Source: Anaerolineales bacterium (GTDB lineage Bacteria > Chloroflexota > Anaerolineae > Anaerolineales > Villigracilaceae). Taken from it: a DNA stretch of 64,000 bases. The notes under the pieces are model-generated. The model did no database searches and was not told where the DNA came from. It saw nothing but the letters and a program-made list of their open reading frames with translations. Both the position numbers and the translations under genes were made by a program. The DNA is taken from positions 62,001 to 126,000 of the forward strand of contig JACMLM010000029.1 of NCBI GenBank assembly GCA_014379595.1, given 5' to 3'. The stretch's first letter is position 1. Each line of letters opens with the position of its first letter. Shown here piece by piece: positions 1 to 64,000 of this stretch.

Positions 1-344
1 TGCTTGCGATGAAATAATTCAATACGGGCAGCTGCTTTTTTGAGAGCATCACGTTGTTCGGGCGGGAGCGAATCTAATGCAGCTTGGATTAAGTCCTTTG
101 AAACGGGAGCAGGCTGAAGGTCGATTGAATCGAGGGTGAGAGTCCACTTTTGAAGCGCTGAGTCGCCATTCATCCGCACATCTTTTAAAATTTTGGTTAC
201 TGCCTCTTCGGGCGTTAAAGATTTGCCGAAGAGTTTTTCGATACTGTCCAACACTCGTTGACTGACAGGGAATTCATCAGGTGGAGTGCGTTTGAGGATG
301 GTTTGTTTTGCAGTTTGTGGATCATATTGTTTAAGCATGAGCAT
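1..344 (-). CDS. hisD: Histidinol dehydrogenase, N-terminal part (runs off the window)
   Basis: HisD oxidises L-histidinol to L-histidine in two NAD-dependent steps, the last reactions of histidine synthesis. Only about 114 N-terminal residues are present. The translation begins MLMLKQYDPQTAKQTILKR and continues with a region typical of the HisD N-terminus, where a variable helix precedes an 'RxxGDxAL' segment (here RMNGDSALQKWT). Two in-frame ATGs lie at 344 and 338; both overlap the hisG stop (331-333), which implies translational coupling. Order hisG-hisD on one transcript is common in bacteria. The catalytic and zinc-binding residues lie outside the window, so intactness cannot be judged. 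Confidence 0.85.
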   Translation of the reverse strand, partial: MLMLKQYDPQTAKQTILKRTPPDEFPVSQRVLDSIEKLFGKSLTPEEAVTKILKDVRMNGDSALQKWTLTLDSIDLQPAPVSKDLIQAALDSLPPEQRDALKKAAARIELFHRK

Positions 345-1347
345 CACCTTGTTCGAGAGCTTTTAGCATGGCGCTGTAACGCGGCGGCTCTTCTTCAAAA
401 ATATAAGTGATGGGCGAAACGATAATGCCGCTGCCGCCGATTAAACGCAATTCAGAAATAGCTTGCGGCAAGTGATCGCGGCGCACCACGACTGTAGCAG
501 AATACCAATTTGGTGATCCATCGCGTACGCCGATTGGGCTGATGGTTGGTCCTTGTAAACCACCCACTGAAGTTTGCGTAAATATTTTTTGAGTGATGAC
601 ATCCGCATTTTCGCCGCGCATGTTTGCAATGACCAGCAGATTATCCTTGGCGCGCATATGAGCTTCGATATATTCCAACAAACGACGCGCCATTTCTAAA
701 ACTTCAGGACGAGTCTGTAAGGCTTTGCGATTCGCGATCAAAACAGCTTGAGATGGTTGAATAACTCCATCAGTCAAAGGGCGAAGTCGGTTATCCAATA
801 ATGTTTGACCTGATGAAACCAGATCAGAAATAATATCAGCATAGCCAATTGTGGGCGCAGTTTCGAGCGTACCTTCAGCAGAAATCAGGGTGTGAGAAAT
901 ATTATGTTTTGTAAGAAAGCGTTCTGTCAGAATAGGAAATTTTGTTGCCACACGCAATGGTCTTGCCAACGTAGCTACATATTCTTTGAGTGATGTAACA
1001 TCTGTCACTGTTTTCCAAATTTCTGGAACGGCCAACGTTAGAGCGCAACTTCCAAAACCAAGTGCATCATGCAGAATGAGAATATCACGGTTGTCGCCGC
1101 GTTTTTCCTCGATCATATCGAGGCCGGTGATTCCAAAATCGATGCTGCCTTGGCGCACGCTGACAACAATATCGCCGGGGCGTTGAAAGATGACTCCCAA
1201 TTCGGGCAGCGCAGGCAGCTCCGCCTGATATTGGCGCGGATTTGGCTTGAATATCTTCAATCCTGCCGCAGTGAGAAAATCCAGCGCGTCACTTTCAAGA
1301 CGGCCTTTGGATGGAAGAGAGAGTCGGATGGTTTGTTGTGAGAGCAT
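331..1347 (-). CDS. hisG: ATP phosphoribosyltransferase, long form
   Basis: HisG joins ATP and PRPP to give phosphoribosyl-ATP, the first committed and feedback-controlled step of histidine synthesis. The protein has 338 residues, so it is the long form with a C-terminal ACT-like regulatory domain and would not need HisZ. The N-terminus has LSLPSKGRL; the nucleotide and PRPP region includes FGITGLDM near residue 75 and SAEGTLETAPTIGYADIISD near 155-175. The C-terminal domain (about residue 240 onward) contains the GLQGPTISPI stretch usual in HisG_C. It is the first enzyme gene after the leader/terminator at 1411-1557, so its expression should be governed by that attenuator. No hisZ is seen. 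Confidence 0.95.
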   Translation of the reverse strand: MLSQQTIRLSLPSKGRLESDALDFLTAAGLKIFKPNPRQYQAELPALPELGVIFQRPGDIVVSVRQGSIDFGITGLDMIEEKRGDNRDILILHDALGFGSCALTLAVPEIWKTVTDVTSLKEYVATLARPLRVATKFPILTERFLTKHNISHTLISAEGTLETAPTIGYADIISDLVSSGQTLLDNRLRPLTDGVIQPSQAVLIANRKALQTRPEVLEMARRLLEYIEAHMRAKDNLLVIANMRGENADVITQKIFTQTSVGGLQGPTISPIGVRDGSPNWYSATVVVRRDHLPQAISELRLIGGSGIIVSPITYIFEEEPPRYSAMLKALEQGDAHA

Positions 1348-1410
1348 AGATAATCCTTAAAGTTAAATGATATTGAGCATATTCAAGCGGACTAAAGTCC
1401 GCATTCCGAA

Positions 1411-1443
1411 AAAACAAAAACCCCGATCAATGACCGGGGTTTG
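1411..1443 (-). terminator. his attenuator: intrinsic terminator hairpin before hisG
   Basis: On the minus strand AAACCCCGGTCA, loop TT, then TGATCGGGGTTT forms a strong hairpin followed by a T-rich run (TTTTTGTTTTTT). It lies between the leader peptide (stop at 1477) and hisG (start 1347). It can end transcription of the his leader and would also stop readthrough from the purine operon upstream. Its 5' arm is shared with the competing stem at 1432-1504. Confidence 0.88.
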
Positions 1444-1504
1444 ATATTACAAAGCACACTATCCTGTTAATCTCGTTCAGGTACGCGCAAAGAATCTCCC
1501 GGTC
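1432..1504 (-). promoter_or_regulatory. Antiterminator stem of the his attenuator
   Basis: On the minus strand GACCGGG (1504-1498), lying inside the leader-peptide coding region just after the His codons, is perfectly complementary to CCCGGTC (1438-1432), which is the 5' arm of the terminator. The two pairings exclude each other. A ribosome stalled on the His codons (1539-1516) would leave GACCGGG free and block the terminator. A ribosome reaching the stop codon would cover or pass it and let the terminator fold. The complementarity is seen directly; the mechanism is inferred from known his/trp attenuators. Confidence 0.75.
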
Positions 1505-1557
1505 TTTCTGGGCATGTGATGATGTACATGATGATTGTGCGCGAACATTGAATTCAT
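1477..1557 (-). CDS. hisL: his operon leader peptide
   Basis: A 26-codon ORF reads MNSMFAHNHHVHHHMPRK and then TGRFFART before TGA at 1479-1477. Six of eight consecutive codons (1539-1516) are His codons (CAC AAT CAT CAT GTA CAT CAT CAC), the hallmark of a his attenuator leader. A second ATG at 1548 would give 23 residues. A promoter ends about ten bases upstream, so the mRNA would be leaderless or nearly so for the first ATG. It sits directly ahead of a terminator and hisG. The peptide itself has no enzymatic role; its translation speed senses charged tRNA-His. Confidence 0.85.
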   Translation of the reverse strand: MNSMFAHNHHVHHHMPRKTGRFFART

Positions 1558-1567
1558 ATTGGATGGC

Positions 1568-1595
1568 AGTATACCACGTCAACTGGATTTGGCAA
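1568..1595 (-). promoter_or_regulatory. Promoter of the his leader/operon
   Basis: Minus strand: TTGCCA at 1595-1590, 16-base spacer, TATACT at 1573-1568, with TGG directly before the -10 (extended -10). The -35 lies inside the last codons of purB. The expected start is near 1561, only a few bases before the first leader ATG. Confidence 0.65.
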
Positions 1596-2946
1596 GCACA
1601 CTATCAGTCAATTGGATGGCTAATCCGATATAGGATTCTGGCGATAGATTCAGCAAACGCTTTCGCATTTCCTCATCCACATCAATCGCTTTGCACCATG
1701 ACCTGTAATCTGCTTCTGTTACGACGCGGCCTCGCGTCTGCTGTTTGAGCGACTCGTACGCATCAGGTTTTCCGATTGCACGAAGAATAGTCTGTGCGCC
1801 CTCAGCGATAACTTCCCAATGAGCATTTAACTCAGCTTTGATCTTTTCTTCGTCAGCAGCAATGCGACTCATGCCACGCTGTAAATTGATCCATGCGACC
1901 AGTGTATGCCCAAGCGCCGTCCCAAAAGTACGTCGGACAGTGGAATCGGACAAGTCACGTTGTAAACGCGAGACTGTCAGTTTTTGGGCATAATGTGTGA
2001 AGAGCGAATTTGCAACCCCAAGATTGCCTTCTGCATTTTCAAAGTCAATCGGGTTAACTTTTTGGGGCATGGTCGAAGAACCCACTTCACCTTTCACAAC
2101 AGCCTGTTTTAGATAACCGTCACTGATGTAGCGCCAAACGTCTTGAGAAAAATCAATCAAGATGGAATTCGTTAGCCGTAATGCGTCGAAATAACGAATC
2201 CAATTATCATATGGCAGAATTTGGGTTGTGATCAGGTTTGGTTCAAGATCGTATTGTGCAATAAACTCTTTACTGAAAGCAAGCCAATCTGTTTGAGGAA
2301 AGGCAGCTTGTAAAGCATTAAGATTGCCAACTGCACCTGTCAACTTGGCTTCAAGGCGATGCGCGGCGATTTCGTCTCTTGCAGTTTTCAGGCGAGCAAT
2401 ATAAATGGCGAATTCCTTTCCCAATGTGGTTGGGACGGCGAACTGTCCGTGCGTGCGGGCGAGCATGGGAAGGGAGCGAGTTTCTTTGGCAAATTCACGC
2501 AATGAGTTGATGAGTATATCTAATGTGGGAAGCAATATTGAATTGCGAGAGTCGCGCAATGCTATTACTTGAGCGATGTTATTTACGTCTTCAGAAGTCA
2601 GACCAAAATGAATCCAGGGTAGTAGATCTTTGAGAGATGATTCCTTTAATTTATCCTGCAAAAAATATTCGATGGCTTTTACGTCGTGACGAGTCTCGCG
2701 TTCGTGGGCTTGAATCGATTCTGCGTCAGCTAAGGAGAAATTTGATTGAATGGATTTGAGCTGCGCGGATTCGGAATCAGTCAAAGGGCGAATCAAACTG
2801 ATTTTGGAAAGAGCAGGCAACAGGTCAAGTTCGATGCGGACTCTATCGCGTAGAAAAGCAAACTCAGAGAAATGTCCGCTGAGAGGGGTAGTTAAGTTTG
2901 CGTAGCGGCCATCCAAAGAAGAAAGAAGATTGAGAGGGTCTGTCAT
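1579..2946 (-). CDS. purB: Adenylosuccinate lyase
   Basis: PurB cleaves SAICAR to AICAR in IMP synthesis and adenylosuccinate to AMP; both release fumarate. The 455-residue length equals the E. coli-type family. The signature loop GSSTMPQKVNPIDFEN lies near residue 290, and the conserved TSEDVNN lies near residue 118. The ATG directly abuts the TAA of the IMP cyclohydrolase gene (no gap), so it is the last gene of the purine operon. Its 3' end contains the -35 box of the his promoter. Confidence 0.96.
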   Translation of the reverse strand: MTDPLNLLSSLDGRYANLTTPLSGHFSEFAFLRDRVRIELDLLPALSKISLIRPLTDSESAQLKSIQSNFSLADAESIQAHERETRHDVKAIEYFLQDKLKESSLKDLLPWIHFGLTSEDVNNIAQVIALRDSRNSILLPTLDILINSLREFAKETRSLPMLARTHGQFAVPTTLGKEFAIYIARLKTARDEIAAHRLEAKLTGAVGNLNALQAAFPQTDWLAFSKEFIAQYDLEPNLITTQILPYDNWIRYFDALRLTNSILIDFSQDVWRYISDGYLKQAVVKGEVGSSTMPQKVNPIDFENAEGNLGVANSLFTHYAQKLTVSRLQRDLSDSTVRRTFGTALGHTLVAWINLQRGMSRIAADEEKIKAELNAHWEVIAEGAQTILRAIGKPDAYESLKQQTRGRVVTEADYRSWCKAIDVDEEMRKRLLNLSPESYIGLAIQLTDSVLAKSS

Positions 2947-3516
2947 TTATTGATCCAAATAATTTGAGATGAGCGTATCGTAATTTGCAGTGGACTTGAA
3001 ACCTTTGACCGCGAGTTTTTTTCTGACTTCAAACGGAATTTCGCCATGTTCAAGCACGGACAGCACTTCGGCATAATCGGCGGGATCGCAGACGAGGGTA
3101 ACACGTTCATGATTTTTTGCGGCGGCGCGAATGAGGGTGACGCCGCCGATGTCAATATTTTCGATGGCATCGGCATACGTGACATTTGGCTTGGCGATGG
3201 TCTCTTCAAATGGATAAAGATTGACGGCGACGAGATCAATATAATCCCAGCCGAGAGCGAGGAGTTCATTGTGATCGGACTCGGTCGGACGCGCAAGCAA
3301 ACCGCCATGAATTGCAGGATGCAAAGTTTTTACACGTCCGCCAAGGAGCTCAGGTGACTTTGTGTAATCGGCAACTTCGGTGGCGTTGATATTATTTTCG
3401 TGCAAAAGCTTGGCTGTGCCGCCAGAGGCGAGTAGAGTCCAATCGAGGGAGGTTAGTCCTTTGGCGAAATCAATGAGTCCAGTTTTGTTGTGAACGGAGA
3501 GAATTGCAGTGGGCAT
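2947..3516 (-). CDS. purH: IMP cyclohydrolase, stand-alone (N-terminal half of PurH)
   Basis: This 189-residue protein corresponds to only the IMP cyclohydrolase (MGS-like) domain of the usual about 510-residue bifunctional PurH. It closes the ring of FAICAR to give IMP. Visible family motifs are LSVHNKTGLIDFAK at the N-terminus, GGRVKTLHPAIHGGLLAR near residue 60, VNLYPFEETI near 98, and ENIDIGGVTLIRAAAKNH near 120. The start has a good ribosome site (AGGAG, six bases upstream). The transformylase half is encoded separately at 4454-5629, with purN in between. Length and intact ends suggest a functional stand-alone enzyme and not a broken gene. Confidence 0.92.
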   Translation of the reverse strand: MPTAILSVHNKTGLIDFAKGLTSLDWTLLASGGTAKLLHENNINATEVADYTKSPELLGGRVKTLHPAIHGGLLARPTESDHNELLALGWDYIDLVAVNLYPFEETIAKPNVTYADAIENIDIGGVTLIRAAAKNHERVTLVCDPADYAEVLSVLEHGEIPFEVRKKLAVKGFKSTANYDTLISNYLDQ

Positions 3517-3556
3517 TAGAAACTCCTAAATTTTATAAAACAGATTTTTCTTAATG

Positions 3557-4447
3557 TTAGTGTTTTTTGACAAACTCTTTGACGCTCAAATAAAATTCTT
3601 CCTCTTTTTCATTTGCTATTTGAAAGATTTTCCATAGATCAAATTTCATAAACAGGTAAGCTTTTTCTGCTTGTTCTCTTGTTTTGAAAAAAACAGTATG
3701 CACAAACCCGCCTCCGCAAGTTATAGCCCAAGGTGCTGTAACACCATCTTTTTCAAGAGTGATTCTTGCTCCATATTCATGAAACTCATCAAATACAATT
3801 ATGCCTTCCTCAGGACCAATTGATCCGATTGTTTGCCCATCTTCAAAAGATTTCCAAGTAGTTTGAGAAAATATCCATTCATTAATTGTTTTTACTAAGA
3901 GCTCATGTTCTACTTCATGAACACGTTCCTCAAGAGATTCTAATGTATCGGTTTGGTGAATGGGGACTATTTCAGTTGCTAGTAAGGGGCCATTATCCAC
4001 ACCTTCATCAGGGACGAGATGAATCATGACGCCTGTGTGTTTTATTTCTCCGCTTTGATAAGCATCATAAGCTCTTTCGATGGCGTGCGTGCCGGGGAAT
4101 GTATCTGGTAAAGCGGGATGTATGTTAATAATACGGTTTGGGAAGTGATCAAGAAAATTGGAAGTGAGAATCCGCATCCAGCCAGCGAGGATGATGTAGT
4201 CAGGTTGTTTGGTAGCTACATAGTTTGCTAATCGTAAATCGTATTCATTGCGAGATTCGTTTTCCACCTTCGCAAAATGTATTCCTTCAATTCCTGCGTT
4301 GAGTGCGCGAGTTAATCCGTGTGCTTCGGCTTTGTTGCTGATAACAGATACAACAACTGCATCAAGTTCACCTGACTCACACGCATTGAGGATTGCTTGT
4401 AAGTTGGAACCATTTCCAGAGATGAAGACGACAAGGCGGGATGTCAT
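3557..4447 (-). CDS. purN: Phosphoribosylglycinamide formyltransferase with extra C-terminal domain
   Basis: PurN transfers a formyl group from 10-formyl-THF to GAR. Residues 1 to about 190 match the family: FISGNGSNLQAI at the N-terminus, the catalytic NIHPALPDTFPG (Asn and His) near 108, and HLVPDEGVDNGPLL with the catalytic Asp near 143-150. Usual PurN has about 200 residues; this has 296. The extra roughly 100 residues (from about WKSFEDGQTIG to the end) contain GARITLEKDG, APWAITCGGGFVHTVFF and a charged helical tail. They are not part of PurN. The segment resembles small stand-alone hypothetical proteins remembered from other bacteria, but no function can be assigned. It lies between the two halves of PurH, so genes for both formyl-transfer steps are adjacent. 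Confidence 0.92.
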   Translation of the reverse strand: MTSRLVVFISGNGSNLQAILNACESGELDAVVVSVISNKAEAHGLTRALNAGIEGIHFAKVENESRNEYDLRLANYVATKQPDYIILAGWMRILTSNFLDHFPNRIINIHPALPDTFPGTHAIERAYDAYQSGEIKHTGVMIHLVPDEGVDNGPLLATEIVPIHQTDTLESLEERVHEVEHELLVKTINEWIFSQTTWKSFEDGQTIGSIGPEEGIIVFDEFHEYGARITLEKDGVTAPWAITCGGGFVHTVFFKTREQAEKAYLFMKFDLWKIFQIANEKEEEFYLSVKEFVKKH

Positions 4448-4453
4448 TTTTAT

Positions 4454-5629
4454 TTAATGATGAAACAAGCGCACGCCGCTGAAAACCATGGTCATGCCAT
4501 ATTCGTCACACGCGGCAATCACATCTTCATCGCGGTTGGAACCGCCTGGCTGCAAGACATATTTCACGCCGCTTCTGACAGCACGGTCAATGGAATCACG
4601 GAATGGGAAAAAGGCATCGGAGCCGAGAACGACATCAGACATGCCATCCAACCACTCGCGTCTCTCTTCAACTGTGAGTTGGTTCGGCGATTCTGTGAAT
4701 ACATTCGTCCAGTTGGATTTTTCTGCTTCGGTGACATCGGGTTGTAGAAATTGATCAATAGCATTATCACGGTCAGGACGTTTGACGCCAGGTTTGAAAG
4801 GGAGATTTAAAACGGATGGATGTTGACGAAGTCGCCACAAGTCCGCTTTGGAGCCAGCGAGGCGGGCACAATGTACACGTGATTGTTGTCCTGCGCCTAC
4901 GCCGATCACTTGCCCATCTACGGCATAACAGACTGAATTGGACTGTGTGTACTTGAGTGTGATCCATGCGATCAACATATCGCGGATGGCGCTTTCGGGA
5001 AGGTCTTTGTTTTTGGTGACAGTGTTTGCAAAGTCCGCAGATGTGACAAGTCGATCATGACGATGCTGTTCAAATGTGATGCCAAAGACGTCACGGGTTT
5101 CCAAATCAGACGGCTCATAGTCAGGGTCAATTTGGACAACCGCATACTTGCCTTGCTTTTTCTTTTTGAGGATATCAAGTGCTTCTGGTTCATAAGCGGG
5201 AGCAATGACACCGTCAGAGACTTCGCGGCTGATGAGTTTCGCAGTTGGAACATCAACAGTTTCAGAGAGTGCAATCCAATCACCGAAAGAAGACATGCGG
5301 TCCACACCACGCGCTCGGGCGTAGGCAGTAGCAAGTGGCGAGAGTTCGATGTCATCTACAAAGTAGATTTTCTTGAGCACATCCGAAAGCGGATTAGCAA
5401 CTGCCGCTCCGGATGGGCTGACATGTTTAAAGGATGCCGCAGCGGGTAAGTTAATTGCAGACTTCAACTCGCTGACGAGCTGCCAGGAATTCAATGCATC
5501 CAGTAGATTTATATATCCAGGGGAACCGCTGAGAACAGTGATGGGCAAATCCGCATCAGATTTCATGAAGACACGAGCAGGCGCTTGCTGTGGATTAGCT
5601 CCATAACGGAGAGGAAGAGAAGATGACAT
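4454..5629 (-). CDS. purH: AICAR transformylase, stand-alone (C-terminal half of PurH)
   Basis: The enzyme transfers formyl from 10-formyl-THF to AICAR. It has 391 residues from the ATG at 5629, chosen because AAGGA lies seven bases upstream and the start sits ten bases after purM; an in-frame ATG at 5677 would overlap purM. It begins [15 protein letters not shown], as the C-terminal half of PurH does. It keeps the catalytic Lys-His pair in [19 protein letters not shown] and the [20 protein letters not shown] and [19 protein letters not shown] segments. The MGS-like cyclohydrolase domain is absent and encoded at 2947-3516. Confidence 0.93.
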
Positions 5630-5639
5630 CAATAAATCC

Positions 5640-6653
5640 TTAATTAACGAGTTGAACCTTTTTATGACCTTCGACAAGTTCGCCGATCACAAAAGTCGTT
5701 TCTGGTATCAAGTTTTGAATTTTGGAAACTGTATCTTTATCCACAATTGCGATCATGCCAATTCCCATATTGAAGACACGATACATTTCTTCAGTATCGA
5801 TTTCTCCTTTTTGTTGAATGAGATTCCATAAAGGCGAGGCAGGCCATGAACCGAGCTTGATATTTGCATCCAAGTTTTCTGGAAGAACACGCGGAAGGTT
5901 TTCGATGAATCCGCCGCCAGTGATGTGGGCCAATGCTTTAATGTCAGAAAGCAGAGAGTGGAGAACAGAATAATAAGAACGATGTGGAGCTAGTAAGGCA
6001 TCAGCAAGAGAGCTGTTGAGTTCAGGGGAAAATGTATCGAGTGGTATATCTGCAAAGATTTTACGGATTAGAGAATATCCGTTCGTGTGCGGTCCACTGG
6101 ATTTCAGGCCAATTAACATATCGCCTGCTTTGAGATTATTGCGCGGCAGGATATTTTCTTGCTCAACTATCCCAATGATCGTTCCAGCAACATCAAATTC
6201 GTTTGGCTGATACACTCCTGGCATTTCGGCGGTTTCGCCGCCAAGTAACGCCACATCAGATTCTTTGCAGGCCTCTGCAATGCCAGTTACGACTTCAGCA
6301 GTTTGTTCAGGGTCGAGTTTGGATGTAGCAAAATAATCCATAAAGAAAAGTGGACGAGCGCCTTGTACAAGAATATCGTTGATACAGTGATTGACAATGT
6401 CGTGTCCGATGCCGCGATAGCGTCCAACGGATGAAGCCAATTTCACCTTCGTGCCAACTCCATCGGTAGAGGCGACCAGCACGGGTGACTTCATTTCTTT
6501 CAAAGCAGATGCATCGAATAATCCACCAAAGGAACCAATACCCGCCAACACAGATGAATTGTATGTGGACTTGACCGCATCTTTCATTAAATCTACAGCG
6601 CGGTTGCCAGCATCAATATCCACACCCGCAGAGCCGTAATCAGACTTCGTCAT
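5640..6653 (-). CDS. purM: Phosphoribosylformylglycinamidine cyclo-ligase (AIR synthetase)
   Basis: PurM closes FGAM to AIR using ATP. The 337-residue length is usual for the family. It begins [17 protein letters not shown], followed by the glycine-rich [12 protein letters not shown] near residue 85 and [13 protein letters not shown] near 135; [16 protein letters not shown] near 243 is the C-terminal family motif. Its ATG overlaps the purD stop by four bases (ATGA), so the two are probably translationally coupled. Confidence 0.96.
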
Positions 6654-7921
6654 TTTGAACCTTCCAATGCACGATATGCAATATCTTTGCGATACTGCAT
6701 CCCATCAAAGGAAACGTTTTTTACATTTGAATAAACATCATCAATTGCGGATTCAATATCATTTGCCCAGGCGGTTAACCCGAATACACGTCCGCCTGAT
6801 GTGAAGACTTTTTCATTCTCCATTTTTGTCCCAGCATGAAAGCAAATAACATTCTCAGGTAATTCACCAAACACAACTGGTTTATCTATCTCTACTTTTT
6901 CTGGATATCCCTTGCTTGCTAATACTAGGCAAACCGCTGCGTCATTTTTCCAAAGTATATTGATGTCCTTCAAATTTCCATCTACACATGCATCCGCAAT
7001 GTCCAGCAAATCCGTTTCAAGTAATGGAAGTACCACTTGCGTTTCTGGGTCGCCAAAGCGCGCATTAAATTCCAGAACGCTGATTCCGTTTTCCGTTAGG
7101 ATCAGACCCGCGTATAAGACTCCAACAAATAGAGTCCCCTCGCTTCGTAATCCATCTATGGCGGGCTTCAACACAGAGTCCAATGCTTCATTCAATAAAT
7201 CTTTTGTAAAAATCGGAGCAGGCGCATACGCACCCATGCCGCCCGTGTTAGGACCGCGATCACCATCAAGCAAGCGTTTGTGATCTTGCGCAGGAATCAT
7301 CGGCGCAATCGATTTTCCATCTGTGAACACCATCAACGAAACTTCCTGCCCGCTCAATCGTTCTTCGATCACAACTTCCTCGCCAGCATCACCAAATGTC
7401 TTTTCAATCAAAATCGATTTAAGCGTCGCTTCTGATTCTTCAAGCGTGTCTGGTAAGATCACGCCTTTGCCAGCGGCAAGCCCTGATGCCTTGATAACAA
7501 TTGGATAATCAACGTGATCTAAATAACTAAGTGCTTCATCGAGACGAGTGAACGTGGCATAACGCGCCGTTGGAATATGATGACGTGCCATAAAATTTTT
7601 AGAAAAAACTTTAGACGCTTCGATCTGCGCCGCGGCTTGACTCGGCCCAAAGCAGCGGATCGAATTTGTTGACAATGAATCTGTCAAACCATCTGCAAGC
7701 GGAATTTCAGGACCGATGATTACCAGATCAATCTGCTTCTCTTTACAAAAGCGGACAACATCATCATGATTGCTCACATCAAGTAAAACATTTTCGCCGC
7801 ATAAACTTGTGCCTGGGTTTCCAGGTGCAGTATAAAGTTTCGTCAATCTCGAAGATTGTGCCACTTTCCATGCCAATGCGTGTTCTCGTCCACCTGAGCC
7901 GATAATTAAAACATTCATCAT
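6650..7921 (-). CDS. purD: Phosphoribosylamine-glycine ligase (GAR synthetase)
   Basis: PurD joins phosphoribosylamine and glycine using ATP (ATP-grasp enzyme). At 423 residues it has normal length. It shows VLIIGSGGREHALAWK at the N-terminus, the ATP-grasp segment KASGLAAGKGVILP near 147, DHKRLLDGDRGPNTGGMGAY near 215-235, and LEFNARFGDPETQ near 288. The start (7921 or the next ATG at 7918) follows directly after the purF stop. Confidence 0.96.
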   Translation of the reverse strand: MMNVLIIGSGGREHALAWKVAQSSRLTKLYTAPGNPGTSLCGENVLLDVSNHDDVVRFCKEKQIDLVIIGPEIPLADGLTDSLSTNSIRCFGPSQAAAQIEASKVFSKNFMARHHIPTARYATFTRLDEALSYLDHVDYPIVIKASGLAAGKGVILPDTLEESEATLKSILIEKTFGDAGEEVVIEERLSGQEVSLMVFTDGKSIAPMIPAQDHKRLLDGDRGPNTGGMGAYAPAPIFTKDLLNEALDSVLKPAIDGLRSEGTLFVGVLYAGLILTENGISVLEFNARFGDPETQVVLPLLETDLLDIADACVDGNLKDINILWKNDAAVCLVLASKGYPEKVEIDKPVVFGELPENVICFHAGTKMENEKVFTSGGRVFGLTAWANDIESAIDDVYSNVKNVSFDGMQYRKDIAYRALEGSK

Positions 7922-9397
7922 CTATTTTGTTACCTTTTCAAAACCTGTCTTGACTGATGACATATCCACTGGAATCGGATACTCCCCCGTGAAACACGCC
8001 TGACAAAATCCACCCTGTCGCCCTACGGCTCGCATCATTCCATCCAAAGATAAATAATATAAACTGTCTGCACCAAAGAATTCGCGTATCTCGTCAACCG
8101 TTCTTTTGTGAGCGATCAAATTGTCGTGCTTGCCCATATCCACGCCCATGAAGCATGGATGTGCAATCGGCGGACAAGTAATGGCAACATGCACTTCCTT
8201 TGCTCCTGCATTACGCAGTAACTTTATCAATGGGCCTGTTGTATTGCCGCGCACGATACTGTCATCGATCATCATCACGCGCTTGTCGCGCACATTCTCG
8301 TTGATAACATTAAACTTTAGTGCCACACCGCGTTTACGAAGTGAATCCGTTGGCTCAATAAATGTTCGGCCAACATATCGATTTTTGATAAAGCCATCGT
8401 TATAAGCAATTCCGCTTTCGTGTGAAAACCCGATTGCCGCAGGTGTAGATGAATCAGGGACAGGAATCACTACATCGGCCATTAGCCCAACATCCATGGA
8501 ATTATTGCACATCTCTCTTGCCAATTCTTCGCCAAGCCTTTGACGTACATGGTGCACATTGACGCCGTCCCATATCTGGTCAGGGCGTGCAAAATAAATA
8601 TGTTCAAACACACACATGGCCGATGGTTTTATTGGTGGAAGAGCTTGCATCACCTTAAGCGCACTATTTGAAAGAGAAACAACTTCACCAGGTTTCACAT
8701 CACGTATGGCTTCACATCCAAGCGTTTGCAAAGCACCAGTTTCAGATGCGACAGCGTGTCCGCCGCTCGGCAAAAGTCCAATACACAACGGACGGAATCC
8801 CCATGGGTCGCGCACTGCATACACACAATCACGCGTAAGAATCACCAGCGAGTACGCGCCCACCCATTTCTTCATGGCGTGCTTGATGCGCTCCTCCCAT
8901 GTACCCTCACCATTGCGTGCCAGCATCAACGTCATCACTTCACTATCAGAAGATGACGAAAAACCAACGCCCTGTTCCATCAATTCATTTCTAAGTTCTG
9001 CTGAATTAATTAAATTTCCATTATGTGCCAGTGCCAACGGTCCATGAATAGTTTCGATCATAAAAGGCTGGGCATTCCGCAAGGACGATGAGCCTGTTGT
9101 GGAATAACGAGTATGACCAATCGCATAATGCCCTTTTAAGTCTGCCATGGCAGCAGGCGTAAAAACATGTGAAACCAGTCCTACTCCCTTATATGTGGAC
9201 ATTGTCTGCCCATCCGCTACGGCCATACCCGCTGCTTCCTGTCCGCGATGCTGAAGTGCGTACAATCCAAAAAAGGTCATGCGCGCCACATCTTCATTCG
9301 GAGCAAAAATTCCAATTACGCCGCACTCCTCTTTTGGAGAATCATCCTCCAAATCAAATTTCATTACATCTTCTGACTGGTTACTTGACACTCGCAT
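7922..9397 (-). CDS. purF: Amidophosphoribosyltransferase, Fe-S type
   Basis: PurF makes phosphoribosylamine from PRPP and glutamine, the first step of purine synthesis. The protein has 491 residues and an N-terminal Ntn glutaminase domain. The catalytic Cys of EECGVIG lies at residue 25 after a propeptide that must be removed. A second ATG at 9364 gives a 14-residue propeptide and avoids the overlap with purE, so the true start is uncertain. The PRPP loop VMMIDDSIVRGNTT is present. Cysteines in CVFEHIYFARPDQ, AHPCFMG and GGFCQACFTGEYP match the ligands of the Bacillus-type [4Fe-4S] enzyme. Confidence 0.96.
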   Translation of the reverse strand: MRVSSNQSEDVMKFDLEDDSPKEECGVIGIFAPNEDVARMTFFGLYALQHRGQEAAGMAVADGQTMSTYKGVGLVSHVFTPAAMADLKGHYAIGHTRYSTTGSSSLRNAQPFMIETIHGPLALAHNGNLINSAELRNELMEQGVGFSSSSDSEVMTLMLARNGEGTWEERIKHAMKKWVGAYSLVILTRDCVYAVRDPWGFRPLCIGLLPSGGHAVASETGALQTLGCEAIRDVKPGEVVSLSNSALKVMQALPPIKPSAMCVFEHIYFARPDQIWDGVNVHHVRQRLGEELAREMCNNSMDVGLMADVVIPVPDSSTPAAIGFSHESGIAYNDGFIKNRYVGRTFIEPTDSLRKRGVALKFNVINENVRDKRVMMIDDSIVRGNTTGPLIKLLRNAGAKEVHVAITCPPIAHPCFMGVDMGKHDNLIAHKRTVDEIREFFGADSLYYLSLDGMMRAVGRQGGFCQACFTGEYPIPVDMSSVKTGFEKVTK

Positions 9398-9860
9398 CGT
9401 CCTCTATGACTTTATCTGCTGCCCGCTTCTGACTCACCTTTACCTGCTCCCGTACCGATTCATCCATCAACCCGAAAATTTTTGCGGCGAACAACGCCGC
9501 GTTGACAGGTTCCAGTACAACCGCAGGAGCAATACCCGATGGCATCCTCAGCGACGAATAAATATCCGCACCGCCAAACGATTCGGATGGGGGCGGACAG
9601 GCAATGACTGGCGAGGTTACAAAACCATCTGTAAATCCACTCAAAGCGTTGCTACGTCCTGCTACGGTAATATAAACTTTTGGTCTTCCATTTGATTCGT
9701 ACTCACGCAAAATTGCTAATGCATGTTCTGCCGTTTTATGCGCAGACCCAACACGCATAACTGTCTCAATGCCAAATCCTTTACAGGCATCGGATATTTT
9801 TTTGCAGTGTTCCATATCCGCTTTGGAGCCCATCAGAATAACAACAAGTGGTTTTGACAT
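9381..9860 (-). CDS. purE: AIR carboxylase, class II PurE
   Basis: The protein has 159 residues. It carries the PurE core (GSKADMEHCKKISD, then SAHKTAEHALA), but the rest follows class II PurE, the kind found in animals (PAICS) and Treponema: VAGRSNALSG, VIACPPPSES, DIYSSLRMPSGIAP, and NAALFAAKIFGL. Class I enzymes have AGGAAHLPGM and LDSLLSIVQMP here instead. Class II enzymes carboxylate AIR to CAIR directly with CO2 and need no PurK; consistently, no purK is in the operon. It is followed two to three codons later, with overlap, by purF. Confidence 0.9.
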   Translation of the reverse strand: MSKPLVVILMGSKADMEHCKKISDACKGFGIETVMRVGSAHKTAEHALAILREYESNGRPKVYITVAGRSNALSGFTDGFVTSPVIACPPPSESFGGADIYSSLRMPSGIAPAVVLEPVNAALFAAKIFGLMDESVREQVKVSQKRAADKVIEDDASVK

Positions 9861-9862
9861 AA

Positions 9863-10834
9863 TTAAATAACTCCAGCCTTTTTCAAATTATCAACAAGCC
9901 GCGCTTCAACAGGATAATCTCCAGGAATGAATGTTTCACCCGTAAGCGTTTCATAAATTGTTATATAACGCTCACTCGCAGATGCCCATAACTCAGCAGG
10001 CATATCAGGAATTTCACCGTCGCCGCGATATCCTTTATCCGCATAAGCAATGCGGACAAATTCCTTATCGAAATTTTCAGGGTCTTCTCCAGCGGCAAAT
10101 AGTGCTTCAAATGTATCAGCTTTCCAGAAACGGGAGGAATCAGGCGTGTGTACTTCATCGATCAGAACCACACTTCCATCACTTGCGATACCGAATTCAT
10201 ATTTGGTGTCCACAAGGATTAAGCCTGCTTTATTCGCCAACTCTTGTCCGCGTTTGAAGACGGCTAATGCAGCGGCTTGGACTCGGTCCCATGTTTTTGC
10301 ATCAAGCAAACCTTTTTCTACAACTTCGGCACAGGTCAAGCGTTCATCATGGCCTGTCTCTCCGCCTTTGGTGGTTGGCGTAATGATCGGTTCATGCAGA
10401 GCAGAATTTTTCTGCAATCCATTAGGGAATGTATAACCATAAATCTCCCGTTCACCTAATGAATAGCGATACCACAAGGCTGTGGATGTAACGCCGGTGA
10501 TATATCCGCGCACAATCACTTCGACGAGAATTGGTTCAGCCACCCGCACAATGGAAGCATTTGGGTCGGGTAATGAAATAAGATGATTTGGGATAATATC
10601 CTGCGTTTGTTCAAACCACCAGGCAGACAATTGATTCAGGACTTGACCTTTATACGGAACTTTTGCGAGAATACGGTCAAATGCAGACAAGCGGTCTGTT
10701 GTGACAATAAGTCTTTGTCCATTGGGAAGGTCATACCAATCACGCACCTTGCCTGATTGTTTTCCTTCCAAAGGCAAGTTTGTTTCATCTAATGCCTGTG
10801 GAATTAACCCTATTAATTTATCTTGTGAAATCAT
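9863..10834 (-). CDS. purC: SAICAR synthetase
   Basis: PurC joins CAIR and aspartate using ATP. The start is the ATG at 10834, which has GGAG five bases upstream; the reading frame extends six codons further but only to a TTG. The protein has 323 residues, the longer Ade1-like form. Motifs are GKVRDWYDLP near residue 30, TTDRLSAFDRILAKVPYKG near 45, EVIVRGYITG near 105, and LILVDTKYEFG and LIDEVHTPDSSRFW near 200-235. It lies 22 bases after purQ and two bases before purE. Confidence 0.95.
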   Translation of the reverse strand: MISQDKLIGLIPQALDETNLPLEGKQSGKVRDWYDLPNGQRLIVTTDRLSAFDRILAKVPYKGQVLNQLSAWWFEQTQDIIPNHLISLPDPNASIVRVAEPILVEVIVRGYITGVTSTALWYRYSLGEREIYGYTFPNGLQKNSALHEPIITPTTKGGETGHDERLTCAEVVEKGLLDAKTWDRVQAAALAVFKRGQELANKAGLILVDTKYEFGIASDGSVVLIDEVHTPDSSRFWKADTFEALFAAGEDPENFDKEFVRIAYADKGYRGDGEIPDMPAELWASASERYITIYETLTGETFIPGDYPVEARLVDNLKKAGVI

Positions 10835-10856
10835 AATTACTCCGTTTGTCAATAAT

Positions 10857-11651
10857 TTATACTTGCTTTGCGTACTTCACACCATTCTCAAATAGTTTCA
10901 ATCCGCTGCCGCCGGTTTCACCGCGTGTGTGACGTGGATGCTGCCAAGTGTGGATGTGATTCTCAGGATGCGGCATTAATCCCAGCACATTACCTTGAGG
11001 GTTACAAATCCCAGCAATATCTAGAATAGAACCATTGGGATTATTTGGATATTCTCCGTTAGCTAATGAACCATCAGAATTGATATAAGCAAGAGCAATT
11101 TGGTCCTGTTCAATGAAAGAAGAAATTGGGAAGAGTTCTGTAGTTTGAAAATTACCTTCGCCATGTGCTATAGGGCAGGTGATCCTTTCACTTAAGTCTT
11201 TTGTCCAGATACATTTTTTTGAAACTGGTTTTAGATTTATCCAGCGACATTCAAAGTGACCGTGTTGGTTAAAAGTAAGTGTTATCGAAGAATCCTTCTT
11301 ACTTCTTTCTTCTTTCGTTCCTTCACCTGGCAATATCCCCGATTTCACCAACGCTTGAAAACCATTGCATATACCGATTACAGGTTTGCCTGATTCCACG
11401 AATGCGGAAATTTCTTCAACGAAGTAGGATGCAAGATCAAGGGCCAATAGTTTGCCTGCGCCCAACGCATCAGCGTAGGAGAAGCCACCAGGAAGCACAA
11501 GCAGATTGAAGTTACGAAAGAGCGTGTTATTCATTCGCAGCTCATTGAGTGGAACTCCAGTTGGGTCTGCGCCTGCAAGCGTTAATGCATCCATCACGTC
11601 TAAATCGCGGTTGGAGCCGCGGGCTTGGAGAACGAGAGCTTTTGGTTTCAT
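10857..11651 (-). CDS. purQ: FGAM synthase, glutaminase subunit
   Basis: PurQ hydrolyses glutamine and passes ammonia to PurL. The class I amidotransferase fold is clear: LPGGFSYADALGAGKLLA near residue 52, the nucleophile Cys in GICNGFQALVKSG near 95, and the catalytic His/Glu in GLMPHPENH near 235. A lysine/serine-rich insert (EERSKKDSS) follows LPGEGTK and is encoded by a purine-rich, roughly seven-base periodic stretch (11294-11324). Its ATG overlaps the purL stop by four bases. Confidence 0.95.
   Translation of the reverse strand: MKPKALVLQARGSNRDLDVMDALTLAGADPTGVPLNELRMNNTLFRNFNLLVLPGGFSYADALGAGKLLALDLASYFVEEISAFVESGKPVIGICNGFQALVKSGILPGEGTKEERSKKDSSITLTFNQHGHFECRWINLKPVSKKCIWTKDLSERITCPIAHGEGNFQTTELFPISSFIEQDQIALAYINSDGSLANGEYPNNPNGSILDIAGICNPQGNVLGLMPHPENHIHTWQHPRHTRGETGGSGLKLFENGVKYAKQV
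11294..11324. repeat. Purine/pyrimidine heptamer-like stretch inside purQ
   Basis: The plus strand shows successive seven-base steps such as cttactt, ctttctt, ctttcgt. It encodes the charged insert in PurQ. The periodicity is weaker than in the purL and 51592-51689 arrays. Confidence 0.45.
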
Positions 11652-14461
11652 AGGTTATAGGTGTTGAAGGCGCGGACGAGTTCTTCGACGGAAATTTCTT
11701 CGTTGCCAAGTTTAAGAGATTGGTCAGTTGTGACTATGCCAATTTTGTTGAATGGCAACTCGGCAAATTGATTTTCAAACTCTGATACATTTTCAAGAGC
11801 AACTTCAACAAGCAAACATCCGTTAACTTCGATGAAGAGGACAGCTTCTTCAAATTGAAGCTCCATGCCGAGACGACCACCAATGCACATTTCTGCGGCG
11901 GCGACCGCGAGTCCGCCTTCGCTCAGATCGTGACAAGACTTGACCAAACCATTTTGAATAGCTTGATGTAATGCGCGATAAATCTGGGGAGTCTGCTTAT
12001 GAACATCAGGAACTAACTGCCTGCTGATACTTGATAGCTCAAGACCACCCAAAAGATAAACTATATTTCCTGCCGCTTTTAAATCCATGGTTACGGCTGT
12101 ATTGACATCGTGAATAATGCCAATAGCTGATATCAATAACGTGGGCGGAATTGCATGGCGTTGACCATCAGCGCCGAGATATTCATTATTGAGAGAATCT
12201 TTTCCGCTAATAAAAGGCGTGCCATAAAAAAGTGCGGCATCATGACAACCACGACAGGCTTCGACCAGCGAACCCATTGTTTCCGGGCGAAGCGGATCAC
12301 CCCAGCAAAAGTTATCAAGGATGGCAATACGATCTGGGTCCGCGCCGACAGCTACCGCATTGCGAATAGATTCGTCGATCACTGACCATGCCATTTTATA
12401 AGCGTCGCGTTTTCCATATTCAGGATTGATCCCGTTGGAAAGCACAATGCCTTTCATTCTTTTTGTGCCGATTGGTTTAATAACTGCAGCATCCGAAGGC
12501 GCATCAGCTTCAACACCTGTCAACGGTTTGACAACAGTGCCGCCTTGCACTTCATGGTCGTAGATTCTAATAACATGTGATTTGCTTGCAATGTTAGGCG
12601 AAGAAAGTAGTTTAAGTAAATTTTCTTTTACATCAACTAAATCATTGCTTGCTAATAACTGCTCACTACTCACTGATAGCTGATCACTAATCACTGCTCT
12701 CAACTGCCTTTGTGGAATGCCTTCATGTAAAAATTCATTTTCCAAATCAAGTACGATTTGATCTTTATATCGAACCACCAAGCGAGTCGTTCCTGTGAAT
12801 TCGCCGATATCAGTTAATTCAGTATTAAAAGTATCACATAGTTTTTGTAAAGCAGAAATATTTTCAGAAGAAACTGCCAGCACCATGCGTTCCTGTGCTT
12901 CAGAAAGCCAGATCTCCCACGGAGCAAGCCCAGCATATTTGAGTCTCACTTGCGCGAGTTCAATATCCGCGCCAATGGTGGATGCCATCTCTCCAGCCGC
13001 AGATGAAAGCCCGCCCGCGCCACAATCTGTTATTGCGTTATATAAACCCAGATCACGCGCGCGTGTGATGACATCGATCAAACCTTTTTCAGTGATGGGG
13101 TCGCCAATCTGCACCGAAGCTCCCGCCACTTCTCCTGTTTGTGCGTCCATGGTCATCGATGAAAAAGTTGCGCCTCGCAATCCGTCACGACCCGTACGCC
13201 CGCCAAGCACAATAACCCGGTCTCCCTTGAGCGGTGTACGGACATGTTTACCTTTGGGAGCTAATCCTACGCAACCGCAAAAGACTAATGGATTCGCTGT
13301 ATAGCCTTCATCATATAGAATCGCGCCATTCACTGTTGGAATGCCGATCTTATTACCATAATCCTGCACGCCTGCCACCACGCCCGATTGAATGCGGCGC
13401 GGATGTAAAACACCTTCAGGTAATGTATCTGGATTCATATCCTGCGGACCGAAGCAAAGGATATCTGTATTGGCGATGGGTTTTGCACTGACCCCAAGCA
13501 CATCGCGTATGACTCCGCCCACACCTGTGTTTGCGCCGCCAAACGGTTCAATGGCTGATGGATGGTTGTGCGTCTCAGCTTTGAATGAAACTTCGAATTC
13601 ATCGTCAAAGTCAATGATGCCTGCGTTATCTACAAAAGCGGAAATGACCCACGGTGCATTTATTTTATCGGTTGCAGATTTGAGATAGGTTTTGATGATC
13701 GAATCAATTTGATAATTTCCACTTGAAGATTCAACGTCCACTTTGGCTTTGAAAGTTTTATGTCCGCAGTGCTCGCTCCATGTTTGCGCGATGGTTTCAA
13801 ATTCAACGTCAGTTGGGTCGCGTTGTTCTTTGCAGTAATATTCTTGAATTGCCTTCATCTCTGCCAGATCAAGCGCAGATCGACGATCTTTAGAGAGGGT
13901 GAGGAGCTCGGCTTCAGATAAATTGCGAATGGGAATAATTTCCACTGCTCCGCTTGATTCAGTTTCTTGGGGGAATGAAGGAGTAATGTCTCCAATTGTC
14001 CAATGCTGAATAACTGGATTTGCAAGTAATTGTTTGGCAAGTTTATTTGCAAAAGCGCTTTCATTATTGGCTTCGTTAAAATTGAGAATAAACCGCTGAC
14101 CAGTAGCGGCACGTTGGACTCCGTCAAAGCCAAGTTCATGCGCAGCGCGGACAATTTGCTCCGCAACGGGGTCGGTGACGCCCGGGCGAAGGGAAACTTC
14201 CAGAATAACCGTATCAGGCTGGGGCGGGGAAGGAGGCGTAGAAGTTTCCATCCACAATGCTGATTGAGTTACAGGATCTGTTAAAAGTTTGAGGGCCAAC
14301 TGTTTGCAGTTATCCTGCGACAGTTGGCCCTCAATAAAGTAGAGGTCCTGAACATGGATTTTTCGAAGTGCGTGAAAACCCAAAGCATGGGCTTCGTTTA
14401 AATAGTAGGTTGATTTGGGGTTATGGTGGGTAAATTGAATGATGAATTTGTAGACTGGCAT
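11648..14461 (-). CDS. purL: FGAM synthase, PurL with two N-terminal PurS-like domains
   Basis: PurL converts FGAR to FGAM with ATP and ammonia from PurQ. The 937 residues exceed the about 740 of small PurL and fall short of the about 1300 of large PurL. Residues about 3-68 and about 83-153 look like two PurS-type domains (the second: ILEVSLRPGVTDPVAEQIV, then HELGFDGVQ). The catalytic core starts near 190 and includes TWSEHCGHKTF at about 227, KAETHNHPSAIEPFGGANTG near 300, and SGKDSLNNEY in the C-terminal half. No glutaminase domain is fused; PurQ is separate. Heptamer repeats at 12653-12701 encode an insertion near residue 590. It is the first gene of the operon and has a clear promoter. 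Confidence 0.95.
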   Translation of the reverse strand: MPVYKFIIQFTHHNPKSTYYLNEAHALGFHALRKIHVQDLYFIEGQLSQDNCKQLALKLLTDPVTQSALWMETSTPPSPPQPDTVILEVSLRPGVTDPVAEQIVRAAHELGFDGVQRAATGQRFILNFNEANNESAFANKLAKQLLANPVIQHWTIGDITPSFPQETESSGAVEIIPIRNLSEAELLTLSKDRRSALDLAEMKAIQEYYCKEQRDPTDVEFETIAQTWSEHCGHKTFKAKVDVESSSGNYQIDSIIKTYLKSATDKINAPWVISAFVDNAGIIDFDDEFEVSFKAETHNHPSAIEPFGGANTGVGGVIRDVLGVSAKPIANTDILCFGPQDMNPDTLPEGVLHPRRIQSGVVAGVQDYGNKIGIPTVNGAILYDEGYTANPLVFCGCVGLAPKGKHVRTPLKGDRVIVLGGRTGRDGLRGATFSSMTMDAQTGEVAGASVQIGDPITEKGLIDVITRARDLGLYNAITDCGAGGLSSAAGEMASTIGADIELAQVRLKYAGLAPWEIWLSEAQERMVLAVSSENISALQKLCDTFNTELTDIGEFTGTTRLVVRYKDQIVLDLENEFLHEGIPQRQLRAVISDQLSVSSEQLLASNDLVDVKENLLKLLSSPNIASKSHVIRIYDHEVQGGTVVKPLTGVEADAPSDAAVIKPIGTKRMKGIVLSNGINPEYGKRDAYKMAWSVIDESIRNAVAVGADPDRIAILDNFCWGDPLRPETMGSLVEACRGCHDAALFYGTPFISGKDSLNNEYLGADGQRHAIPPTLLISAIGIIHDVNTAVTMDLKAAGNIVYLLGGLELSSISRQLVPDVHKQTPQIYRALHQAIQNGLVKSCHDLSEGGLAVAAAEMCIGGRLGMELQFEEAVLFIEVNGCLLVEVALENVSEFENQFAELPFNKIGIVTTDQSLKLGNEEISVEELVRAFNTYNL
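12653..12701. repeat. Heptamer tandem repeat inside purL
   Basis: On the minus strand seven consecutive heptamers end in AG: agagcag, tgattag, tgatcag, ctatcag, tgagtag, tgagcag, ttattag. It has the same form as the intergenic array at 51592-51689. It encodes AVISDQLSVSSEQLLAS within PurL and keeps the frame open. Confidence 0.8.
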
Positions 14462-14475
14462 AGTTTTTCTTTGCT

Positions 14476-14504
14476 ATTTTACCCTCCTGTACTTGTCTAG
14501 TCAA
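14476..14504 (-). promoter_or_regulatory. Promoter of the purine operon
   Basis: Minus strand: TTGACT at 14504-14499, exact 17-base spacer, TAAAAT at 14481-14476. The expected start is near 14469, leaving only about eight bases before the purL ATG at 14461. The AGGAGGG sequence here lies in the spacer and would not be in the mRNA. Confidence 0.75.
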
Positions 14505-14520
14505 CATGTATGTTTTATGC

Positions 14521-14553
14521 CAAAAAACTATAGACGTGATTCAACGTATCACG
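14521..14553 (-). terminator. Intrinsic terminator after the 14541-15107 gene
   Basis: On the minus strand GCGTGAT, loop, ATCACGT overlaps the stop codon of the upstream gene, followed after CTATAG by TTTTTT. It separates the membrane-protein operon from the purL promoter. Confidence 0.55.
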
Positions 14554-15107
14554 CCTTTGACGAGCACAACTCCATCACCCCAGTCTGCCGAAGTGAATCG
14601 AACGGGCAGTAAATCTGCGCGCTGCAATTGAACTTGCATCTCATCTTCAATTGCGTTGCGTATGGCTGGAGGCAAAGGTAGATTCATTTCAATAATTTTT
14701 ACAACGGGCAAGCCGTCCACTAATGTCACGCTTGCTTTTCCACTGACATGGATGCGAATCCCTGTGATGGTTACATCGCCTTCGCCGATTACATAGTCTG
14801 GTGTGATCGTGATATTTGGATGTTCAAATGGTATTTGCGGATATTTTTGCAGATACCATGTAACCGTCTGTTCTGCTTCCAGCTCGGTTAAATTAACCTG
14901 CCACTCCTCGCCTGAATGTTCACCTGACTGAATATAGTCTAGCAATGCAACGACTTCAGGATCGCGGATGGGGTCAACTACATAAGGTTTGAACGCGGAT
15001 TGAATGGCAACCACCCACATATATATATTGACAAGAATCAACGCGATGGCAATCCATCTATTCCAATTAAATGATTTCATACGAATTGACTTTATTATCG
15101 CAGCCAT
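14541..15107 (-). CDS. Single-pass membrane protein of unknown function
   Basis: About 188 residues from the ATG at 15107, chosen because AGGA lies eight bases upstream; other ATGs are at 15164 and 15080. A positively charged start (KSIRMKSFNWNR) is followed by one membrane segment (WIAIALILVNIYMWVVAI). The rest is a soluble domain of about 150 residues, probably outside the membrane. It contains ITITPDYVIGEGDVTITG and ends with a beta-rich stretch. I do not recognise a family. It overlaps the PrsW gene by 13 bases and is third in an operon with the 1970-residue membrane protein and PrsW, so it may act with them. Confidence 0.75.
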   Translation of the reverse strand: MAAIIKSIRMKSFNWNRWIAIALILVNIYMWVVAIQSAFKPYVVDPIRDPEVVALLDYIQSGEHSGEEWQVNLTELEAEQTVTWYLQKYPQIPFEHPNITITPDYVIGEGDVTITGIRIHVSGKASVTLVDGLPVVKIIEMNLPLPPAIRNAIEDEMQVQLQRADLLPVRFTSADWGDGVVLVKGVIR

Positions 15108-16483
15108 AAGCTTAATCCTGCGATTCCGATTGGGACGATGGCCGTCAGACAAGCTAATGCCCATATAGCTAGAGTCCGCTCTGAAGGTGCGAGTGAAACG
15201 TCTGTATTCTTATCTTCAAGGAAACTCTCTGGGCTTTCGCCGTGCCCAAATATGCGTCCGATCCATAAAGCGGAAATTCCAAGCAGGATAAGAAAAGCCA
15301 ATGTCACGCCTGCTGCTGAAATGCCAAGCGTGCCAATTTCAGCAGGAAGTTCTCCAAATAGACCTGCGCCGCCAAATGTAATTACAAGCAGCGAGCCGCC
15401 ATTCCATACGGCATGAACACCAACTGCAATAGCAAAACGTTTCAACCAATTTGACCACGCGCCTTGTTCTTCGCATAACACATCGCGCCATGCCAGTGCC
15501 ATCAACCCTGCGCCAAGCGGATGAAGCGCACCGCCCAGCGAACGGATCAGCAAAACGCCGCTCCATAATTCGTAACTGCTTGCGGCATAAATGACATTCT
15601 CAATAGCCGCAAATCCTGCGCCTGCAAGTGCGCCCATCAAAAAGGCTTGCTTGCGATTCAAGCGTCGCAAAATTGGAAGAAGTGCCAGCGGCTTGGCAAT
15701 TTCCTCTGCCAGCGGCGCAATGACCGCAAGCAGAATGAAAACATAAATAAAACCTGGATTAGTTAATGCATTCGCGATATCAAAACCTGCCAACTGTTCA
15801 AACAACGCACGGACACTATCCAGTACAACATTTGCCAGATCAAATACCAGCGCAAGGACAATCGCAGGCAGAATGATCTCTAATATAAGTGCCACAAGAA
15901 CGCCAATTGTGGCTCCACCAATAAAAGCCATTACACCGCGCCGCCAAGTGATGTGATTCTTGTTTGCATCGTCTGTCACATCTACTTTTGTTTCCTCAGT
16001 TATCACATTGTCTGTGGGCAATATTGGTTCGTCCGTAGATAAATCTGCCATAGTGTCCGTTCGTGCGAACCATGCTACAGACCATAATGGTGGGAGAGCT
16101 GCCAGTACAATCAAAATAGGTGGGAAGAAAAGCCCTTCTGAAATATTTGCGTTAAAGAAGAAAAGGCCAAGGAATAGAAGTAAACCAAATGCTCCCACCA
16201 ATAATGGAATAGGGGGCATGCTCAAAATCTTGGATCGCTTCTTTTGAATGGAACCATTACTATGAATAAACGCCGCGATTCCGACACCCATCGTAAGCAA
16301 TACGGCAAGGCAGCTGAATACGCTGTAAAGCATCTCGCTATACTGAAAATAACTTGATGACATCGCACACAGCAGGTTGGCACTTAATGGCAATCCAATG
16401 AGCATCAGAATTCCGCTGATCGCCATGATCATACGCTTGAATACAAGAGGAGTTTCTGCTTCCATTTTATTGTTCACTCCCAT
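15095..16483 (-). CDS. PrsW-type intramembrane protease
   Basis: A 462-residue polytopic protein. The central part has the PrsW (M82) motifs in order: LAEEIAKPLALLP (double Glu), GAGFAAIENVIYA (Glu), ALHPLGAGLMALA (His), and AVGVHAVWNGG (His). In Bacillus PrsW performs site-1 cleavage of an anti-sigma factor. About 200 residues precede these motifs, with several membrane segments and an acidic linker (STDEPILPTDNVITEETK); further segments follow. Start is 16483 or the ATG at 16465; the first overlaps the upstream gene by ten bases. Its substrate is unknown; the neighbours suggest a membrane-linked role. Confidence 0.85.
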   Translation of the reverse strand: MGVNNKMEAETPLVFKRMIMAISGILMLIGLPLSANLLCAMSSSYFQYSEMLYSVFSCLAVLLTMGVGIAAFIHSNGSIQKKRSKILSMPPIPLLVGAFGLLLFLGLFFFNANISEGLFFPPILIVLAALPPLWSVAWFARTDTMADLSTDEPILPTDNVITEETKVDVTDDANKNHITWRRGVMAFIGGATIGVLVALILEIILPAIVLALVFDLANVVLDSVRALFEQLAGFDIANALTNPGFIYVFILLAVIAPLAEEIAKPLALLPILRRLNRKQAFLMGALAGAGFAAIENVIYAASSYELWSGVLLIRSLGGALHPLGAGLMALAWRDVLCEEQGAWSNWLKRFAIAVGVHAVWNGGSLLVITFGGAGLFGELPAEIGTLGISAAGVTLAFLILLGISALWIGRIFGHGESPESFLEDKNTDVSLAPSERTLAIWALACLTAIVPIGIAGLSLWLR

Positions 16484-19400
16484 GTCTCCACCACTTCATC
16501 ACGCCAGGTTTTAAGGGCTTCCATATTGCGCTCGATGACAATTGCGCCCGAGATCATCAGCAGACCAATGATCCCAAAGACAAGCCATTGATTAATATTT
16601 TGCAATGAATTCAATAATTGTCCAAGTACGGCTAGCATTGCACCGATCAAACCTGCGTAGAAGAATCTTCTTAGCCGCCGACCAATTCCCATGGCAAACA
16701 TGAAAAACAATCCTTCTGCCATTAATGTCAGCGCAAACAGCCATCCAAATATCCACGTTTGCCAGAACAACGAGCCTGCCATCAAAAGCAATGCGGCATA
16801 ATCTAACCAACGAGCCAGTAGTTTATTTCCTCTATTCCATTCAAGGAATCCGATACCGAGCAAATATAATCCGACGGGTATGGCATACCATTGAATGAGT
16901 CTCAGGTTATCCCATGCGTTGATGAAGAAAGCATACAAATACCATGCTACAAGCAACATCGCCACAGCAAGATATCCGAGCCGTAATTTCTGATAAGCCG
17001 CCGCTGCAAGTGCGTATAAAAGCCCTGCCAGTGAAAGCACCCACACGGCCATCCAAACAGTTTCGAATTCAACAAAGTTTCTAAAGGAAAGCCCAAACAA
17101 TGCCCGTAACACCCATATAGGAAGATTGATTCCGATAACGAAAGTTACTACTATTGATAAAACTGACAGAATAAAACTCGATTCGCTTAATGGCTTTTCC
17201 CAAATCGATAGCCAGCGCGGACCAAATGAGGATGCTTCTTCTTCCTGACCTGAAACAGGATTCTGTTTAAGAATCTTATATCCCAGCCCGAGGCTTCCGT
17301 AGCCAAAAGCCAGAACTGCAAGCATGACAGGCAAATATTCTATTTTGGTATTTAGAGCAAAGTGCCATTGAAATAATGCGACGCTTCCTAATAATGCGCT
17401 CAAATATGGAAGCCTGCTTGACATCCAGATTGATGCAAGAATCGCGCACATCACTGCGTGGATTAATGTCACTGCCATACCTTCGTTTGTTCCACCATTT
17501 TCTACACTCAAACTACTAACCTGGCCGATGGATATATCCGCGACAAGGAAAAGATAGAATACGCGCGACCAACCGAGGTTCATTTTGCCTGCTTTGATAG
17601 GCGAGCCTTCATTGAATCGTTTTTCAATGAACAAACCCAAAGCTGCCATTGCGAGCGTCAACGGCATGAATCGCAGCCACCATTCCTGCAAGTCAAGTTT
17701 TTGCCAGCCAAGATAATGGAAGAACTGACTCACAGCGAGATGAAATGCTAATAATCCAGCGAACAGCCATCCGCGTAGTTGGAAACGGAAGACAGCCCAA
17801 GTGCAGATCAAAGTCAGCAGAATTAGCGTCAAAGCTCGTAAATCAGCACGTGATCCATTGAAAAGGGGGCTAAAGAATGCCAGTCCGAATCCCAAAACAT
17901 AAGGTGCAAAACCCCACCAATTCAGCAGCCTGTCAATGAAAGCCTGCGGCCAACTTATCAGTTTATCCCATGGGAAGTCTTTCCATGCACCGTATCGTTT
18001 GTCGGCTAACCAGCCGATCCCAAGCGCAATGATCGCGCCAGGCATAAGCGCAAGGCCATAAAAATCCGCTTGCAAATCGGAGCGTTGTAATGTCACTACA
18101 TACGGCACGACGATCAATAAACAGGCAGGGCCGAGGAGTAAGGGTTGGCGTAACCAGAATGCACTGATGGTGTAAAGTAATGCCGCGCTTCCGTAGCCCC
18201 ATATTGCGCCGACTTGATCTCTGCTTGAAGGTGGCAGACCAAACGCGATCAATGCGAATCCGACTGCCATTACACCTGATGCATAAGCCGATAAATTCAC
18301 GCGGCGTAACGCCCACCCGATTAATAAATAATTTGCCGCAAGGCCGATAAGCCACCAGCCCTCTCGCCCGACTTGAATGTTCCCTTCGCGAAGTGCAATC
18401 ATATATGCCAGCGCGCCTAAAGCGGATGCAGGATAAACCCACATTGGATTCCTGAATATGCGCGCCGATACCGTCAGCAGAAGTGCGTCATAAAGCAAGA
18501 CCATCACGAGCAACCCCGTAATGTGGGCGGTGAGCAATGTCCCAACCACAAGCGTTGCATATCCAACGATATAAGCGGGCATTCCATAGGCACGTTTCAA
18601 TTCAGCGCGAGGAGCGATCTGTTCAAGACGTAAGCCAATAATCAATCCGATGATTCCAAATGGAAGGAGGATTAGCCCAAAATGTTCGTGGCGTGCTGAT
18701 GGTAATAACCAGTCCAGCAGATATACACACCACAGCGGAATCAATGCAAACGCTAGATAAAAGAATCGAGTAGCCGATATTGCAGAAACAGGTTCGCTCT
18801 GCTTTTCGATTCGACGATGAGATAACCAAGCAGAAGTTGCATATAAAGCAATTGAAAGCCCAACTGTTACAAGACTCACATTTGTATCTGCAATACCCCA
18901 TAACATTGAAAATGGCAGCAGGAGATGTGTAAATGTTTTTAGCGGCGTCACGTAAGTTGAATCGGCAACCCGACTTACCCATAAACTGATCAGAAAACTT
19001 ACCCACGCCAGTATTGTCCAAGCAATAGCGAACTCTGTTAAAAGAGGTTTATATGCTGTGAACCAGCCAAGGTTGTGATAGATCGTCCATGGAATGAATG
19101 ACAGGAAAGCAGCCAGCCACACAAAGCGTGCCCCGCTTCGTGGAAACATACGTGCCGAGAGTGCATACAACGTGACGATGATGGTTAAGCCGATTGCGGC
19201 CCAGGTTTGTTGAAGACGCCCGCCCCCGAGTAAGACTAGGTTGTGGATGAGTGCCATCCCAATCGTCCCTGCTGAAGCGATCCAACCAGTCACCAGCAGT
19301 GGCCGTCTAAAGAGAATCCATATCATCCGCGCCCGCGCGCGCATTCTTCTAGTACCTGCTTTACTTATTAAATAATTTAATCCGCGTTCGGTCAGAATAA

Positions 19401-22386
19401 ATAGCGAAGCTGTAACTGCGCCAATAGTAGCTGACGATCCATGTCCACGGCTGTACACGATAGCGATCAGGCCTCCAGCGCCGAAACCGAGCCATGCCGC
19501 GACATGCGCCCATCGTTCCTGATAACGCCCCCAGGCAAAGAGAGCATAAGCAATTGTCAAAATTATCAGGTCAGCGGCACCCCATAACTGCATGGACTCA
19601 GTCCACTTTGCAAAACCGAAGAACTCCACCAACGGGTTAACCGCTATACGCGCAGCGACAAAGACCGCCAATAAGTGAGCTGTATCATAAAGCGGCATGA
19701 GGAACTTCGGCGTTGTGTATGCAATTCTTCTTCGTTCTGCTTCCAATCCCGCCAGAAAATAAACAACAATCAACAAACAAATACTGAACGTAATCGCTTC
19801 AGTATCCCAATTCATCTTATTGAGTAAGTTCATCAATCCCCAAGCGGTGACCAACCCTGCAGGATAAAACAAAGCGGACTGAAGCGATGAAACAGCTTCA
19901 GCAAAGTAGAGCAGCCCAATAATTAATAACGTGATTGCGGGAGTATATCCACTTGGTGTGACAGCAAAGGCTGATAAAACTGCGACTATACTGACAAAGA
20001 GTCCAATTAAGCGCCATGGGACTCGACAGGTCTCTTCTGTAAATTTCAGCCAGTGATTTGCGAAAACCATTCCCCATGCCAGGACGGCAAATGCAAGTGG
20101 CAAACTGTAATCCGCAGGGCGAAGATTTATGAAAGTGACCCAGACCCAAAGTGGAAGCGCCATGGCGGCCAGCCAATGATAGATCGCCCCTGTTGTAAAT
20201 AAATCATTACCTAACGATTTTCCATTTGACGATGCGTCTGTTGTTGAAACCTTTATGAGGAATCCTGGCGTCCGTTTATATGCAAGATATGCACCCCACA
20301 TGGAAAGTACAAGCCAGTTGCTCAGTGCGTACACCATCATATCGGCATTGTAAGGAGCCAGAGGTGGGAAAAGTGCAAGCCCTGCGATGACATATCCAGC
20401 AACAACCAGCGGATAAAGATACGCTGTTCGTTCATCTGAACCTATGACAGAGTCAGTTGTCGAATCCGTTGTCCTTTGCAATTTGTTCCCAAGATACAGT
20501 ACTAACAAAATATGACCGATAGCCAGCGAGATCCATCCAATACTCAAATCAAATAAATTTAATTTCAACTCGGTCATCACGAACGTCAGTGTTGTGAACG
20601 AGAAGAAGGATGCACCGTATAAGTAGCGCGGCTTTTTCCACAGGACTGCTGCCAACGTTGCACTGAATATCAACACTGCATGGCTTGCAGCCGCAGATGC
20701 ACTGCTTGTCAAATCGGTCAGTGAATATAATGCAGAGACGATCATCAACGCTGTGCCCCATGTTGTGGCTGTGCGTCCATGTGCTCGCAAAATTGATTCG
20801 TCTTTTACATCCAGAAGATTTTTCCCCGCATACAAATACAAAGGCGTGAGACATGCCAGTCCGAACGCGTGCCACGCAGGATTAATATCCATAGTATGGA
20901 AGAAAGCCGCCTGTCCCATATAAACGGCTATTGGCAATGAAATCGCGGCGAGCACACCCAGGCTGCGGCTGCGATGATGAATTGCGCCCCATCCGAAAAT
21001 AAGCCCGCCTATAAACCAATTAATCGTCATTGCGTAATGTAAGGCATCGAAGGTATCGCGTGTCGCCAATCTCATTACAAGCGTCAACGGCATCAGCAAG
21101 CCAGGAACAATCAAACCCAGATACCGAAACGGTTCTACAAAGACTTGCCATCGTTCCACTTTATTTATTCGCTCGATCTGCGCCGCAAGCATAATTAGTC
21201 CAGCCGCAGTGATTGATACGCTGGCCGTGAACCAATCTCGCGAGATGTGGGTTAAATCACGCGTCACTTCGATTGTTGCCATTGCGAGGCTACCTACTGC
21301 CACTCCCGTCAAATAACCAAAGAAGCGGCTTTGTATCCTCAATGTGGATAATGCATAGGCAATCACGCAAATGATCGAAGTCCAGAACCAGAAATTTCCC
21401 CAGCCTGCCTCCATTGATGTGTATGTAAAAAAGGCGATGTAACAATCAATGGGTATGAAAAGCGCAGCGATTGCGCTCAATGCGATTCCTGAACGGTATA
21501 ACTTTGTTTTATTTCGTACCCACCAACCTAGTGCTGAAAATAGAATTGTAAAACTTGTTGGGATTAGCACACGCACGAATGCGGGAAAATCTTTCCATCC
21601 CCAAATGACAAAAGATATTGCTGCTGTAAATAAAAGAAAGATACCAAAGAAGATCAACCCTTGAAGTGTACGCTCTGAAAGGACTGCACTCCAAAACTTC
21701 TCTCGCATCGGCTTCGACGGGGGAGGAGGATCCATTACAACAGGCTTTACCTCAGGGACAGATTCGACTCGCTTAGGTTCTGCGGGTTTAGGAGCAGGTT
21801 GAATCAAGCCGAGTCGAATTTGCAGTTCATGTCTCTCGGCTTTAAGAGGTGCTGCCGCTTTTTCTCTTTCGTTGTTCGATTTAAACCACTGTTTGGAATT
21901 GAGCAACTCAATATTGTCTAGCAAAAAATTAATTGTTTTAAGTCGTACTTGGTCAGTTTGAAGTAAATTAGGATTTTGATGACCTTCAAGACGTTGACGT
22001 AACTCTTCTGCATGAACACGTTGAGTTTTGACAGGGTCACGCGCATCCGATATGAAATAACCCGCATTAAGCCATTCATCTACTTTATTAAAAAGTGCTT
22101 CAAGATTTATAAGTTCAGGCCAAGCTTTTTCCGCCTCTTTAGGAGTGAAGGAACGCAGGCGCAACCCTAATGTGATTTGCTCCTCTTTTAGACGTGCGGT
22201 GTAATGTTCTTTTAAGAGGGAGATAAACCCAGCCCCAACATTCAATTGTTTCCACCCATCCATTTCATTCAATAACCATTGGAAATGATCCAGTTTATTG
22301 AGTCTGGCCTCGTTACCTTGAAACCCGCAGTGCGGACATGGTTTATTTGTCTCGAAATTTCCACTCTGACATTTTGGACAAAACAT
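16474..22386 (-). CDS. Giant zinc-ribbon multi-pass membrane protein (SCO7613-like)
   Basis: This 1970-residue protein begins with a zinc ribbon (CPKC at 3-6, CPHC at 17-20). A soluble charged segment of about 200 residues follows (LRQRLEGHQ, PAPKPAEPKRVES), then roughly 1700 residues that are almost entirely hydrophobic segments, probably more than 40 membrane spans. The architecture matches proteins annotated as SCO7613 C-terminal domain-containing membrane proteins in actinobacteria and Chloroflexota; their role is unknown. The zinc ribbon and linker should be cytoplasmic. It is first in an operon with PrsW and a single-pass protein. The reading frame is intact throughout. A promoter is placed six bases before the ATG. 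Confidence 0.85.
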   Translation of the reverse strand: MFCPKCQSGNFETNKPCPHCGFQGNEARLNKLDHFQWLLNEMDGWKQLNVGAGFISLLKEHYTARLKEEQITLGLRLRSFTPKEAEKAWPELINLEALFNKVDEWLNAGYFISDARDPVKTQRVHAEELRQRLEGHQNPNLLQTDQVRLKTINFLLDNIELLNSKQWFKSNNEREKAAAPLKAERHELQIRLGLIQPAPKPAEPKRVESVPEVKPVVMDPPPPSKPMREKFWSAVLSERTLQGLIFFGIFLLFTAAISFVIWGWKDFPAFVRVLIPTSFTILFSALGWWVRNKTKLYRSGIALSAIAALFIPIDCYIAFFTYTSMEAGWGNFWFWTSIICVIAYALSTLRIQSRFFGYLTGVAVGSLAMATIEVTRDLTHISRDWFTASVSITAAGLIMLAAQIERINKVERWQVFVEPFRYLGLIVPGLLMPLTLVMRLATRDTFDALHYAMTINWFIGGLIFGWGAIHHRSRSLGVLAAISLPIAVYMGQAAFFHTMDINPAWHAFGLACLTPLYLYAGKNLLDVKDESILRAHGRTATTWGTALMIVSALYSLTDLTSSASAAASHAVLIFSATLAAVLWKKPRYLYGASFFSFTTLTFVMTELKLNLFDLSIGWISLAIGHILLVLYLGNKLQRTTDSTTDSVIGSDERTAYLYPLVVAGYVIAGLALFPPLAPYNADMMVYALSNWLVLSMWGAYLAYKRTPGFLIKVSTTDASSNGKSLGNDLFTTGAIYHWLAAMALPLWVWVTFINLRPADYSLPLAFAVLAWGMVFANHWLKFTEETCRVPWRLIGLFVSIVAVLSAFAVTPSGYTPAITLLIIGLLYFAEAVSSLQSALFYPAGLVTAWGLMNLLNKMNWDTEAITFSICLLIVVYFLAGLEAERRRIAYTTPKFLMPLYDTAHLLAVFVAARIAVNPLVEFFGFAKWTESMQLWGAADLIILTIAYALFAWGRYQERWAHVAAWLGFGAGGLIAIVYSRGHGSSATIGAVTASLFILTERGLNYLISKAGTRRMRARARMIWILFRRPLLVTGWIASAGTIGMALIHNLVLLGGGRLQQTWAAIGLTIIVTLYALSARMFPRSGARFVWLAAFLSFIPWTIYHNLGWFTAYKPLLTEFAIAWTILAWVSFLISLWVSRVADSTYVTPLKTFTHLLLPFSMLWGIADTNVSLVTVGLSIALYATSAWLSHRRIEKQSEPVSAISATRFFYLAFALIPLWCVYLLDWLLPSARHEHFGLILLPFGIIGLIIGLRLEQIAPRAELKRAYGMPAYIVGYATLVVGTLLTAHITGLLVMVLLYDALLLTVSARIFRNPMWVYPASALGALAYMIALREGNIQVGREGWWLIGLAANYLLIGWALRRVNLSAYASGVMAVGFALIAFGLPPSSRDQVGAIWGYGSAALLYTISAFWLRQPLLLGPACLLIVVPYVVTLQRSDLQADFYGLALMPGAIIALGIGWLADKRYGAWKDFPWDKLISWPQAFIDRLLNWWGFAPYVLGFGLAFFSPLFNGSRADLRALTLILLTLICTWAVFRFQLRGWLFAGLLAFHLAVSQFFHYLGWQKLDLQEWWLRFMPLTLAMAALGLFIEKRFNEGSPIKAGKMNLGWSRVFYLFLVADISIGQVSSLSVENGGTNEGMAVTLIHAVMCAILASIWMSSRLPYLSALLGSVALFQWHFALNTKIEYLPVMLAVLAFGYGSLGLGYKILKQNPVSGQEEEASSFGPRWLSIWEKPLSESSFILSVLSIVVTFVIGINLPIWVLRALFGLSFRNFVEFETVWMAVWVLSLAGLLYALAAAAYQKLRLGYLAVAMLLVAWYLYAFFINAWDNLRLIQWYAIPVGLYLLGIGFLEWNRGNKLLARWLDYAALLLMAGSLFWQTWIFGWLFALTLMAEGLFFMFAMGIGRRLRRFFYAGLIGAMLAVLGQLLNSLQNINQWLVFGIIGLLMISGAIVIERNMEALKTWRDEVVETWE

Positions 22387-22392
22387 AAAATT

Positions 22393-22421
22393 ATTATTGC
22401 ATATTATTCACTTGAAGGCAA
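22393..22421 (-). promoter_or_regulatory. Likely promoter of the giant membrane-protein operon
   Basis: Minus strand: TTGCCT at 22421-22416, 17-base spacer, AATAAT at 22398-22393, then six bases and ATG. No Shine-Dalgarno sequence is seen. If real, the mRNA is leaderless. Confidence 0.45.
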
Positions 22422-22492
22422 GGATTTATAGTTTACAGAGACTTACCATAATGCTCCCGCAATGTTATATGCCATTCGGAAACGGTAATACG

Positions 22493-22523
22493 AAAAAACC
22501 GACTTGTTGAAAGTCGGTTTTTT
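22493..22523 (-). terminator. Bidirectional intrinsic terminator after tRNA-Asp
   Basis: AAAAAACCGACTT, loop GTTGA, AAGTCGGTTTTTT is a perfect hairpin with T-runs on both strands. On the minus strand it ends the tRNA-Asp transcript. Confidence 0.9.
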
Positions 22524-22549
22524 GCACTTACTCAAAATATTATATTTAG

Positions 22550-22623
22550 CGGTCCCGACGGGATTCGAACCCGCGATCTCGGCCTTGACAGGGCCGCATG
22601 TTAGGCCGCTACACCACGGGACC
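22550..22623 (-). tRNA. tRNA-Asp (GTC)
   Basis: The minus strand gives a full cloverleaf of 74 bases without an encoded CCA. The acceptor stem is GGTCCCG with CGGGACC and discriminator G; the anticodon stem is CGGCC/GGCCG with loop CTGTCAA, anticodon GTC. The T arm contains GGTTCGAATCC. It has its own promoter and terminator. Confidence 0.96.
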
Positions 22624-22643
22624 ATTTTTCTTGAGCGGGCAGT

Positions 22644-22672
22644 AGTTTACCATGCAGGTATGTTGATGTCAA
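22644..22672 (-). promoter_or_regulatory. Promoter of tRNA-Asp
   Basis: Minus strand: TTGACA at 22672-22667, exact 17-base spacer, TAAACT at 22649-22644. The tRNA begins 21 bases further on. Confidence 0.75.
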
Positions 22673-22753
22673 TATGTATTATGAAAACATTCCTTTAAAT
22701 GTTTATTATCTGTCATTATGTTTTCAATTTAGATTTCGGACAATATGCCGAAC

Positions 22754-22782
22754 TTGACACAATGAATGCCATGTTCTAAAAT
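22754..22782 (+). promoter_or_regulatory. Promoter of the roadblock/V4R/response-regulator operon
   Basis: TTGACA at 22754-22759, exact 17-base spacer, TAAAAT at 22777-22782. The expected start is near 22789. The leader contains an inverted repeat (ACGTCC ... GGACGT, 22804-22824) before the GAGGAGG ribosome site. Confidence 0.78.
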
Positions 22783-22850
22783 AGTAATATACAATGAATT
22801 TGACGTCCCTAAATTTTTTGGACGTTTACTTCTCCCTGAGGAGGGCCGGT

Positions 22851-23222
22851 TTGACTAAAAATCGTACTCAACAAATGGTGGATCGCCTGCGTGAACTGCA
22901 AGCATCATCACCCGATATTGAAGCATCAGCTGTTGTAAGTGTGGATGGTCTCAGTATTGCATCTGCTCTTCCTCAAGGTGTGGAAGAAGATCGTGTATCT
23001 GCCATGTCTGCGGCTATGCTTTCGCTCGGTGAGCGTATTGCAAGCGAATTGGGGCGCGGCTCTCTTGAACAAGTTTATATTAAAGGTTTAAAGGGATATG
23101 TTCTTTTGATGTCTGTCGGTGATGAAGCTGTTCTTACTGCACTGGCACGTGAACAGGCCAAGCTTGGCCTGATCTTCCTTGATATGCGTCGCGCCGCCGA
23201 AGATCTGGCGAAGTTGATCTAG
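22851..23222 (+). CDS. Roadblock/LC7 domain protein
   Basis: Proteins of this family (MglB, archaeal and bacterial roadblocks) form dimers that regulate small Ras-like GTPases or act as scaffolds. I chose the TTG at 22851 because GAGGAGG lies six bases upstream; the ATG at 22794 has no such site. This gives about 123 residues: helix (QMVDRLRELQ), then the roadblock core (ASAVVSVDGLSIASALP, VSAMSAAMLSLGERIASELG, VYIKGLKGYVLLMSVGDEAV). No GTPase gene is adjacent. It is first in a three-gene operon with a V4R protein (ten-base gap) and a response regulator. Confidence 0.88.
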   Translation: MTKNRTQQMVDRLRELQASSPDIEASAVVSVDGLSIASALPQGVEEDRVSAMSAAMLSLGERIASELGRGSLEQVYIKGLKGYVLLMSVGDEAVLTALAREQAKLGLIFLDMRRAAEDLAKLI

Positions 23223-23232
23223 TGGAGTTGTT

Positions 23233-23868
23233 ATGAGCCCCCTTCAAAAAGCTGGTTTGTATTACCCCAATAAGTTTGGTCTGATTACCATTAAGTCTTT
23301 GGAAGAAGTAATGGGAAAGAATGGCTTAAATGCCATATTGAATCTGGCTGGATTAAATCATTACGTCGAAAATTATCCTCCAGATACACTAGACAAGGGA
23401 TTTGATTTTGCTGAGCTTTCCGCGATTGGTTCTTCATTAGAAGAAATGTACGGCCCTCGCGGCGGACGTGGACTTGCGCTGCGAGCAGGGCGTGCGACTT
23501 TTTCAGATGCGCTTAGAAATTTTGGCGCGCTTGCAGGTGCAGCAGATTTAGCTTTTGTTGTTCTCCCGCTTCAATCCAAGCTGAGAATTGGTCTGCCTGC
23601 CTTTGCAAAAATCTTCTCTCAATTAAGCGATCAGCAAACTACTGTGGAAGAAAAAGATACAGAGTGGATTTGGACCATTCATAAATGCCCATGCTGTTGG
23701 GGCCGTACTGGCGCAGATAAGCCTGTTTGCTTTGTGGCCACAGGATTATTACAGGAAAGCCTGAAGTGGGTTTCGGGCGGTAATGAGTTCCGTGTAAATG
23801 AATCCAAGTGCCTTGCTATTGGCGATAGCGTTTGCGAATTCATTGTACAAAAAGAACCAATTTCATAG
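23233..23868 (+). CDS. V4R-domain protein
   Basis: A 211-residue soluble protein with a good ribosome site (GGAG, five bases before ATG). The C-terminal half fits the V4R (4-vinyl reductase-like) domain, a small-molecule-binding fold found in regulators and in heme/hydrocarbon sensing proteins. Typical are the Cys-rich HKCPCCWGR, FVATGLLQESLKW, and the ending ESKCLAIGDSVCEF. Cysteines in CPCC and the last Cys could bind metal. Ligand unknown. It lies between the roadblock gene and a response regulator, which suggests a sensor role in that pathway. Confidence 0.8.
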   Translation: MSPLQKAGLYYPNKFGLITIKSLEEVMGKNGLNAILNLAGLNHYVENYPPDTLDKGFDFAELSAIGSSLEEMYGPRGGRGLALRAGRATFSDALRNFGALAGAADLAFVVLPLQSKLRIGLPAFAKIFSQLSDQQTTVEEKDTEWIWTIHKCPCCWGRTGADKPVCFVATGLLQESLKWVSGGNEFRVNESKCLAIGDSVCEFIVQKEPIS

Positions 23869-23886
23869 CATTAACTAAGGTTTCGC

Positions 23887-24741
23887 GTGACAGACATCAA
23901 GCTCAAAATATTGATCATTGAAGACGACCTTGACGTGGCTGAAATGCTTAACGCCTATTTTCGTGTTCAAGGTTATGAAGTGTTTACAGTTAATTGGGGG
24001 GAAGATGGTGTGCGTTCATGCCAAACTGTCCATCCTGACTTAGTTATCCTTGATATTCGACTTCCCGATATCGATGGCTATGAAGTAGCACGTCGCCTGC
24101 GTGGCGATCGTCGCACTTCTGATGTACCGATTATTTTTCTCACCGAAAAACGTGACCGTTCAGATCGCTTGCAGGGATTGGAAATCGGCGCGGATGATTA
24201 CATCACCAAGCCTTTTGATGTGCAGGAACTGCGTTTGCGCGTCCGAAATGCACTTAAGCGCATGAGTCAGGGTTCACTGACAAACCCTGTCACCGGTTTG
24301 CCAGAAGGTGCTTTGGTAGACGAAAAACTCTCTGAAGTGCTTGGCAAAGATGGGGTAGCAGTATTATTTGTTGCCATTGAGAATATGGACGCCTTTCGAG
24401 AAGCCTATGGATTCGTGGCATCCGATGATGTTCTTCGTGCAATCAGTTTGATGGTAATGAATACCATGCGCGAATATAGCAGGCCCGAAGATTTTCTTGG
24501 TCACGTGAGCGGTACTGATTTTCTGCTTGTTGTTCCTCCTTCAAATCTTTCAGCGCTGAGTGAAAAACTTCGCGCCCGGCTTGAGCAATCTGTTGAATAT
24601 TTCTATCCGATCAAAGACCGTGAGCAAGTTGCAAACCGTATAGACCGGCTTGGTGCAAAACTGGCGGAAATTGCATCTCTTAAAAATCAATTCACTACAG
24701 CAGATGAAGTCAAAGCGGAGTTGTTGCGTCTTAAAAAATAG
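23887..24741 (+). CDS. Response regulator with degenerate GGDEF-like domain
   Basis: Starts with GTG at 23887 (AAGG six bases upstream); 284 residues. The receiver domain (about 6-122) has the acidic pair in IIEDDLDVAE, the phosphorylatable Asp in LVILDIRLPDIDG, and Lys in YITKPFD. The second half starts with NPVTGLPEG, which resembles the DxLTGLxNR start of GGDEF domains, but the signature is VSGTDFLLVV in place of GGDEF, so it is unlikely to make c-di-GMP. It could be a binding or docking output. No histidine kinase is adjacent. Confidence 0.88.
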   Translation: MTDIKLKILIIEDDLDVAEMLNAYFRVQGYEVFTVNWGEDGVRSCQTVHPDLVILDIRLPDIDGYEVARRLRGDRRTSDVPIIFLTEKRDRSDRLQGLEIGADDYITKPFDVQELRLRVRNALKRMSQGSLTNPVTGLPEGALVDEKLSEVLGKDGVAVLFVAIENMDAFREAYGFVASDDVLRAISLMVMNTMREYSRPEDFLGHVSGTDFLLVVPPSNLSALSEKLRARLEQSVEYFYPIKDREQVANRIDRLGAKLAEIASLKNQFTTADEVKAELLRLKK

Positions 24742-24749
24742 GAAGTTGT

Positions 24750-24824
24750 TTGCGTATTACGGTTGTTACACCTACATATAACGAAGCGGAGAACCTGCCT
24801 AAGCTGTTTTCCGCTTTATTGTAA
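24750..24824 (+). pseudogene. N-terminal remnant of a family 2 glycosyltransferase
   Basis: From TTG at 24750 the frame reads RITVVTPTYNEAENLPKLFS and then ALL before TAA. This is the unmistakable start of dolichol-phosphate mannosyltransferase-like GT2 enzymes, cut after about 24 residues. It lies nine bases after the response regulator, as a fourth operon gene would. The rest of the gene is missing; the following about 120 bases show no continuation. Confidence 0.7.
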
Positions 24825-24944
24825 ATAAAGCTCGCACCTCATCTTTAGTTGGATCAATAATGAGGGCCATTGTTTCTTCATCTGGATATCTCTGATTCTA
24901 GGACAAACAGTTACTCCTCTCCAGTGCATTGACCCGCTGAAACA

Positions 24945-25499
24945 TCATGTAGGGACTTGCAGCATCCCGTTCGCGGCCATCACACCCAGGGCAGACATTA
25001 ACATGATCAATACAAATAAAATCCCCAACACCCAGTTCAGCCATTTCTTTTCAGGGTGATTGACCCAGTAGAATAAGATCGCTGAAAGCAAAAAGGCTTG
25101 CGGCACAACTTCAAGGTAGTTAGTGATGGAAGTGGGGATGATGGTGTAGATCATTCCTTCAATTGAGCCTGTAGCCGCACCAAATGTGGATAGGACTCCC
25201 AACGCAACCAGCACCCACCATAGAATGAGCCAGCCATTATTTTTGCCGAAGAATATTTCACGCAGCGGATAAAACGCCAGCGCAAAGATCAGCCCGCGGA
25301 TGGGCTGGAGCATGGGGCCTGCCGCCACCCAGGGACTGTCCGTTGGGCGCATAAAAGATGCGAGCACACCCGTGGAAAATGCTTCAGTGTAGTTGAGCAA
25401 GGTTAGCGCCAGTATCCCCATAAAAAAGTAGGTGACTGTGTGCACCACACTGGTCTTGACGATGAGTCCCCATAAGGTTGGTTGCGTTGAATCATTCAT
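24945..25499 (-). CDS. Membrane protein of unknown function
   Basis: 184 residues, four to five membrane segments (VVHTVTYFFMGILALTLL, LILWWVLVALGVLSTFGAA, AFLLSAILFYWV, WVLGILFVLIMLMSALGVMA). The start has a good ribosome site (AAGGAG). I do not recognise the family. It lies 24 bases after the GNAT gene and is probably co-transcribed with it. Confidence 0.8.
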   Translation of the reverse strand: MNDSTQPTLWGLIVKTSVVHTVTYFFMGILALTLLNYTEAFSTGVLASFMRPTDSPWVAAGPMLQPIRGLIFALAFYPLREIFFGKNNGWLILWWVLVALGVLSTFGAATGSIEGMIYTIIPTSITNYLEVVPQAFLLSAILFYWVNHPEKKWLNWVLGILFVLIMLMSALGVMAANGMLQVPT

Positions 25500-25523
25500 T
25501 TCTTTTTCTCCTTATATAAAGAA

Positions 25524-25976
25524 TTACCCCATTCTCTTCATGGGGATAATATTCAAATCCTGAAAGGCGATAACAGCGATCACCGACGTAATGACTTTCG
25601 CGACCAGATATTCCCTGTAAAAATCTGACGGTAGTTCCCTCAATTTTACATCTTGAAATCCAAAACCTTCGTAATATGCCTTCCACTTCTTGTTGCACAT
25701 CACATAAAGCGGACCGCTCTCGCGTGCAAAAATTGCATTCATCAATTGAGCGCTGATCCCCCGATGTTGATATTCAGGAATGACATAGCCAGAGCCGACT
25801 TCACGCGTGCCACCTTTATAAACCTTGACCTGCCTAAGCCCAACTATTTTATTATCTTCTTCGGCGACTAGGAAGCGCTCCCAATGTAAATTTCTGGGGC
25901 TGATTCTTGCCTGATGAATGAGAGAGACGATGGTTGCTTGATCTGTCTCCACAGCGGGACGTATTGTAACGGTCAT
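25524..25976 (-). CDS. GNAT-family N-acetyltransferase
   Basis: 150 residues from the ATG at 25976 (AGAGG four bases upstream); an ATG at 25997 is less likely. It begins VTIRPAVETDQATIVSLIHQA, has the acetyl-CoA loop region EYQHRGISAQLMNAI (a variant of the Q/RxxGxG/A motif), and ends with YYEGFGFQDV, as usual in the fold. Substrate unknown. Confidence 0.85.
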   Translation of the reverse strand: MTVTIRPAVETDQATIVSLIHQARISPRNLHWERFLVAEEDNKIVGLRQVKVYKGGTREVGSGYVIPEYQHRGISAQLMNAIFARESGPLYVMCNKKWKAYYEGFGFQDVKLRELPSDFYREYLVAKVITSVIAVIAFQDLNIIPMKRMG

Positions 25977-26120
25977 ATTGCCTCTAAAATAAAACAATGA
26001 AGTATTGATGAATACAGCTTAATGTTTCAGTATACAAGATAACTTCAAATATGGGCTAAGTTGAGACTCGAAGATTTTCAATTTCCGAATTCCTTCTTTC
26101 CTCTTTCTTCTTTCATCACT

Positions 26121-26129
26121 TGGTATAAT
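26121..26129 (+). promoter_or_regulatory. Extended -10 promoter of alaS
   Basis: TGGTATAAT is a consensus extended -10. No clear -35 is seen. A leader of about 19 bases with CGGAG before the alaS ATG follows. Confidence 0.6.
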
Positions 26130-26155
26130 TCCTTAACCAAATTCTCGGAGCATTA

Positions 26156-28918
26156 ATGAGCAAAAAACCAACAGGCAACCAAATCCGTCAGGATTTTATA
26201 GATTTCTTCGTCGAACACGGACATACTGCCGTGCCTTCCATGTCGCTTGTGCCGGGTGGGGATGGGACTTTACTTTTTACAAACTCAGGCATGGTGCAGT
26301 TCAAGGATGTATTTGTTGGTACTGACACACGCCCATACAAACGCGCTGTCGATTCACAGAAGTGTTTACGTGTGGCAGGCAAGCATAACGACCTCGAAGA
26401 TGTAGGCCGCGACGATACACATCATACATTTTTTGAGATGCTCGGCAACTGGTCATTTGGCGATTACTATAAAAAGGAAGCGATTGCATGGTCGTGGCAA
26501 TTGCTGACCGATGTGTGGGGTTTGCCCAAAGATAAACTTTATGCCACTTGTTTTGAAGATGATAGTGGCAACATTCCGCGCGACGATGAAGCTGCTGAAA
26601 TTTGGAAGACCCAGCCTGGTTTCGACCCTTCACATGTTTTGTTTTTCGGGCGTAAGGAAAACCTGTGGCAAATGGCAGAGTTCGGTCCATGCGGGCCATG
26701 TTCTGAAATTCATATTGACCTCGGTGAAGAACGCGATAACCTACGCGGCACAGATCACGTCTGTGGTGTGAACGGTGAATGCACACGCTATCTCGAATTG
26801 TGGAACAACGTTTTCATTCAATATAATCTTTTCGAAGATGGCCGCCTCGAACCATTGCCGCAAAAACATGTCGATACGGGTATGGGCTTCGAGCGCATTG
26901 TCTCCGTTTTGCAAGGCGTTGATTCCAATTACAAAACTGATCTCTTTGCAGGCTCGCTTGAAATTCTGCGTTCGCTCACGGGTCATACTGAAAAAGAAAT
27001 GGATGCGAACTTCACGCCGTATCGCGTTGTCTGCGATCATGTGCGTTCCGCTGCCTTCCTCATCGCCGATGGCGTTGTCCCTGGCAATGGCGGGCGCAAC
27101 TATGTCACGCGTATGATCATCCGCCGTGCCGCGCGCTTTGGAACGAAGATCGGTCTCAATGAACCGTTCCTTGCTAAAGTTGCAGAATCTGTAATTGATT
27201 ACTACGGCGATTTTTATCCCGAACTGCAAAAAAATAAGGCAACCATTTTAGATAATCTGACTCGAGAAGAAGTCCGCTTCGCACGTACGGTGGAAGCTGG
27301 TACAGCTCACTTACAGAATCAGCTCGATGAAATTCGTGCCTCAAACAAAACCACCCTCGACGGTCACATTGCCTTCGACCTTTATGCAACCTATGGTTTA
27401 CCTTTTGAAATCTCCCGTGACATCGCCCGCGAACAAGGCCTTGATATTGACGAAGCAGGTTTCAATGAAGCAAAGGGACATCACAGCAAAGCATCTGGCG
27501 GCGGCAAAGCCATGGGCAAACTCGGCGGTGAAGATGCCGAATTCTTTGCTGGCATTTTCAAGAGTTTACGTGCCAACAGCAAACTTGACGAACATGGCGT
27601 TGAATATGATCCATACACCAGCCCGAAAGTTAAAGGTGAAGTGCTTGCGTTGATAATCAACGGTGAATCAGTTTCATCTGCTTCTTTAGATGATGTAGTT
27701 GAAGTCATTTTGCCGAAGACAGGCTTCTACATTGAGTCTGGTGGTCAGGTTGCAGATAGTGGATATATCAGCGGTGATGATTGGCAGATCGAAGTAACGG
27801 ATATTCGCAAGCCATCTACTGGCATCATTGTTCATACTGGCACGGTTATTTCTGGTCAACCTAAAGTGGGTGACAAAGTCGTCGCCGAAGTAGATATGGT
27901 CCGACGTCACGACATCATGCGTAATCACACGGCCACACATTTGCTGCATGCTGCCTTACATCAGGTGCTCGGTAACCATGCAAGGCAGGCAGGCTCACTT
28001 GTTGCGCCTACACATTTGCGCTTTGACTTCACCCAACCCGATGCGATGACGCCCGAGCAAATTGAACGCGTTGAGAAAATAGTCAATGATGCAATCGCTG
28101 CCGATATGGAAGTGTTCCCGCATATCAAATCCCGCGAAGACGCGATCGGCGAAGGTGCTATGGCTCTGTTTGGTGAGAAATATGGCGAGACGGTTCGCAC
28201 AATTACGATTTCTCCTATTGGTTTTGATACACCAGTTGATGTTGCAGTGATCCACCCTACTGCCGCAGTGGAGCACGAACAAAAATTTTCTTATGAACTG
28301 TGCGGCGGCATACATCTTGACCGAACTTCTGATGCTGGTGTGTTCATCATTGTCAGTGAAGGCTCAGCCGCGGCAGGTATTCGCCGCATTGAAGCAGTCA
28401 CAGGGCGTGGTGCATATGAACTGATCGCAAAGCGATTTAAATTGCTAAAGAATACAGCAGGCACGCTGAAATCTTCATTGGATGAAATCCCTGCAAAAGT
28501 TGTGTCTCTTCAAGATGAAGTGGCTGAATTAAAGAAAGAGCTGGTCAGCTTACGAAATCAACAGGCTCTTTCAACCTTTAACCTGCAACTTGCAAACGTT
28601 CAGACTGTGAAAGATGTCAATGTACTCGCATTGGAAATTCCCGATTCAACAGTTGAAAGTCTACGAATGCTGGCGGATAAGTTCCGCGAGAAATATCCCA
28701 AAGCTGGAGTAGCTGTCCTCGTAACAGGATCAACTGTCATCGCAGTAGTGACCGAAGACTTAGTTAAGAAAGGCTTAAAAGCGGGTGATATTATCCAGTC
28801 CATTGGCGGTAAAGGCGGGGGGCGTCCCAATCTGGCACAGGGAAGTTTGCCAGAAGTTGGTCAGACCACAGATGCACTAAACAAAGTTGTAAAGGCAGTC
28901 GAAGAGAAGTTGAAGTAG
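26156..28918 (+). CDS. alaS: Alanyl-tRNA synthetase
   Basis: AlaS charges tRNA-Ala and edits mischarged Ser/Gly. 920 residues with the family order. The class II catalytic core starts IRQDFIDFFVEHGHTAVPS, with GMVQFKDVFVG and FEMLGNWSFGDYYK. The editing domain has the zinc-site HTATHLLHAAL near residue 590 and CGGIHLDRTSDAG near 720. The C-Ala domain ends with GGKGGGRPNLAQGS. Ribosome site CGGAG lies before ATG. It is monocistronic, with a promoter and a terminator. Confidence 0.98.
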   Translation: MSKKPTGNQIRQDFIDFFVEHGHTAVPSMSLVPGGDGTLLFTNSGMVQFKDVFVGTDTRPYKRAVDSQKCLRVAGKHNDLEDVGRDDTHHTFFEMLGNWSFGDYYKKEAIAWSWQLLTDVWGLPKDKLYATCFEDDSGNIPRDDEAAEIWKTQPGFDPSHVLFFGRKENLWQMAEFGPCGPCSEIHIDLGEERDNLRGTDHVCGVNGECTRYLELWNNVFIQYNLFEDGRLEPLPQKHVDTGMGFERIVSVLQGVDSNYKTDLFAGSLEILRSLTGHTEKEMDANFTPYRVVCDHVRSAAFLIADGVVPGNGGRNYVTRMIIRRAARFGTKIGLNEPFLAKVAESVIDYYGDFYPELQKNKATILDNLTREEVRFARTVEAGTAHLQNQLDEIRASNKTTLDGHIAFDLYATYGLPFEISRDIAREQGLDIDEAGFNEAKGHHSKASGGGKAMGKLGGEDAEFFAGIFKSLRANSKLDEHGVEYDPYTSPKVKGEVLALIINGESVSSASLDDVVEVILPKTGFYIESGGQVADSGYISGDDWQIEVTDIRKPSTGIIVHTGTVISGQPKVGDKVVAEVDMVRRHDIMRNHTATHLLHAALHQVLGNHARQAGSLVAPTHLRFDFTQPDAMTPEQIERVEKIVNDAIAADMEVFPHIKSREDAIGEGAMALFGEKYGETVRTITISPIGFDTPVDVAVIHPTAAVEHEQKFSYELCGGIHLDRTSDAGVFIIVSEGSAAAGIRRIEAVTGRGAYELIAKRFKLLKNTAGTLKSSLDEIPAKVVSLQDEVAELKKELVSLRNQQALSTFNLQLANVQTVKDVNVLALEIPDSTVESLRMLADKFREKYPKAGVAVLVTGSTVIAVVTEDLVKKGLKAGDIIQSIGGKGGGRPNLAQGSLPEVGQTTDALNKVVKAVEEKLK

Positions 28919-28922
28919 AATG

Positions 28923-28951
28923 AAAGGACGGATAATTCATCCGTCCTTTTT
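28923..28951 (+). terminator. Terminator of alaS
   Basis: AAAGGACGGAT, loop AATTC, ATCCGTCCTTTTT directly after the alaS stop. Confidence 0.92.
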
Positions 28952-28970
28952 ATTATAATTTTGGTAACTA

Positions 28971-30044
28971 ATGTTTTCTATTCCTCAATTTGACAAAGAC
29001 GACCTGTTCCAAAGATATAAACGTCAGACGTATCTGATTGCATTTCCTCTTGGAGCCTTACTTGTTACTCTATATATAGCCAATGCACTAACATCTGGTG
29101 TAATGTTTTATATTGCCATATTCATGGTTGTAGAACTGCTTGTGCTTTCCTTTTTCATTTGGCAAAACACCCCTTTTCTTAATACAATTGAATTGATCTT
29201 TTATTTTTCTGTAGCGGCTTATTTTTTTGTGCTGATCCAGTTTGTGATCAGTAAACTTGCTGCAGCGAATTTGTTAACCCTTGCGAGCTTGTCTGAGCAA
29301 TTAAATGCTTTGAGCATGTGGCTGACTGTACTTCTATTTGGTGCATTTTTTACCTTGAAGCCTGGCCAAACCAAGGTGATGCTCGCTGGTGTATTCACTG
29401 GAATGATATCCATGTTTATCTATAACACCTCAGTGCATTCGATCGCAGATGAGTTGGCTTTTTCTATTATCTTTCGATGGATCAATCCTATTTCGTGTTT
29501 GGTGATGGCTGCACTGATCATTCAGTATATGGGAGTATTGCAGCAGAAGCGTGCATCCACTGATGCATTGACAGGTTTTCTGAATCGCCACGCTTTGTAT
29601 AGCGTTTTGTTACAGGAAATGGAGAGGTCAATACGCTATAAGCGGCCATTCTCCATTGTGCTTTTTGACATTGATGAATTTAAATTGGTAAATGATACCT
29701 TCGGTCATTTGGAAGGCGATAAGGTGCTTAAGGAATTATCCAAATTGGTCGTCAGCTTAATGCGTAAGACAGATTATGTGGGAAGGTGGGGCGGGGAGGA
29801 ATTTTTGCTTGTGCTGCCTGAAACAGACAGCAATGCCGCCCAGACTATTGCTGAACGTTTTCGTGCAAAGATTGAAGAAACTCATTTCATGGAAAATTAT
29901 TTTATTGCAGCAAGTTTCGGTGTTACTACCTATGAAGCAAGTTCGAGCGTACAGGAAATGCTCTCATCTGCCGATGTGGCATTGTATCAGGCAAAAAATA
30001 ATGGCAGGAATCAAGTGGTTGTAAAATCAATGACAAAGGTATAA
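28971..30044 (+). CDS. Membrane-bound diguanylate cyclase
   Basis: 357 residues. The N-terminal half has about six membrane segments (residues about 23-190). After a short linker, a full GGDEF domain begins with TDALTGFLNRHALYSVL. It keeps FDIDEFKLVNDTFGHLEGD and the active site RWGGEEFLLVLPE. An RKTD (RxxD) inhibitory site lies five residues before it, so product inhibition by c-di-GMP is likely. TATAAT at 28954-28959 lies 11 bases before the ATG and no ribosome site is seen, suggesting a leaderless mRNA. Confidence 0.93.
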   Translation: MFSIPQFDKDDLFQRYKRQTYLIAFPLGALLVTLYIANALTSGVMFYIAIFMVVELLVLSFFIWQNTPFLNTIELIFYFSVAAYFFVLIQFVISKLAAANLLTLASLSEQLNALSMWLTVLLFGAFFTLKPGQTKVMLAGVFTGMISMFIYNTSVHSIADELAFSIIFRWINPISCLVMAALIIQYMGVLQQKRASTDALTGFLNRHALYSVLLQEMERSIRYKRPFSIVLFDIDEFKLVNDTFGHLEGDKVLKELSKLVVSLMRKTDYVGRWGGEEFLLVLPETDSNAAQTIAERFRAKIEETHFMENYFIAASFGVTTYEASSSVQEMLSSADVALYQAKNNGRNQVVVKSMTKV

Positions 30045-30077
30045 AAAGAGAGCGACCATATGGTCGCTCTCTTTTTA
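30043..30077. terminator. Bidirectional terminator between the cyclase and GH31 genes
   Basis: AAAAAGAGAGCGACCATATGGTCGCTCTCTTTTT is a near-perfect palindrome with A- and T-runs at its ends. It serves the two convergent genes. Confidence 0.92.
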
Positions 30078-32366
30078 TATAAGTTGGATTCTTAATTCAT
30101 TATTTGTATTGTCTGCTTTTACCATTGTAGAGCCATCAACCGTTTGCATCCCAATTAAAGATATATTCCATGCATTGGATAACCCTTGCCTTTGAATGAA
30201 AATTTCATTTTTATTCCGCTTAATTTGGAATGTCGTTTCGATCTTTCCGTCCAGGCTTGGGATTTCGACATTAACTTCTTTCCCGTTTTCCAACTCAAAA
30301 ATATTCAGCGTGATATTTTCACTATAATCATAATCAGGTCTATCTGTGTTATTTCCAATTGGAATAACTGAATTAGATTTTACCAACAAGGGCAGACTCA
30401 TAAAATCATAAGTCTCATAAACCCAGCGCGGACCTTCAACCACATTTCCATTTAGCAGATTTGTCCAACGTCCGTCAGGTACATAATATCTCGCGTTTCC
30501 ATCATGACTGAAAATTGGTGCGACCAAAAGAGAATCTCCCAGCATATATTGCAGATCCAGGTGCTCGCAGGTTGGATCGTTGGGGAATTCAAGAATCATG
30601 GCACGCATCATCGGCGTTCCATTTTCATGTGCCTGAATCGCTGCGTGGAAAAGATAAGGCATCAAACTGCATTTGAGTTTGGTGAATTTTGATAGTACAT
30701 TTACGGCCTCTTCATCATAGTTCCATGGGACTCGATATGAGGAATTTCCATGCAAGCGGCTGTGTGATGAAAGTAAACCGAATGCCGCCCAGCGTTTGTA
30801 TACATCTGCGCTGGCAGTTTGCTCGAAGCCGCCGATATCATGACTCCAGAATCCAAATCCAGATAAGCCGAGTGAAAGCCCGCCGCGCAGACTCTCTGCC
30901 ATGGATTCAAACGTCGCTGTGCAATCGCCGCCCCAATGGACAGGAAATTGCTGTCCGCCTGCCGTGGCAGAACGTGCGAAGACAATCGCATCACCTTCAC
31001 CACGTTCATCACGAAGCAAATCAAAAACTGTTTTGTTATATAAATACGAATAATAATTGTGCATCTTGAACGGATCGGAGCCATCGTGATAAATCACATC
31101 TGTTGGAATGCGCTCGCCGAAGTCAGTCTTGAATGTGTCCACGCCCGTTTTTAATAACGCACTCAATTTCTCTGCAAACCATTTGCACGCTTCGGGATTC
31201 GTGAAGTCCACGATGCCCATGCCAGCCTGCCACATGTCTGTCTGCCAGATGTCACCACTTGATTTCTTGATCAAGTAGCTGTTACTTACAGCTTCGTCAA
31301 ATAAAATAGAACGTTGTGCTATATATGGGTTGATCCATACGCAAATATGTAAGCCACGACTCTTTAATCGAGATAGCATCCCTTCAGGGTCAGGGAAGAA
31401 GCGTGAGTCCCATTGTAAATCCGTCCAGTTAAATTCCTTCATCCAAAAACAGTCAAAATGAAAAACATGCAGCGGAATATCACGCCTTGCCATTTCGTCA
31501 ATAAACCCTGTAACAGTTTGCTCATCGTAATTAGTAGTGAACGAAGTGGATAGCCATAATCCAAACGACCATGCAGGCGGAAGTGCTGGACGTCCCGTGA
31601 GCGTGGTGTAACGATTTAGAATTTCTTTTGGCGTGGGACCATACACGATGAAATATTCAAGTGATTCACCTGGGACACTGAACTGTACCCGCTCTACTTT
31701 TTCAGATGCCACTTCAAAAGATACTTCCTCAGGTTGGTTGACAAATACGCCGTATCCGCGATTGGTTAAATAAAAGGGAATATTTTTATAAGATTGTTCA
31801 CTACTTGTGCCGCCATCTTGATTCCAAATATCCACGACCTGACCATTTTTGATAAAAGATGTGAAGCGTTCACCAAGTCCGTATACACATTCACCAACGC
31901 CAAGACTAAGCTGTTCATGAATAAATCGGCCATCGGGTGTATCTACGAATCCCATTCCACGCCCGCCACTGGATGTAATTACTTTTTGATCCTTCCCAAG
32001 ATATTCAACCAGCCACTTTTCGCCTTTATGGATTCGCACACTTAAGTCACCACTGTTCAATATAGCGGATAATTCATTATTTGTTATGTTGATTTTTGAA
32101 TGTGGCTGTTCGTAAATTGTAAATTCAGGTTTTGGCTCATGCACGCCTTTATGATGAACGATCTTCACTCGAATAACATTTTCCATTGGGGATGAGAAGC
32201 GGATTGTCAACAATGGAAGATTTAAAGTGTCTCCACGCCCAGTCAATTTTTTTGTTGGTGCGTAAACCGTGATCGCACCTTTTTCAATTTCAACTTCGTG
32301 AACTTGCTCGGCATAATGAGGTGTTACGCCTTCTCGCATTTGCCAATATCCGTTTGTGAATTTCAT
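30075..32366 (-). CDS. GH31 alpha-glucosidase/alpha-xylosidase (YicI-like)
   Basis: Hydrolyses alpha-linked glycosides, probably alpha-xylosides of xyloglucan oligosaccharides. 763 residues from the ATG at 32366 (AAGGA seven bases upstream), like E. coli YicI. The catalytic nucleophile is Asp in FKTDFGERIP at about 415 and the acid/base is Asp in VHWGGDCTAT at about 481, close to YicI D416 and D482. No signal peptide is visible, so it is likely cytoplasmic. No sugar transporter is adjacent. Confidence 0.93.
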   Translation of the reverse strand: MKFTNGYWQMREGVTPHYAEQVHEVEIEKGAITVYAPTKKLTGRGDTLNLPLLTIRFSSPMENVIRVKIVHHKGVHEPKPEFTIYEQPHSKINITNNELSAILNSGDLSVRIHKGEKWLVEYLGKDQKVITSSGGRGMGFVDTPDGRFIHEQLSLGVGECVYGLGERFTSFIKNGQVVDIWNQDGGTSSEQSYKNIPFYLTNRGYGVFVNQPEEVSFEVASEKVERVQFSVPGESLEYFIVYGPTPKEILNRYTTLTGRPALPPAWSFGLWLSTSFTTNYDEQTVTGFIDEMARRDIPLHVFHFDCFWMKEFNWTDLQWDSRFFPDPEGMLSRLKSRGLHICVWINPYIAQRSILFDEAVSNSYLIKKSSGDIWQTDMWQAGMGIVDFTNPEACKWFAEKLSALLKTGVDTFKTDFGERIPTDVIYHDGSDPFKMHNYYSYLYNKTVFDLLRDERGEGDAIVFARSATAGGQQFPVHWGGDCTATFESMAESLRGGLSLGLSGFGFWSHDIGGFEQTASADVYKRWAAFGLLSSHSRLHGNSSYRVPWNYDEEAVNVLSKFTKLKCSLMPYLFHAAIQAHENGTPMMRAMILEFPNDPTCEHLDLQYMLGDSLLVAPIFSHDGNARYYVPDGRWTNLLNGNVVEGPRWVYETYDFMSLPLLVKSNSVIPIGNNTDRPDYDYSENITLNIFELENGKEVNVEIPSLDGKIETTFQIKRNKNEIFIQRQGLSNAWNISLIGMQTVDGSTMVKADNTNNELRIQLI

Positions 32367-32713
32367 GGAAGCATCCTTTCTTGCCCCCAATGATACGCCA
32401 GTTAGTGCTGTAACGCGATATATAGCTTGGGGTCACTTTTCTTCCGGCTATAAACCATCCCCAAGTATGTTGCCTGTCCACTCAAATAGTGTGACAATAA
32501 ACTAGGCCGTTGTGACTATGGGGAACAATCCCTGCGAACGGTACGTCATTCATCCATCTTCATAAGTTAATATGACCCGAATGTAATTTCAAAATTTTAG
32601 GGTCTATTTGGAAAGGAGGGCCAATGGAATAATCTGATCTGTGAAGTTCAGTAGGACGCCGCCTGCTGTTCTTCTTTAAACTTGTTTCTATCAAACTTTC
32701 AAGGAGAAAAGAA
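32367..32713. other. Divergent intergenic region, GH31 / vWA lipoprotein
   Basis: 347 bases without a long gene. It holds AAAGGAGGG at 32612-32620, the strongest ribosome site in the window, followed by a two-codon ORF ATG GAA TAA (32624-32632). A hairpin CAGTAGG/CCTGCTG lies at 32649-32668. No clear promoter consensus could be fixed. Confidence 0.5.
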
Positions 32714-34315
32714 ATGTTAACCTTACGCAAGGCAATCAGCCTTAGTGTTCTACTCGTTTTGCTATTTGCAACTGCTTGTGGTGGTTCGCCAGCTTCAACT
32801 GAAGCGCCAGGAGCACCAGATTACAACCTGGAACCAGCTGCAACTTATGAACCTGCTGCCACCGAAGCCCCCGTATTCGTGGAACCTCCATCCGGTGAGC
32901 AGGATCAATCCCCATCTCTTGCACCAACTCAAACATCAAATAATGAACCGTATGATATGTTCTTTCAAGACTATGGTGTCAATCCATCCATAGATACTGA
33001 AGACGATAACCTATCCACTTTTGCTCTCGATGTAGATTCGGGTTCATACACTGTCATGCGCAACTATCTTTCAGACGGCAATTTACCGCCAGCTGATTCT
33101 GTGCGCGTGGAAGAATATGTCAACTTCTTTGAACAGGGATATCCCAGCCCGCCCGATCATCAGGCTTTCGGTATTTCCATTGATGGCGCACCTTCGCCTT
33201 TTACTGAAACCGAACGTTATCAAATGCTGCGTATTGGTCTTCAAGGGTATCAAGTGGATGATGCTGACCGCAAGGATGCTTCGCTTACTTTTGTGATCGA
33301 TGTCTCTGGTTCAATGGATCAGGATAACCGCCTCGGTCTTGTCAAAAGATCTCTTGAGTTACTTGTAGAACAGTTACATCGGGATGATACGGTCACTATT
33401 GTTGTATACGGATCAAGTGCCCGAGTCGTACTTAACCCGACGCCTGGTTCTGACAAAAGAGAAATTCTCTCCGCAATAAACAGCCTCCACCCAGAAGATG
33501 CAACCAATGCCGCTGCTGGTCTTCACCTCGGCTACGGTATGGCGATGGAAGCTTTTATGCCGGGCGGGATTAATCGCGTTATCCTGTGTTCAGATGGGGT
33601 TGCAAATGTAGGCAATACTGAAGCGGATGAGATCCTAAATGAGATTTCACGTTATCTCAACGAAGGCATCACTCTTACTACTATTGGCTTCGGTATGGAT
33701 AATTACAACGATACACTCATGGAACAACTGGCTGATAATGGCGATGGTTTCTACGCCTACATCGATAACATGGATGAAGCCCGCCGTCTCTTCATCGATG
33801 AGATCACTGGCACACTACAAACCATTGCTCTGGATGCAAAAGTACAAGTGGATTTCAATCCTGCTGTCGTTGCGCGTTATCGCCTTGTTGGTTTTGAGAA
33901 TCGCGCAATTGCTGACGACGAATTTCGTGATAATGAAGTGGATGCTGGCGAGATCGGTGCCGGGCACACAGTTACTGCTTTATATGAGGTCAAGTTGTAC
34001 CCAGATACATATGGCAGGATCGCAACGGTCAATATGCGCTGGGAAGACCCTGATACTCACTCAGTCACTGAAATCTCAAAAGATTTTGATGTGAGTCAGT
34101 TAGCCTTTGACTTTCGAGAGACTGATCCCTATTTCCAACGTGCGGTAGTGGTAGCAGAGTATGCCGAGCTTCTGAAAGATAGTTATTGGGCAGAAGAAAG
34201 CTCCATACAGGATGTATATCGCGAAGCAGAACGCATCAGTGAGTATCTATATCACGATGATGTGATGGGCGAATTTGTTGATCTGGTGCGTGAGGCACGC
34301 AGGTTAAAAGATTAG
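32714..34315 (+). CDS. von Willebrand factor A lipoprotein (YfbK-like)
   Basis: 533 residues; AAGGAG lies before the ATG. The signal peptide ends in a lipobox (LLFATACGG, Cys at about 22), so it is lipid-anchored outside the membrane. A low-complexity Ala/Pro/Glu linker follows. Then come the YfbK N-terminal domain (STFALDVDSGSYTVMRNYL) and a vWA domain with complete MIDAS (FVIDVSGSMDQ, then ILCSDGVANVG). A C-terminal DUF3520-type domain ends with YRLVGFENRAI and RVEEARRL-like helices. The function of the family is unclear; binding of proteins through the metal site is likely. Confidence 0.92.
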   Translation: MLTLRKAISLSVLLVLLFATACGGSPASTEAPGAPDYNLEPAATYEPAATEAPVFVEPPSGEQDQSPSLAPTQTSNNEPYDMFFQDYGVNPSIDTEDDNLSTFALDVDSGSYTVMRNYLSDGNLPPADSVRVEEYVNFFEQGYPSPPDHQAFGISIDGAPSPFTETERYQMLRIGLQGYQVDDADRKDASLTFVIDVSGSMDQDNRLGLVKRSLELLVEQLHRDDTVTIVVYGSSARVVLNPTPGSDKREILSAINSLHPEDATNAAAGLHLGYGMAMEAFMPGGINRVILCSDGVANVGNTEADEILNEISRYLNEGITLTTIGFGMDNYNDTLMEQLADNGDGFYAYIDNMDEARRLFIDEITGTLQTIALDAKVQVDFNPAVVARYRLVGFENRAIADDEFRDNEVDAGEIGAGHTVTALYEVKLYPDTYGRIATVNMRWEDPDTHSVTEISKDFDVSQLAFDFRETDPYFQRAVVVAEYAELLKDSYWAEESSIQDVYREAERISEYLYHDDVMGEFVDLVREARRLKD

Positions 34316-34323
34316 CATGTGTT

Positions 34324-34368
34324 AAGCAAAAATACACCTTGTTTAAAACAACAAGGTGTATTTTTGCT
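34324..34368. terminator. Bidirectional terminator after the vWA gene
   Basis: AAGCAAAAATACACCTTGTT, loop TAAAAC, then the perfect complement ending in TTTTTGCTT. It serves the convergent HAD gene as well. Confidence 0.9.
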
Positions 34369-34392
34369 TCTATTTGTTTATATACAGAATTC

Positions 34393-35181
34393 TCAAAATA
34401 CAATGTCGGGATTTAATCCCTTGAGAATATTATCTGTCTCGTTAGTTTGTTTCTGAATAGAGTAGGAATGTAATTCATCCACTGATTCAATAAGTACATC
34501 AGCAAATGGTGCCAGATCCTTTGTACTGGAGACTCCAGAAAGAACGCCAACGACCAAGCCTGCGCCCGCAGCGCGCGCCATTTTTAAGTCAGCGACTGTA
34601 TCTCCGATCACTATTGTTTTTGATGGGTCTATGTTAATCTGTCTGCAGATTTCCAAAACCATATCCGGAGCAGGTTTGACGATGACGCCGTCATCCCCAC
34701 AGACCATACTGGAAATATATTCTTCAATATCAAAGGCTTCGATCATCGCCTGAGTTGGTGCACGATCATCTGCGGTGGCTATCGCTATTTTTATATTTTC
34801 GTTTTGCAGTTTGCGGAATAGTTCGCGCATGTCTGTGAATGGTTTTGCCAGAAGCACAGGGTCTGGAATGCACCAGCATTTTTCTACAATATGTTCCGCG
34901 GCTTCAGTGCTTAACCCGAGAGATTGCATTACTTCCACTGTAAATCGGTAAAGTTGAGCCATTGGAGAAGTGGCCAGCTTCCCATGTGCAAGGACTTTTT
35001 TTGTATTCTCGTCAAATCCCATCATAAGGCAGAGCGATGATTGAACCTCAAGTCCGCTCGCTTTATGCAATTGCTCTGCTAGAAAGACCGTCCAGCTGCC
35101 CCACATCGCATCAAAATTAATGAGAGTGCCATCCTTGTCAAATATAATTGCCTGAGCTTTGAAGTGTTTCAGTTGATCCAT
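34393..35181 (-). CDS. HAD-superfamily hydrolase (phosphoglycolate phosphatase-like)
   Basis: 262 residues. Motif I is IIFDKDGTLINFD (nucleophile and acid Asp), motif II IAIATAD, motif III Lys in GVIVKPAPDM, and motif IV VIGDTVADLKMARAAGAG. The cap domain lies between motifs I and II. It is likely a small-molecule phosphatase; substrate unknown. A terminator-like hairpin lies 27 bases upstream of its ATG. Confidence 0.9.
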   Translation of the reverse strand: MDQLKHFKAQAIIFDKDGTLINFDAMWGSWTVFLAEQLHKASGLEVQSSLCLMMGFDENTKKVLAHGKLATSPMAQLYRFTVEVMQSLGLSTEAAEHIVEKCWCIPDPVLLAKPFTDMRELFRKLQNENIKIAIATADDRAPTQAMIEAFDIEEYISSMVCGDDGVIVKPAPDMVLEICRQINIDPSKTIVIGDTVADLKMARAAGAGLVVGVLSGVSSTKDLAPFADVLIESVDELHSYSIQKQTNETDNILKGLNPDIVF

Positions 35182-35207
35182 TTGTTCTCTTCTGTGTGTT
35201 CACAAAT

Positions 35208-35235
35208 AAAAAGACGAGACCACGCTCGTCTTTTT
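35208..35235. terminator. Terminator-like hairpin in the HAD/mnmA divergent region
   Basis: AAAAAGACGAG, loop ACCACG, CTCGTCTTTTT. Neither neighbouring gene ends here; on the minus strand it lies in the leader of the HAD gene, so it could be an attenuator or the end of a small transcript. Confidence 0.7.
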
Positions 35236-35357
35236 AAGTTTTGATTATTTCTATCTATTTTACTTGTATTTCTAATTTCTGCATGTTCCGATTATTGGGT
35301 TAAGGATTGGGGGAATCTTTGCGCAAATGCCAATAAGGAAGGACATAACCTTTGGTT

Positions 35358-35363
35358 TATAAT
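35358..35363 (+). promoter_or_regulatory. -10 box of mnmA (leaderless start)
   Basis: A perfect TATAAT ends eight bases before the mnmA ATG (35372). No ribosome site lies between. No good -35 is seen. Confidence 0.6.
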
Positions 35364-35371
35364 CAGAAAAT

Positions 35372-36439
35372 ATGGAAAAGCAAAAAGTTGTAGTCGCCAT
35401 GTCTGGCGGCGTGGATTCTTCAGTGGCTGCGGCCCTGCTCAAACAGCAAGGCTATGATGTTACCGGTATGATGCTGCGGCTGTGGTCTGAGCCTGGCAAG
35501 GAAGAGTCCAATCGTTGCTGCACACCTGATTCGATGGCGCAGGCGCGTCGTGTGGCGGCAAAACTCGATATTCCCTTTTATGTGATCGATGCGAAAGACG
35601 TTTTCAAAGAAACAGTTGTGCAATATTTTCTGGATGGATATGCTCGCGGCGAAACGCCGAACCCGTGTTTGATATGCAATCGTCAAATTAGATGGACGTT
35701 TTTGCTTGACCATGCGCTTGCGCTAGGTGCAGAATATATGGCTACCGGACATTATGTGAGAAGACAAATTGCGGATGATGGCCGTGTGGCATTGCTTCGC
35801 GCAGTGGATCACTCCAAAGACCAATCTTATGTTTTGCATGTCTTAAATCAGGATAAATTACAGCACGCCTTGTTTCCTGTAGGGGATTACCCGAAACCTG
35901 AAATTCGAGCGATAGCTGAGTCATTTGGCTTATCCACAGCTACAAGAAAAGATTCTCAAGACCTCTGCTTTCTTGCAGGTGAAGATTATCGTAACTTCCT
36001 TCAGCGCAATGCGGCAGAGATACTGAGGCCCGGTGACATTGTCACTCGTGCGGGAACGGCAGTTGGGTCACATAATGGTTTGGCGAATTACACAATCGGC
36101 CAGCGAAAAGGACTCGGTATAGCTTCGGCTGTTCCTTTATTTGTGCTTGGAAAAAACGCAGAAATGAATCAAGTCATTGTAGGCGAAATAGATGAGCTTG
36201 GATTCACAGAATTAACTGCGCGTAATGTCAATTGGACTTCGGGCGAAGCGCCACGAGAACCGTTCCATGCACAAGTGAAGATTCGCTATACAGCAAAAGA
36301 GGTCGAGGCGCTGGTCAGCCCATTGGAAGGGGAGCAGGTTTCAGTTAAGTTTGATGCGCCTGTTCGGGATGTGACTGCAGGTCAGGCGGCGGTTTTTTAT
36401 CAAGGCGAGTTAATGCTTGGCGGCGGAATCATCACGTAA
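35372..36439 (+). CDS. mnmA: tRNA 2-thiouridylase MnmA
   Basis: Adds sulfur to U34 of tRNA-Glu, -Gln and -Lys. 355 residues. PP-loop VVVAMSGGVDSSVAAALL at the N-terminus; catalytic Cys in TPNPCLICNRQIRW near 100 and the second Cys in KDSQDLCFLAG near 198; GQRKGLGIASAVPLFVLG near 247; C-terminal beta domain. Normal length. Confidence 0.97.
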   Translation: MEKQKVVVAMSGGVDSSVAAALLKQQGYDVTGMMLRLWSEPGKEESNRCCTPDSMAQARRVAAKLDIPFYVIDAKDVFKETVVQYFLDGYARGETPNPCLICNRQIRWTFLLDHALALGAEYMATGHYVRRQIADDGRVALLRAVDHSKDQSYVLHVLNQDKLQHALFPVGDYPKPEIRAIAESFGLSTATRKDSQDLCFLAGEDYRNFLQRNAAEILRPGDIVTRAGTAVGSHNGLANYTIGQRKGLGIASAVPLFVLGKNAEMNQVIVGEIDELGFTELTARNVNWTSGEAPREPFHAQVKIRYTAKEVEALVSPLEGEQVSVKFDAPVRDVTAGQAAVFYQGELMLGGGIIT

Positions 36440-36502
36440 GCAGTTTGCGCGTAGCCAGAATAGGCTAGTAGATTATTTAGCAAAACATTTTGTAGATTAA
36501 GC

Positions 36503-36793
36503 ATGACAATTCCCGCTCTTCTCTTCGCTCTATTGATTGCATTGCTTTGCGGCGTGTTATTTCATATTTTGCGCGGTCGTGAAGAATCATCGAGTGGTTG
36601 GCGTTTGCTTATGTATCTTGGGTTAAGTATATTGGGTTTTACAGTGGGACAATTGATCAGCACGTGGCGCGGCTGGAATATATATGTATTCGGTTCATTG
36701 GATATCGGGATGGGCGTGATTGGAAGCGTGTTGTTTTTGATGCTCGGTGAGTGGTTGAGCCGAATTGATTCGCAAAATAAAAGCAGTGTATAA
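36503..36793 (+). CDS. Small membrane protein
   Basis: 96 residues with three hydrophobic segments (ALLFALLIALLCGVLFHIL, LLMYLGLSILGFTVGQLI, LDIGMGVIGSVLFLMLGEWL). No recognised family; it resembles small transglycosylase-associated-type membrane proteins only in size. It lies 63 bases after mnmA on the same strand. The start lacks a clear ribosome site. Confidence 0.65.
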   Translation: MTIPALLFALLIALLCGVLFHILRGREESSSGWRLLMYLGLSILGFTVGQLISTWRGWNIYVFGSLDIGMGVIGSVLFLMLGEWLSRIDSQNKSSV

Positions 36794-36878
36794 TCTGCGC
36801 CTGTTGCCAGCGATAAAGAAAGCATGCTTATTTGCATAAAATTGATTTTGTTCCTGATGGGAAATACTTAAAAAAAGA

Positions 36879-37556
36879 ATGATAGGAAATGGTAAAGTGA
36901 ACCATATTGACCTTACACAAAATGAAGAGTCTGAACTCCAGACCGAATCGCTTGGGGAAAAGATCGAGTTGATCATTGAAAAAATGCCTCCGGCCGAAGT
37001 TACCCTTGTTGAGATCATGGATATTGTTGGAGCAGATAGTTTGATGCTCCTCACCATATTTCTCTCGCTGGTCTTTCTCGTGCCGATCTCGATCCCCGGG
37101 GTGAGTACTGTTTTTGGCTCTGGCATCCTGTTGATCGGCATCACTCGTCTGTTCGCACGCAAATTGTGGCTGCCCAATATCATTGCCAACCGAAAATTAT
37201 CAGCCGTAAAACTGCGTGAGGGTTTCAAACGCGCTCTGGTGTGGCTCCACCGCCTCGAAAAAATCAGCCGTCCCCGCCGCCTGCCCGGTCTAACGACTGG
37301 TCGCTTTATGATGTTCCTGAACAATCTATCGTTCATTCTGGCGGCGGTCCTTCTTATGGCCCCATTCGGGTTCATTCCGTTCAGTAATACCCTGCCCGCT
37401 TTGGCGTTGATCTTCCTGTCCGTGGGCATGATGCAAAATGACGGTGGCTCCATTCTGCTTGGTTATCTATCCAACATTGCCACTATCATCTATTTCGGGT
37501 TCCTGATCGCTGGTGGTGGTTTATCCATTCGCGAACTACTCCAACTCCTGAACTAA
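36879..37556 (+). CDS. ExoD-family membrane protein
   Basis: 225 residues. The ExoD (exopolysaccharide synthesis) family pattern is seen: an N-terminal amphipathic helix (LGEKIELIIEKMPPAEVTLVEIMDIVG), LVFLVPISIPGVSTVFG, RRLPGLTTGRFMMFLNNLS, and PFGFIPFSNTLPALALIFLS. Several membrane segments. The role of ExoD is indirect and poorly known. The start may be the ATG at 36879 or GTG at 36897. Confidence 0.85.
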   Translation: MIGNGKVNHIDLTQNEESELQTESLGEKIELIIEKMPPAEVTLVEIMDIVGADSLMLLTIFLSLVFLVPISIPGVSTVFGSGILLIGITRLFARKLWLPNIIANRKLSAVKLREGFKRALVWLHRLEKISRPRRLPGLTTGRFMMFLNNLSFILAAVLLMAPFGFIPFSNTLPALALIFLSVGMMQNDGGSILLGYLSNIATIIYFGFLIAGGGLSIRELLQLLN

Positions 37557-37565
37557 TGAAACCCG

Positions 37566-37596
37566 GGCGGGTCTTAGACCCGCCTATTTTTTTTTA
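37566..37596 (+). terminator. Terminator after the ExoD gene
   Basis: GGCGGGTC, loop TTA, GACCCGCC, then TATTTTTTTTT. It ends only four bases before the VanZ ATG. Confidence 0.9.
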
Positions 37597-37599
37597 ATT

Positions 37600-37962
37600 A
37601 TGAAGTGGCTCACATTATTTTTTGCTCTCTTTATCATTCTCATCATTGTACTTGCCGATCTGGGAAAACTTGGAATCCTTGGAGTACTAAATCAAATTCC
37701 TTATGGGGATAAAGCTGGACACTTTATTCTTTATGAGATCCTGACTCTGCTCCTGGATCTGACTCTCACCAGCTCGCCTCTACATCCAAACCGCAAATTG
37801 ATCATCCTTCGAACAAACTTGATTCTCTCCCTGCTCATTGGACTCGAAGAATATTCACAACATTTTTTTGCCAAACGCACATTTGATTTGATCGATCTGC
37901 TGGCAAGTTATCTAGGTCTTCTTGTTGGGGGATGGGTGGCGTATAAAACAAAAAGACCCTAA
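37600..37962 (+). CDS. VanZ-like membrane protein
   Basis: 120 residues, about four membrane segments. The VanZ-like pattern is present: GDKAGHFILYEILTLLL, GLEEYSQHFFAKRTFDLIDL, then a last membrane helix. VanZ confers low teicoplanin resistance by an unknown mechanism; most family members have no known role. The start codon abuts a terminator T-run, and no ribosome site is visible. Confidence 0.82.
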   Translation: MKWLTLFFALFIILIIVLADLGKLGILGVLNQIPYGDKAGHFILYEILTLLLDLTLTSSPLHPNRKLIILRTNLILSLLIGLEEYSQHFFAKRTFDLIDLLASYLGLLVGGWVAYKTKRP

Positions 37963-37990
37963 AGGTTTGAAAAACCTTTAGGGTCTTTTT
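37951..37990. terminator. Bidirectional terminator, VanZ / acylase
   Basis: AAAAGACCCTAAAGGTTT, loop GAAA, AACCTTTAGGGTCTTTTT; overlaps the VanZ stop and serves both convergent genes. Confidence 0.92.
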
Positions 37991-37996
37991 AAATAT

Positions 37997-40558
37997 TTAT
38001 GGCACTAACTGCAAATGTCCTTCACTATCTTCAATTACTGATTCCTGGTTCCACCACATGGGGTAATACTGAATCCCAGCCCATAGTGGGGCCATATCTG
38101 CATAGTGGTCACTGTATGCATGACCAGACTGCCCGGTTGTATGCACGGTGAGTGAGTTATCAAGATCGCCCAGGTCCACGATCATGCGCATGGAGGGGAG
38201 CCAGCTGGTTTCGTAGCCGTCTATTACAGACCAACCTGTTGCATTGACAATCGCTTCGCCGCCACTTGTGGGAAATGGTCCACGGTTGAATAAGTCTTCG
38301 ATCAGGAATACGCCCGATTCACCCAGCGTTGCATTGCGGAAAGTAGATGCGTGCATATCGCCCCAAACCCATTTGTCCATATTGTTGCCGTACATATCCT
38401 TTAATTCGGCAACGCCATCCGCAAAGGATTTTTTCATCACGTAATCCATGGTTTCGATGACATCAGTTGTAGTTTTGTCATCCCAGAACGGGTCTTTGGA
38501 ATCCTTGACCATATTTCGCATGGCTTCATTCCAGCGTGAGCCGCCGTCAGGCCAATAGCGTTCTGGCAGATCGTCATTGAATGTGTTTTGCAGTAAGGCG
38601 CGCCAGAACGCATTGAAGACGGCTGCGGAGGTGGAGTCTGCTTGTGCCTGGTAGTCCCAATTCTTTAGCGTATCAAGTGCAGGGTTAAGATTCGAATCGA
38701 GTTCCAAATTCAGAAGAAGAGGTACAAAGACGGCACCATTTGCATCGTAAGAGTCGCCGTGCATTTTTTGAATGTATGCAATGTCAATTTTATTCGGTGC
38801 TGATTGAATCATATTTACAATTCGGTCTGCACGGAAGCCATAATCCCAATCGTAGGTGATGAAGTTCGGGTAATCATTCGGCGGCACTTGATTGTTGGCT
38901 GTCGCAATATAGCCTTCGTCAGGATTGAATGTATATGGCAACTCTTCAAATGGAATCATGCCCGTCCATTCATACTCATCCGTCCAGCCCGGAACAGGTA
39001 CTGTGCCATCACCCTTGGAACGAATTGGGATCATGCCCGGCATTTGATAACCAATATTTCCATCTACATCTGCATACAAAAGATTTTGTGCAGGCACATG
39101 GAAGTTGCTGGCAGCCTCGCGAAATTCTTCCCAGTTCTGCGCCTGATCAAATCCCCAAATCGCTTCGAATGGTGTGGAGGGTGTGAGCGCAGTCCATGCG
39201 AGCGCGATTACATATTGCTCAGGCAACTCAATACCAGCGCGATCTTTGAAAGCTTCAAACTCTTCATCATCAGGATCACCCTGATCTTTTATCGGGCCAT
39301 ATGTTTCCGAGATGACCGGGCCATGTCTCGTGCTTCTGACTGTGAGAGTAACCGCTTCACCGCCTACGACTTGAATTGATTCTTCACGAGTTTCAAAGTC
39401 CACCCATTCGCCGTTCACTTCATATTGATTCGGATTCTCTGGATTTACTTTTTCAATATAGAGATCCATTACATCCGGGCCAACATTGGTGAAGCCCCAT
39501 GCGATTTTTTCATTGTGACCAATAATAACGCCGGGAACACCTGCAAATGAAAAGCCTGCCACTTCAAACGGACAATCTTCTGTTTTTTCTATACAATGCA
39601 AACCAACCTGATACCAAATGGAAGGCATTTGAATTCCAAGATGCGGATCATTAGCGAGCAAAGGCATGCCTGTATCTGTCAATTTTCCAGAGACGGCCCA
39701 TGAATTGGAACCAATGCCGTCATTCCATGGCCCAAGGAAAGAATCTAGTGCAGCCACGTTTTGTTCCACGGCACTTAATGTTTCCAATGAAATATCTGAT
39801 TGTGTGAATGCGGGTGGGTTGGCGGCGGGAGAAAACTCTGCAATGTTATCTACAATGACAGGATGATCTTGTGGGTAAGCAGGAAAAAGTTGAGCAACCT
39901 GCTCTGGAGTTAGAGTCTTGAGCAAAACTGCGCGCTCAATTTCCTCGCCCATATTGCCACGCAAATCCCAAGCCATGGCTTTACCCCAAGTTAATGAATT
40001 TACTGGAGTCCATTCTGTAATTTCATAATCTGGGCTTAACAACCCCAATACAGCATATTCAAGGCTGAGTGCAGTATCTGTATGATCTTTAAGATATGCA
40101 TTCACGCCATCAGTGTAGGCTTGCAAAATTGCTCTGGATTCCGAGCCAAGTCCGTCCCACTCGGCTTCGGCAGTTTGTCTCCAGCCCAGCGTACGAAGAA
40201 AGGCATCCGTTTCAACTTGTCCAGCGCCAAACATTTCAGAGAGACGGCCCGAGCCGATGTGCTGCCATGCATCCATTTGCCAGAATCGATCCTGTGCATG
40301 GACATATCCCTGAGCAAAGAATAAATCATGTGATGTTGTTGCATAAATATGTGGGATTCCCATAGCATCGCGATAGATATCCACTGTGCCTTCGAGACCA
40401 TCTACTTTTATTTCACCGTCAATTTGTGGAAATGATTTAGGTGCAACTGTGTTGGGTAGATAAGATTTGAAATAATACATTCCGCCCGCGCCAGCAACCA
40501 ACGCGAGAATTAAGATGCCAACTAAAATACTTCCAATAATCTTGCCTGCTTTTTTCAT
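37997..40558 (-). CDS. Penicillin acylase-family (Ntn) amidase
   Basis: 853 residues, starting with a membrane anchor/signal (IIGSILVGILILALVAGAGG). The precursor would be cut before Ser284 in GIGSNSWAVSG, giving an alpha chain (with IYRDAMGIPHIYA and FAQGYVHAQDRFWQMD) and a beta chain with the N-terminal Ser nucleophile. Later features include NDPHLGIQMPSIWYQVGLH and the catalytic Asn region near TANNQVPPNDYP. Family members cleave penicillins or acyl-homoserine lactones; the substrate here is unknown. Ribosome site GGAGGA; extracytoplasmic action is likely. Confidence 0.93.
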   Translation of the reverse strand: MKKAGKIIGSILVGILILALVAGAGGMYYFKSYLPNTVAPKSFPQIDGEIKVDGLEGTVDIYRDAMGIPHIYATTSHDLFFAQGYVHAQDRFWQMDAWQHIGSGRLSEMFGAGQVETDAFLRTLGWRQTAEAEWDGLGSESRAILQAYTDGVNAYLKDHTDTALSLEYAVLGLLSPDYEITEWTPVNSLTWGKAMAWDLRGNMGEEIERAVLLKTLTPEQVAQLFPAYPQDHPVIVDNIAEFSPAANPPAFTQSDISLETLSAVEQNVAALDSFLGPWNDGIGSNSWAVSGKLTDTGMPLLANDPHLGIQMPSIWYQVGLHCIEKTEDCPFEVAGFSFAGVPGVIIGHNEKIAWGFTNVGPDVMDLYIEKVNPENPNQYEVNGEWVDFETREESIQVVGGEAVTLTVRSTRHGPVISETYGPIKDQGDPDDEEFEAFKDRAGIELPEQYVIALAWTALTPSTPFEAIWGFDQAQNWEEFREAASNFHVPAQNLLYADVDGNIGYQMPGMIPIRSKGDGTVPVPGWTDEYEWTGMIPFEELPYTFNPDEGYIATANNQVPPNDYPNFITYDWDYGFRADRIVNMIQSAPNKIDIAYIQKMHGDSYDANGAVFVPLLLNLELDSNLNPALDTLKNWDYQAQADSTSAAVFNAFWRALLQNTFNDDLPERYWPDGGSRWNEAMRNMVKDSKDPFWDDKTTTDVIETMDYVMKKSFADGVAELKDMYGNNMDKWVWGDMHASTFRNATLGESGVFLIEDLFNRGPFPTSGGEAIVNATGWSVIDGYETSWLPSMRMIVDLGDLDNSLTVHTTGQSGHAYSDHYADMAPLWAGIQYYPMWWNQESVIEDSEGHLQLVP

Positions 40559-40653
40559 TCTTCCTCCGAAGTTGGAAATTTACAAAGTATCGCCTAATTT
40601 ACTAAACCCAGATTGTGATATTTACTTGCAATTTACGACCAAAGAGTTTAATT

Positions 40654-40672
40654 ACGCATGAAGAACATGCGT
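40654..40672. promoter_or_regulatory. Inverted repeat in the acylase/GT-C divergent region
   Basis: ACGCATG, five bases, CATGCGT. Perfect 7-base arms and a position between divergent genes fit an operator. No regulator is adjacent. Confidence 0.45.
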
Positions 40673-40751
40673 GACACAAGCGATAATGAATTATAGCAAC
40701 CTGTGATTGAACTGTATAGCAGGCAATATGAGGATGGTAGAATTTATCATC

Positions 40752-42296
40752 ATGAAAACTCAATTAGAGCCGCGGGCAGTTGGTGAACAGGAGTGGACTG
40801 CCACGATCTTGGGGATCGCCATATTATTTGGTGTTTTCGTCCGCATCCTTCCCGCGATTTTGGCGGGATTTCCGATCAATGACGGCGGCATGTTTGCAGT
40901 CATGATAAGTGATTTAAAGGGGAATGGATTTATTCTTCCAGAATATACAACGTATAACCATTTCAATATTCCTTATGCATATCCGCCGCTGGGCTTTTAT
41001 ATCGGTGCTTTTTTAGAGTTGACAGGAATTTCTTTTGTAAACATATTGATGTGGATTCCCGCTCTTCTTACTTCATTAACACTTCCATTATTTTATTTTT
41101 TTGTAAAGGAGGTCACAGATGATAGGCCATGTGCAGCATTGGCCACTGCTTTTTTTGCGTTTGCGCCAGGTAATTATGTATGGCTTCTCATGGGCGGCGG
41201 TCTGACACGAGCTTTGGGAATCATATTTTTTCTTGCTTCTCTTATTTTTGTGCATTGCACATTTGTGACCCCTAACTGGCGAACGACGGCCTTCGCTATT
41301 ATCTTGTGCTCATTGGTTGTATTAAGCCACCCTCAAGCTGCCTTGTTGACAGTTATCAGTTGTGTGGTTTTCTGGATATTTTTTGGTCGTTCTCAAATTG
41401 GGACAATTCATGCTTTTGTGATTGCCCTAGGAACATTACTTTTAACGGCTCCCTGGTGGGGTACTGTAGTTTACAAACATGGGATTAATATATTTTTATC
41501 TGCAGGACAGTCTGGTGATTTGAGTGCTTCACTCTCTGCATTATGGGAGAATTTATTCTCGATACAAACTATTATTCCATTCGCTACCATCTTTCGGCTC
41601 TTTGGTGTTTTTTTTGTAGTCTATAATCGCAAATATTGGTTATTGATTTGGGGATTCCTTCCTTATTTTGTCGACCAGAGAAGCGCATCAATTGTCACAT
41701 CGTTTTTATACCCCATATTAGCAGCTTATGGTTTTTTGAATATTCTTCCTGCACTTTTGGGTTGGGTACGGACTCGTAAATGGGTTTTTGAAAAAAACAA
41801 TATTTTGATGGCGAACCATACCTTGTCAATGAGTTTGCTTTTGATCTTATTCTATTTGATCATTGAGTGTTTTGTGCACGCTTATGTGATCCGTAATGTA
41901 ACACTTTCCTACGATGCGCGCGGGATGATGGTATGGATCAAGGAGAATGCAGCTGAGGATAGCGAATTTCTTATTGTTACGGGCCGTGTTGATGTGATGA
42001 CTGACGGAGTTCAGGAGTGGTTTCCTGCATTGGCCGACCGTCACTCGGTTACCACCTTACAGGGTTTAGAGTGGATACTGGAGCAAGGGTTTTATTCACG
42101 CTGGGATGAACTATCTGTCTTGCAAACCTGTAAAGATATAAATTGTATCGAAAGCATGGGCGGTGCAATGAATTTTGAATTTACACATATAATTTTTGAC
42201 AGATATGTAGTCGCGCCTGACCTTTCCAATTCGTTTATTGAAAATGGATACAAATTAGTTTTTGAGAATGGTCAGTATGTTGTTCTTGAGAAATAG
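40752..42296 (+). CDS. GT-C-like polytopic membrane protein
   Basis: 514 residues from the ATG at 40752; in-frame ATGs at 40707 and 40731 are possible. TGGTAGAAT (extended -10) ends eight bases before 40752, which suggests a leaderless start. About ten membrane segments; the first loop has GFPINDGGMFAVMISDLKGN and PYAYPPLGFYIGAF, as in PMT/RgtA-like (GT-C) glycosyltransferases using lipid-linked sugars. The C-terminal soluble part (VTLSYDARGMMVWIKENAAED) resembles the periplasmic domain of such enzymes. Acceptor unknown. Confidence 0.78.
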   Translation: MKTQLEPRAVGEQEWTATILGIAILFGVFVRILPAILAGFPINDGGMFAVMISDLKGNGFILPEYTTYNHFNIPYAYPPLGFYIGAFLELTGISFVNILMWIPALLTSLTLPLFYFFVKEVTDDRPCAALATAFFAFAPGNYVWLLMGGGLTRALGIIFFLASLIFVHCTFVTPNWRTTAFAIILCSLVVLSHPQAALLTVISCVVFWIFFGRSQIGTIHAFVIALGTLLLTAPWWGTVVYKHGINIFLSAGQSGDLSASLSALWENLFSIQTIIPFATIFRLFGVFFVVYNRKYWLLIWGFLPYFVDQRSASIVTSFLYPILAAYGFLNILPALLGWVRTRKWVFEKNNILMANHTLSMSLLLILFYLIIECFVHAYVIRNVTLSYDARGMMVWIKENAAEDSEFLIVTGRVDVMTDGVQEWFPALADRHSVTTLQGLEWILEQGFYSRWDELSVLQTCKDINCIESMGGAMNFEFTHIIFDRYVVAPDLSNSFIENGYKLVFENGQYVVLEK

Positions 42297-42306
42297 AAGA
42301 TTGAAA

Positions 42307-44805
42307 TTATGGGACACGCCCCAACATGCGTGGATACCAGTACCATAAAATATCTGCTGCAGGTTTGCTATGGATAGAGGCAGATTTATCTTGTAATGAA
42401 GCTGGTGGATAATATCCGCGGCTGACAAAGCCAGAGATCCAGGGGCGCAAATTGACAGCGTTGAGAATGGCTTCGTAAATATCAGCTTGTGCTTGCAGGT
42501 TCAGGTTTACGGCGCCGAGATCCTCTTTGGGTCTATTTAATTCTGCCCATTCAAGGCAGCCGCCACCACCATTTGGAACACATCCGCTGGCTGCACCGGC
42601 CGCAGATGGATAGGCGATGGCAAGAACTAGCGGTTTATTTAACAAGGTTACCAAAGGCGCAACTTCATTGTCCAGTAATCGCCCGGCTTCGTTTGCATAA
42701 TCTGTTTTGGTGGCGCTTTGATTTGTAGATAGAGGGGCAGACCAGAGCAAATAAATTCCGTCTACATCTCTTAAGAAATTCAATGGTGTTTCAAGGCTTG
42801 ATTTTGTATAGGGTAATGCCCATAATACTTGACCTTTGAAATGCAGCCGTACGTCTGCAATAATAGATTTCCATTGTGCTTCTACATCTGCTGGTATGTT
42901 GGATGCTGTACCATCTGGTAGTTTGCCGCCCGGTAGAGCAGGGGCAATCCAGTCACCGCCGAGGATGAGAGTCTGTGCGCCGGTTTGGGTGGCGAGATCT
43001 GCATAGTTGACTGCAAATGATCGGTAGCGGGTAAACCACGTCTGCCACCACTGTGCATCTCGTGGCGCAGACAGCCAAAAGTTTGAGGAAGAAGCGGGGA
43101 AGTTCGGCGTCGGAAATAGTGCGATGTTTAATCCCAAGGTGCGGGCTTGTGAAATCATGATCGCTGAGTCGATCCATAATGGGTCTTGCCCAGGAATGGG
43201 TGCAAAGTTTAATGGAGAGATGCTTGTATACGTCCAGCTTGGTGTGAGGACGGCGATGTTGGCGCCGAGCGCTTGTGTGTTTGCAAATGCCTGTGGCATA
43301 TAATATGACCAGTTTGGCCGATAGGCTGACTGAAATTCAACGCCGGCGTTGAATCCGCTTGCGCGCGGTGTGATATTGGCGCCCACCAGCGTAACGGCTT
43401 CAGGATTCTCAAACCATTTCCACCCGTTGACTGTATCTTGAATGTCCTGCCCGACGATGCTTGTAGCAGCTTGTCGTCCGGTGGGAGCCATTCCAATCGT
43501 TTGAACATCATCTGCACTGCCGCATTGACCGTTGCGGCAATAGCGATATGAAAAAGTTCCAAGTATATTAAGCGGGCTGTAAAGTTTATAAGCCCAACGA
43601 TTATTGCCAAGCGGCCACATGGGAATGGGTTCCATCCAGCCGAAGGTGTTAAATTGCATATAGATAATGTCGCCGGGGGGTGTAACAGATGGAACACTTA
43701 CTTCAAAAAGGATTGGCGCAGAATCGCCTGCTGACCATGTAGAGACACTATCTTCAAGTGTGAAGTTTTGAGCAGGGACAACAAACTCTCGTAAGTTCCA
43801 TTGACCATCTTCTTTATGTTCGGCGTTCCAAAACCCATCGCCTAATGTATATTTATATTGAATATAGGCGCCGGCAGGCAAGCCCAATGTTATGGAATAA
43901 CGACCATCTGCCTGCAAAACCATGATCGGCATACGATCTGTATTTGTGCTGATACCACCTTGCAGGTCAGCGAATGTGTTGCCGAGCTGCAATATGTTCC
44001 CAGCAATGCGGACAGGTACACCGGGAACAGTGGTGTTTGGAACTGAAACCGTAAATGTGACGCTCACAAGTTGTGATGGTTTTACACGCAAGTCAACAGT
44101 AGTTGTATTTCCTGGTGCCACATTCGCGCCTTGTTGAAATGTTTGATACATTCCATCCAAACTATATGCAATTAGATTTTGTGTGCCTATGGGTAAACCA
44201 ACCAACTCGAAATGTCCGCTGGAATCTGTGATGTATTGTGCGCCGCCCGCACTGACAAGAATGTTAGGCAATGGGGAGCCCGTATCTGCGTTGAAGACCT
44301 GCCCTGATATTGTTCCCGTAGGATGTGAGAAAGATTTATCACCCCAATCAGCAACAATATCATGAACTTCGCTTGGACCCACTACAAAATGCATACGATA
44401 ACGGATCGCAGTACCAAGGCTGGTATCTTCCAAAACTTGTGAAGCGCCGCGCCGAACATAGCGATATTTCACAACAGAGTTATGAGGCAGCGCCAATGCT
44501 ACGGTATAAGTCAGCGAATCGCGTGCAGTCATTGGATAGTGAACAGCAGTTAATGAAAGACCTGTCACTTCATCCATCACCATGATCGCCAGTGATTCAT
44601 TGGCTTGCAGCGCCTCCGGTAATGTCACTGTAAAATTAATTTGCGCCACAGGTTGAGGTGTAGGCGCAGGGATATTACTTGCCGGAGTTTGCGAGGTAGC
44701 TGGGGGTTTAAATAATGAAAGTGTGCAGGCTTGTCCAACCAGAACAAGCACAATCGCCGCAGTGATCATACGGCGCCCTGCGGGTGATACTAATTGCTTA
44801 CCCAT
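42307..44805 (-). CDS. Large multidomain lipoprotein with carbohydrate-binding-like modules
   Basis: 832 residues. The signal peptide has a lipobox (LVLVGQACTL, Cys at about 27), followed by a Pro/Ala linker. It then has three beta-rich modules resembling starch-binding CBM20 folds (INFTVTLPEAL, VTFTVSVPNTTVPG, and LFEVSVPSVTPPGD starts, each with a 'K/YRY...G' segment). Between the first two lies a carboxypeptidase-regulatory-like domain (GTISGQVFNADTGSPLPNIL). The last about 330 residues look like a TIM-barrel glycosidase-type domain (VTLVGANITP, ILGGDWIAPALPGG, GQVLWALPYTKS). No catalytic residue could be fixed. Ribosome site GAGGAG. Confidence 0.75.
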   Translation of the reverse strand: MGKQLVSPAGRRMITAAIVLVLVGQACTLSLFKPPATSQTPASNIPAPTPQPVAQINFTVTLPEALQANESLAIMVMDEVTGLSLTAVHYPMTARDSLTYTVALALPHNSVVKYRYVRRGASQVLEDTSLGTAIRYRMHFVVGPSEVHDIVADWGDKSFSHPTGTISGQVFNADTGSPLPNILVSAGGAQYITDSSGHFELVGLPIGTQNLIAYSLDGMYQTFQQGANVAPGNTTTVDLRVKPSQLVSVTFTVSVPNTTVPGVPVRIAGNILQLGNTFADLQGGISTNTDRMPIMVLQADGRYSITLGLPAGAYIQYKYTLGDGFWNAEHKEDGQWNLREFVVPAQNFTLEDSVSTWSAGDSAPILFEVSVPSVTPPGDIIYMQFNTFGWMEPIPMWPLGNNRWAYKLYSPLNILGTFSYRYCRNGQCGSADDVQTIGMAPTGRQAATSIVGQDIQDTVNGWKWFENPEAVTLVGANITPRASGFNAGVEFQSAYRPNWSYYMPQAFANTQALGANIAVLTPSWTYTSISPLNFAPIPGQDPLWIDSAIMISQARTLGLNIALFPTPNFPASSSNFWLSAPRDAQWWQTWFTRYRSFAVNYADLATQTGAQTLILGGDWIAPALPGGKLPDGTASNIPADVEAQWKSIIADVRLHFKGQVLWALPYTKSSLETPLNFLRDVDGIYLLWSAPLSTNQSATKTDYANEAGRLLDNEVAPLVTLLNKPLVLAIAYPSAAGAASGCVPNGGGGCLEWAELNRPKEDLGAVNLNLQAQADIYEAILNAVNLRPWISGFVSRGYYPPASLQDKSASIHSKPAADILWYWYPRMLGRVP

Positions 44806-44934
44806 TTTCTCTCCTCGACTGCCGCCTTTTACGTAGTTTACTAAACTTTCAGAATATATTATGAATACCTATCGTAATTTAGGTACTCATGGCAGGCTTG
44901 CGGCACTATGAAAACTAGCGGTTCGTGACAGGCC

Positions 44935-45855
44935 TCAGCCTGTTCCTGCTTCTTCAGCCTGTTTCTCATCCTCGGCTTGATTTCGTTTTCGCCCGGCGTA
45001 GGCGATGTAGCTTAAACCGATACTGACAAAGTATAACAAAATCATGGGAGCCATGACCAGTCCCTGGTTGACCGGGTCAATGGTGGGCGTGATGGCGGCG
45101 GCAACAATAGCGATGATGACAATTGCCAGCCTCCATTGTTGGGCAAGTATTTGCGGATTCAGTAAGCCAATTGCCGATAATACGTAAATGACCAGCGGAA
45201 ATTCAAATGCTATACCTATCCACAACATCAGCCCTGTTACAAATGAAAAATAAGATTGCGGTCGTAACTCAGTCTTAATATTCATAAAGCTGTTCAAGAA
45301 AGGCAATGCAGCAGGGAGCATTACGAAAAATGTAAAAGCTGCGCCTCCTAAAAAGAAAATAGCAGCTAAAGGAATTCCGATCAACCCCATCTTGCGTTCG
45401 CGGGGTCTAAGCCCGGGCGCGGCAAATAGCCATAGCTCAAATGCAATATATGGGATTGCAAGTGCGATGCCTGATAACAATGCAACTCGCATAAACACGC
45501 CAATTGACTCGGTTACTTCAATGGCTACTAGTTTGTCTAATCCGCCAACGGGGACTGCAAGAAAATCAATGATCTTTTGTGTAAAGAAAAAAGAAATACC
45601 TACTGTCAGCATCAAAAACAAGATGGCACGCAGGAGATGCATTCGCAGCGCTTCCACTTGCTCCCACATCATTTGGCGCGTGTCTTTGTTTGTGGTCAGG
45701 TCAATGAATACTTCCGAGATGGGGCGTTCATCAGGTTCGGTATTCAGGAATTTCTGAAATTGGTAAATTTTGCGAAATGGAAACGCGATAATACCAAAGG
45801 CGAGGCGGAAAGGAAAAGTAATGATCCGCCATAAGCCCGAAAAAAAGTTACGCAT
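44935..45855 (-). CDS. tatC: Twin-arginine translocase subunit TatC
   Basis: The core of the Tat export channel, which recognises twin-arginine signals. 306 residues, six membrane segments. Family segments include MWEQVEALRMHLLRAILFLM, FLAVPVGGLDKLVAIEVTES, and SYFSFVTGLMLWIGIAFEFPLV. It carries an N-terminal extension of about 55 residues before the usual start helix. It overlaps the TatB-like gene by eight bases. Confidence 0.94.
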   Translation of the reverse strand: MRNFFSGLWRIITFPFRLAFGIIAFPFRKIYQFQKFLNTEPDERPISEVFIDLTTNKDTRQMMWEQVEALRMHLLRAILFLMLTVGISFFFTQKIIDFLAVPVGGLDKLVAIEVTESIGVFMRVALLSGIALAIPYIAFELWLFAAPGLRPRERKMGLIGIPLAAIFFLGGAAFTFFVMLPAALPFLNSFMNIKTELRPQSYFSFVTGLMLWIGIAFEFPLVIYVLSAIGLLNPQILAQQWRLAIVIIAIVAAAITPTIDPVNQGLVMAPMILLYFVSIGLSYIAYAGRKRNQAEDEKQAEEAGTG

Positions 45856-46246
45856 CTTCTTCTTGGTCGCTTTCGTTTGCTTTTGTTTCTACGGCAGGTG
45901 GCGTGATCTTATTGTCTACTCGGTTCTCTGGAACCTCTGGAATCGGCTGGGAACGAAGCGGAGGTTTTGGGTTGTTGGACCTGTTGCCCGTTAAGTTGGT
46001 TGCGTTGTTTATATCTTTCCCGATTTGATTCAATTCGTCGCCTGCATCGCGCATTAATTTGTTGGGTAACGTTCGCAGTTCGCGTGATGTTTGTTGAAAT
46101 ATCTTCCAGCCGTCTGAGGTAACAATATCGCGCAGAAATTTGCCTATGGTCTTGCCCGCCTTTTGCATATCCTTCGGGCCTAATACGATCAATGCAATAA
46201 TCACAATAAAAATAAGTTCAGACATGCCAATGCCAAGAATTTCCAT
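45848..46246 (-). CDS. tatB: Tat translocase TatA/TatB-family subunit
   Basis: 132 residues. One N-terminal membrane helix with the conserved Glu and Gly-Pro hinge (GMSELIFIVIIALIVLGP), then an amphipathic helix (KDMQKAGKTIGKFLRDI) and a long acidic tail. LGP in place of FGP at the hinge and the length favour TatB over TatA. No second TatA gene is in the window. Confidence 0.88.
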   Translation of the reverse strand: MEILGIGMSELIFIVIIALIVLGPKDMQKAGKTIGKFLRDIVTSDGWKIFQQTSRELRTLPNKLMRDAGDELNQIGKDINNATNLTGNRSNNPKPPLRSQPIPEVPENRVDNKITPPAVETKANESDQEEDA

Positions 46247-46249
46247 AAC

Positions 46250-46711
46250 TTATGATTCCAATTTCGTTTCGCGAGCAATTCTATTCTTAATAATTTGATG
46301 GATCTCGTGTTCGTGTTCTACAAGTGTGCCTAACACGCCATTGATAAAACGCGGCGCGGTATCTGACCCATAAAGTTTTGCAAGCTCCACGGCTTCGTTG
46401 ATGGCAACTTTAACCGGCGTTTCGCGGAAGACGGCAAACTCCCAAAATGCAATGCGCAAAATATTACGGTCAAGGGCTGCGATCTGGTCCAGTGGCCATT
46501 CGGGAGCATATTTTGCAATGAGTTGATCAAGGTCTGGTATAAGGGGAAGTACGCCAAAGACGATCTGCCTCGCAAATTCAGCAAGATCATCGGTAAGCGG
46601 AACCTCTTCCAGCCGTGTCTTTAACACTTCGCCTGGAAGATGGTTTGCTGCAATATCAGTTTCGTAAAGTACTTGCAGAGCAATAGCGCGCGCTCTGGTT
46701 CGGGATTTCAT
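46250..46711 (-). CDS. nusB: Transcription antitermination factor NusB
   Basis: 153 residues, all-helical. RARAIALQVLYETDIA at the start, FARQIVFGVLPLIPDLDQLI in the middle, LDRNILRIAFWEFAVF and VAINEAVELAKLYGSDTA near the end are typical. NusB binds boxA RNA with NusE in rRNA antitermination. It lies three bases after the Asp23 gene and three before tatB. Confidence 0.95.
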   Translation of the reverse strand: MKSRTRARAIALQVLYETDIAANHLPGEVLKTRLEEVPLTDDLAEFARQIVFGVLPLIPDLDQLIAKYAPEWPLDQIAALDRNILRIAFWEFAVFRETPVKVAINEAVELAKLYGSDTAPRFINGVLGTLVEHEHEIHQIIKNRIARETKLES

Positions 46712-46714
46712 GCT

Positions 46715-47062
46715 TTATGCCTCGTTGTCCTCGTAATCTATATCTTCAATATGGATGTTGACATGGCCGACATCCATACCTACCATTTCTTGAATCGCGC
46801 GGGTTACATTTTGCTGTACATTGCGGCTGACCTCACGGATATTAACATCCTGATTGAGGACAAGATGCAAATCTGCATAGACTGTATTCTCTTCCGTTTC
46901 AATGCGGACCCCGTCGCCTGCTCCTCGTTTAAAGAAGCGATTCACTCCGCCTGAAACAGGAGCGAGTCTGCTTACGCCGGAAACGCTCAACGCGGAAAGA
47001 CGTGCAATGGTTGTAAGCACATCCGGTGAGACAGTTGTTTTTCCATGGTTATTTTCAGTCAT
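46715..47062 (-). CDS. Asp23/Gls24-family protein
   Basis: 115 residues with the Asp23 fold: TTVSPDVLTTIARLSALSVS, then VYADLHLVLNQDVNIREVSR and VTRAIQEMVGMDVGHVNIHI. The family is linked to envelope stress and is often found next to nusB. Ribosome site AGGAG four bases before ATG. Confidence 0.92.
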   Translation of the reverse strand: MTENNHGKTTVSPDVLTTIARLSALSVSGVSRLAPVSGGVNRFFKRGAGDGVRIETEENTVYADLHLVLNQDVNIREVSRNVQQNVTRAIQEMVGMDVGHVNIHIEDIDYEDNEA

Positions 47063-47063
47063 T

Positions 47064-47420
47064 CTACTCCTGAGTGTTTTTTTCTAACATGGTGTCTATT
47101 TTATTTGGTTTTATGTTTTCAATAATGAAGATAATAGAAATAAAGACAACAATCAAGATCAAAGCCATTTGTATTGCTATTGCCAAATCAATTAATGGGG
47201 AAATTAATAAGTGGTTCCCAAAGCTCTCATATCCTACAATAAATCCAAGAATGAATCCCGCCGCTGATGGAATCAGCATTATAAAGCCTAGGGTGCGGAT
47301 GGATTTGCCTTCAACTTTATATCCATTACCAGTAATCCAAGAAGGTAGTTTTGATGTTCGAATTGAATAGAATCCTACTAGAAGCAATATTAATTCAAAT
47401 CCGGCAAATAAATACAGCAT
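47064..47420 (-). CDS. Small membrane protein of unknown function
   Basis: 118 residues with four hydrophobic segments, starting LYLFAGFELILLLVGFYSI and including LGFIMLIPSAAGFILGFIVG. No family recognised. It lies between fabG and the Asp23 gene with very short gaps (seven bases and one base), so it belongs to that operon. Base composition is more AT-rich than its neighbours. Confidence 0.75.
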   Translation of the reverse strand: MLYLFAGFELILLLVGFYSIRTSKLPSWITGNGYKVEGKSIRTLGFIMLIPSAAGFILGFIVGYESFGNHLLISPLIDLAIAIQMALILIVVFISIIFIIENIKPNKIDTMLEKNTQE

Positions 47421-47427
47421 TGTATGA

Positions 47428-48180
47428 CTACATCATCGCCATGCCGCCATCCACACCCAGCACTTGACCGGTGATGTAGGCGGCTTCATCTGATGCGAGA
47501 AATGCAGCAGCATATGCGATCTCTTCTGGCTTGGCTTTGCGCCCAAGCGGAACCATTTTGAGCATAGCTTCCAATGTTTCTGGTGCCATGGCGTCAAGGA
47601 TTTCAGTGTCTACAAATCCCGGTGCAATCGCGTTGACTGTGATATTTCGTGCCGCAACTTCACGTGCGAGAGCTTTGGTAAAAGCGATCTGCCCGCCTTT
47701 GGATGCTGAATAATTTGTCTGCCCGGGGTTGCCCATTTGACCGGCAACGGAGGCGATGTTGATAATTCTTCCAACGCGTTTGCGCATCATATGTTTAACT
47801 GCCACTTTTGAGCAATTAAATGTGCTTTTCAAATTTGTGTTGATGACTGCATCCCAATCTGCTTCGGGCATCATCATGATTAATTGGTCACGGGTAATGC
47901 CGGCATTGTTGACGAGGATGCTTAGATCACCAAATGTTTCAATGGTAAATTTCACCAATGCTTCGGCTTGTTTGAAATCAGAAACGTCGGCTTGATAGGA
48001 TGCAGCTTTGCCACCTGCGGCTTGAATCATCTGAACAACCTCTTCTGCCGATTCAGGTGACTTGTTGTAGTTGACGACAACAGACGCTCCGCGTGATGCG
48101 AAGTCCAGTGCAATGGCGCGGCCAATTCCGCGTGAGCCGCCGGTGATGAGAGCTACTTTGTTTTCCAGTGATAAGCCCAT
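47428..48180 (-). CDS. fabG: 3-oxoacyl-ACP reductase
   Basis: Reduces beta-ketoacyl-ACP with NADPH in fatty acid synthesis. 250 residues, classical [19 protein letters not shown] cofactor loop, [14 protein letters not shown], Ser in [22 protein letters not shown] with the YxxxK catalytic pair, and the C-terminal [18 protein letters not shown] upstream. The annotation as FabG is by similarity; other SDR roles are possible. Confidence 0.93.
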
Positions 48181-48197
48181 GAATTGAGTTCCTTTTC

Positions 48198-48280
48198 ATG
48201 TCGTTGCGAGCCGTTCTTTGGCGAAGCAATCTCCTGCTTAACTGGGGGTTGCTTCGTCACTCCGTTCCTCGCAACGACAT
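48198..48280. repeat. Palindromic intergenic repeat element
   Basis: Outer arms ATGTCGTTGCGAG and CTCGCAACGACAT are perfect 13-base inverted repeats; inner arms GCGAAGCAA/TTGCTTCGT also pair. Elements of this general sequence type (cgttgcgag ... gaagcaatct) are dispersed in many environmental bacteria. It lies between two minus-strand genes. Confidence 0.75.
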
Positions 48281-48294
48281 AATGATAATTAGAA

Positions 48295-48993
48295 TTATAC
48301 ACTCTGTTCAGATGCAGTAACCCGTTTCAGCCCAAAAGCTAAGCCAACGCCGCCACCTAATGCAATGATGGCTGCCCATAGGAATGCATCCTGCCAAAAG
48401 CGGATGGGGAAGAGGCGAATCAAAGTATCTGAATAATAGAAGAGCCAGGAATCGCCCGTGAAGAATATTTGGTGAAAGAGGGTGAAGAATTCCGAGAAGA
48501 GATCTGGGTTGGCAACAATGCTGACGCCTATGATGAGGCCAAGGGAAACCGCGAAGCCGATCATCCATAAGCCGCCACGGCGAAGCCCATTTATATATTC
48601 GGGAATCCATTTTCTGCGATAGGCGAGAACTGCAATGATAAGAAGAATAGCAAGTGCGATATACCAAACAAGCAATGCAGAATTGACTACATTCTTTACA
48701 TCTTGCATGTGACTGAGTTCGCGCTCATTAAAAAGCGGACTGTCATCTTCGAATTTTAAATCGCCGAGATATGAAATATCAGAATTGTTGACGAGATACT
48801 TTACTGCGAAAGGTGCCCAATGTAAGCGTTCACTCTGTGTCATGCCGTATTCGTCAACGGGGAAGTATGGCATTCTGTATTCGATGTTGAAGAAGAGTGG
48901 TGTGAGCAAGATGCGTAGGGCTAGGCCGATGAGGGCGAGAGGGACGAGGAGAGAGACTACATAGGAAAGAACTATAGGGAGATTGAGTTTCAT
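48295..48993 (-). CDS. DUF1461/TIGR01906-type membrane protein
   Basis: 232 residues with four to five membrane segments. A large loop after the first helix contains FNIEYRMPYFPVDEYGM and HMQDVKNVV; the last part has LFHQIFFTGDSWLFYYSDTL and LIRLFPIRFWQDAFLWAA, which is the family's conserved C-terminal pattern. Function unknown. Confidence 0.82.
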   Translation of the reverse strand: MKLNLPIVLSYVVSLLVPLALIGLALRILLTPLFFNIEYRMPYFPVDEYGMTQSERLHWAPFAVKYLVNNSDISYLGDLKFEDDSPLFNERELSHMQDVKNVVNSALLVWYIALAILLIIAVLAYRRKWIPEYINGLRRGGLWMIGFAVSLGLIIGVSIVANPDLFSEFFTLFHQIFFTGDSWLFYYSDTLIRLFPIRFWQDAFLWAAIIALGGGVGLAFGLKRVTASEQSV

Positions 48994-49078
48994 GGGTTGT
49001 TTTGGATTCCATCAGCTTGCTGATGGACATTTTCGGGAGCACCCACAGGGCAGGTGAGCTCCCTGACTCCATAATTGT
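48994..49078 (-). other. Two hairpins between membrane-protein genes
   Basis: On the minus strand GGGAGCTCACC ... GGGTGCTCCC and then CCATCAGC/GCTGATGG form two consecutive stems in an 85-base gap. No T-run follows, so they are not terminators. Confidence 0.5.
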
Positions 49079-50632
49079 TTACCGTAAAATTTCGATGCCG
49101 CCATCAAATATAAAACTGACGACCATGTTGTTGACGATCCATTCGATGGGGGCGAGATCATCGGTGAAGACTGTTGATGTTGCGTATCCATCTTTAAGAT
49201 TTGTAAACGTAGATGCCATGGTAGTGATGAGCAATGGTTCGGTGTTCGGGTCTGCGGCCAAGGCAACCATATTTGCAGAAAAGTTTTCTCGAAGGGTTGG
49301 CTGTTTGGTAGCGAAGATCATTGTGTTCAATGTGCCAGGAATATCCATAACATGAATGGATGGGAAGATCGTGCCAATGGTTGTTGCGAGGCCGTCTATG
49401 AGGCGGCGGTCGCCGGGGACTGAACCGACGTTGATGGTCAGGACCCCGTCCTCGGTCAGGTGGGAAGCGACGATCTCAAAGAATTCGTGGGTGGTCATGT
49501 GTGGCGGAATGTATGGAGGGCGGTAGGCATCGACGGCGATAATGTCATATTTATGTGGGCTGCGATCAAGGTTCAAGCGGCCGTCACCGATGTGCACAGT
49601 TAAGTTCGGAAGGTTCAACGCAAAATATTTTTCGCCGACTTCGACGATCTGTTCATCGAGTTCAAAACCGTCGATTAAGATATCTTCGCCATAGACGGCT
49701 GTGGCTTGGCGTGCGGCTGTCCCTGCAGCGAGGCCAATAATGGCCATGCGTTTTATATCATCAGGCTGGCGGTCTGCATAAAAATACGGGCCGACGAGAA
49801 ACTGTTCCCATGGGCCGCCATAGTTTAAAGTATCTGGATGATAGATCGAGTGAACACCCTGCCCATCATTCAAGCGCAAAAGTGTGTAGCCGTTCAGCTC
49901 CTGCACTTGAATATAGTTATATGCAGACTCAGCTTCATAGATCTGCCCGGTGTTGCTCTTGAGTGCCTGCCCTGCAGAAAGCGCAGCGACGATGACAAGC
50001 ACAATTGGCATCCATATTAATTTGAGCATGTCCCGCTGGCTTGCAAATTTTGCGAGTCCGATCAAGGCAATGATCAATAAAAACATGCCGAAGACAAAAA
50101 ATGTAAGCTTTGTGCCAATGGTGGGAATGGTAATAAGCGTGGGCAGGAACGTGCCGATGAATGAACCGAGGGTTGAGATGGCATAGATCTGCCCAGAGAC
50201 TTGACCTGCTTTGGAAGTATCGTCTACTGAGAGGCGAATCGCGAAAGGAGAGATCGCACCCAACAATGTGATGGGGACACTGAAGAGAATCAGCACAACG
50301 ATAAAAGAGCCTGCCATGATGCCGACACTCAATGCCTCAAAGGCGGTCGCCGCGTATTTGAGGACCGGCCCGGCGATATAGGGGACGAGGCCAATTGTGA
50401 AGGCGGCCCAGGCAAGGATGCGATACATGGCAAGAGGCGTTGGGTTTGCATCTGCCCATTTACCGCCAAGGAAATATCCCAATGTGAGATAGATGAGGAT
50501 GAGGCCGATAATACTGGCCCAAACCAAATTGCTTGTACCAAAGACATTGCCGATGAGGCGGCCAGCGGCAAGCTCTGAGGCGAGGGTGGTCATGCCAGAG
50601 ATGAAGACTGTGAAGAGCAGGTATTTTTTCAT
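49079..50632 (-). CDS. Fused membrane / spermidine synthase-like protein
   Basis: 517 residues. The first about 220 residues have seven or so membrane segments (FISGMTTLASELAAGRLIGN at the start). The second half has the spermidine-synthase-type Rossmann fold: MAIIGLAAGTAARQATAVYG, DGFELDEQIVEVGEKYF, IGDGRLNLDRSPHKYDIIAV, DAYRPPYIPPHMTT. Such fusions are common in bacteria, and their aminopropyl-transfer activity is unproven. The Asp of the aminopropyl site appears in AVDAY. Confidence 0.88.
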   Translation of the reverse strand: MKKYLLFTVFISGMTTLASELAAGRLIGNVFGTSNLVWASIIGLILIYLTLGYFLGGKWADANPTPLAMYRILAWAAFTIGLVPYIAGPVLKYAATAFEALSVGIMAGSFIVVLILFSVPITLLGAISPFAIRLSVDDTSKAGQVSGQIYAISTLGSFIGTFLPTLITIPTIGTKLTFFVFGMFLLIIALIGLAKFASQRDMLKLIWMPIVLVIVAALSAGQALKSNTGQIYEAESAYNYIQVQELNGYTLLRLNDGQGVHSIYHPDTLNYGGPWEQFLVGPYFYADRQPDDIKRMAIIGLAAGTAARQATAVYGEDILIDGFELDEQIVEVGEKYFALNLPNLTVHIGDGRLNLDRSPHKYDIIAVDAYRPPYIPPHMTTHEFFEIVASHLTEDGVLTINVGSVPGDRRLIDGLATTIGTIFPSIHVMDIPGTLNTMIFATKQPTLRENFSANMVALAADPNTEPLLITTMASTFTNLKDGYATSTVFTDDLAPIEWIVNNMVVSFIFDGGIEILR

Positions 50633-50667
50633 TGATTTTCCATTGAAATGAGATGACGTAATTATTT

Positions 50668-51558
50668 TTATGATTTGAGTATTGCCCCGGCAGCCTTCGG
50701 ATCGAATCCAGCTGGAAATTTTGTGCTGGCTCCATATACAGCCTCGGTCAGCTTCGCCCAGCGTAGGATTGAAGTGCTGAAGTCAGCACCGATCAGCCTG
50801 GCTTCGCTTAGGTCAGCTTTGGTGAGATTTGCATTAGCCAGATTGGCATCGCTCAAGTCGGCTTTGCTGAGGTTGGCCTCGGTTAGGTCTGCTTCGGTCA
50901 GGTCAGCATTGACCAGATTGGCACGGTTCAAGTCTGCGTTGGTCAGGTCTGCCTTGCTCAAGTTGACCCAGCGCAGTTCGGCACTATTCAGCTTTGCACG
51001 ACTGAGATTTGCACCCCCAAGGAAGGAACCGATCAAGTTGGCTTCACGCAGGTCGGCGTCGGATAGGTCGGCACGAATCAGCTTCGCACCGCTTAGGTCG
51101 GCTTTGCTTAAGTTGACACCCGGCAGTTTGGAGCGGCTGAGATCGGCTTTGCTCAGATCAGCTTCACGCAGGTCTGCTTTACTGAAGTTGACATCACTCG
51201 ACTTGATAGCGATCAACTTTGCACCGATCAGGTCGGCATCCACCAAATCGGCACCTGATAGATTGGCGCGGCTGAGATCGGAGCGGCTTAGATTGGCTTT
51301 GCCCAAGTTGGCTCGGCGCAAGTCTGCATCACGCAAATTGGCACGGCTCAGATTAGCCTTGCTTAGATCGGCATCGATCAGGTCTGCCTCACTTAAGTTC
51401 GTATCGCTGAGATTGGCACTGATGAGATTGGCATCGCTCATGTCGGCCTCGCTTAGATCAGCGCCGCTCAGATTTGCCTCGCTTAGGTCCAGCCCGTGCA
51501 GGTTTTTAAACCTGGGATGATTGATGAGTGCGTTAAGTTCTTCCTGCGATATTTTCAT
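50668..51558 (-). CDS. Pentapeptide-repeat protein
   Basis: 296 residues, nearly all tandem A(D/N)LSx pentapeptides from about residue 18 to 265, which would fold as a right-handed quadrilateral beta helix of about 50 rungs-faces. It starts with SQEELNALINHPRFKNLHG and ends with the frequent cap TKFPAGFDPKAAG. Some family members protect DNA gyrase; most are of unknown role. The opposite strand is open by chance because of the repeat composition. Confidence 0.92.
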   Translation of the reverse strand: MKISQEELNALINHPRFKNLHGLDLSEANLSGADLSEADMSDANLISANLSDTNLSEADLIDADLSKANLSRANLRDADLRRANLGKANLSRSDLSRANLSGADLVDADLIGAKLIAIKSSDVNFSKADLREADLSKADLSRSKLPGVNLSKADLSGAKLIRADLSDADLREANLIGSFLGGANLSRAKLNSAELRWVNLSKADLTNADLNRANLVNADLTEADLTEANLSKADLSDANLANANLTKADLSEARLIGADFSTSILRWAKLTEAVYGASTKFPAGFDPKAAGAILKS

Positions 51559-51591
51559 AGATGGGCGGATTATACACGGAAGGAGTTAATG

Positions 51592-51689
51592 AGAGCAGAG
51601 AGCAGAGAATAGAGAATAGTGAATAGTGAATAGAGAACAGAGAATAGAGAACAGGTAAAAGGTAAAAAGTGAAAAATGAAAAGTGAAGG
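51592..51689. repeat. Heptamer tandem repeat array
   Basis: Fourteen consecutive seven-base units, e.g. agagcag (twice), agaatag (twice), tgaatag (twice), agaacag, agaatag, agaacag, then gtaaaag-type units. It fills most of the 228-base gap before the 51787 gene. Confidence 0.88.
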
Positions 51690-51786
51690 AAAACCTTTAT
51701 ATACTGGCGGTGTTTGCAATACATAAACTTGTGTGAACCACTTTGAGACTTAAGTTTTTATTCCCTTTGAGCCAAGGAGAAATATC

Positions 51787-52602
51787 ATGCTTTCAAATCT
51801 TTCTCGTTATCTAACCTATGCCTGTGCCATCTTGTACGCAGTGCTGGGAGCGTTGCTTTTTTTCCTTCCTGAAAGCCTGGCCAGTGGATTTGCATGGAAG
51901 GTGACGCCCTTCATGACCATGACGATCGGCGCGTGGTGCCTTGGAAATGCATGGCTGGCTTATGTGAGCGCGCGCCGTTGGGACTGGCAACTGGTGAGCA
52001 CTTCACTGTTGTATCTTTGGCTTTTCGGAATTACCGAGTGTGTCGTGCTGTTACTATTTCGCAGTAAGCTGGTGCTTTCTGAATTCACTGGCTGGATGTA
52101 TTTTTTCACGCTGGGAGTCAATTTGATCACGGCAGTTGTAGGGATTGCGGATTGGCTGAGGTTGAAGCCGACTCTGCGAGCCGAGGAACCTCAACTCGCG
52201 GGGCTGATTAAAATATTGCCAATTGGCGCGGTTCTTTTTACAGGGTCTATAGGACTGTTTGGGCTGTTGGTGCCGTTGGGATTTATGGGGACGAATAACA
52301 AGGAAATATTCCCAGAAGTGATGACTTCGTTTACATTGCGAGCCTTCGCCTCATTTTACTTTTCGCTGGCGATGGCTGTCATCCCTCTATTGAAATATCC
52401 GAATCTCAGGTTGTTTATGAATCATCTTTACGGCGCGTCTGGCTTCCTCCTGACTGTTACCGCGGCCGCGTTCGCTTATATCGGCCTGTTTGACTTTGCC
52501 GCGCACCCCGTGCAGTTGGTCTATATCGGCGCCTACGTTGTGGTAGCGATCATGGTGGGATTCGCGCTTCTGAAATATGGGACTGGGCTAACTATAAAAT
52601 AA
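51787..52602 (+). CDS. Polytopic membrane protein of unknown function
   Basis: 271 residues and about seven membrane segments, e.g. YACAILYAVLGALLFFLP, VVLLLFRSKLVLSEF, ILPIGAVLFTGSIGLFGLLV, and a C-terminal VYIGAYVVVAIMVGFALL. AAGGAG lies seven bases before the ATG. No family recognised. It is the only plus-strand gene between the repeats and the defence island. Confidence 0.8.
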   Translation: MLSNLSRYLTYACAILYAVLGALLFFLPESLASGFAWKVTPFMTMTIGAWCLGNAWLAYVSARRWDWQLVSTSLLYLWLFGITECVVLLLFRSKLVLSEFTGWMYFFTLGVNLITAVVGIADWLRLKPTLRAEEPQLAGLIKILPIGAVLFTGSIGLFGLLVPLGFMGTNNKEIFPEVMTSFTLRAFASFYFSLAMAVIPLLKYPNLRLFMNHLYGASGFLLTVTAAAFAYIGLFDFAAHPVQLVYIGAYVVVAIMVGFALLKYGTGLTIK

Positions 52603-52673
52603 TCCTACAAAAAAATTCTGTTCGCAATGCAGTTGACCTTCTACAAGCAGGGGATTTATATTTGCGGCTTTTG

Positions 52674-52853
52674 TCACCGCAATTTCTGTAAACCCTCAAG
52701 AAGAGATTCTGGATAAACAGCCCCTATTCGTGAGCCCATGTGCGTAGCATACCAGGCTGCGTCCGCGGCATTACCTCGAACAGTGCCCGACGCACAGGTA
52801 AAACCGTCGCCATAGAATTCAAAATAGGTATCATCATCAAATATGATGAACAC
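52674..52853 (-). CDS. Small protein of 59 residues downstream of the YgjP gene
   Basis: Starts with GTG at 52853 (AGGTGA and AAGG just upstream) and reads MFIIFDDDTYFEFYGDGFT, then GNAADAAWYATHMGS and VYPESLLEGLQ, before TGA. Composition and continuity look coding. It lies 28 bases after the metallopeptidase gene and could be the last gene of the restriction-modification operon. No family recognised. It may also be a fragment of a larger gene. Confidence 0.5.
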   Translation of the reverse strand: MFIIFDDDTYFEFYGDGFTCASGTVRGNAADAAWYATHMGSRIGAVYPESLLEGLQKLR

Positions 52854-52881
52854 CTTTCACCTAACCTTGCCTCAAAAAATC

Positions 52882-53598
52882 CTAATACTTCCACTCTTCA
52901 TGGCGTACAGGTAATTTATTTAATTGATCTTTATAATACTTCCATTGTGGCATGAATTTATCCATTAATGCAAAGAAATGAGTATTATGTGTAGGTTCAA
53001 GCAGATGCGCCATTTCGTGAACGACAATATACTCAAGGCATGCTCTCGGTTTTTTACCTAGGTCACTATTGAGCAAAATACTTTTCTTCTGTGGCTTACA
53101 GCTTCCCCATTTTGTTTTCATTTTTCTAATGCGAAGCTCACCAACTGTTACGCCCATGATTGGTTCCCATTTCGCAATTAGGCTAGATGCAAGGGCCTTT
53201 ACTTCCTCGCGATACCAGGTGGAGAGGACACTATCCATTTTTTGCACATTGTTTTTAGGGCGGATAGTTAAGACAAGTTGTTTATGTTGTACCTTCACAG
53301 ATGAGAGTTGATTAGACTCATTTACTTTTAGTAAATAACGACGCCCCCAAACATAATGGCTTTCACGGTCTACATATTCGTACGGTGACTCTCGTTCCTG
53401 CTCCTGTAATTTCTGTTGGTGCTTTTTTATCCAGTTGATTTTTGTAATTGCATATACACGAATGGTCTCCAGCTTCGTTCGAGATGGAGCTGCAATGCGA
53501 ACTCTGCCTGTGGGTGGGTGAACACTTAGATGGAGGTTCTTAATATCCTTAAAGATGATATCTATAGGAACACCACCGACATTGATTTGATTAACCAC
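52882..53598 (-). CDS. YgjP-type (DUF45) metallopeptidase-like protein
   Basis: 238 residues. C-terminal zinc-protease motif VVHEMAHLLEPTHNTHF (HExxH with a further His), preceded by KMKTKWGSCKPQKKSILLN, both hallmarks of the YgjP/DUF45 family. Genes of this family are often found beside type I restriction systems. Its start overlaps the hsdR stop by one base, so it is translated with hsdR. Its substrate is unknown. Confidence 0.92.
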   Translation of the reverse strand: MVNQINVGGVPIDIIFKDIKNLHLSVHPPTGRVRIAAPSRTKLETIRVYAITKINWIKKHQQKLQEQERESPYEYVDRESHYVWGRRYLLKVNESNQLSSVKVQHKQLVLTIRPKNNVQKMDSVLSTWYREEVKALASSLIAKWEPIMGVTVGELRIRKMKTKWGSCKPQKKSILLNSDLGKKPRACLEYIVVHEMAHLLEPTHNTHFFALMDKFMPQWKYYKDQLNKLPVRHEEWKY

Positions 53599-56500
53599 TA
53601 ATAATCACCTTTTTGTTCCATAACAATGCGGAAAATCCGTTCCACCTCATCGGCATTGTTATACAGTAAAGGCATCAATGCTTCGCGTTTGATTTGATTC
53701 TCTCTGGCTTTATGACCGCGCCAATCATCTGGGCGAACGTTTTTGATAGCTTCATCCAGCTTTAATGCCAATTCTTCATCTTGCCCAAGATTATTCCAAA
53801 GTGCGCGTTTTCCAGCAGTATCTAGTTTTTTTGGCGTCTCGCCCGATTGACCAGCTTCTACTTGATTAGATAATTCAGCAATTCGTTTGAGATATTCTTC
53901 ATACTCAATTGCCTTTGCTTTACGAACAACAATGATTTCGTTTAGAAGCGCAGACATTTTCTCGAAGTAAGCAGGGTCGGTCAACTGCTTTTTGAGTATA
54001 TTACTGCGGATATTGTTCTCAATGACTTCAGCAATCGCATCTTTATTGCCTTTCAACCCGCCGAGTTGTGAGTTGATTGCATTCGCAATGCCTGTCTTAA
54101 TAATCAATTCAAGCAAACTCATATTATCAAAAGGCGAGATTTTTCGTGGCTCATCTGCTTCGATGTAGGTATCAATCAGATGACGCATATCTGCTTCATA
54201 CGCTTTTAGGTCTAGCGTTTCATTACTGGCTTTTCGGACAATCTCACGAATGCTTAGATACTCTTCTAATTTCTGTTTGATGCGCTTGATGTCTGCTTCG
54301 CTATAGCCAGCAGATTCAAGTTCATCGGCGATATTGGCATAAGCACGGATTAGCGCGACTGTAGCTTTATACAATGCAACCCGTTGTGGTTCACGTTCTT
54401 GTAAGTCTGATGCGATTTCCGTATTGCCACAGAAATAATGGATGTGTTCCAATTCACCTTTTGGCATTTCAACGGGTTCACATAACAAAGCCAATGCTTC
54501 TATTGCTTGATCCAGACGTTCTTTGCCGTTCTTCAAGCGGTCTTGTAAAAGAACTTCGGGGTCTACACCGCCATCACTATGGTCTAGCTCTGAGGTGTAC
54601 ACAGAAATTGCATTTTCGACTTTCTTAAAGAGGTCTTTATAATCTACGATATATCCGAAGTCTTTATCTTCTCCATCGAGACGATTGACACGGCAGATGG
54701 CTTGAAATAAACCGTGGTCTTGCATAGGCTTATCAATATAAAGATAAGTACAGGGAGGTGCATCAAAGCCAGTCAGCAATTTATCCACTACAACCAGTAA
54801 CTTCATGTTGGCTGGTTCTGTGGTGAACAAAGCCTTTGCCCATTCTTCATATGTTTCAGTCTGAGACATGCCTGGCTTGGCATCTACATTTTTCAATAAT
54901 TCTATGTAGGTGTTGTAAATAAATTGTTTATCAGTTTCAGTATTTGCGCCTGTTTCTTCTAATGTAATATCGCGGCGATGTGGATTATAGGAAGTGACGA
55001 CGGCACATCTCCCTCTGAATGGTGTCTTTTGAAAGAGCGTGAAATACTTACAAGCCTCAAAGATGCTAGAAGCGATGAGGATGGCATTGCCACGTTCATG
55101 TGATAAACGTGGCTTCACACTGAAATCAAAGACAATATCGCTAACTACTCTATCCATACGGGATTTGGAACTCAACACGTTTTGCATCGTGCCCCATTGA
55201 TTCTTCAACTCATTCTTTTGCCAATTATTTAAGCCTTTGGTCTTTGCCTCAAACCACGCATCAATCTTATCGGTTGAGCCAAGGCTTTGGTCAATATCAC
55301 GCGCTTCATAGACTAAATCAAGAATGACTCCATCTTCTACGCCTTCGCTAAATTTATAAGTATGAATATAGGTACTACTACCAAAGACTTCCAAGCTGGT
55401 TTGTTTATCTTTCTTGAGTAAGGGCGTGCCTGTAAAACCGATAAAGACCGCATTGGGCATCATCGCTTTCATGATGCGGTGCAACTTTCCACTTTGTGTA
55501 CGGTGACATTCATCTACAAAGACGAAGACTTCGCCAACCGTTGGGCTTGGCTGGGCTTGCAGGTCTTTGATATAGGCTTCAAAATCATCTACATCTCTAC
55601 GCCTAAATTTATGGATGAGAGAACACAAGAGACGCTCGCCAACCTGACCAAGTTGATTCATTAGGTCTCGACCACTGTTTGTGCGTTTGACCTTTTCGCC
55701 TGCATCTGTGAAGACGCCTTCGATTTGTTTATCTAATTCATCGCGGTCAGTGATAATTGCAACGCGCGCATTGGGATTGTTCTCTAAAATCCATTTGGCA
55801 AGCAACACCATGACGATGCTCTTGCCACTGCCTTGTGTGTGCCAGATGATGCCTCCCTTTTTTTCTTGTACATGCGTTTGAGCTTTTTTGATGCCGAAGT
55901 ATTGATGCGCACGCGGGAGTTTCTTTTCGCCGCCATCAAACACAACAAAGTCGTGGATGATTTCGAGGAAGCGATTCTTTTCGCACAGCTTGAGCAGGTA
56001 TTTATCAAGTTTGAAGCGGCTGTTATCTTCTTCATCTTCTTTCCATTTGAGGAAGTATTTTTCCTCGGTCTTAATCGTGCCATACTTCAAGCCTTCGGAG
56101 TCGTTGCCTGCAAACACGAATTGAACCGTGCTAAAAAACCATGCGTTGAATTCAGGCAGTTGATTAGAGAGGTTTTGACGAATGCCATCGCCGATGCTAA
56201 CGCGACTATTTTTCAATTCCAGCACGCCGAGAGCAATGCCATTCACATATAGGACAATATCTGGGCGGCGTTCATACCCACCTCGGAGAGTGACTTCTTC
56301 GGCGATAGCAAAATCATTTTCTTCGGGGTTATTCCAATTGATCAGATGAACGGTTTCAGTGACCTTGCCCGCTTCGGTTTTGACAGGCACGCCATAGCGC
56401 AAAAGTTTATAGACTTCTTGATTGTTGCCATACAAGGTGCGGTTGTGATTATCCGCTTCAGTGCGGAGTTTATGCAATGCGGTACTGATTTGTGCAGGTG

Positions 56501-56660
56501 AATATTTGTTTTTTGCAAGCCATGTAGTGAGCAAGTCTTCTTCGATGTTGCTATTTTCGGAGTCGGTTTTATCGCCGAGATATTGATAACCCAATTCATC
56601 ACGGAATAAGGTAACGATTCGGTTTTGGGTAGCACGTTCTGGTTGACCAACTTTGCTCAT
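53598..56660 (-). CDS. hsdR: Type I restriction enzyme, R subunit
   Basis: HsdR translocates and cuts unmodified DNA. 1020 residues. The N-terminal PD-(D/E)xK nuclease is seen at RRPDIVLYVNG ... LGVLELKNS (about 133-151). The motor has Walker A HTQGSGKSIVMV (about 274-285), DECH box VFVDECHRTQ (about 381-390), GFTGTPLLKKD, and the motif VI region ICRVNRLDGEDK. A helical C-terminal domain follows. AAGGA six bases before ATG. It works with HsdM and HsdS upstream; all key motifs are intact. Confidence 0.96.
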   Translation of the reverse strand: MSKVGQPERATQNRIVTLFRDELGYQYLGDKTDSENSNIEEDLLTTWLAKNKYSPAQISTALHKLRTEADNHNRTLYGNNQEVYKLLRYGVPVKTEAGKVTETVHLINWNNPEENDFAIAEEVTLRGGYERRPDIVLYVNGIALGVLELKNSRVSIGDGIRQNLSNQLPEFNAWFFSTVQFVFAGNDSEGLKYGTIKTEEKYFLKWKEDEEDNSRFKLDKYLLKLCEKNRFLEIIHDFVVFDGGEKKLPRAHQYFGIKKAQTHVQEKKGGIIWHTQGSGKSIVMVLLAKWILENNPNARVAIITDRDELDKQIEGVFTDAGEKVKRTNSGRDLMNQLGQVGERLLCSLIHKFRRRDVDDFEAYIKDLQAQPSPTVGEVFVFVDECHRTQSGKLHRIMKAMMPNAVFIGFTGTPLLKKDKQTSLEVFGSSTYIHTYKFSEGVEDGVILDLVYEARDIDQSLGSTDKIDAWFEAKTKGLNNWQKNELKNQWGTMQNVLSSKSRMDRVVSDIVFDFSVKPRLSHERGNAILIASSIFEACKYFTLFQKTPFRGRCAVVTSYNPHRRDITLEETGANTETDKQFIYNTYIELLKNVDAKPGMSQTETYEEWAKALFTTEPANMKLLVVVDKLLTGFDAPPCTYLYIDKPMQDHGLFQAICRVNRLDGEDKDFGYIVDYKDLFKKVENAISVYTSELDHSDGGVDPEVLLQDRLKNGKERLDQAIEALALLCEPVEMPKGELEHIHYFCGNTEIASDLQEREPQRVALYKATVALIRAYANIADELESAGYSEADIKRIKQKLEEYLSIREIVRKASNETLDLKAYEADMRHLIDTYIEADEPRKISPFDNMSLLELIIKTGIANAINSQLGGLKGNKDAIAEVIENNIRSNILKKQLTDPAYFEKMSALLNEIIVVRKAKAIEYEEYLKRIAELSNQVEAGQSGETPKKLDTAGKRALWNNLGQDEELALKLDEAIKNVRPDDWRGHKARENQIKREALMPLLYNNADEVERIFRIVMEQKGDY

Positions 56661-56725
56661 AAGGATTCCTTTTTATAAAACATCCTACTTAGGTCTGTTG
56701 TCTAATTTATTAGAACAACCTAATT

Positions 56726-57628
56726 TTACCCGTCATCATCCTCTTCTTGAGCTCCCGCGCCATGGACAGTTTTCCTTCCAATGTTACGATTTACGCCAGA
56801 AAAACGCGTCTGATCATCTGCTTTTTTAAACCAACTTTTTATTCTTTGAGACCATGTCCTTCTTTTACTTTTTTCTTCAAGTATAGTTATTGCACCATCA
56901 AGAGCTTTGATAAGTTCATCGTAAGTTTCATCCACTGTTTGTCGTTTTGTGTATTGAGTAACAAGAAATTTTTCAACACTTTGTGCGGAGAATAAAAGAC
57001 TACGAATTAAGTTTCTGGTTTCAAAAAAGCCTTTCCAGTTCGACAGCTTAACCTCATTTCCTACATCTGTTTGCTTGCGCATATTTGAAACAAAATATAG
57101 AAATCTGTTATTCGCTTCCTTTAATTGGAGAATTAGCGATAATACTTCTGGTTCCAAAAACATACTCGCGTCGTTGACTATTCCATTTAATGCACGATCA
57201 ACCTCCCTGAGTATTTCGTACTGTTCACTTATCCATTCACCTAGAGAATTGTCAGCTAATTCTTTAGTAAGTAGAGGGTCTACCACAAAAAAGTCTAAAT
57301 CTATTAGACTAAAATCTTTGATTATGCTCGTAGTGAAAGCACCAAAACTAAGTTCAATAGGTGTTATCTCTTGGTGAAGAGATGGAGGAGAAAAGTTAAG
57401 AAATATATTCCAAGTAACTTCGGTAAGTCTAGAATAAATAAGGTTTTTGGTGGGTATCCATCGTTTTTCTTCATTTCTTTTAAGTAGTTTATCTACTATG
57501 AAAAGTGTAGCGATAATCCCCAATACTTCAGACACAAGGTTTAGCCACAAATCATTCCATATTGTCAATTCTCTGATTGAATTATAAAAATTAACTATTG
57601 AACATATAACCTCTTGCCACATACTCAT
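56726..57628 (-). CDS. Membrane-anchored protein between hsdS and hsdR
   Basis: 300 residues. One membrane segment near the N-terminus (LWLNLVSEVLGIIATLFIVD), followed by a mostly helical soluble part with conserved-looking PIELSFGAFTTSIIKDFSLI and a basic/acidic tail ending EEDDDG. No family recognised. It overlaps the hsdS stop by four bases, so it is translationally coupled to it. That tight insertion suggests a role tied to the RM system, perhaps an accessory defence or regulatory factor. Confidence 0.8.
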   Translation of the reverse strand: MSMWQEVICSIVNFYNSIRELTIWNDLWLNLVSEVLGIIATLFIVDKLLKRNEEKRWIPTKNLIYSRLTEVTWNIFLNFSPPSLHQEITPIELSFGAFTTSIIKDFSLIDLDFFVVDPLLTKELADNSLGEWISEQYEILREVDRALNGIVNDASMFLEPEVLSLILQLKEANNRFLYFVSNMRKQTDVGNEVKLSNWKGFFETRNLIRSLLFSAQSVEKFLVTQYTKRQTVDETYDELIKALDGAITILEEKSKRRTWSQRIKSWFKKADDQTRFSGVNRNIGRKTVHGAGAQEEDDDG

Positions 57629-58896
57629 ACCAACCTAATCCTCCCCGTCAATAACTCCGACATCATACCCTGCTTGACCTGTCGCGCTTTGACCAGTTTC
57701 TCTTCGAGCGTTGTAATTTCGGCATCCATATCACTCAGGATTTCGGCAATGGCGGTTTGTTCTGCTATTGTGGGTGGCGTTTTGTAAACAAAATTCACGA
57801 AATCTTTTTGATAAAGATGGTTGATTGTAGAGCCCGCACTTAGTTGATCGAGAAATTCAATGAATACAGATGAACAAAGCAAGTAATAAAAGAATTCAGG
57901 ATAAAACATGTTATCTATTGGGCGTATCACAAAAACACCGCTATTAAGTGTTGCGGGTTTAGTTAGGTTTGTAATCAGTGCAATCTTTCCAATAGTTCCA
58001 TCTTTCGTCACAAGAACATCGTGCTCTCTCACTTGAATATTTTTATCTTGCTTATAGCGGGCCTCGGTAACATAATGACAATTCTTCCAGTCAATAAAAC
58101 CATCTTTGAATTCAGTACCTGTGATAAGGTAATAATCTCCGCTATCTAAGTATTCGGCAGTTGTTAAACCCTGCCAACCAATTCGTGCTTTGAGGGTGGC
58201 AGAATTCCCTAATCGTTTTTCTTTCCACTCATCACTAAACCCAGCCAATCGCCTTTTTCCTGTAAGCAATTCCTGCATCGCACCTTGCTTGACCTGACGC
58301 TTTTTGGTGAGGAGAGTTTCCAGGGATTCAATCAGTGCATCCGCATCACTCAAGGCTTCAGCGATGGCTTCTTGTTCAGCGAGGGTCGGAGGGAGGAAAA
58401 ATAAGGTTTTTCTGAAGACATCCATCCCAACAAGATTTTGCATTGCCCCACCATGAGAATTTTCCTTAATTCGTTCTTGAAATGATTGTGATTTAAAATT
58501 AGTAAGAAAAAACGATTCCTTGATTGTTTCTGAGTTTATAGAAATCTTGAGAAGCGCCTGATTTATTACACCTTCTGGTGCTTCTTTGGGAATTTGAAAA
58601 ATACGCCCAATAGTTCCTGCACAACTAACTATAAAATCTCCACTCTGAACACGAAAACGCTCAAGTTCTTTATATTTAATTAAATCAATATAATAATTAC
58701 CTATCTCAGTAGTTTCATAGATCGCATTTCTTTGCTCATATACTTTATAACCTCTCTCTACAAAAAAAGCTTTTTTTAGTGCACCGCCAAAAGGTCCTCG
58801 GACAAGACGTGTAGTTACTTCTTCCAATGTTATGGAAGACCAATCTTCAGGAATTATTCCAATTTCCGTCTGCTTGTAGCCTTTTCTCACTTCCAT
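57625..58896 (-). CDS. hsdS: Type I restriction-modification specificity subunit
   Basis: 423 residues with two target-recognition domains. TRD1 runs from about 10 to 180, closing with PPTLAEQEAIAEALSDADAL and a conserved helix; TRD2 runs from about 220 to 380, closing with PPTIAEQTAIAEILSDMDAE. Each half ends in a helix with KKRQVKQGAMQELLTGK and KARQVKQGMMSELLTGR, as usual. Together they read a bipartite DNA site, which cannot be predicted from sequence. It overlaps hsdM by ten bases. Confidence 0.95.
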   Translation of the reverse strand: MEVRKGYKQTEIGIIPEDWSSITLEEVTTRLVRGPFGGALKKAFFVERGYKVYEQRNAIYETTEIGNYYIDLIKYKELERFRVQSGDFIVSCAGTIGRIFQIPKEAPEGVINQALLKISINSETIKESFFLTNFKSQSFQERIKENSHGGAMQNLVGMDVFRKTLFFLPPTLAEQEAIAEALSDADALIESLETLLTKKRQVKQGAMQELLTGKRRLAGFSDEWKEKRLGNSATLKARIGWQGLTTAEYLDSGDYYLITGTEFKDGFIDWKNCHYVTEARYKQDKNIQVREHDVLVTKDGTIGKIALITNLTKPATLNSGVFVIRPIDNMFYPEFFYYLLCSSVFIEFLDQLSAGSTINHLYQKDFVNFVYKTPPTIAEQTAIAEILSDMDAEITTLEEKLVKARQVKQGMMSELLTGRIRLV

Positions 58897-61319
58897 ACAA
58901 ACCCCATCTTTTCAAGATGTTTGTTTACTTTCCCTTCTAACTCATCAACACGGTTAGTTATTTGTGGCAATGGGGCTTCGTAGCGTTCTGCTAATTCTTT
59001 GACGCGTTGGGTCAGGTTTTGACTGACATACTCCATCTCGCTGTGAATGTCAGTATCAAGTGTCGCAAGCCATTTATTATCTACAACCAACGCTTTGGTT
59101 TCAGCATCAGTCAACTTGGGGTAATGAGTGTAGGCTTTCATATCCAATTCGGCTTCAGCATCTTTGAGTTTCCTTTTTAATTCGCCTTCTTCATTATTTA
59201 ACTTTAGCCATTCATCCAAAACATTGTATTCTTCTTTTGCTTCCTTATCGCCTTTGGTTTCTTTCAAACGTATATTGATATTGGCTTTGTTTATTTTCTC
59301 TAACTCAGAAAACGCACCTTCATCGCCACCCTGTTCTTCTTCCAATTCAGCGAGGCGGGCAGTTATATTTTCTAATTCGGTATTCAGTGCGTTAATCGCT
59401 GCTTGTTCTTTCGCATAATATTTGGCGACAATCAAAGGTTTAGGGATGAGGTCACAAGCCCAGCCCTTGTCTACTTCTTTCTCTTTGCCATCTTTGCCTT
59501 TTTTGGTTTCGGTGATGCGGTAGGTGGTTGCCTTCCATCCATCGGCGGCGATCATATAACAATCATCTTGCATGGTTGTTGCCCAATAATCCATCAAGTG
59601 TTGATAGACATCATACGCATCGATCAATGGCTTTTTAGCGTAATAATTCAGCAAGTCTTCTCCCAAAGTTTTGATTAGTTCTTTAGGTTTGTGTCCCACC
59701 CTTAGGTCTTTAAGTGAGGCGGAAGTCTTTTTACGCCATGTTTCAAAATGTTTGTTCATGCCTGCAATAAAACTTGAAAACTCAGGGTGTTTATAGATGG
59801 TAGATTTGATAGCGGTTTTATCCACTGAAAGGTTCACATAGCCAGCGCGATTCTTTGTAAACAAAGCACTGCGCAATTGTGGGCAAACTTGCCAATATGG
59901 GCTTAAGGCATCCACATCTGTAATTGGAATGCCACCTTTTAAATGTCCTTCAATGTCTTGAATATCTTCTGGTTCCTGGCTGTCAATATAGCGTGGCAAG
60001 TTGAGGTTGAATTCATTCTTTTCAATCTCTTCAAATGAAACCATGCGCGAATATTTATCTACTTCCAAACGTTTATTAAACACATCTACAATCTGATGAA
60101 TGTCTTGTTCGCGCAAGCGGTTCTTCGGTCCATCTTTCATGTACCCATTGCTCGCGTCAATCATGAAGATACCCTTGCGTGCCATCGCATCTTCTTTATC
60201 AATCACGACGATACAAGCGGGGATACCTGTCCCATAGAATAGGTTGGCGGGCAAACCGATAATACCTTTGATGTAGCCCTTGCGCACCAATGCGCGACGA
60301 ATATCCGCTTCTGCATTCCCTCGAAATAGCACGCCATGAGGAAGAATGCACGCGCCTTTGCCTGTACTTTTTAACGAGCGTACAATATGCAGCAAGTAGG
60401 CATAATCGCCTTGCTTGGCAGGGGGTGTTCCAAAAGATTTGAAGCGTTCATGCTCATCGTTGGCAGTATCCACGCCTGTGCTCCAACGTTTATCTGAAAA
60501 GGGCGGGTTGGCAATCACAAAGTCAAAGGTCTTAAGGATGTCACCATCTTTACCTTTGTCTTTGAACTTGGGATCACTCAACGTATTGCCTTGGGCAATC
60601 AGTGCAGTTGGGTTGTTATGCAAGTACATATTCATGCGAGCCAAACCGCTTGTGGCCGAATCTTTTTCCTGCCCATATAGCGTTACATCTGTTCGTGCTT
60701 CGTCACCAACTTTGAGCAACAAAGAACCCGAACCACAAGCAGGGTCATACACAGAAGTATTTGCACTTGTCTTTGCCTCATGAATACCGATAATTTGAGC
60801 AATGATGCGGCTGACTTCTGCGGGCGTATAGAATTGCCCTTTGCTTTTCCCGCTTTCAGTAGCAAAGTGACGCATCAAATATTCATACGCGTCGCCCATA
60901 ATGTCATCACCTTCAGCTCGGTTCTTTGAAAAGTCCAGGGCTTTGTTTTCAAAGATAGCTACGAGCTTCGTTAGGCGTTCCACCTTTTCTTTTCCATCAC
61001 CTAATTTGTTTGGGTCATTGAAGTCAGGAAAGTCAGAAAGAGAAAGGTGATCATTTTCTTTAACCAATGGAGCAATGATTTTTGTATTTATCTTTTCCCC
61101 AATATCTGATTTGCCTTTTAGCGCAATCATATCTTTAAAACTTGCTCCATCTGGAATCGTAATCGGTGCAAACTTTACACCCGCATATTTATCACTGATG
61201 TATTTAATGAATAATAAAACGAGGATGTAGTCCTTATATTGGCTGGCATCCATACCGCCACGTAAGTCGTCACACGCTTGCCAAAGGGAAGAATACAGTT
61301 CAGATTTTTTGATTGCCAT
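58887..61319 (-). CDS. hsdM: Type I restriction-modification methyltransferase subunit
   Basis: N6-adenine methyltransferase. 810 residues, longer than the usual about 500. Helical N-terminal domain, then SAM site VYDPACGSGSLLLKVGD (about 190-206) and catalytic FVIANPPFSDKRW (NPPF at about 271). GQFYTPAEVSRIIAQI is also typical. The C-terminal extension from about 500 contains a long charged coiled coil (about 640-740: ELENITARLAELEEEQGG) that probably binds HsdS. First gene of the RM operon. Confidence 0.94.
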   Translation of the reverse strand: MAIKKSELYSSLWQACDDLRGGMDASQYKDYILVLLFIKYISDKYAGVKFAPITIPDGASFKDMIALKGKSDIGEKINTKIIAPLVKENDHLSLSDFPDFNDPNKLGDGKEKVERLTKLVAIFENKALDFSKNRAEGDDIMGDAYEYLMRHFATESGKSKGQFYTPAEVSRIIAQIIGIHEAKTSANTSVYDPACGSGSLLLKVGDEARTDVTLYGQEKDSATSGLARMNMYLHNNPTALIAQGNTLSDPKFKDKGKDGDILKTFDFVIANPPFSDKRWSTGVDTANDEHERFKSFGTPPAKQGDYAYLLHIVRSLKSTGKGACILPHGVLFRGNAEADIRRALVRKGYIKGIIGLPANLFYGTGIPACIVVIDKEDAMARKGIFMIDASNGYMKDGPKNRLREQDIHQIVDVFNKRLEVDKYSRMVSFEEIEKNEFNLNLPRYIDSQEPEDIQDIEGHLKGGIPITDVDALSPYWQVCPQLRSALFTKNRAGYVNLSVDKTAIKSTIYKHPEFSSFIAGMNKHFETWRKKTSASLKDLRVGHKPKELIKTLGEDLLNYYAKKPLIDAYDVYQHLMDYWATTMQDDCYMIAADGWKATTYRITETKKGKDGKEKEVDKGWACDLIPKPLIVAKYYAKEQAAINALNTELENITARLAELEEEQGGDEGAFSELEKINKANINIRLKETKGDKEAKEEYNVLDEWLKLNNEEGELKRKLKDAEAELDMKAYTHYPKLTDAETKALVVDNKWLATLDTDIHSEMEYVSQNLTQRVKELAERYEAPLPQITNRVDELEGKVNKHLEKMGFVWK

Positions 61320-61371
61320 TTAGTTAGGGATTCCATTCATTATTCATGATTGTATATAATTTTAGCGTATA

Positions 61372-61806
61372 TTATTTTACGTTTTTCTGTTTATCGTTTA
61401 CATATTTAGTAAATTCAGGATACGTTTCAAATTCTTTAGATAATTTTTCCCACTCACGGATAAATAATGGCGAACGAAGAGTACGGATGAGTTCACCTTC
61501 CCATATTTTCCATACTTCTTTTGGTAGCCAGCGGTTTTTTTGGAGGTAATATTCTTCACTTGATAGGTTTAAATACCTCAACACGCTCAAACTTAGTTCT
61601 TTACTTTTTGCGGGTGATTTCCCATCAATATCAAATCTGGCAGACCAAGCGTTTTTGGGAAAAGATTGCATTACTTCTTCAAATCGCTTTGTAAACTCCA
61701 TAAACAATTGTGCGTGCATCTGATTTCTGTAACTAAATACTCCCCAAATAAATGCGAGAGCAGCGATCAAACTAGGTATTATATTGAATATGGTTTCTGT
61801 CGTCAT
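61372..61806 (-). CDS. Membrane-anchored protein upstream of hsdM
   Basis: 144 residues. An N-terminal membrane helix (IFNIIPSLIAALAFIWGVF) is followed by a soluble helical domain with QLFMEFTKRFEEVMQSFP and LNLSSEEYYLQKNRWLPKEVW. The layout resembles DUF4760-type small membrane proteins; that assignment is weak. It lies 52 bases upstream of hsdM and may be co-transcribed. Confidence 0.72.
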   Translation of the reverse strand: MTTETIFNIIPSLIAALAFIWGVFSYRNQMHAQLFMEFTKRFEEVMQSFPKNAWSARFDIDGKSPAKSKELSLSVLRYLNLSSEEYYLQKNRWLPKEVWKIWEGELIRTLRSPLFIREWEKLSKEFETYPEFTKYVNDKQKNVK

Positions 61807-61914
61807 ATTTTGGTGTCACCTTTTTGCAGGGTTAACCCCGCTAATTTTTTCCAAGTATACCCGAGCGGCCATTTTCACTTTATGCATTTATTGCAAAGGT
61901 AATCAAGAACTCAT

Positions 61915-63069
61915 TTATTTTGGCTCTTGAACGAGTCGAAAACCAAGTGCTTCCCCTTCAACTTCGGGTTTAAACTCAAGGCGATATGCTGAGCTAGCTG
62001 CTATAGCTGCGGCGTTAAACCCACCGCCCCGAACCACTCGTGTCTCATCATCAGCGCTTGTAGAAGTCCATTCCCAAATATTGCCGTGCATATCAAAAAG
62101 TTTAAGAGGGTTCTCCTTTAATAGGCCAACAGGGTGAGCATAGGCATCTCCACGATTGGATGCATTCCCTGCATACCAACCATATTCCTCAAGTTGGTAT
62201 TTGTCATCGCTGAAACTGAATTTAGTACGAGGGCCGTGTACTAATTCTTGACCGCCCCGAGCAGCGTATTCCCATTCCGCTTCTGTCGGGAGTCGATAAC
62301 TAAATTGAGAGTCCACCTTATTAATCCTTCTTATAAAATCCATTGCATCGTGCCATTGCACTTTTACGGCAGGATTATCGTTTCCATATCTCACGTTCTT
62401 TTTATTCAGCCAAGGTTGTGTATTCATCAATGCAATCCACTCAGATTGCGTAACTACATATTGTCCCAAGCGGAAGGAATCAACTTGCACTAGATGCTCC
62501 TTTAGCGCATGGGGCTGGACTATTGGGTCATTATCACCAATGATAAAAGTATCACCCGTAATTGGCACAAATCTACTTCTAAATTTTTCCAGCCAATCTT
62601 CTGTAATTCCAACCAAGGATGCCGTAAAAAGATCGTCAATGCTTTTTACTAATTTTACAAATATCTCGTTCTGTTTAGCCCTATCCATCATATCAAGTGG
62701 TGATGATGGCGAATTAACACCCTGATAAATTAACAAAGGCGAATCTTTTGTTAAATAAGAGGAACTGACAAAGACTGGAAAAATACGTAACCCCCGATCG
62801 CTCGCTGCATTTAACAATTGCGGCAACTCATTGTTTTTTATGTAATCAGACGCGATAAAATCCTGGCTTATCAAAAGAATAGCAGCATTTGCTTCACTCA
62901 AAGCCTTTTGAATACTGGCGTGCCAGTCTGAGGATGGTTTAATGTCAGTATCGCTCCATATCTTCAATTCTTCGTCGCGCACAAGAGGTTGAAGAAAAGG
63001 CTTTAATCTTTTCAACCACTTGGCATCTTTATGGCTATAGCTAATAAAAATTTGTCGATTGTTCGGCAT
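61915..63069 (-). CDS. TIR-SUMF1 (C-lectin fold) fusion protein
   Basis: 384 residues from the ATG at 63069, chosen because AGGAG lies six bases upstream. The N-terminal TIR domain (about 5-150) starts RQIFISYSHKDAKWLKRL and has a Glu in KNNELPQLLNA at the place of the catalytic Glu of NADase TIRs. The C-terminal half is a SUMF1/FGE-sulfatase domain (YRLPTEAEWEYAARGG, DMHGNIWEWTS, VVRGGGF, LGFRLV). The two catalytic Cys of formylglycine-generating enzymes are absent in the RGGGFNAAAIAASSAYR segment, so it is more likely a ligand-binding C-lectin fold. A sensor-effector role in defence is inferred. Confidence 0.9.
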   Translation of the reverse strand: MPNNRQIFISYSHKDAKWLKRLKPFLQPLVRDEELKIWSDTDIKPSSDWHASIQKALSEANAAILLISQDFIASDYIKNNELPQLLNAASDRGLRIFPVFVSSSYLTKDSPLLIYQGVNSPSSPLDMMDRAKQNEIFVKLVKSIDDLFTASLVGITEDWLEKFRSRFVPITGDTFIIGDNDPIVQPHALKEHLVQVDSFRLGQYVVTQSEWIALMNTQPWLNKKNVRYGNDNPAVKVQWHDAMDFIRRINKVDSQFSYRLPTEAEWEYAARGGQELVHGPRTKFSFSDDKYQLEEYGWYAGNASNRGDAYAHPVGLLKENPLKLFDMHGNIWEWTSTSADDETRVVRGGGFNAAAIAASSAYRLEFKPEVEGEALGFRLVQEPK

Positions 63070-63293
63070 AGTATTCTCCTGAAACAATATTAAATTAATA
63101 AGTGATGAAGTGGTGTGTAATCTCACTCGGCTATTATGAAGCAAAGCGTATTGTTTTTGCCATCAAAGATTCCCAACTACGTGACTACTTGACTGATTTT
63201 TCCAAGTATACCCGACCTAAATCTTTATAGTAGGAGAAAATCCATTGCATGAAGGTGACAGGGGTTTGCCCCCTCCGTCCTACGGACACCTAC

Positions 63294-63601
63294 CACTCGC
63301 TCCGCTTCGGGTATGCTGCGCGATCCCCCAAATACAACAAGTTAAATTTTAAAAGGGATGAAAAGTTGGGAGTTATTGTATTTGTCCACAGGATGCTTCG
63401 CTAGGGGAGGAAGAGCGCTTGAAGTAATTTAATGATTGGTTGTTGTGGGGTGTCGGACGCCTATCACTCGCTCCGCTTCGGGTATGCTGCGCGATCCCCC
63501 AAATCCCACTACGGGGACGATGTACGACAATATAAAATTGGGTTGATATGAAGAGTGCGGAATGTTATATTTGTCCACAGGATGCTTCGCTAGGGGAGGA
63601 A
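63294..63601. repeat. Duplicated noncoding repeat (A-B-A-B)
   Basis: A 40-base sequence (cactcgctccgcttcgggta ...) occurs at 63294-63333 and 63465-63504, and a 32-base sequence (tttgtccacaggatgcttcg ...) at 63381-63412 and 63570-63601, all exact. The spaces between are diverged but similar. No convincing gene lies in 63070-63740. Confidence 0.85.
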
Positions 63602-63734
63602 AGGCACCATCGCCGTTTGAGTCTAGTAGCAACGACATCAATAGGTAGAAGTGATCGCAGGTGAAGACGATGCATTAACTATTTCAGGTCACATGTGCCG
63701 TGCAAACCTTTGCCTTCTGAGATTGATGGGACTC

Positions 63735-63774
63735 TTAACAAAACAGCCGCGGGCAGAACTTCTGCCCGCGGCTG
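63735..63774 (-). terminator. Terminator of the small membrane protein
   Basis: CAGCCGCGGGCAGAA and TTCTGCCCGCGGCTG are perfect 15-base arms; on the minus strand TTTTGTT follows. Confidence 0.88.
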
Positions 63775-63795
63775 GATGATATTACTATGTGTAGG

Positions 63796-63957
63796 TTACA
63801 AGCCCTCGATCATGGTGGCCACAGCGAGCAGGGCAAACCCGAGGAACAACAGCCAGAAGCTGGTTCCGCCAAGTCCCATAAAATTGCCCAGGAAACCGAC
63901 TACGCCCAGGATAATGGCAATCACCCATGTCACATTCTTTGGTGCCGATAGATTCAT
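63796..63957 (-). CDS. Small two-helix membrane protein
   Basis: 53 residues: MNLSAPKNVTWVIAIILGVV, then GFLGNFMGLGGTSFWLLFLG and ALLAVATMIEG. AAGGAG lies seven bases before the ATG and a strong terminator follows the stop, so it is a genuine monocistronic gene. Two hydrophobic segments; no family recognised. Likely inner-membrane. Confidence 0.85.
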   Translation of the reverse strand: MNLSAPKNVTWVIAIILGVVGFLGNFMGLGGTSFWLLFLGFALLAVATMIEGL

Positions 63958-64000
63958 TGTGATTCTCCTTTTCAAGTTTATTTAATTCGGAAGGCTGTAC

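Follow-up and report, generated by a model that had tools for sequence, protein, structure and literature searches.

Bacterial gene order links a V4R protein family to a roadblock protein and a Ras-like GTPase in Chloroflexota

Introduction

The conservon of Streptomyces (CvnA-D) places a kinase (HK), a roadblock protein, CvnC, and a GTPase in one operon. In MglA/MglB, known from Myxococcus and Thermus, a roadblock regulator serves a Ras-like GTPase, and PATAN neighbors are noted for genes of this type in the portion of PMC4316618 drawn on here. The partial texts on RomR describe a receiver protein that works with MglA/MglB. In eukaryotes, cousins of roadblock and V4R proteins are found together in a GTPase-activating complex of membrane traffic, the TRAPP core, in which Bet3/TRAPPC3 and longin act as a Rab GEF, and a roadblock/TRAPPC3 counterpart is described from Asgard archaea (extracts of PMC2253512 and PMC10933270). 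The Asgard study calls the matching of GTPases to regulators from genome layout difficult, because in MK-D1 the genes for GTPases do not as a rule share operons with roadblock/TRAPPC3-type genes (same extract of PMC10933270). In the pages cited here, Podar and colleagues left open whether prokaryotic V4R proteins serve trafficking-like roles (PMC2253512). V4R sensor domains for comparison are those of PoxR, MopR, and DmpR, and the zinc-site ligands of DmpR include C151, C177, and C185 (PMC7264223, in excerpt).

Results

The window analyzed here is a stretch of 64,000 nucleotides from an Anaerolineales-like genome of the Chloroflexota. The locus of interest, at 22754-24824, has a promoter followed by genes for a roadblock protein (ROBL), a V4R protein (V4R1), and a receiver protein with a degenerate GGDEF domain (RR1), with stop-to-start gaps of 10 nt between ROBL and V4R1 and 18 nt between V4R1 and RR1 (Table 1). 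The end point 24824 used in the first-pass annotation is the stop codon of a GT2 stump, which that annotation had not mentioned.

Table 1. Features of the roadblock-V4R-receiver locus
Feature	Coordinates	Strand	Remarks
Promoter TTGACA-17-TAAAAT	22754..22782	+	11/12 consensus matches; spacer conserved too
Inverted repeat GACGTCC-11-GGACGTT	22802..22826	+	after the promoter, ahead of the ribosome site; may form a 5' UTR hairpin
Ribosome binding site GGAGGG	22840..22845	+	upstream of ROBL TTG start
ROBL, Roadblock/LC7 protein, 123 aa	22851..23222	+	TTG start; Robl_LC7
V4R1, V4R protein, 211 aa	23233..23868	+	CPxCW and candidate Cys/Glu metal-site residues
RR1, 284 aa	23887..24741	+	receiver with intact phospho-acceptor set, and degenerate GGDEF domain
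GT2 stump, 24 codons, TTG start	24750..24824	+	remnant of DPM-synthase-like glycosyltransferase

Domain matches bear out the gene set first called from the letters alone, a roadblock protein, a Cys-rich V4R protein, and a receiver with a degenerate GGDEF domain. ROBL scores 65.9 bits against Robl_LC7 (gathering score 23, E = 2.8e-18) and has solved relatives in 7f8m (E = 1.2e-30) and in MglB, 6h5b (E = 0.0013), while its 16.5 bits against the NCBI MglB equivalog of Thermus type, NF052242, are below the cut-off of 200. V4R1, with six Cys, scores 38.9 bits against the V4R domain (gathering score 31, E = 8.9e-10) and also passes MetOD1 (26.2 bits versus 23.8), a family described as similar to V4R in the part of PMC5847659 cited. 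It was rejected as BchJ, a 4-vinyl reductase (TIGR02019, 15.2 bits against a cut-off of 74.3), and as the MsvR equivalog, where it likewise scores below the cut-off; phmmer found no sequence relatives in the PDB at E up to 1. RR1 matches Response_reg (E = 2.9e-29) and GGDEF (E = 6.1e-7).

Within 22380-25000 there are 9 promoter-like sites (4.6 in shuffled sequence), and this promoter ranks first among them. Of 79 homologous upstream regions, 78 have a site scoring at least 10/12, whereas base-composition shuffles average 1.5 and never exceed 4. This is more than chance and upholds the consensus promoter proposed ahead of the operon. The spacer is kept among relatives as well (aaCTTGACACAatg...gCCaTGttCTAAAaTag; 71/79 regions aligned). 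Searching the genome with the promoter gave no second match having fewer than 2 mismatches; allowing up to 3 gave seven matches, one being the promoter itself and the next having 2 mismatches, and a backward-read control gave one. A regulon with a common promoter was set aside, in that 4 of the other six matches hold near-palindromes like TTAGAACRTATGTTCTAA, presumably LexA boxes, and are not promoter copies.

Downstream of the promoter, a stem ending at -28..-21 is found in 44/79 upstream regions (base-composition shuffles, mean 5.6, maximum 10), and among 40 sequences 4 of the 8 predicted pairs show changes on both sides. The per-sequence test of this hairpin against dinucleotide shuffles is weak, with a median z of -1.2 over 79 sequences and, for the nearer 40, a median fraction of equally good shuffles of 0.165. 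Within 16 nt before the ROBL start, GGAG occurs in 79, GGAGG in 78, and GGAGGG in 75 of 79 regions, and the homologous start codon is TTG in 79/79 loci, as had been read in the window.

The gene-order set consists of 81 loci, the window and 80 named ones. The roadblock gene adjoins V4R in 80 of these, RR1 follows in 78, and GT2, which resembles dolichol-phosphate-mannose synthase, follows in 68; in a set of 61 genomes chosen by kinship, 50 have ROBL and V4R no more than 400 nt apart. Random gene order in relatives, which the first-pass annotation had named as the outcome that would count against it, is thus not what these adjacencies show, and they support the locus being one conserved signaling operon. 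ROBL and V4R1 are under strong constraint, with median identities to the reference locus L038 over 32 loci of 97.6% and 93.3%, compared with 87.3% for TypA, and both are above TypA in 32/32 loci. ROBL is more conserved than AlaRS in these bacteria.

The predicted model of V4R1 has a pLDDT of 89. It aligns to Thorarchaeota TRAPPC3 (7yh3) with Z = 13.3 over 144 residues at 2.9 Å, to mouse Bet3 (1wc8) with Z = 12.7, to MopR with 12.0, and to 3cue_E with 11.9. The highest Z, 13.9 over 170 residues at 3.5 Å, belongs to H-NOX and is within 1 of TRAPPC3. As modeled, V4R1 has the Bet3/V4R fold, which is one common to H-NOX, and its Pfam matches up to E = 1 include no Bet3/TRAPP family.

That H-NOX chains head both structure lists (best E = 6.2e-6) would suit a heme/NO gas sensor signaling via RR1, and the annotation had named metal or heme as what the V4R protein might bind. 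The H-NOX heme ligands we take to be a proximal His, in the region of residues 100-106 here, and YxSxR. The only His residues in V4R1 are His43 and His150, neither of them near that region, position 150 is Glu in 7/44 aligned rows, YxSxR is in 0/44, and Pfam gives no HNOB match at E up to 1. Kept instead is a set of C166, E190, C193, and C201, jointly present in 42/44 rows, with the other two (L044 and L054) lacking both E190 and C193. Heme or NO sensing was dropped on these residues despite the fold lists, and we regard such a sensor as very improbable indeed; the metal half of the suggestion survives, since residue conservation supports a candidate site of Cys/Glu type, whose metal is probably zinc.

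RR1 in the window has SGTDF where GGDEF would be expected, and a GG(D/E)EF active site is found in 0 of 75 RR1 sequences, on which ground a diguanylate cyclase was rejected. The receiver residues E12, D56, T86, and K108 are kept in 75/75; at the RxxD positions of the inhibitory c-di-GMP site, R199 is present in 40/75 and D202 in 68/75.

Among solved structures, GT2 has its best match in dolichol monophosphate mannose synthase (5mlz, E = 7.4e-28). With GT2 following in most loci, and with V4R domains thought to bind hydrophobic ligands according to the part of PMC2253512 used here, the operon might regulate polyprenol-linked glycosylation, V4R reading a polyprenol or lipid and controlling GT2. 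We judge this quite unlikely, in view of the 13/81 loci where GT2 was not found after RR1 (contig ends truncate two of these), the stump in the window, whose genome has no other GT2 match above 33% identity, and the lower conservation of GT2 than of ROBL and V4R1. The same 13 loci weaken GT2 as a core effector.

No Ras-like GTPase gene lies beside the roadblock gene in the window, so the first-pass remark to that effect is true as far as it goes, but it misleads, in that another contig of the same genome (G000:C46) holds a sister operon ordered DUF4388-GTPase-hydrolase-V4R2. DUF4388 we take to be the PATAN domain, and V4R2 is a paralogue of V4R1, in a V4R tree with too little support at its base to date the split between the two. 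The translated GTPase has GPFSAGKT, FGTPGQ, and NKQD as G1, G3, and G4, scores 40.2 bits against the Ras family (threshold 21.6), and has Arf, Rab, and MglA chains among its solved relatives. One GTPase of the matching family, three V4R, and two ROBL were found in this genome, the second ROBL paralogue being on contig C35 beside the CTP synthase gene; the partner of the GTPase could be that paralogue instead.

The linkage survey covered the Chloroflexota, and pairwise linkages ROBL-V4R, V4R-GTPase, and ROBL-GTPase occur there in different lineages. Among the 61 kinship-drawn genomes, the GTPase is present at E 1e-30 in 53, and V4R lies within 1.2 kb of it on the same strand in 37. Of the 53 genomes in this set that have both ROBL and GTPase, only 2 place them at most 5 kb apart, contig ends hiding some. 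In G043 and G056 the two operons form a single head-to-tail cluster. The GTPase gene is beside the roadblock gene in G070, from outside the class, as DUF4388-GTPase-ROBL-V4R-LbH-hydrolase-ROBL, all on one strand, and in G062 as DUF4388-GTPase-(second Robl_LC7 protein)-ROBL with DUF4388 and GTPase in a single 460-aa frame, an arrangement resembled by that of G074. In families f35, f45, f71, and f74, also outside the class, V4R has no ROBL or GTPase within about 8 kb in the 9/9 loci read, and LbH and RR2 come after V4R in 4 and are absent in 5; ROBL and GTPase are both encoded elsewhere in 8 of the 9 genomes, and G206 is without ROBL.

Presence lists for 251 Chloroflexota genomes, compared by eye, give V4R in 47, ROBL in 47, GTPase in 48, all three in 45, and any in 49. 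G050 has none of the three, yet has AlaRS, and family f13 has three genomes with none and two with all. The carriers sit in few clades, so the co-occurrence is confounded by descent.

These distributions bear on whether the operon might be a sensor independent of any GTPase, with V4R sensing a ligand, a ROBL dimer as scaffold, and RR1 as relay, the GTPase operon being a separate paralogous system. The window's arrangement, the scarcity of close ROBL-GTPase pairs, and the existence of a second ROBL all fit such a sensor; the head-to-tail or mixed arrangements of G043, G056, and G070, the ROBL-GTPase linkage in G062 and G074, and the joint absences in G050 and f13 argue the other way, and we hold it to be unlikely. 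Because the GTPase lies in an operon with V4R2, and beside roadblock or V4R in relatives, the operon probably does not work as a sensory system on its own. What remains of the small sensory system first proposed is a conserved signaling operon and a V4R metal site by sequence; heme is not supported, and independence is improbable.

Discussion

With moderate confidence, we favor a split switch of MglA/MglB type in which this operon supplies the regulator half, V4R being the ligand adaptor and the receiver providing input. A ROBL dimer would be the platform binding the Ras-like GTPase of the sister operon, and might affect its GTP hydrolysis or exchange. V4R1 would take up a hydrophobic ligand in a pocket held in place by the putative Cys3Glu metal site and pass the ligand state to ROBL, and V4R2 would act likewise on the GTPase side. 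RR1 would feed in a phosphorylation signal and, with its GGDEF site lost, serve as adaptor or scaffold instead of cyclase. GT2, where present, may be an accessory or output. In favor of the split switch are the ROBL-V4R1-RR1 order, the V4R-GTPase linkage, the five arrangements joining ROBL to the GTPase (G043, G056, G070, G062, G074), co-occurrence, and strong constraint. Against it are the 2/53 figure for ROBL-GTPase proximity, V4R alone in the nine loci of f35, f45, f71, and f74, the confounding by descent, the second ROBL paralogue as a possible alternative partner of the GTPase, the poorly supported base of the V4R tree, H-NOX having the highest Z, and the two V4R1 rows without E190 and C193.

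A bolder form would be a bacterial TRAPP-like activator, in which a V4R-flanked roadblock dimer, its two V4R paralogues likened to the Bet3-type pairs of TRAPP, would promote nucleotide exchange on a single dedicated Ras-like GTPase under ligand control. We consider it unlikely; if true, the union of roadblock/longin and V4R/Bet3 around a small GTPase would not be a eukaryotic or Asgard invention.

Among the open-access matches listed, themselves partial texts, we found no published V4R-roadblock-GTPase linkage in bacteria. Here bacterial gene order connects one V4R family with a roadblock protein and a single Ras-like GTPase, and four named small proteins are therefore available for asking about trafficking-like roles. 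The gene order likewise hints at a function for proteins that in these bacteria are more conserved than TypA and, in the case of the roadblock protein, than AlaRS.

Compared with known systems, the split switch shares roadblock, Ras-like GTPase, and sensory input with the Streptomyces conservons, and differs by having V4R and DUF4388; no kinase or CvnC-type protein was seen beside the roadblock gene in the gene content of the window and of L035. As with RomR, so far as its partial descriptions go, a receiver is tied to a roadblock/GTPase switch, with the difference that the C-terminal part of RR1 is a degenerate GGDEF domain. V4R1 resembles PoxR, MopR, and DmpR in fold and in Cys spacing, C166/C193/C201 matching the DmpR ligands, and has a Cys-Glu-Cys-Cys set of candidate ligands like theirs; the Glu precedes the second Cys by 3 residues in V4R1 and by 5 in DmpR as printed (PMC7264223, in excerpt), and V4R1 is a stand-alone protein without AAA+ output and with an extra CPxCW motif. 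With MglA/MglB, the common elements are the roadblock regulator, the GTPase with P-loop and NKxD, and DUF4388 beside the GTPase (PMC4316618, in part); here the roadblock gene stands apart from the GTPase, in a separate operon shared with V4R and a receiver gene, and V4R has 0 occurrences in the main text of that paper. The likeness to the TRAPP core and to Asgard roadblock/TRAPPC3 is in the modeled V4R1 fold, in a linked Ras-like GTPase, and in roadblock being kin of longin (PMC2253512 and PMC10933270, in extract). V4R1 differs in having no Bet3 sequence match, roadblock takes the place of longin, exchange activity is hypothetical here, and, in contrast to MK-D1 as the extract of PMC10933270 describes it, the GTPase shares operons with such genes in several lineages.

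Operon layout and gene order

The genome that carries the window on its contig C32 measures 4.47 Mb and is 95 % complete; the named relatives nearest to it are Anaerolineales and other Chloroflexota, almost all of them MAGs. The roadblock, V4R, receiver and GGDEF identities proposed in the first-pass annotation stand, since all four domains pass the Pfam cut-offs.

Features of the operon and its surroundings
Feature	Position	Strand	Remark
Promoter	22754-22782	+	Site also kept in relatives' upstream regions
Inverted repeat	22802-22826	+	5' untranslated stretch, promoter to ribosome site
Ribosome site GGAGGG	22840-22845	+	
ROBL	22851-23222	+	TTG start; Robl_LC7 above Pfam cut-off
V4R1	23233-23868	+	V4R above Pfam cut-off
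RR1	23887-24741	+	Response_reg and GGDEF above Pfam cut-offs
GT2 stump (family-2, DPM-synthase-like glycosyltransferase)	24750-24824	+	24 codons, then stop
tRNA-Asp gene	upstream of operon	opposite	

The GT2 stump likely comes from a local deletion or rearrangement; other matches to GT2 in the genome are all at or below 33 % identity. On the minus strand, 16474-22386 encodes a protein of 1970 aa whose N terminus is CxxC zinc-ribbon-like, with many hydrophobic segments and no Pfam match above cut-off.

Gene order was compared in 81 loci: the window plus the 80 named loci whose V4R is most similar to V4R1. As these 80 were picked by that similarity, their V4R1 identity is biased upwards. ROBL immediately precedes V4R1 in 80 of the 81, the sole exception (L059) starting at the V4R gene; RR1 comes next in 78 and GT2 next in 68. 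The 13 loci lacking GT2 after RR1 include L064 and L101, whose sequence stops before its place. Median intergenic gaps along ROBL-V4R1-RR1-GT2 are 10, 17 and 8 nt. In 61 genomes sampled by kinship rather than by protein, V4R is found in 60 and ROBL in 59, with the two at most 400 nt apart in 50; 2 of the 51 such pairs are divergent (G037 and G051, family f2). Adjacency at these rates in both samples is therefore not the random gene order in relatives that had been named beforehand as refuting a conserved operon.

Median identity to a common reference, L038, is 97.6 % for ROBL, 93.3 % for V4R1, 87.3 % for the yardstick TypA and 77.2 % for RR1 (32 loci), and 79.7 % for GT2 (30 loci); ROBL and V4R1 exceed TypA in 32/32. 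In the kinship-drawn genomes, full-length AlaRS identity falls from 75-85 % in the genus to about 52-61 % at the level of the order. ROBL identity in the genus is 93-98 % for the 30 of 36 relatives in which the operon copy was found; across the order the best ROBL copy is at 63-88 %, mostly 75-88 %. G017, a two-contig genome, has an in-frame TGA in V4R1 (G017:C2:461042-461674) and an AlaRS match in three pieces (310214-313045), breaks that look like sequencing error.

Promoter, start codon and 5' untranslated stretch

The consensus promoter and the TTG start claimed in the first-pass annotation are both conserved. A promoter-like site of at least 10/12 occurs in 78 of 79 upstream regions, against a mean of 1.5 (maximum 4) in base-composition shuffles, and the homologous ROBL start codon is TTG in 79/79 genes, with GGAGG at most 16 nt ahead in 78; V4R1 starts with ATG in 80/80. 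When 71 regions are aligned on the promoter site (8 were excluded for other spacing or too little DNA), the spacer is largely kept along with the hexamers, aaCTTGACACAatg...gCCaTGttCTAAAaTag, as if a second protein reads the promoter.

Between promoter and ribosome site, a short inverted repeat keeps its position while its sequence varies, in 44 of 79 loci (shuffled mean 5.6, maximum 10) and in 25 of the nearer 40 (shuffled 2.9, maximum 7). Covariation is modest, with both sides changed in 4 of 8 predicted pairs, and the folding z-score relative to dinucleotide shuffles is -3.2 for the window but -1.2 as the median of 79. The repeat may be an RNA hairpin affecting stability or translation of the roadblock gene.

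A promoter search of the same genome found 4 promoter-like sites with near-palindromes like TTAGAACRTATGTTCTAA, which we take to be LexA-box-like: L177 (C48), L180 (C44), L181 (C58) and L182 (C68).

V4R1 and RR1

In an alignment of 44 V4R1s, V4R2s and one V4R3, C166, E190, C193 and C201 are all present in 42 rows; L044 and L054 lack E190 and C193, and C152 and C155 are missing in V4R3 only. The zinc ligands of DmpR are C151, E172, C177 and C185 (PMC7264223); the Cys spacings of V4R1 match these within one residue, whereas the Glu spacing differs. Heme is unlikely in V4R1, because its only His residues are at 43 and 150 and YxSxR is found in 0/44 rows. For the AlphaFold2 model (pLDDT 89), Foldseek and VIA-align place H-NOX on top (Z = 13.9), followed by Thorarchaeota TRAPPC3 (13.3), mouse Bet3 (12.7) and MopR (12.0), with steps below 1 between neighbours; the predicted fold indicates superfamily, not function.

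The receiver residues E12, D56, T86 and K108 are invariant in 75 RR1 sequences. The GGDEF domain is degenerate as annotated, GG(D/E)EF occurring in 0/75, and the RxxD inhibitory site is kept in part (R199 in 40/75, D202 in 68/75). Judged by these residues, RR1 is best taken as a phosphorylation-gated adaptor.

The GTPase and the sister operon

A search of the genome turned up three V4R genes. V4R2, 46 % identical to V4R1, lies on C46 in the run DUF4388 - Ras-like GTPase - alpha/beta hydrolase - V4R2 - hexapeptide-repeat protein (LbH) - dehydrogenase-like protein, where DUF4388 is presumably PATAN; this GTPase family has 1 member found in the genome. The claim of a roadblock without a neighbouring GTPase holds for the window, but the GTPase is found in one run with V4R2 on C46, and beside ROBL in some relatives. 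The third, diverged V4R gene (L003 1486-2091, C15), between GNAT acetyltransferase and alpha/beta hydrolase genes, keeps the equivalents of C166, E190, C193 and C201 and lacks the CPxC motif. A second roadblock paralogue, 75 % identical (L005 1417-1887, C35), is near CTP synthase and peptidyl-tRNA hydrolase genes.

At E = 1e-30 the GTPase is found in 53 of the 61 kinship-drawn genomes, and in 37 V4R is within 1.2 kb of it on the same strand; the hydrolase gene is absent from 5 of these 37 pairs, as the gap is under 200 nt. G043 and G056 carry both operons in one run, ROBL-V4R1-RR1-GT2-DUF4388-GTPase-hydrolase-V4R2-LbH(-SDR in G043)-RR2-large GAF-type protein, RR2 being a second receiver protein. 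G070, outside the class, has DUF4388-GTPase-ROBL-V4R-LbH-hydrolase-ROBL on a single strand, and G146 has DUF4388-GTPase-V4R. G062 and G074 have DUF4388-GTPase-ROBL with an extra frame between GTPase and ROBL. In G062 this frame (L183 2664-3137) is a diverged second Robl_LC7 protein (26.2 bits against a cut-off of 23), so a mixed roadblock pair may exist in some lineages; DUF4388 and GTPase there form one open frame of 460 aa (L183 3085-4467). This linkage is not seen in families f35, f45, f71 and f74, which are outside the class (Chloroflexia, at a guess): at 9/9 loci read there, neither ROBL nor GTPase is near V4R, which is followed by LbH and RR2 in 4 and not in 5. ROBL and GTPase are both elsewhere in the genome for 8 of the 9. 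At L158 the gene upstream of V4R encodes a MoCF_biosynth protein.

Across 251 evenly drawn Chloroflexota genomes (E = 1e-20), V4R is found in 47, ROBL in 47 and GTPase in 48; by comparison of the lists by eye, at least one is found in 49 and all three in 45. V4R occurs without ROBL in G200, which has no GTPase match either, and in G206, which has one; in G062 and G074 (73 and 84 % complete) this search found ROBL and GTPase and no V4R. Descent accounts for much of this co-occurrence, but in family f13 all three are found in G048 and G272 and none in G224, G232 and G256. All three are missing from G050, though AlaRS was found; G058 has V4R and AlaRS, with ROBL and GTPase not found at the thresholds used.

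Proposed switch and comparison with known systems

We propose that a ROBL dimer would act on the GTPase of the sister operon, with the activity of the dimer set by phosphorylation of RR1 and by the state of V4R1 (ligand or metal); the other side of the switch would consist of DUF4388, V4R2 and the RR2/GAF proteins, all through presumed contacts. By sequence, ROBL is filed as Robl_LC7 and V4R1 as V4R. The set is not filed as MglA/MglB, conservon or TRAPP, because each of these has one or more defining features that the set lacks or may lack, and the bolder reading, a TRAPP-like GTPase activator, seems improbable to us. Already known are PATAN and roadblock each adjoining GTPases, MglA-type in the former case (PMC4316618), and V4R-Bet3 homology (PMC2253512). 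The open-access papers searched gave no published gene-order tie of V4R to roadblock and Ras-like GTPase in bacteria. What is new here, within a known switch type, is that V4R is joined by bacterial gene order both with roadblock and with a Ras-like GTPase.
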